From NCBI GenBank assembly GCA_003697105.1, contig RFFQ01000118.1:1-17571 (forward strand): a stretch of DNA of 17,571 bases, in the 5' to 3' direction. Positions 1 through 17,571 of this stretch are shown here, one piece after another. How positions within the stretch are numbered: the first letter of the stretch is position 1; every line of letters starts with the position of its first letter. Made by a program: the position numbers and the translations under genes. Under the pieces are notes generated by a model. The model did not search any database, had not been told where the DNA came from, and saw only the letters and a list, made by a program, of their open reading frames with translations. Source of the DNA: Gemmatimonadota bacterium. GTDB lineage: Bacteria; 4572-55; J002.

Positions 1-1
1 C

Positions 2-88
2 GAATGGAAACAGAAACGGAAGCCCATTAAAATCAAAAAACACGGTAAACCTGAAATCAGTTTGTTTCGATACGGGCTTGATGAATGA
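2..88 (+). CDS. IS4-type transposase, C-terminal end only (partial)
   Basis: Reading from base 2, the strand encodes 28 residues before a TGA at 86-88. They are rich in Lys and Arg and include KKHGKPEISLFRYGLDE. The signature H-G-x(4)-SLFRYGLD close to the C-terminus is what I know from the end of IS4-family DDE transposases. The rest of the gene lies outside the window, so neither the catalytic DDE residues nor the left inverted repeat can be seen. The right end of the element should lie within the next hundred or so bases. The stretch GTGTACTTAGGGCACTGCC near 151-172 is a possible terminal repeat, but it cannot be tested without the other end. Whether the element is intact is unknown. Confidence 0.65.
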   Translation, partial: EWKQKRKPIKIKKHGKPEISLFRYGLDE

Positions 89-198
89 CAATCAATCATT
101 GCCTATATACATCTGAAACCCATTGAATTCAAAAGAGTTATTACACTTTTGACGTGTACTTAGGGCACTGCCAGAAAAAATTGAGGAATTGCGCGGGT

Positions 199-240
199 AA
201 AAACAAAAAGGTGAGATGCATCTTAAAGATGCGTCTCACC
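199..240 (-). terminator. Rho-independent terminator after glgB
   Basis: A near-perfect inverted repeat at 210-240 (GGTGAGATGCATCTT paired with AAGATGCGTCTCACC, one G-U wobble) is followed on the minus strand by a U-rich tract, TTTTTGTTTTT (complement of 199-209). It lies 34 nt past the glgB stop. It marks the end of the large minus-strand directon. Confidence 0.92.
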
Positions 241-274
241 GAGTTTTGGAGATGATCTTGGCGAGGTGTCTCCT

Positions 275-2536
275 CTAAAGTTCTTCTTGTTCGGTATCCT
301 GATAGTCTTCGTCGAGTAGTTCTGGTTTGAAGATAAGTCCGGCAAGGGGGGGCAGGGTGATCGTTAAGGAGTAGGGTTTGCCGTCGGAGGGGGTTTCCTG
401 TGCTTGGACACCACCGTCATTGCCCCGGTTGCCGCCCCAGTAGCGTTCGGCATCACTGTTAAAAATCTCCCGGTAAAACCGGAGTTTGGGCACCCCGATG
501 GTATAATCTTCTCGCAACACGGGTGTAAAATTGATGACAAACACCAAAAATTCCTGCCGATTTTTATCGTAACGAATAAAGGAAATGACGGTGTTTTCGT
601 AATCGTCACAATTGATGCCATCAAAACCGGTTCCGGTAAAGTCATCTTCCCACATCGCTTTTTCGGCGTGGTAAATCCGGTTGAGGTCTGCCACACAATT
701 TTTTAACCCCTGATGGGACACATGCTCCAATAGATGCCAATCCAGCCCAACATCATGATTCCATTCCTTGACTTGCCCGAATTCCTGTCCCATAAAGAGC
801 AGTTGTTTGCCGGGGAAGCCCCACATGTAGGTGTAGAGGGCGCGCAAATTGGCAAATTTTGCCTCGAACGTTGATCCCGGCATTTTGGTTAGCATAGAGC
901 CTTTACCATGTACCACTTCGTCGTGGGAATAGGGTAAGATGAAATTCTCGCTCCACGCATAGAGCAGCCCAAACGTAATTTTATTGTAATTGAATTTGCG
1001 GAAAAAAGGGTCTAGTTTGATGAATTCCAGCGAGTCGTGCATCCAACCCATATTCCACTTAAACGTAAACCCCAGCCCGCCCATGTAAGTGGGGCGCGAG
1101 ACGAGGGGCCAGGAGGTGGACTCCTCCGCAATCATCATCGCCCCGGGGAAATACTCGTGAATGATAACGTTCGCGTGCTTTAAAAAGTCGATTGCCTCCA
1201 GATTCTCTTTACCACCAAACCGGTTGGGAATCCATTCCCCCTCTTTGCGGCTGTAATCCAGATAAAGCATAGATGCCACCGCATCCACCCGAAGCCCATC
1301 AAAATGGAATTTATCCAGCCAGTACAACGCATTGGAAATCAAAAAGTTACGGACTTCAAAACGTCCAAAATTGAACACTTTGGTTCCCCAATCGGGGTGT
1401 TCGCCTTGGCGCGGGTCGGCGTGCTCGTATAGTGCCGTACCATCAAACCAGACCAGCCCGTGCGCATCTTTGGGAAAATGCGCCGGTACCCAATCTAACA
1501 AGACGCCAATCCCCGCTTGATGGCAGCGATCAATGAAATATTGTAGGTCTTTGGGTTCGCCGAAACGGCTGGTCGGCGCGAAATAGCCGGTAACCTGATA
1601 GCCCCACGAGCCATCGTAAGGGTGTTCCTGCAGGGGCATAAATTCAATGTGAGTGAAGCCCATTTCCTTCACATACGGGATCAGCTCGTCAGCGAGTTCG
1701 CGGTAGGTGTAATAGTCTCCATTTTCGTGCCGTTTCCACGATCCGGCGTGGACTTCATAGATGCTTAGCGGGCGATTGAGGAGGTCTTGGGTTTTCCGGG
1801 TTTCCATCCAATCCTGATCGTGCCATTCGTAATCATGGAGGGTGTAAACAATTGAGGCCGTTTTGGGGCGAAGCTCGGAATAAAAGGCATACGGATCGGA
1901 TTTCATAAATACCAGTCCATTACGGGCTTTAATTTCATATTTATAGACAGCTCCTTCCCCCAAACCGGGTTTAAAGAGTACCCATACTCCAGAATCCTCA
2001 AAAAATTCCATTTGGTCTTTGCGACCATCCCAGCCGTTGAAATCTCCGACGACGCTCACCCGAACCGCATTCGGTGCCCAGCAGGAAAAAACAACTCCTT
2101 TCCTGCCGTTGATTTCCCGGACGTGTGCTCCCATTTTATCATAAATGCGATAGTGTTGGGAGCGGTTAAACAGATACCGGTCAAATGGTGTGATTTCTTC
2201 ATGAAATTCTTCATAGGGGTCTTGGGTGATCCACTCGTTGCCGTAAGCATCCCGTACCTTAAATTGGTAATGAAAGCGCTCCGACCGGTCCCATAAAATC
2301 GCCTCGAACAGCCCGTCATCATGGATGCGGCTCATCTGCCAGACCTGTTGCTCGTCATCGGCATCCACGACATACGCCTCTTTGACATCCGGCAAAAATG
2401 CCCGGATAGAAACCACCTGTTTTGACCCTTCCGGTAAGGGTACCTCTACAAAATGAAGCCCTAACACTTGGTGGGGATTCCGGTGTTCCGTATTGATAAT
2501 GGCGACCGCATCCATGGGTTTAATCGAGGTCAACAT
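275..2536 (-). CDS. glgB: 1,4-alpha-glucan branching enzyme (GH13)
   Basis: A 753-residue cytoplasmic enzyme that makes alpha-1,6 branches in glycogen by moving a cleaved alpha-1,4 chain. Seen: an N-terminal module (about 14-105), a CBM48-like module (about 125-223, with [10 protein letters not shown]), a GH13 TIM barrel, and a C-terminal beta domain (about 635-741). The catalytic residues follow the spacing of E. coli GlgB: nucleophile D418 ([12 protein letters not shown]), acid/base E471 (MIAEEST) and stabiliser D539 ([13 protein letters not shown]). Region I is [10 protein letters not shown] at 348-357. Length matches the long GlgB form. It ends in an acidic tail ([12 protein letters not shown]). 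The ATG has an AGGAG 9 nt upstream. The gene is last in the directon, 52 nt after the kinase gene and just before a strong terminator. No glgA, glgC or glgP is adjacent, so glgB is separated from other glycogen genes here. Function is secure. Confidence 0.97.
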
Positions 2537-2588
2537 GATTTCATTCTCCTAAAGGTTAAAGTGCGTTGCGCGTTGCTGCCAAGGGGGT

Positions 2589-5500
2589 TTACCCGTATTT
2601 CACTTCATGGGGCAACCAAATGATGAATGTCGTTCCCTGCCCGATTTCACTTTCCACCTGAATCGTGCCCTGATGCTCCTTCACAATCCGCAAGATGATC
2701 GACATACCCAAACCGCGTCCTTTTTCGCCTTTGGTGGTAAAAAACGGCTCAAACATTTTCTTCCGCACATCTTCAGGAATCCCATATCCATTATCACGGA
2801 ATCGGATTTCCACACCATTAATCCCATCTGCTCCGCTAGTTTCGCTAGTTTGGGGTTGGATCGAAATCTCAATGGTGGGTTGTTCCGCACCTTCCACGGC
2901 ATGAACCGCATTATTGAGCAGATTCGTAAAAATTTGCCCCAACTGCCCGCTGGTCGAAATAATATTCAGGTTTTCGCCGTACTGTTCGCGTAAGGTGATG
3001 TGCTCCAACTGTTGTTGATGAATTCGGATGGTTTCGCGGCAAACTTCGCCAACATCCACGGAACCCCGCTTCAGGCTACGTTTACCGACCAAGCCTTGTA
3101 AATCTTGCACGACCGTGCGAGTGCGCACGCCAGCAAGCTGAATCAGTTGGGCGGCGGACTGTACTTTTTCCAGTTCTTTCAAACGTTGTTCCAAGTAGGC
3201 GCTGAGTTCGTTTCCCTCCTGATCATGTTCCCAGCACTCCCAAATTTTGTCGGTATCCAAAGGGGACAATTTGAGGATGTGCTCCACAGGTCCATTGATT
3301 CCGCTGAGAGCATTGTTAATTTCGTGGGCGATCATCCCTGCCATACCGGCGAGTGTTGCCAGCCGCTCACTCTCCAACAATTGTTGGGTGCGGTCATTGA
3401 CTTTTGCTTCCAACTCCTGACTAAAACTGATGTTTTCCAAAGAGACCGCTAAGGAATGGGCAATCGTTTCGATAAAATCCAGTTCTGCATCGGTAAACTG
3501 GTCACCATCCACCCCGTTTATCTGAATTTGTGCCAAGAACTGTTGGTTGGCATAAATCACCACAACTAACTGATTCTCCGGGTGGAGGTAGCACTCTGTT
3601 TTCGTGGTGGGAGGGGGTGGCTCCAGCCGGTTTAGGGGGGTGTAGCGGGACGGGATTTCGTTCGGGAGATGGGGCAACCCCTCCGCATCTACCGTCACCG
3701 GCAATGAGTAGCGGAGATACGGTTCCGCCAGGCGGTCTCCCGTGGCGGCTACGGTGACCTCTACAGCCACCTGTTCCGGTTGGATGGGAATCTCGTGCAG
3801 CATGGCGTTCACCGCCTTGATGATAGCTTCGATGGGTTGGCGAGCTTCTGCCATCTGCCGGGTGCTATTCAACAGAATTTCCAAGCGGATATTGGCACGC
3901 CGTAGAATTTCGTTTGCTTCTGTTTTTAAGCGGTCTGCTTCCTGAAGCTGTTTATTGGCTTCGGCTAGCCGCTCTGCCACTAATTGTTTATGTTGCAATT
4001 CACGTCGCTGGCGTTCCAGTTCACGGGTTTGGGCGATGGTTTTCCACCGAACATAGCCGCCAATCAATGCCAGCACGGTCAGCACATATACCGTATATGC
4101 CCACCAGGTTTTCCACGGCGGCGGGGTCACCCGAATCTGAATAGAGGCGCCGGTCTCATTCCACACGCCATCATTATTGGAGCCGATTACTCGGAACGTA
4201 TAATTTCCCCCGTGAACATTGGTGTAACTGGCAAAGCGCATCTTTCCAGCGTTGATCCAATCCTTATCGAACCCTTCCAGCTTATACCGGTACTGATTTT
4301 TAGCCGGATTGGTATAGTCGAGCGCCGCAAATTCAAAGGAGAAAAAATTCTCTTTATACGACAGTTGGATGTGATCGATCTGGTGAATCGCCCGGTCAAA
4401 TTGGACATCCTGATCGAATTTGCGGAATCCGGTGATCACCACTGGCGGAATATGTGGATTATCCTTGACCTGCGCCGGTTTGAACCGGTTAAACCCATTG
4501 ATACCCCCTAAATAGAAAAACCCGGCGTGATCGACAAAGGATGCTCCCGCCGTAAATTCATTGCTTTGCAAGCCATCCGCCGTATCATAATTCCGAAATG
4601 TTTCCGTAAGCGGGTTAAATTTGCAAACGCCATTGCTGGTACTTAACCAGAGATTCCCACGGGAATCTTCCAAAATGCTGAGAATTTCGTTGCTGGGCAA
4701 ACCGTCTTTTTTCAGATAGCGGCGAAATGAGACCGTTTGTGGCTCCGTTTTTTGCCGGTCTGATGCCGCCAGCCGGTTCAGCCCTCCCCGGGTGCCTACC
4801 CATAAATTTCCGGCGCGATCCTGATGAATGGCGAAAACATCATCATTGCTCAAACTCTGGTCATTGCTGGCATCATGGCGATAGTGGAGGAAGGTCAGGT
4901 GTCCCGTACCGGTTCGAGTCACCCGATTCAATCCACCGCCCCACGTACCCAGCCACATCTGCTGATCGCTATCGATATAAATCGACAAAATACTCGTGTG
5001 GCTTGGGCTATTGGGGTTGTTGGGGTCATGCTGGTAAGGGGTAAATACCGGTTTTTCATGAATCCAATCCAACCGGGTTAATCCTTCATCTGTCCCCAGC
5101 CATAACTCATCTTCCCAGCCATCCACAATGGTATAAATTTGGTTATTATTCAGACTTTGATCATCGGTGGGGTCGTGCATATACCGGGTAAATGTTTGCG
5201 ATGTGGGGTCATACCGGTGTAAACCTTGCCGGTATGCCGATGCCCACAGGATACCGCGTTGGTCCACATGTAATGCCGCGATGCGGTTACTGCTCAAGGT
5301 TGTGACGTTCGCCGCGTCATGCTGAAAATGCTGAAATGTCGTGCGCTGGGCATCCAACCGGCTCAAACCGCCGCCATCCGTACCAACCCAGAGATTCCCG
5401 GCGGCATCTTCAGCAAAGGCGGTCACCGAAGCATGACGCAAGGTATTGGCATCATTGGGGTTATAGGTGTATGTTTGGAATTTTTTTGGTTTGAGATCGA

Positions 5501-6545
5501 CTTTATTAATTCCCCCACCCCGTGTGCCAATCCAGAGCACATTCGCGTTATCACTGGTGATACTCCGTATGTCATTGTGGCTAATGCTATGAGGGTTGTT
5601 GGGATCATGTTGGTAGGCGGTAAACGTTCCGGTTTCACGGTTGAACAGGCACAAACCGCCCCCATTCGTGGCAACCCACAACCGTCCGTACCGGTCTTCG
5701 TGAATTTTATACGTGGAGTTGTGGCTGAGGCTTTGAGGATTTTCGGGGTCATGCAGATAGCGGGTAAAGGTACCCGTTTGGGGGTCAAAGCGATTGAAGC
5801 CCCCTCGAGTAGAGACCCAGAAATTCTCTTGTGAATCAATAAATAACCACTGTACCCGGTTATGACTCACGCTCGTGGGGTCGTTCGGGTCGTGGTGATA
5901 ATGGGTAAAGATTTCTGTTTGTGGGTCAAACCGGTTCAGCCCATTATCTGTACCGATCCAAAGGATACCGGCTTTATCTTCAATAACACACCAAACCCGG
6001 TTATGGCTAAGCGATGTTGGGTCTTCTGGATTGTGCTGGTAACGGGTAAACACGCCGGTTTTCGGGTTCAAACGGTTCAAGCCGCCTCGATAGGTGCCGA
6101 GCCAGATAGTTCCATCTCGGGATTGAAAAACATATTGTACCCGGTTGTCACTTAAACTCGCCTCATTTTGTGGATCGGTTTTCAGCGCAGTAAAGGTATT
6201 TGTGCGTGGGTCAAATCGATTGATACCACCCCCCCATGTGGTCACCCACAGATACCCGTTCTCATCCTGAATGATGTGTCCGGTATCATTATTGGAGAGG
6301 GAGTTCTCGTCGAGGGGGTCATTTTGGTAGGTGATAAAATGGTAGCCATCATACCGGTTCAAGCCGCCTTCTCCGGCAAACCAGATAAAACCGGTTTGAT
6401 CCTGAAACACGTGGTACACCACCCCATGCGACAAGCCTTCTTCATGCCCGATGTGTTCAAATGTTAGCGCCACATCTTGAGCTGAGGCTTCAAAGGGCAT
6501 CAGTGCTATCAGGCAAGCTAAAATATATATCCAAAGAGGTGGCAT
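2589..6545 (-). CDS. Two-propeller (14-blade) sensor histidine kinase with Y_Y_Y and GAF-like domains
   Basis: A 1318-residue membrane sensor kinase. Seen, in order: a signal peptide (cut after A22, ASA-QD); fourteen Reg_prop/propeller blades (about 51-690), enough for two seven-bladed propellers; a Y_Y_Y-type beta-sandwich (about 730-806); one membrane helix (about 814-834); a charged coiled coil (about 838-885); a GAF-like region (about 885-1040); a dimerisation helix with H-box MIAHEINNAL (phospho-acceptor H1074); and an ATPase domain with N-box around N1208/N1211/N1212, DNGYGIP (D1251) and GRGLGMS (1276-1282). Known: the periplasmic part matches glycan-sensing hybrid kinases of Bacteroidetes. 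Unlike those, the protein stops after the ATPase domain, with no receiver and no AraC-type HTH. No response regulator is nearby. The ATG follows an AAGGAAGGG. The gene starts 22 nt after the HAS-barrel gene and precedes glgB by 52 nt. A carbohydrate ligand is inference. Confidence 0.93.
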   Translation of the reverse strand: MPPLWIYILACLIALMPFEASAQDVALTFEHIGHEEGLSHGVVYHVFQDQTGFIWFAGEGGLNRYDGYHFITYQNDPLDENSLSNNDTGHIIQDENGYLWVTTWGGGINRFDPRTNTFTALKTDPQNEASLSDNRVQYVFQSRDGTIWLGTYRGGLNRLNPKTGVFTRYQHNPEDPTSLSHNRVWCVIEDKAGILWIGTDNGLNRFDPQTEIFTHYHHDPNDPTSVSHNRVQWLFIDSQENFWVSTRGGFNRFDPQTGTFTRYLHDPENPQSLSHNSTYKIHEDRYGRLWVATNGGGLCLFNRETGTFTAYQHDPNNPHSISHNDIRSITSDNANVLWIGTRGGGINKVDLKPKKFQTYTYNPNDANTLRHASVTAFAEDAAGNLWVGTDGGGLSRLDAQRTTFQHFQHDAANVTTLSSNRIAALHVDQRGILWASAYRQGLHRYDPTSQTFTRYMHDPTDDQSLNNNQIYTIVDGWEDELWLGTDEGLTRLDWIHEKPVFTPYQHDPNNPNSPSHTSILSIYIDSDQQMWLGTWGGGLNRVTRTGTGHLTFLHYRHDASNDQSLSNDDVFAIHQDRAGNLWVGTRGGLNRLAASDRQKTEPQTVSFRRYLKKDGLPSNEILSILEDSRGNLWLSTSNGVCKFNPLTETFRNYDTADGLQSNEFTAGASFVDHAGFFYLGGINGFNRFKPAQVKDNPHIPPVVITGFRKFDQDVQFDRAIHQIDHIQLSYKENFFSFEFAALDYTNPAKNQYRYKLEGFDKDWINAGKMRFASYTNVHGGNYTFRVIGSNNDGVWNETGASIQIRVTPPPWKTWWAYTVYVLTVLALIGGYVRWKTIAQTRELERQRRELQHKQLVAERLAEANKQLQEADRLKTEANEILRRANIRLEILLNSTRQMAEARQPIEAIIKAVNAMLHEIPIQPEQVAVEVTVAATGDRLAEPYLRYSLPVTVDAEGLPHLPNEIPSRYTPLNRLEPPPPTTKTECYLHPENQLVVVIYANQQFLAQIQINGVDGDQFTDAELDFIETIAHSLAVSLENISFSQELEAKVNDRTQQLLESERLATLAGMAGMIAHEINNALSGINGPVEHILKLSPLDTDKIWECWEHDQEGNELSAYLEQRLKELEKVQSAAQLIQLAGVRTRTVVQDLQGLVGKRSLKRGSVDVGEVCRETIRIHQQQLEHITLREQYGENLNIISTSGQLGQIFTNLLNNAVHAVEGAEQPTIEISIQPQTSETSGADGINGVEIRFRDNGYGIPEDVRKKMFEPFFTTKGEKGRGLGMSIILRIVKEHQGTIQVESEIGQGTTFIIWLPHEVKYG
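4476..6395 (-). repeat. Coding repeat: fourteen propeller blades of about 40-49 codons
   Basis: Within the kinase gene, fourteen consecutive units begin with a motif like LW-hydrophobic-GT-x-GGGLNRFDP, pass through TFTxYxHDPNDP and end in SLSHNxV. Blades start near residues 54, 98, 146, 194, 241, 288, 336, 384, 432, 480, 529, 580, 631 and 676. The first six are the most alike, especially in the HDPNDPxSLSHN loop, which suggests internal duplication or homogenisation. This is protein-level repetition, not an array of non-coding repeats. Confidence 0.88.
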
Positions 6546-6567
6546 GAAAGACCCTTCCTTTTTAGAA

Positions 6568-7146
6568 TCAGACGAGTCGTTGCAAAACTGACTTTAATCG
6601 CGGATAATCATCGGAGAGTAGTTGGCTGAGTTCTTTTCCGACCTGAACGCGGTACTGTGGATTCGGATGTAACGGTGCGGTTTGACGAATGACGGCGGCA
6701 ATGAGTTCGTCTGTGGGGACATTCGGGTTGGCTAAAATCATCCGTAAAAAGGCTAGATTTTCGCTGATTTTCTGGATTTCCCCGGTGGATAGCAGGTAAA
6801 CACGGGCGTGTAAGCGTGGGGGCAGTGGCGGCGTATGGTAATAGACCTGACCTCCCTGCTGGTATCCAATGATGGAAATCTCAAAATTAGTGCGTTGGAG
6901 TTCAAACAGATGGGGCATTTTTGCATCGAGTTCATCCAAAGGGATACCATACGCCACTGGTTGGCGGTTCGCGTCAACCCCCGTGGTCATCACGTTATAA
7001 ACGATGCCCAACACCTGACGGTCTGGGTCCATGCGCACCCAACAGCCAAAGGCGGGTGGTTGGATATCCCGCCGGTGGGGAAGTTGGGCGACCACCCGGT
7101 TACTACTACTTTCAATGATTTCGCCGACATAATCCGCGGGTGTCAT
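6568..7146 (-). CDS. HAS-barrel (HerA N-terminal-like) protein without ATPase domain
   Basis: 192 residues, predicted cytoplasmic. Seen: the N-terminal part (about 5-118) runs GEIIESSSNRVVAQLP, then a beta-rich stretch VLGIVYNVMTTG, and reaches PPLPPRLHARVYLLS. This layout matches the HAS barrel that precedes the ATPase in HerA. The remaining ~75 residues look helical. There is no Walker A or Walker B motif, and the protein ends where HerA would enter its ATPase. Its ATG overlaps the nurA stop codon (ATGA), so translation is probably coupled. Known: HerA and NurA form a DNA end-resection complex and bind through the HAS barrel. Inference: this protein is a NurA partner, either as an adaptor or as a mate for a HerA encoded elsewhere. 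The HAS assignment rests on motif likeness and the neighbour, not on a search. Confidence 0.7.
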   Translation of the reverse strand: MTPADYVGEIIESSSNRVVAQLPHRRDIQPPAFGCWVRMDPDRQVLGIVYNVMTTGVDANRQPVAYGIPLDELDAKMPHLFELQRTNFEISIIGYQQGGQVYYHTPPLPPRLHARVYLLSTGEIQKISENLAFLRMILANPNVPTDELIAAVIRQTAPLHPNPQYRVQVGKELSQLLSDDYPRLKSVLQRLV

Positions 7147-8336
7147 CGTGTGGGCCTTTGCTTAGATAGTGCTTTACGGGTTGGTGATTTGTGGATTTGT
7201 TTCTGAAGTAGCGTATTCTCAATAAGTTGGTAAAAGAGTTCGCGGTCGGGTCCCCGTACAACCGCCTGTTCGTGGGCTTCTATGAGTGCTAAAGGATACC
7301 CGAACCCTTTCTCTACTTGATCCAACGTGACCGCATGAATCAAATCAATCAAATGCGGTTGGTGGCTCATCCAATGGGGGAATTCGAGCCGCGCGATCTC
7401 GGTCATCCCACCAAATTGCCCCACATTCAGATAAAAAAAATCAATTTGGGGATGCCAGGAGTCTGAATTCATCGGCTTAAATGCGTTACTAAAAATAGCA
7501 GACCGTTCTCCCGGTCGTAAAATCTCGGCGAAGAGGCGGGCATCCCGGACGGCTTCCAGTTGGGCACACTCCCGCTCCGGCGGTAAATCCGGTTTTTGGC
7601 AGTTTTGACAATTCTCATGTGGTACCGGACAGGCATACACACGTAAACTTTTGATGAATTCACTGTGACGCGGGTCACTTTTGTAAGCAAAAATGGGGGT
7701 CTGATGGGTTTCAAACTGGTCAAACACTCGTCGCAACTGATCGACTAATTGAAGGCGGAGGGTCTCCCGTTTTTCTTCCAGATACCACATGATCAAGGTG
7801 CCATCCGCTATTGCCAGACGCGGTGAGGTTGTCGGGTATTCAGCCGCCAGTTGCCACAGGGCTTCTAGCTCCATGACACCCCGCCGGGCACTTACTTCAT
7901 CGGAGCTGATAGTCCGGCTACCTGTCTCTGTAGGAATCTGTAAATCTTCTTGTCGATAATACATGTGCGGCGCGCTCCACAACCGGGCAGACGCGGAAGC
8001 GCCGTATTGCAAAACCACATTGCCGATATTGATCAAGAAATAAGGTACAATCTCATGATGGCTGGGGAAAATTTGCGATCCATCCGTGGCGAATAGGGTA
8101 TAGTCAGAGGTCACAGACTTTGGCAGGCGGTGTGTGTCCAACGATGAATCGATTTGGGCAATTAGCCACGTTGTCTTGCTCTGATTCACCCGTTGCTGGA
8201 AGGCTTCAAAATTTTGGCGAGCCGCCTCATATAATTGGAGTGCCAAATCCAGTTGAAGGCGACTTTCGTTACCGTCAATTGCCTTCTGCGGGTCCATTTC
8301 TTGGATTTGGCGTTGCAACTCCACCAGATCAAGCAT
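7143..8336 (-). CDS. nurA: NurA-domain nuclease
   Basis: 397 residues. NurA enzymes are RNase H-fold, metal-dependent nucleases that resect DNA ends together with the HerA translocase. Seen: a helical N-terminus (1-75); the first active-site motif LFATDGSQIFPSHHE (D85, followed by GS); a second acidic motif LAIADGTLIMWYLEE (D178); and the C-terminal FGYPLALIEAHEQAV with H355. These three blocks and their order are the NurA family signature. Between them lies a cysteine cluster at C236, C243, C246 and C257 that could hold a metal ion. The C-terminus is basic (SPTRKALSKQRPTR). A purine-rich AAGGAAGG precedes the ATG. The gene sits 20 nt after the unknown 134-residue gene and overlaps the HAS-barrel gene by 4 nt. 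A repair or defence role is inferred from the family. Confidence 0.87.
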   Translation of the reverse strand: MLDLVELQRQIQEMDPQKAIDGNESRLQLDLALQLYEAARQNFEAFQQRVNQSKTTWLIAQIDSSLDTHRLPKSVTSDYTLFATDGSQIFPSHHEIVPYFLINIGNVVLQYGASASARLWSAPHMYYRQEDLQIPTETGSRTISSDEVSARRGVMELEALWQLAAEYPTTSPRLAIADGTLIMWYLEEKRETLRLQLVDQLRRVFDQFETHQTPIFAYKSDPRHSEFIKSLRVYACPVPHENCQNCQKPDLPPERECAQLEAVRDARLFAEILRPGERSAIFSNAFKPMNSDSWHPQIDFFYLNVGQFGGMTEIARLEFPHWMSHQPHLIDLIHAVTLDQVEKGFGYPLALIEAHEQAVVRGPDRELFYQLIENTLLQKQIHKSPTRKALSKQRPTR

Positions 8337-8356
8337 GAAAACCTTCCTTAGTGAGC

Positions 8357-8761
8357 TTACTTTTTCTTACCAAACAAACCGCCCAATACTTTTCCGAAGA
8401 AGCCAGAATCTTCCTTTTTGACATCTTCTTCAACTTCGGCAACCGTCTCTTCAATTGGGGTTTCGGGCGCATCTTTGGCATTTTCGGCATCGACCCGTTT
8501 TTTGATGGACATGTAGATCTTCTGATGCTGTTGCCAAATCCACTGGTTCACGGTTTTTTGTTGGGCTTTATCCTTCAGCATTTCGGCAATCGGAACGCCA
8601 TTGATCTCTTCGGTTCGTTTATCAATTTTGACCTGCCCTTTAATAATCACTTCCGTCCGAACAACAACGGGGTCCCAATCCTCATGTAGCTGAGTTTGGA
8701 TTTGAATTTTTTCGCCATCGGCGCGTTCCACCACCGAATTGCGACCTGGAAACATTCCCAT
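8357..8761 (-). CDS. Unknown 134-residue protein with acidic linker and FGK-rich tail
   Basis: I do not recognise this family. Seen: an N-terminal start MGMFPGRNSVVERADGEK, a probably beta-rich segment to about residue 45, a helical section with several Gln and Trp residues (about 58-90), an acidic linker (about 91-117), and a tail SGFFGKVLGGLFGKKK. No signal peptide is present. The tail could form a short amphipathic, basic helix that touches membrane, DNA or a partner; this is inference. An upstream in-frame ATG at 8774-8776 would add five residues, but it lies inside the Shine-Dalgarno sequence, so I chose the ATG at 8759-8761. The gene is 43 nt downstream of the exported GATase-like gene with this start and 20 nt upstream of nurA. 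Its place before nurA makes a link to that nuclease possible but unproven. Confidence 0.75.
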   Translation of the reverse strand: MGMFPGRNSVVERADGEKIQIQTQLHEDWDPVVVRTEVIIKGQVKIDKRTEEINGVPIAEMLKDKAQQKTVNQWIWQQHQKIYMSIKKRVDAENAKDAPETPIEETVAEVEEDVKKEDSGFFGKVLGGLFGKKK

Positions 8762-8776
8762 TGAGATAACCTCCAT
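8759..8776 (-). promoter_or_regulatory. Shine-Dalgarno that decides the start of the 134-residue gene
   Basis: On the minus strand the sequence is ATGGAGGTTATCTCAATG. GGAGG (8770-8774) lies 8 nt before the second ATG, an ideal distance. The first ATG overlaps the GGAGG itself and has no ribosome site of its own upstream. Translation therefore most likely starts at 8761. Confidence 0.75.
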
Positions 8777-8804
8777 CCAATAAGTTAGATACAGAACCTG
8801 CTTA

Positions 8805-10070
8805 CTACGTTTTACGTTCTTTTTTCTTTGCCGCCGGAAATAAGATGTTATTCAAAATCAGCCGGTAGCCGGGTGAATTTTTGTGTAAAGAGAGCCGTGT
8901 TGGAGGGTCACCGACCCGGTGCCGGTAATCTTCGGGGTCGTGCCCGCCGTAATATGTAAACGTGCCTTGTCCAAATTTGCCATGCAAATATTTAACCTCA
9001 TTCGCGCCTTCTACTTCCCCCATGATTGTCACGGATTTTTTGATAAATTCCTTATGAAAACTGGTGGTTTGTCCCAAAAAGCCATTGACCACATTCACAT
9101 GGCATTGGGTCAGCATGGTGGGTACCGGGTCATACTTTGCCGAGAATTCAAATAGGGTGAAGTAGTCCGCTTCCGCGCCACGAGCTTCCGCATAATTACT
9201 CGCATCAATATCCGAAAATTCATAGACCAGTGGATTGCTTTCCAGATGGAAATTTTCAAAGGCGAAACAGCGGGTATAATCCAATTTACTCTGGAAATTC
9301 GGATCAATGGGATCGCCATCAAATTCCGGGGCACAGATGTCCACACCGTAAGCTGCCAACGCGATCTCAAAGGTATCGGTTGCGGAACACATGGCGAATA
9401 AAAACCCCCCATTTGCCACATACGCTTTAATCGTTTCGGCAACCGCACTTTTGAGCTGGGAGACTTTAGAAAATCCCAATTTATGGGCAAGTTGTTCACT
9501 CTGCAAAACTTCCAACTGGTACCATTCCGCATTGCGGAAACTGGCGTAAAATTTACCATATTGGCCGGTAAAGTCCTCATGATGCAGATGTAACCAGTCA
9601 AAATCTTCTAACTTACCTTCCAGCACCTCTTCATCGTAAACCGTTTCATACGGAATATCGGCATATGTCAAGGCGAGGGTTACCGCATCATCCCACGGTT
9701 GTTTGTTGGGGGGCGTATAAATGGCGACTTCCGGTGGTTTTTCCAGTAGAACCCGCTCCATGTTTTCGCTTTCAATTTTGCTGTAGATTTGAGCCACTTC
9801 CGAACCGGAAACCGTGCTATAGGACACGCCCATTTCGATGGCTTTTTCCCGGAAACCGGGGAATTCATCCACTAAAAATGAACCGTTCCGGTAATTGAGC
9901 AACCATTCGACATTATAGCCTTCCTGAAGACACCAATAAGCCAATCCATACGCTTTTAGATGATCGGTTTGGGCTAAATCCATATAGACTAATGCCTTTG
10001 CCGAAACCGTAGAGGAAAGGGCAAAAATCAACGAGAGGAGTAGTGCTACGGATTTCCATTCATATCTCAT
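8805..10070 (-). CDS. Exported GATase-like protein of the family often annotated 'asparagine synthetase B'
   Basis: 421 residues with a clear Sec signal peptide (hydrophobic 8-20, cut after A24, VSA-KA). It is therefore periplasmic or secreted. Seen: KALVYMDLAQTDHLKAYGLAYW near the start, a His-rich loop WLHLHHEDF (H161, H163, H164), GGFLFAMCSATDTFE with C228, and GTFTYYGGHDPEDYRHR with H377. Known: exported proteins of this type are widespread in Bacteroidetes and carry an 'asparagine synthetase B' label. Neither the N-terminal Cys-2 glutaminase nor the ATP-pyrophosphatase domain of AsnB is present. The glycine-rich turn around C228 resembles the nucleophile elbow of class I glutamine amidotransferase-like folds, so an amidase or hydrolase is possible; this is inference. 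The ATG is 6 nt past the stop of the lipoprotein gene, whose last codons supply GGAGAG as ribosome site, so the two are likely coupled. Confidence 0.8.
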   Translation of the reverse strand: MRYEWKSVALLLSLIFALSSTVSAKALVYMDLAQTDHLKAYGLAYWCLQEGYNVEWLLNYRNGSFLVDEFPGFREKAIEMGVSYSTVSGSEVAQIYSKIESENMERVLLEKPPEVAIYTPPNKQPWDDAVTLALTYADIPYETVYDEEVLEGKLEDFDWLHLHHEDFTGQYGKFYASFRNAEWYQLEVLQSEQLAHKLGFSKVSQLKSAVAETIKAYVANGGFLFAMCSATDTFEIALAAYGVDICAPEFDGDPIDPNFQSKLDYTRCFAFENFHLESNPLVYEFSDIDASNYAEARGAEADYFTLFEFSAKYDPVPTMLTQCHVNVVNGFLGQTTSFHKEFIKKSVTIMGEVEGANEVKYLHGKFGQGTFTYYGGHDPEDYRHRVGDPPTRLSLHKNSPGYRLILNNILFPAAKKKERKT

Positions 10071-10076
10071 GTGGGG

Positions 10077-10424
10077 TTACTCTCCTTTGTTGTGTTCCAC
10101 TAAAATGATACCAAAACTTTTATCTAAAACCGTAAATCCAATCTTAATCTCACCGGTAACCGTGGCATGTTCACCCCGTTCTAACACCCGTCCTTGCGGG
10201 TTGACCCACAATTCTCCACCGGAATCATCACTAATTTTGTACAATCCCTTGCCGGTGAGTGGGATTGAGAATGTCTCCACCACAGTGCCGGAAATGGTCA
10301 CGGGTCGGCCGGTGTACGCTTGCGGGTCTTTTTCAATATCCCGTAATCGCACCTGACTATTTCCGCAACTCATCAACAGCATGGCAATTAAAATTCCGCT
10401 ACAAATGTTATTCATCATCGCCAT
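10077..10424 (-). CDS. Small OB-fold-like lipoprotein
   Basis: 115 residues. Seen: a short hydrophobic leader (ICSGILIAMLLMSC) ending in a lipobox LMSC with C20 as the lipidated residue, then one compact beta-rich domain: VRLRDIEKDPQAYTGRPVTI, ISGTVVET, GLYKISDDSGGELWV, GEHATVTGEIKIG, FGIILVEHN. This strand pattern (YxGRPVTISGTV then YxISDDSGxLWV) is typical of bacterial OB-fold domains that bind small ligands or peptides. Serine at +2 (N-terminal CSN...) fits outer-membrane sorting in many Gram-negatives. The ATG follows GGAGGG by 5 nt and overlaps the end of the RHH gene by 17 nt, so translation is probably coupled. The next gene is an exported protein, so both likely act in the envelope. 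The ligand is unknown. Confidence 0.8.
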   Translation of the reverse strand: MAMMNNICSGILIAMLLMSCGNSQVRLRDIEKDPQAYTGRPVTISGTVVETFSIPLTGKGLYKISDDSGGELWVNPQGRVLERGEHATVTGEIKIGFTVLDKSFGIILVEHNKGE

Positions 10425-10596
10425 AAGTTCCCTCCAAAATCATCCGGGCTTCCTTGGAGGTTAATAATTTTTTATTACGCCGGATGTAATTCTTGATCAG
10501 ATACGTGATCATCTCTTCCATGGTCATCTTTTTCATTTCCGATAGAACGATAAAATCTTCCTCCAGTTCATCGGGAATGTTGATAAACAACCGCAT
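10408..10596 (-). CDS. Small ribbon-helix-helix-like protein
   Basis: 62 residues. Seen: an initial strand RLFINIPDEL, then helix LEEDFIVLSEMKKM, a turn at TMEEM, and helix MITYLIKNYIRRN with a basic end. This is the length and pattern of MetJ/Arc/CopG-type RHH DNA-binding proteins. The tail (TSKEARMILEGTYGDDE) is acidic. It has a strong GAGGAGG before the ATG. It is the first gene after the predicted promoter and overlaps the next gene by 17 nt. Antitoxins often look like this, but the downstream gene is a lipoprotein, not a toxin, so an autoregulator of the operon fits better. DNA binding is inference. Confidence 0.75.
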   Translation of the reverse strand: MRLFINIPDELEEDFIVLSEMKKMTMEEMITYLIKNYIRRNKKLLTSKEARMILEGTYGDDE

Positions 10597-10659
10597 AATA
10601 CCCTCCTCAACAGGTTGGATAATGAAACTGCTGGACGTAGTTTGAATGCTGAGAATTCT

Positions 10660-10688
10660 AATTTAGCATACAACCCTCGTTTGTGCAA
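10660..10688 (-). promoter_or_regulatory. Predicted sigma70-type promoter of the eight-gene directon
   Basis: On the minus strand, TTGCAC (10683-10688) and TAAATT (10660-10665) are separated by exactly 17 nt. A TG one base before the -10 box (TGCTAAATT) gives an extended -10. The leader to the RHH ATG would be about 55-60 nt. No comparable site stands out in the short gaps further down the directon. Confidence 0.6.
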
Positions 10689-10718
10689 GCCAGAAAATTC
10701 CGGTTCCGTTGACTTTAC

Positions 10719-10760
10719 GAAAATGAAACCCTATGAGCGTTTCGGGTGTTCATAGGGTTT
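10719..10760 (-). terminator. Probable intrinsic terminator after the LRR lipoprotein gene
   Basis: An 11-bp perfect stem (AAACCCTATGA at 10726-10736, TCATAGGGTTT at 10750-10760) with a 13-nt loop lies 42 nt past the stop of the LRR gene. On the minus strand the stem ends in TTT and is followed by CATTTTCG, a broken and rather weak U tract. It separates the LRR gene from the promoter of the next directon. Confidence 0.65.
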
Positions 10761-10801
10761 ATCCTCGATGTTCTCCGGTGGGCAGCAACGGGATCATCAC
10801 T

Positions 10802-12346
10802 TTAGTTAAAGAAAATCTGGGTATGGGGCAGGCGTTTTTTCAGATCATGCTGGGTGGCAGATGAGACCGTGCCATTCCAGTCCAGATAAAGAATTTTAAG
10901 ATTTTTTAGGTTGGTAACTTCTTTCGGAACTCCATCGACCCCATTGACCTCCAGATGAAGAACTTCCAAATTTTGAAGTTGACCGAATGATGGTGGGATT
11001 TCCAACACACCATTTCCCTGCAAATTCAAATTGCGGAGATTGGTCAGTTGCCCCATCTCTGCCGGTAAGCTTACTAACGAATTTTGGGACAAATCTAAAT
11101 CCGTGAGATTCTGTAATTGACCAATGGACGCCGGAAGTGCCTCTAGCCCGTTGCCCGCCAGATTCAGTGACCGTAGATTTCTCAGATTGCCCAACGCCTC
11201 TGGAAAAACCCGCAGACCATTTCCCGAAAGGTCTAGTTTTTCCAAACCGTACAACTGACCCATTTCTGGAGGAAGATAGGTTAGCCCATTATGTGCCAGA
11301 TCAAGCCATTTTAAGTTTCGTAACTCACCGATACCGCAAGAGATTGCATTTAACGCATTGCTAGAGAGATCAAGCAGTACCAGATTATCCCAATATCGAA
11401 TCGCCGGCGGCAATGTTAATAGCTGATTTTCCGAGAGATCAAGACGTTCCAAGCTGTGCAACCGGCTTACCGGTGCCCACTGGGCAGGCGGACGTTGGCT
11501 TTTGATGTCGCTCATTATATCATTGGAGCTACAACAACTCCCGCCATAAGGTGCTATGCCAAAACAGAGTCCCGCACTCAACTTATCCGCAATGAGCCAG
11601 AGTTCGGTTTCCGTAAAGGTTAAATCTTCATAGGGTTGTCCCGTCAATTTTGCTTGTACTTTATCGACCAAATGGTTGGGTACTGCCCAGGGATCATCCG
11701 TTTCCAAACGTTCCATGATGATCTGAGCACCCGTTTCAGACATGGGTTCGTAGTCATGGGTTTCCCAATTCATCAAGCGAGGGAATAAATTTTTGAAGAA
11801 ATTCAGGCATCCCCCCACAATCCCCTTGTCCGGGGGACGTAACCGCATCCTGAGCTTACGAGCGGTATTGCCGGAGATCTTTTTTTGGTATCCCTGCGCT
11901 TTCAGCTTGTGGATTACCATCTCCACATCGGCACATCCCCGGTGCCAGCCCGTTGGATTATCGGCGCGGAGCACATCCATCACATCACCAATCAGCAGGC
12001 AGTCCAGCGCCGGAGGTTCCGAAAATAGTTTCTGACGAATTTCCTGCTTTTCAAACGCTTCAAAATCGGAAATCCGGGCAAACAGGGTATCCTCAATTTG
12101 AGGAAAGCGATAGGTTAACGTGGCTAAATTTGTAAGCTGGTTTCCCGACAGATCAAGCTCCGCAAGCTTGGAAAAATGATCAATATTCCCATCCAAGACC
12201 CCCAGCCCACAATTGCTTAAATCAATGACTGTCGCATCTGATGGAAAGCGCCCTAGATTACACCGATCTACACTTTGAGCACACCCCACAAGTAGCCCTA
12301 CCACCAAACCCAGTACCATTACTCTGGCACACCATCGTGACATCAT
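10802..12346 (-). CDS. Leucine-rich-repeat lipoprotein with split repeat region
   Basis: 514 residues from the chosen start. Seen: a lipoprotein signal peptide MMSRWCARVMVLG... ending in lipobox LVGC (C22); a short LRR stretch (about 35-75, with LAELDLSGNQLTNL); a 220-residue region without repeats (about 76-296), with eight Cys and a run CCSS; and nine consecutive 23-residue LRRs (about 296-502) of the pattern LxxLxxLDLSxNxLxxLPxxxGx. Known: such LRRs mediate protein-protein binding. The protein is probably anchored in the envelope; the residue after C22 is Ala, so no inner-membrane retention signal is seen. The frame stays open to 12544, but GGAGG lies 7 nt before the ATG at 12344-12346 and the lipoprotein signal starts there. 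It has its own promoter and terminator, and it abuts the broken end of the RND gene. Partner unknown. Confidence 0.88.
   Translation of the reverse strand: MMSRWCARVMVLGLVVGLLVGCAQSVDRCNLGRFPSDATVIDLSNCGLGVLDGNIDHFSKLAELDLSGNQLTNLATLTYRFPQIEDTLFARISDFEAFEKQEIRQKLFSEPPALDCLLIGDVMDVLRADNPTGWHRGCADVEMVIHKLKAQGYQKKISGNTARKLRMRLRPPDKGIVGGCLNFFKNLFPRLMNWETHDYEPMSETGAQIIMERLETDDPWAVPNHLVDKVQAKLTGQPYEDLTFTETELWLIADKLSAGLCFGIAPYGGSCCSSNDIMSDIKSQRPPAQWAPVSRLHSLERLDLSENQLLTLPPAIRYWDNLVLLDLSSNALNAISCGIGELRNLKWLDLAHNGLTYLPPEMGQLYGLEKLDLSGNGLRVFPEALGNLRNLRSLNLAGNGLEALPASIGQLQNLTDLDLSQNSLVSLPAEMGQLTNLRNLNLQGNGVLEIPPSFGQLQNLEVLHLEVNGVDGVPKEVTNLKNLKILYLDWNGTVSSATQHDLKKRLPHTQIFFN
10856..11461 (-). repeat. Coding repeat: nine 69-bp LRR units
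   Basis: Nine units of exactly 23 codons, each beginning LxxL and containing LDLSxNxL and usually LP. Examples are LRNLKWLDLAHNGL, LYGLEKLDLSGNGL and LRNLRSLNLAGNGL. Spacing is invariant with no insertions until the last unit, which degenerates after DWNG. The regular length suggests tandem duplication within the gene. Confidence 0.85.
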
Positions 12347-12407
12347 TCGTTTATCCTCCTTGGGAATTGCCCCTAAAACAGAATCGCTTAAAAGTATGAT
12401 TTTACAA

Positions 12408-12436
12408 ATTTTATCATAGATTATCGTTTTATTCAA
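12408..12436 (-). promoter_or_regulatory. Predicted sigma70-type promoter of the LRR lipoprotein gene
   Basis: On the minus strand, TTGAAT (12431-12436) and TAAAAT (12408-12413) are 17 nt apart. They sit in an AT-rich stretch, about 60 nt upstream of the chosen ATG at 12346. The promoter lies downstream of the alternative ATG at 12544, which supports the shorter protein. Confidence 0.6.
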
Positions 12437-12538
12437 CAAAAATATGACGGCTGCGGGATGGATTTCTGGAGGCGAACGCCTTCCCTGCCACCCACACGGA
12501 AATTGAAAAATATAGCAGAGGTAACGTAGTGAAAATAA

Positions 12539-14630
12539 AAACATTATGCCTTTGACCCGTCGGAAAGTGTGGAGGCGCGGGTCAACGGGTTTTTGTCCAA
12601 TTTAGGGCAAGGTGTGCTATTGGTCGGAATTGTTGTCTTGCTCTCGGTAGGGTTGCGGGCATCCATAATCGTGATGCTGGCAATTCCGCTTCCACTCATC
12701 ATCGGAATCGGCTTTGTGGATAAAGCCGGGTTTGGCTTACAGCAAATGTCGATTGTGGGGCTGGTGATCGCGCTCGGTTTATTGGTTGATAACGCGATTG
12801 TGGTAACCGAAAACGTGAGCCGTTTCCTGAAAAAGGGGCGCTCTCAAGTGGACACGGCAATGGAGGGCACCTCACAGATTGGCTGGGCGATTGTCAGTTC
12901 CACCGTGACGACTGTGCTGGCGTTCATCCCCATTATTTTCATGCCGGATGAAACCGGAGATTTCATTCGCGGTATGCCGGTGACGGTCGTCTTCACGTTG
13001 AGCGCGTCATTGTTGCTTGCCCTTACCCTGACGCCCTATTTGTCCAGCCGGATCCTAAAATATAAGGAAGGGCAACGGATAAGTCCGGTTCAACACCTGC
13101 TTAATTGGGTCATTGAAAAGCCTTACCGGGCAACGCTCCGGATCGCTTTGCGGCTCCCGTGGATGATTGTGGTATTCGCACTGATTACCTTTGCCGGCAG
13201 TTTGGCATTGTTCCCGCTGGTTGGCATTTCCTTTTTCCCGAAGGCGGAAAAACCCCAGTTCTACATCAACATTACCACCCCCAACGGATCGAGTTTAGAT
13301 AAAACGGATCACGTTGTGCAAGTGGTGGAGGCCGAACTGGCAAAAATGGATGAAATCAAGCACTGGTCGGCAAACATTGGGCGTAGTAACCCGCGAATTT
13401 ACTACGGACTCATCCCCAAACACAAAACCCCCACCCATGCCCAAATTTTTGTCGAATTGAAAAACCGGAAATTGGAACAATGGCACAGGCGGTAAACCAT
13501 TTACGCCAAAAATTCCAGGAGTACCCCGGCGCACAAATCGCCATCAAAGAGTTTGAACAAGGTCCGCCCGTGGAAGCACCCATTGAAATCCGTTTGATGG
13601 GTGACAACCTCCCCGAATTGACCCGCATCGCGAAAGATACGGAACGCATCTTCCGCAAAACGGCGGGAACGATCAATATCGATAACCCGTTGCGCACCTC
13701 CAAAACCGATTTACGGGTGAATATCAACCGGGAGAAAGCAGGACTATTGGGTGTCCCCCTGATTGACATTGATCGCACTGTCCGCATGGCGATTGCCGGT
13801 CTGCCAGTCGCCACCTACCGCGAACCAAAGGTGATGAACATCCGATTGTGATGCGCCTGCCATTTGTTGAAGGCGAACCGAAAATCGAAGATTTTAACCG
13901 TATTTATGTGCGTTCCATGACAGGAGCACAAATTCCGCTGAACCAACTGGCGAGCATTGAATTTAAAGCCAGCCCTAGCAAAATCGATCACCGAAATTTG
14001 GATCGGACAGTGTCCATCACCGCCGATGTGCAGGCGGGCTATTTGGTCGATGATGTCACCCGCGAGATTGTTACCCAATTGGAGGCGTACGAGTTTCCGC
14101 CGGGCACCCGATTTTCGGTCGGGGGGGTGGTGGAAACCCGCGAGGAATCTTTTGGCGGGATGGGGCAAGCCTCAATCATTGCCCTGATTGCTATTTTCGG
14201 CGTGTTGGTGCTTCAATTCCGGTCATTTCTTCAACCCCTGATCGTCTTTGCCGCGATTCCGTTGGCTGTTATTGGGTCGATCTTGGCGCTCTTCTTGACC
14301 GGTAACCAATTTTCGTTTATGGCGTTTGTCGGGTTGACCAGCTTAATTGGTATTGTGATCAATAACTCCATCATCCTGGTCGATTATACCAACCAATTAC
14401 GGGCGGAAGGTAAATCAATTCAAACGGTATTGAAAGAAGCCGGTGAGACCCGTTTCACACCGATCATCTTGACCACGGCGACCACCATTGGCGGCTTGCT
14501 ACCCTTGACCCTTAGCGGCGGGACTCTTTGGGCACCTCTCGGTTGGACTATCATCGGCGGTTTGATGATGTCCACATTTTTGACATTGATTGTCGTCCCT
14601 GTTTTGTATATTTTGATGACCCGTGAATGA
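12539..14630 (+). pseudogene. RND efflux pump permease (AcrB/HAE type), 5'-truncated and frameshifted
   Basis: Three overlapping frames together encode the last two thirds of an inner-membrane RND transporter. Part 1 (to about 13478) starts inside the protein at about the position of AcrB residue 310-315 (FDPSESVEARVNGF) and includes GLVIALGLLVDNAIVVTENV, where the AcrB Asp pair is Asp-Asn. Part 2 (about 13480-13830) includes KEFEQGPPVEAPIEIRL. Part 3 (about 13833-14630) includes DEHPIVMRLPFVEGE, the last membrane helices and a normal end (VVPVLYILMTRE). Each junction is repaired by adding one base: near 13476-13480 (restoring EQMAQAV) and in the AAAGG near 13828-13832 (restoring REPKGDEHP). 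No start codon or ribosome site fits, since homology begins right after an in-frame stop at 12536-12538. Two indels could be sequencing errors; the missing 5' third could not. Nonfunctional as it stands. Confidence 0.88.
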
Positions 14631-14673
14631 GTCGCACTTCCTCCCCGTAGCACATTCCATATGAGACCCTCTT

Positions 14674-15960
14674 ATGTCCCGAGCGATTGATTATACTGCC
14701 AAATTTGAGCACTTGCGACAGCAACCGCTTTTTCAAAAACTGGATACCGATCAGCAACAGGCATTGAAACGGATTGCTTTTGAATATCGATTGACTTTTC
14801 AGGAATTTCGGACATTGGTAGAAGCCAGCCGCGATTTGCGTATGTGGGGCGAACCTGACCTTGACCAGTGGTGGCGGGAGCAAGAGGCACAATCCTCCCT
14901 AAAAAAAGCGCAACTCAAAGTGTACCTATTCCAGCAGTTGCGGGAGTATTTGGATGCGTTAAAATCGAAACCCGCCCGTTATCCAGCCCACCCCCTCCCA
15001 CCTCCCCAACGGGAGCGCTCACGGTCGATCCGCCGGGAAGAGAGCGATAAAGCCATCATGGGTATGTGTCCGGTAGCCTCCCCGCAGACGGTCTGTTGCA
15101 ACCTGCGCACAATCGATGTTGTTGAAAATTGCCCTTTGGGTTGCAGTTATTGCATCATTCAGACGTTCTATCAGGAAAATATCCGATTTGACGCGGCGTT
15201 TGCGGAAAAATTAAAGCGGCTTGAGCTGGATCCGCACCGGTTTTACCATATCGGAACGGGACAATCTTCTGATTCGCTCCTGTGGGACAACCGGTATGGT
15301 GTTTTGGAAGCGATTTGCCAATTTGCGGCGGATCATCCCCATGTTTTGATGGAACTCAAAACCAAATCGGATCAAATCCGGTATATGCTGGAAAACGAAA
15401 TACCACCGAATGTTGTATGCAGTTGGTCGCTCAACACTCCAACGATTATCGAGAATGAAGAACACTTTACCGCCAGTTTGGAGCGCCGTCTGGCAGCCGC
15501 ACGTGCCGTAGCGGATAAGGGCATCCGGGTTGGGTTTCACTTCCACCCGATGATTCATTACGCCGGCTGGGAGGTGGAGTATCCGGCGGTTGCGCAACGA
15601 CTGATCGATCAGTTTCATCCGGCGGAGGTGGTCTTTATCTCGTTTGGGAGCTTGACCCTCATCAAGCCGGCAGTCAAGGCAATCCGGGAACAAGGAAACC
15701 CGACTAAAATCTTACAAACTCAGTTCAGCACCGACCCGCTGGGGAAACTGACCTATTCCGACGAGATAAAAATCGCGTTATTCCGTACGCTGTATCAGGC
15801 ATTTACGCCATGGCAGGAGGAGGTCTTTTTTTATCTTTGCATGGAAAAAGCATCGATTTGGAAGGCACTGTTCGGCACTGTATATGAATCCAACGAGCAG
15901 TTTGAGCAAGAATTTGGCAGACATACGTTGAAAAAAATAAAAGTATCATCTTTGATTTGA
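14674..15960 (+). CDS. SPL-family (spore photoproduct lyase-like) radical SAM protein
   Basis: 428 residues, cytoplasmic. Seen: a helical N-terminal extension (1-130, many Gln and Arg), then a radical SAM core with ENCPLGCSYCIIQTFYQ, i.e. CxxxCxxC at C153, C157 and C160 for the 4Fe-4S cluster that cleaves S-adenosylmethionine. Further on are HIGTGQSSDSLLWD (192-205), ELKTKSD (227-233), CSWSLNTPTIIENEEH (249-264), and GFHFHPMIHYAGWEVEY (287-303). These blocks match the SplB/COG1533 group that includes spore photoproduct lyase. However, no Cys sits about 44 residues after the cluster, where Bacillus SPL has its hydrogen donor (C141). Extra cysteines lie before the cluster (C132, C141, C142). 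So the substrate is open. The ATG has no clear Shine-Dalgarno. It starts 43 nt after the RND pseudogene and may once have been cotranscribed with it. Confidence 0.85.
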   Translation: MSRAIDYTAKFEHLRQQPLFQKLDTDQQQALKRIAFEYRLTFQEFRTLVEASRDLRMWGEPDLDQWWREQEAQSSLKKAQLKVYLFQQLREYLDALKSKPARYPAHPLPPPQRERSRSIRREESDKAIMGMCPVASPQTVCCNLRTIDVVENCPLGCSYCIIQTFYQENIRFDAAFAEKLKRLELDPHRFYHIGTGQSSDSLLWDNRYGVLEAICQFAADHPHVLMELKTKSDQIRYMLENEIPPNVVCSWSLNTPTIIENEEHFTASLERRLAAARAVADKGIRVGFHFHPMIHYAGWEVEYPAVAQRLIDQFHPAEVVFISFGSLTLIKPAVKAIREQGNPTKILQTQFSTDPLGKLTYSDEIKIALFRTLYQAFTPWQEEVFFYLCMEKASIWKALFGTVYESNEQFEQEFGRHTLKKIKVSSLI

Positions 15961-16056
15961 AGTCCCTTGACCGGAGACCGGATGGCGGCGAACATCGCAG
16001 TTCCTCAATATGAAGGTTCTCCCCCTTGAATGCTCCGGCGGTTTCCATCATTTCTA

Positions 16057-16085
16057 TTGACAACAGCCTCCTTTTTTGGTACAGT
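16057..16085 (+). promoter_or_regulatory. Predicted sigma70-type promoter of the Fe-S protein gene
   Basis: A consensus TTGACA (16057-16062), a 17-nt spacer and TACAGT (16080-16085). The start codon follows about 45 nt later, and AAGGAGG lies 4 nt before the ATG at 16131. This is the best promoter match in the window. Confidence 0.72.
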
Positions 16086-16130
16086 CTAATCATAGATGCT
16101 CTTATCCACAATTTATAAAAAGGAGGTTGC

Positions 16131-17429
16131 ATGGCACATCTCACCGTTCGATCCGGTTATAAAAAGTTGACGGAGCGTTTGAACCGGTTTCCACAAGGTG
16201 CTCCCCCAAGTAAACTCCTCTACCAAATTTTGCAAATGCTCTTTTCGGAGCAGGAAGCGCAGTATGTCTCGTTACTCCCGATCAAACCTTTTGGGGTAAA
16301 AACGGCTGCAAAACTTTGGAAACTCTCCCAAGCCGAAGCCCAAACCATCTTAGATAACCTAGCCAGTCGTGGCATTTTGGTTGATTTGGAAATGCCGGAT
16401 GGTCATCAAAGTTATTCCTTACCCCCGCCGATGGCGGGTTTTTTTGAGTTTTCGATGATGCGTCTTCGCACGGATATTGATCAACATCTGTTGGCTGAGT
16501 TATTTTACCAGTATTTGAATGTGGAAGAGGATTTCATCAAAGCCTTGTTCACCCACGGTGAGACACAATTAGGACGCACGTTTGTCAACGAGGCGGCATT
16601 GACGCCAGAAAACAGTTTGCACGTGTTAGATTACGAACGCGCCAGTGAAGTCATCCGGACGGCAAGCCATCGTGCCGTTGGGATGTGCTACTGCCGCCAC
16701 AAAATGGAGCACAAAGGGCAAGCTTGCGATGCACCGATGAATATCTGTATGACCTTCAACGCAACCGGCGCGTCTTTAATCAAACATGGAATTGCCCGGG
16801 AGGTGGATGTGCCGGAATGCCTTGATTTGCTGGAGCAAGCTTACGATCACAATCTGGTGCAGTTTGGGGAAAATGTGCGGGAAGGTGTCAATTTCATCTG
16901 TAATTGTTGTGGCTGTTGTTGTGAGGCGATGATCGCACAACGGCGGTTCAGCGTGCTTCACCCCGTTCATACGACGAATTTTCTACCGGAGATTGATAAA
17001 GATGTCTGCAACGGTTGTGGCAAATGTGTCACGGTTTGTCCGGTGGAAGCAATGACGTTGGTTTCTGCAAATGATCCCCATCGACCTAAACGAAAAACAG
17101 CCCGGCTAAATGCGGATATTTGCCTTGGCTGTGGGGTTTGTGTGCGGCAATGTACCCGTGAGGCACTTCAGCTAAAGGAGCGGGAACAACGCGTTATTAC
17201 CCCTCTAAACGGTGCTCACAAAGCGGTAGTGATGGCTATCGAACGCGGGAAATTACAACATTTGATTTTTGATAATCAAGCACAATGGAATCACCGGGCA
17301 ATGGCGGCAATTTTGGGGGTAATCCTCAAACTGCCGCCCGTAAAGCAAATATTAGCCACTCAACAAGTAAAATCTCGTTATCTGGAGTATCTCGTCTCCA
17401 AAATGAGTGAGAATGCCCGGCACGAGTGA
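16131..17429 (+). CDS. Cys-rich 4Fe-4S protein with winged-helix-like N-terminus
   Basis: 432 residues, no signal peptide, so cytoplasmic. Seen, in order: an N-terminal helical region (about 25-90) that reads like a winged helix (TAAKLWKLSQAEAQTILDNLASRGILVD); a region with MCYCRHKMEHKGQACD and APMNICMTF (C186, C188, C199, C206); a dense cluster FICNCCGCCCEAM (C257, C259, C260, C262, C263, C264); and two ferredoxin-type 4Fe-4S motifs, CNGCGKCVTVCP (C293-C303) and CLGCGVCVRQCT (C331-C341). Known: proteins with CNCCxCCC followed by paired 4Fe-4S motifs occur in anaerobes, mostly uncharacterised. Inference: an electron carrier or redox sensor; the winged-helix part could equally be a structural domain. 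It has its own consensus promoter and strong ribosome site and is monocistronic, ending before a convergent gene. Partner and substrate are unknown. Confidence 0.85.
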   Translation: MAHLTVRSGYKKLTERLNRFPQGAPPSKLLYQILQMLFSEQEAQYVSLLPIKPFGVKTAAKLWKLSQAEAQTILDNLASRGILVDLEMPDGHQSYSLPPPMAGFFEFSMMRLRTDIDQHLLAELFYQYLNVEEDFIKALFTHGETQLGRTFVNEAALTPENSLHVLDYERASEVIRTASHRAVGMCYCRHKMEHKGQACDAPMNICMTFNATGASLIKHGIAREVDVPECLDLLEQAYDHNLVQFGENVREGVNFICNCCGCCCEAMIAQRRFSVLHPVHTTNFLPEIDKDVCNGCGKCVTVCPVEAMTLVSANDPHRPKRKTARLNADICLGCGVCVRQCTREALQLKEREQRVITPLNGAHKAVVMAIERGKLQHLIFDNQAQWNHRAMAAILGVILKLPPVKQILATQQVKSRYLEYLVSKMSENARHE

Positions 17430-17470
17430 ACTACGAGTGAACTACAAAAGATGGAGTGCGATTATAGAGC

Positions 17471-17503
17471 ATGACAGCCAGTCTTCCATGGACTGGCTGT
17501 CAT
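17471..17503. other. Perfect 13-bp stem-loop between convergent genes
   Basis: ATGACAGCCAGTC (17471-17483) pairs perfectly with GACTGGCTGTCAT (17491-17503) around a 7-nt loop. No U tract follows on either strand, so it is not a standard intrinsic terminator. Its place between two convergent genes suggests a shared termination or mRNA-end structure. Confidence 0.6.
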
Positions 17504-17516
17504 CGTAAACCGAAAA

Positions 17517-17570
17517 TTAAGTGTACGGTGGCAAACAAACCGTCATTTGATCCAGACGGTCTTGATATTC
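17517..17570 (-). CDS. Possible C-terminal end of a convergent gene (partial)
   Basis: The minus strand is open from the right edge to a TAA at 17517-17519 and encodes EYQDRLDQMTVCLPPYT. The stop lies 13 nt before the stem-loop, as expected for a gene end. Seventeen residues are too few to name a family or to be sure the frame is coding. Confidence 0.35.
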   Translation of the reverse strand, partial: EYQDRLDQMTVCLPPYT

Positions 17571-17571
17571 A

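Follow-up and report, generated by a model that had tools for sequence, protein, structure and literature searches.

Work on HerA-NurA in archaea and Deinococcus has treated it as a machine of two parts. The locus considered here, from a Gemmatimonadota bacterium, raises the question of what a HAS barrel does when it is encoded beside NurA as a protein of its own. In the window (the whole stretch of DNA analysed, 17,571 nucleotides, comprising contig RFFQ01000118.1 of assembly GCA_003697105.1), nurA is coupled to a gene for a 192-aa protein of this kind. With a probability of roughly 0.62, we consider this protein to be a HAS-barrel subunit, encoded by a gene of its own, of a bacterial machine in which HerA and NurA process DNA ends, and to work together with a complete HerA. 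The gene pair consists of the following features:

Positions 7143..8336, minus strand: NurA nuclease, 397 aa (PF09376; the sole PF09376 match of the genome).
Positions 6568..7146, minus strand: stand-alone HAS-barrel protein, 192 aa, without an ATPase domain (ORF, PF09378, AF2 model and structure comparison).
Positions 7143..7146, minus strand: the 4-base ATGA overlap, comprising the start of the HAS gene and the stop of nurA.

The original prediction, made from the letters of the window, had described this overlap, and both ORFs and their shared bases are found exactly there. It had also named the upstream product NurA, an assignment borne out by a PF09376 score of 110.6 bits (cut-off 21; E 1.2e-31, residues 80-360), and had held that the partner lacks the HerA ATPase; the partner indeed stops at 192 aa, with PF09378 as its sole Pfam match. 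A nurA gene with an ATGA-overlapping solo barrel is thereby confirmed as a genuine arrangement. Within NurA, the DGSQ (residues 85-88) and DGTL (178-181) motifs align with those of other NurAs, and their aspartates are what we take, from knowledge of the family, to be candidate metal ligands. These residues and a four-cysteine insert recognised in the NurA comparison are located as follows:

Positions 8082..8084, minus strand: Asp85 of the DGSQ motif, candidate metal ligand.
Positions 7803..7805, minus strand: Asp178 of the DGTL motif, candidate metal ligand.
Positions 7566..7631, minus strand: Cys4 insert (C236, C243, C246 and C257; C-x6-C-x2-C-x10-C, residues 236-257).

The Cys4 insert, a possible zinc site, occurs in most NurAs that accompany a solo barrel; the seven compared NurAs without a clear one all lack it (0/7). 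Variants exist, in that one cysteine is replaced by tyrosine in the NurAs of L153 and L104, and the NurA of L111 has no insert.

Several neighbouring genes were also recorded. A 1318-aa sensor kinase of the two-component propeller type (Reg_prop repeats, Y_Y_Y, HATPase) occupies 2589-6545 on the strand of the HAS gene and starts 22 bases after it. Two genes (139 and 421 aa; 8357-10070) without a significant Pfam match directly precede nurA on its own strand, separated by short gaps, and homologues of the upstream genes (8357-8776, 8805-10070 and 10077-10424) were absent from every other locus retrieved. Farther away, an AcrB-type RND transporter lies in pieces at 12569-14630, where two stretches of the profile, 335-624 and 771-1020, are covered by ORFs lying in different frames and the start is missing, reflecting either a broken gene or sequencing frameshifts. 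A spore photoproduct lyase-like radical SAM protein (PF20903, E 1e-12) at 14674-15960 is a possible further DNA-repair gene.

The identity of the 192-aa protein was approached through its sequence family and its predicted structure. PF09378 (HAS barrel) aligns over its full domain at residues 7-97, the single sequence scoring 18.9 bits against a curated cut-off of 25.2 (E 0.0016). In a family alignment of the protein with 56 relatives from named genomes (57 members), PF09378 is matched at E<=0.01 by 54 members (best 2.9e-10), and the members of L086, L088 and L014, the last from the cyanobacterial phylum, exceed the cut-off. The AF2 model computed from this alignment (mean pLDDT 90.3, pTM 0.85) comprises a beta barrel at about residues 5-118, with strands at 6-13, 17-21, 36-39, 45-56, 84-97, 100-102 and 115-118, followed by five helices at 121-191, so that the gene can be divided into the following parts:

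Positions 6793..7134, minus strand: HAS-barrel part and following strand, residues 5-118 (AF2 strands; PF09378 at 7-97).
Positions 6898..6975, minus strand: residues 58-83, a loop and helix in which the conserved residues of the family are most densely clustered.
Positions 6574..6786, minus strand: helical tail, residues 121-191, with five helices and a terminal conserved DDYxRL motif (AF2 and family alignment).

In the loop-helix region, A65, L73, P78 and F81 are invariant, and relatives carry a QPQIF motif. When the model was compared with solved structures, HerA HAS domains ranked first in Foldseek (4d2i, E 5.5e-7, probability 1.00), and VIA-align gave Z 13.2 against residues 1-126 of Sulfolobus HerA 4d2i (rmsd 3.8 over 112), 11.3 against Thermococcus HerA and 10.9 against Deinococcus HerA; the barrels of F1-ATPase were the next structural matches, close behind. 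Since HerA HAS domains come first in both comparisons, the HAS-type beta-barrel fold of the modelled protein is confirmed, and the barrel with a helical tail that had been proposed from the sequence is reproduced by the prediction, including its five helices. What ties the protein to HerA barrels is this similarity of fold together with the weak Pfam match, given that hhalign found no significant profile similarity between the solo-barrel family and HerA N-termini. Descent of the solo barrel from its own partner HerA is for the same reason unsupported. Sequence searches of the PDB with the solo family and with NurA yielded no credible match.

The protein had been described as a barrel that accompanies NurA while lacking HerA, a description that holds for the solo protein, which has no ATPase, but not for the genome. 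A search for a HerA ATPase with a barrel of its own, suggested at the outset, found one full HerA on contig C105 of the window genome (G000, 97% complete), 543 aa from its likely start, with its own HAS barrel, a DUF87 core and a Walker A motif. Absence of HerA from the genome is therefore ruled out, and the genome encodes both HerA and NurA, the single NurA gene being that of the window. The HerA belongs to a group, here termed HerA-1, defined by scores of at least 500 bits with profile A2, every other HerA scoring below 100 bits. Across phyla, HerA-1 proteins are 58-64% identical to the HerA of the window genome, and they are remote by sequence from solved HerAs (best 90 bits in a list that did not include D. 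radiodurans HerA). All of the HerA-1 proteins examined (20/20) keep their own HAS barrel, which makes the solo barrel an addition to HerA and not a substitute for it.

Phylogenetic profiles connect the three proteins. Among 336 genomes spread over bacteria, in which the solo barrel is carried by 13 families, HAS and HerA-1 occur together in 19, HAS alone in none and HerA-1 alone in one (G311), and NurA is present in 18 of the 19 genomes with both. The same sample contains 31 NurA-positive genomes, which divide into 18 with both HAS and HerA-1 and 13 with neither. In 116 genomes of the cyanobacterial phylum, three of which are shared with the first sample, HAS and HerA-1 co-occur in 53, about half, HAS stands alone in two (G103 and G130) and HerA-1 alone in none; every HAS genome has NurA (55/55), and the three NurA genomes of this phylum without a clear HAS encode only a distant HerA. 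Fisher p-values for the co-occurrence, calculated without regard to shared ancestry, reach about 1e-30. A HAS-barrel gene and a NurA gene have also been reported together in UCYN-A1 and are both absent from UCYN-A2 (PMC12234771), and a 'putative ATPase' stands in the list in which they appear.

Gene order offers a second line of evidence. A scan of genome contigs with the single query P0002 gave no matches; a genome scan with alignment A5 recovered solo-barrel relatives in at least 565 genome stretches. The best 80 of these carry the labels Latescibacterota, Gemmatimonadota, Armatimonadota, Handelsmanbacteria, Zixiibacteriota, KSB3, Entotheonella/Tectomicrobia, Dadabacteria, Thermodesulfobacteriota, a Bacillota bin, Cyanobacteria and Sericytochromatia, a span of a dozen or so phylum-level groups. 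Among the same best 80 loci, nurA-HAS-herA is intact in 33, two genes adjoin in 11 (nurA-HAS in 6, HAS-herA in 5) and HAS has no adjacent partner in 36, mostly from cyanobacteria; wherever genes adjoin (44/80), the order nurA-HAS-herA on a single strand is invariable. Complete triads were likewise found in G341, G211 and G214, HAS-herA pairs in G344, G257, G386, G404, G274 and G014, and nurA-HAS pairs in G177, G432, G063, G077 and G091. The nurA-HAS pair of the window fits this conserved order, which, together with the number of homologous stretches, places the arrangement beyond chance. Genes resembling mre11 and rad50 directly follow herA in L153, L154, L157 and L158, lie further downstream in L119 and are absent from the window; linkage to mre11-rad50 is the context of archaeal repair operons. 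In G452-G456, divergent ORFs of 197-215 aa match the solo-family profile at 85-194 (its second half) only, and these may be remote members.

Taken together, the profiles and operons make the partnership of the solo barrel with NurA and HerA-1 well supported, and they back the earlier suggestion that the barrel complements a HerA encoded elsewhere. There are exceptions. G311, which has HerA-1 without HAS or NurA, is a draft in 480 contigs, and one assembly gap could explain its missing genes because nurA and HAS adjoin in G177, a genome of the same genus; G307, which lacks NurA, is a draft in 270 contigs, and G130, with HAS and no HerA, is a draft in 50. In one genome of other character (G080, L094:4099-7550), a single operon contains nurA, a very divergent HAS-like gene of 198 aa and a herA outside HerA-1; the middle gene goes unrecognised by Pfam and matches the solo family weakly (27 bits with A4), so we mention this operon purely as a lead. 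Other kinds of nurA-herA pair, namely the archaeal-style nurA-herA-mre11-rad50 of L214 and L228 and the pairs of G083 and G260, contained no recognisable HAS gene.

A further exception is G103 (L224; cyanobacterial phylum, single contig), where NurA and a solo barrel are present and HerA is not recognisable; its DUF87 matches are weak (best E 1.2e-4) and lie inside longer, unrelated-looking ORFs, and no HerA-1 was detected. Such a genome would be expected if the barrel were a HerA-independent adaptor or regulator of NurA, the two forming a nuclease unit that needs no HerA, and the same reading would suit the window and the five genomes in which, as in the window, nurA adjoins the barrel and herA lies elsewhere. 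We nevertheless think it improbable, as HerA-1 accompanies the barrel in 53 of 55 and 19 of 19 barrel-bearing genomes in the two samples, and other lineages place the barrel beside herA and not beside nurA. The original prediction had offered a stand-alone NurA adaptor as one option; its first half, a stand-alone barrel coupled to NurA, stands, whereas independence from HerA is backed by the one genome G103.

For a subunit that works with HerA, solved complexes indicate where it might act. In the structure from Deinococcus, the six HAS barrels of the HerA ring form a crown on which a NurA dimer rests (PMC9960219); in that from Thermococcus, NurA is contacted by the alpha1 helices of the HAS domains and by the loops preceding them (PMC12977600). 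By structural analogy, residues of about 58-83 of the solo barrel would correspond approximately to this alpha1/loop region, an equivalence of regions and not of individual residues. Members of the family tend to be mildly acidic (median pI 5.6), which favours protein contacts over DNA binding. Because HAS barrels bind NurA in solved complexes, the corresponding loop-helix is conserved, the family is acidic and HerA-1 keeps its own barrel, we infer a role in adaptation, or in assembly or coupling, and the solo barrel is probably an adaptor at the interface between NurA and the HAS crown. In the mechanism that we propose, it would dock through its conserved loop-helix region where the NurA dimer meets the six-barrel crown, its five-helix tail would add an extra element to the complex, and it would either aid the assembly of NurA onto the ring or govern the passage of DNA from the motor to the nuclease, in the setting of double-strand-break end resection. 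Resection by a machine of HerA-1, NurA and HAS is suggested by the NurA/HerA/Mre11/Rad50 context, and a role in resection has been questioned even for Thermococcus HerA-NurA (PMC12977600). A natural in-frame nurA-HAS tandem (L152, a single stop being read through) was modelled by AF2 as one chain, without a NurA dimer or HerA ring, and gave mostly confident separate domains; owing to a pTM of 0.58 and a disordered linker, the relative placement of NurA and HAS is not confident. The location of herA on a contig other than that of nurA-HAS in the window genome counts against this explanation, as does G103, with its NurA and HAS but no HerA.

Contact with NurA might also be inhibitory. The barrel could be a brake, a mimic of the HerA crown that competes for NurA and thereby limits resection, as its HerA HAS-like fold and the co-expression inferred from the operons would allow. 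The divergence of the solo barrel from the barrel of its partner HerA, to which the profile comparison found no significant similarity, speaks against such mimicry, and we hold the brake to be unlikely, slightly more so than HerA-independence.

A place in phage defence had been raised at the outset, and HerA-nuclease complexes do act in defence in known systems. The pair could accordingly be a module like HerA-SIR2, HerA-DUF4297 and other HerA-nuclease defence pairs, structures of which are among the fold matches of the solo barrel, and one triad (L123:7271-9306) precedes genes for a DNA methylase and a type II restriction enzyme. PADLOC, however, gives nothing for NurA and a single marginal match for the barrel (candidate model PDC-M18A, E 0.016), and searches of phages, plasmids and IMG/VR viral contigs turned up no relatives. 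The presence of the barrel in cyanobacteria is broad and looks vertical, following lineages, and its genes there are unlinked, unlike those of a mobile defence cassette. The defence suggestion is unsupported, and we judge it very unlikely.

Finally, a decayed HerA remnant that lost its ATPase, which a barrel without ATPase might superficially resemble, is refuted by conservation over a dozen or so phylum-level groups, a C-terminal helical domain of its own and invariant residues, as well as by the coexisting complete HerA.

The separately encoded subunit of a HerA-NurA machine resembles known components in part. It shares with the HerA HAS domain (PF09378; Sulfolobus 4D2I, Thermococcus 9X1L) the same predicted barrel fold (Z 11-13) as well as the helix and loop insert through which HerA contacts NurA, but is a separate polypeptide that, in place of a RecA-like ATPase, has a five-helix C-terminal domain. 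The end-resection complexes of archaea and Deinococcus radiodurans (7F6D/7WRW) likewise combine NurA with a HerA bearing a HAS barrel of its own, and mre11-rad50 sometimes come next in the gene order, whereas the predicted system described here adds a third, separately encoded barrel. In the HerA-SIR2, HerA-DUF4297 and TdpAB defence complexes, HerA-type HAS barrels are also joined to an effector nuclease or NADase; the barrel there lies within the HerA chain, while the solo barrel is separate and without defence context. Cyanobacterial genes already bear the HAS-barrel name: the 'HAS barrel domain protein' of UCYN-A1, likened here by its annotation, is listed in a table that gives its annotation and no function or partner (PMC12234771).

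We found no description of a third HerA-NurA component in the open-access literature, and the function of the solo barrel is apparently previously unstudied. There is about an even chance that the HerA-NurA machine of bacteria carrying HerA-1 consists of three obligate components, with a separately encoded HAS barrel and its helical domain as the third, a form that would have been overlooked so far because the solved models come from archaeal, Deinococcus or defence HerAs. If a large bacterial branch does have the separate barrel as its obligate third subunit, the way in which NurA is loaded on and coupled to the six-fold ring would need revision, and a conserved cyanobacterial gene would gain a function.
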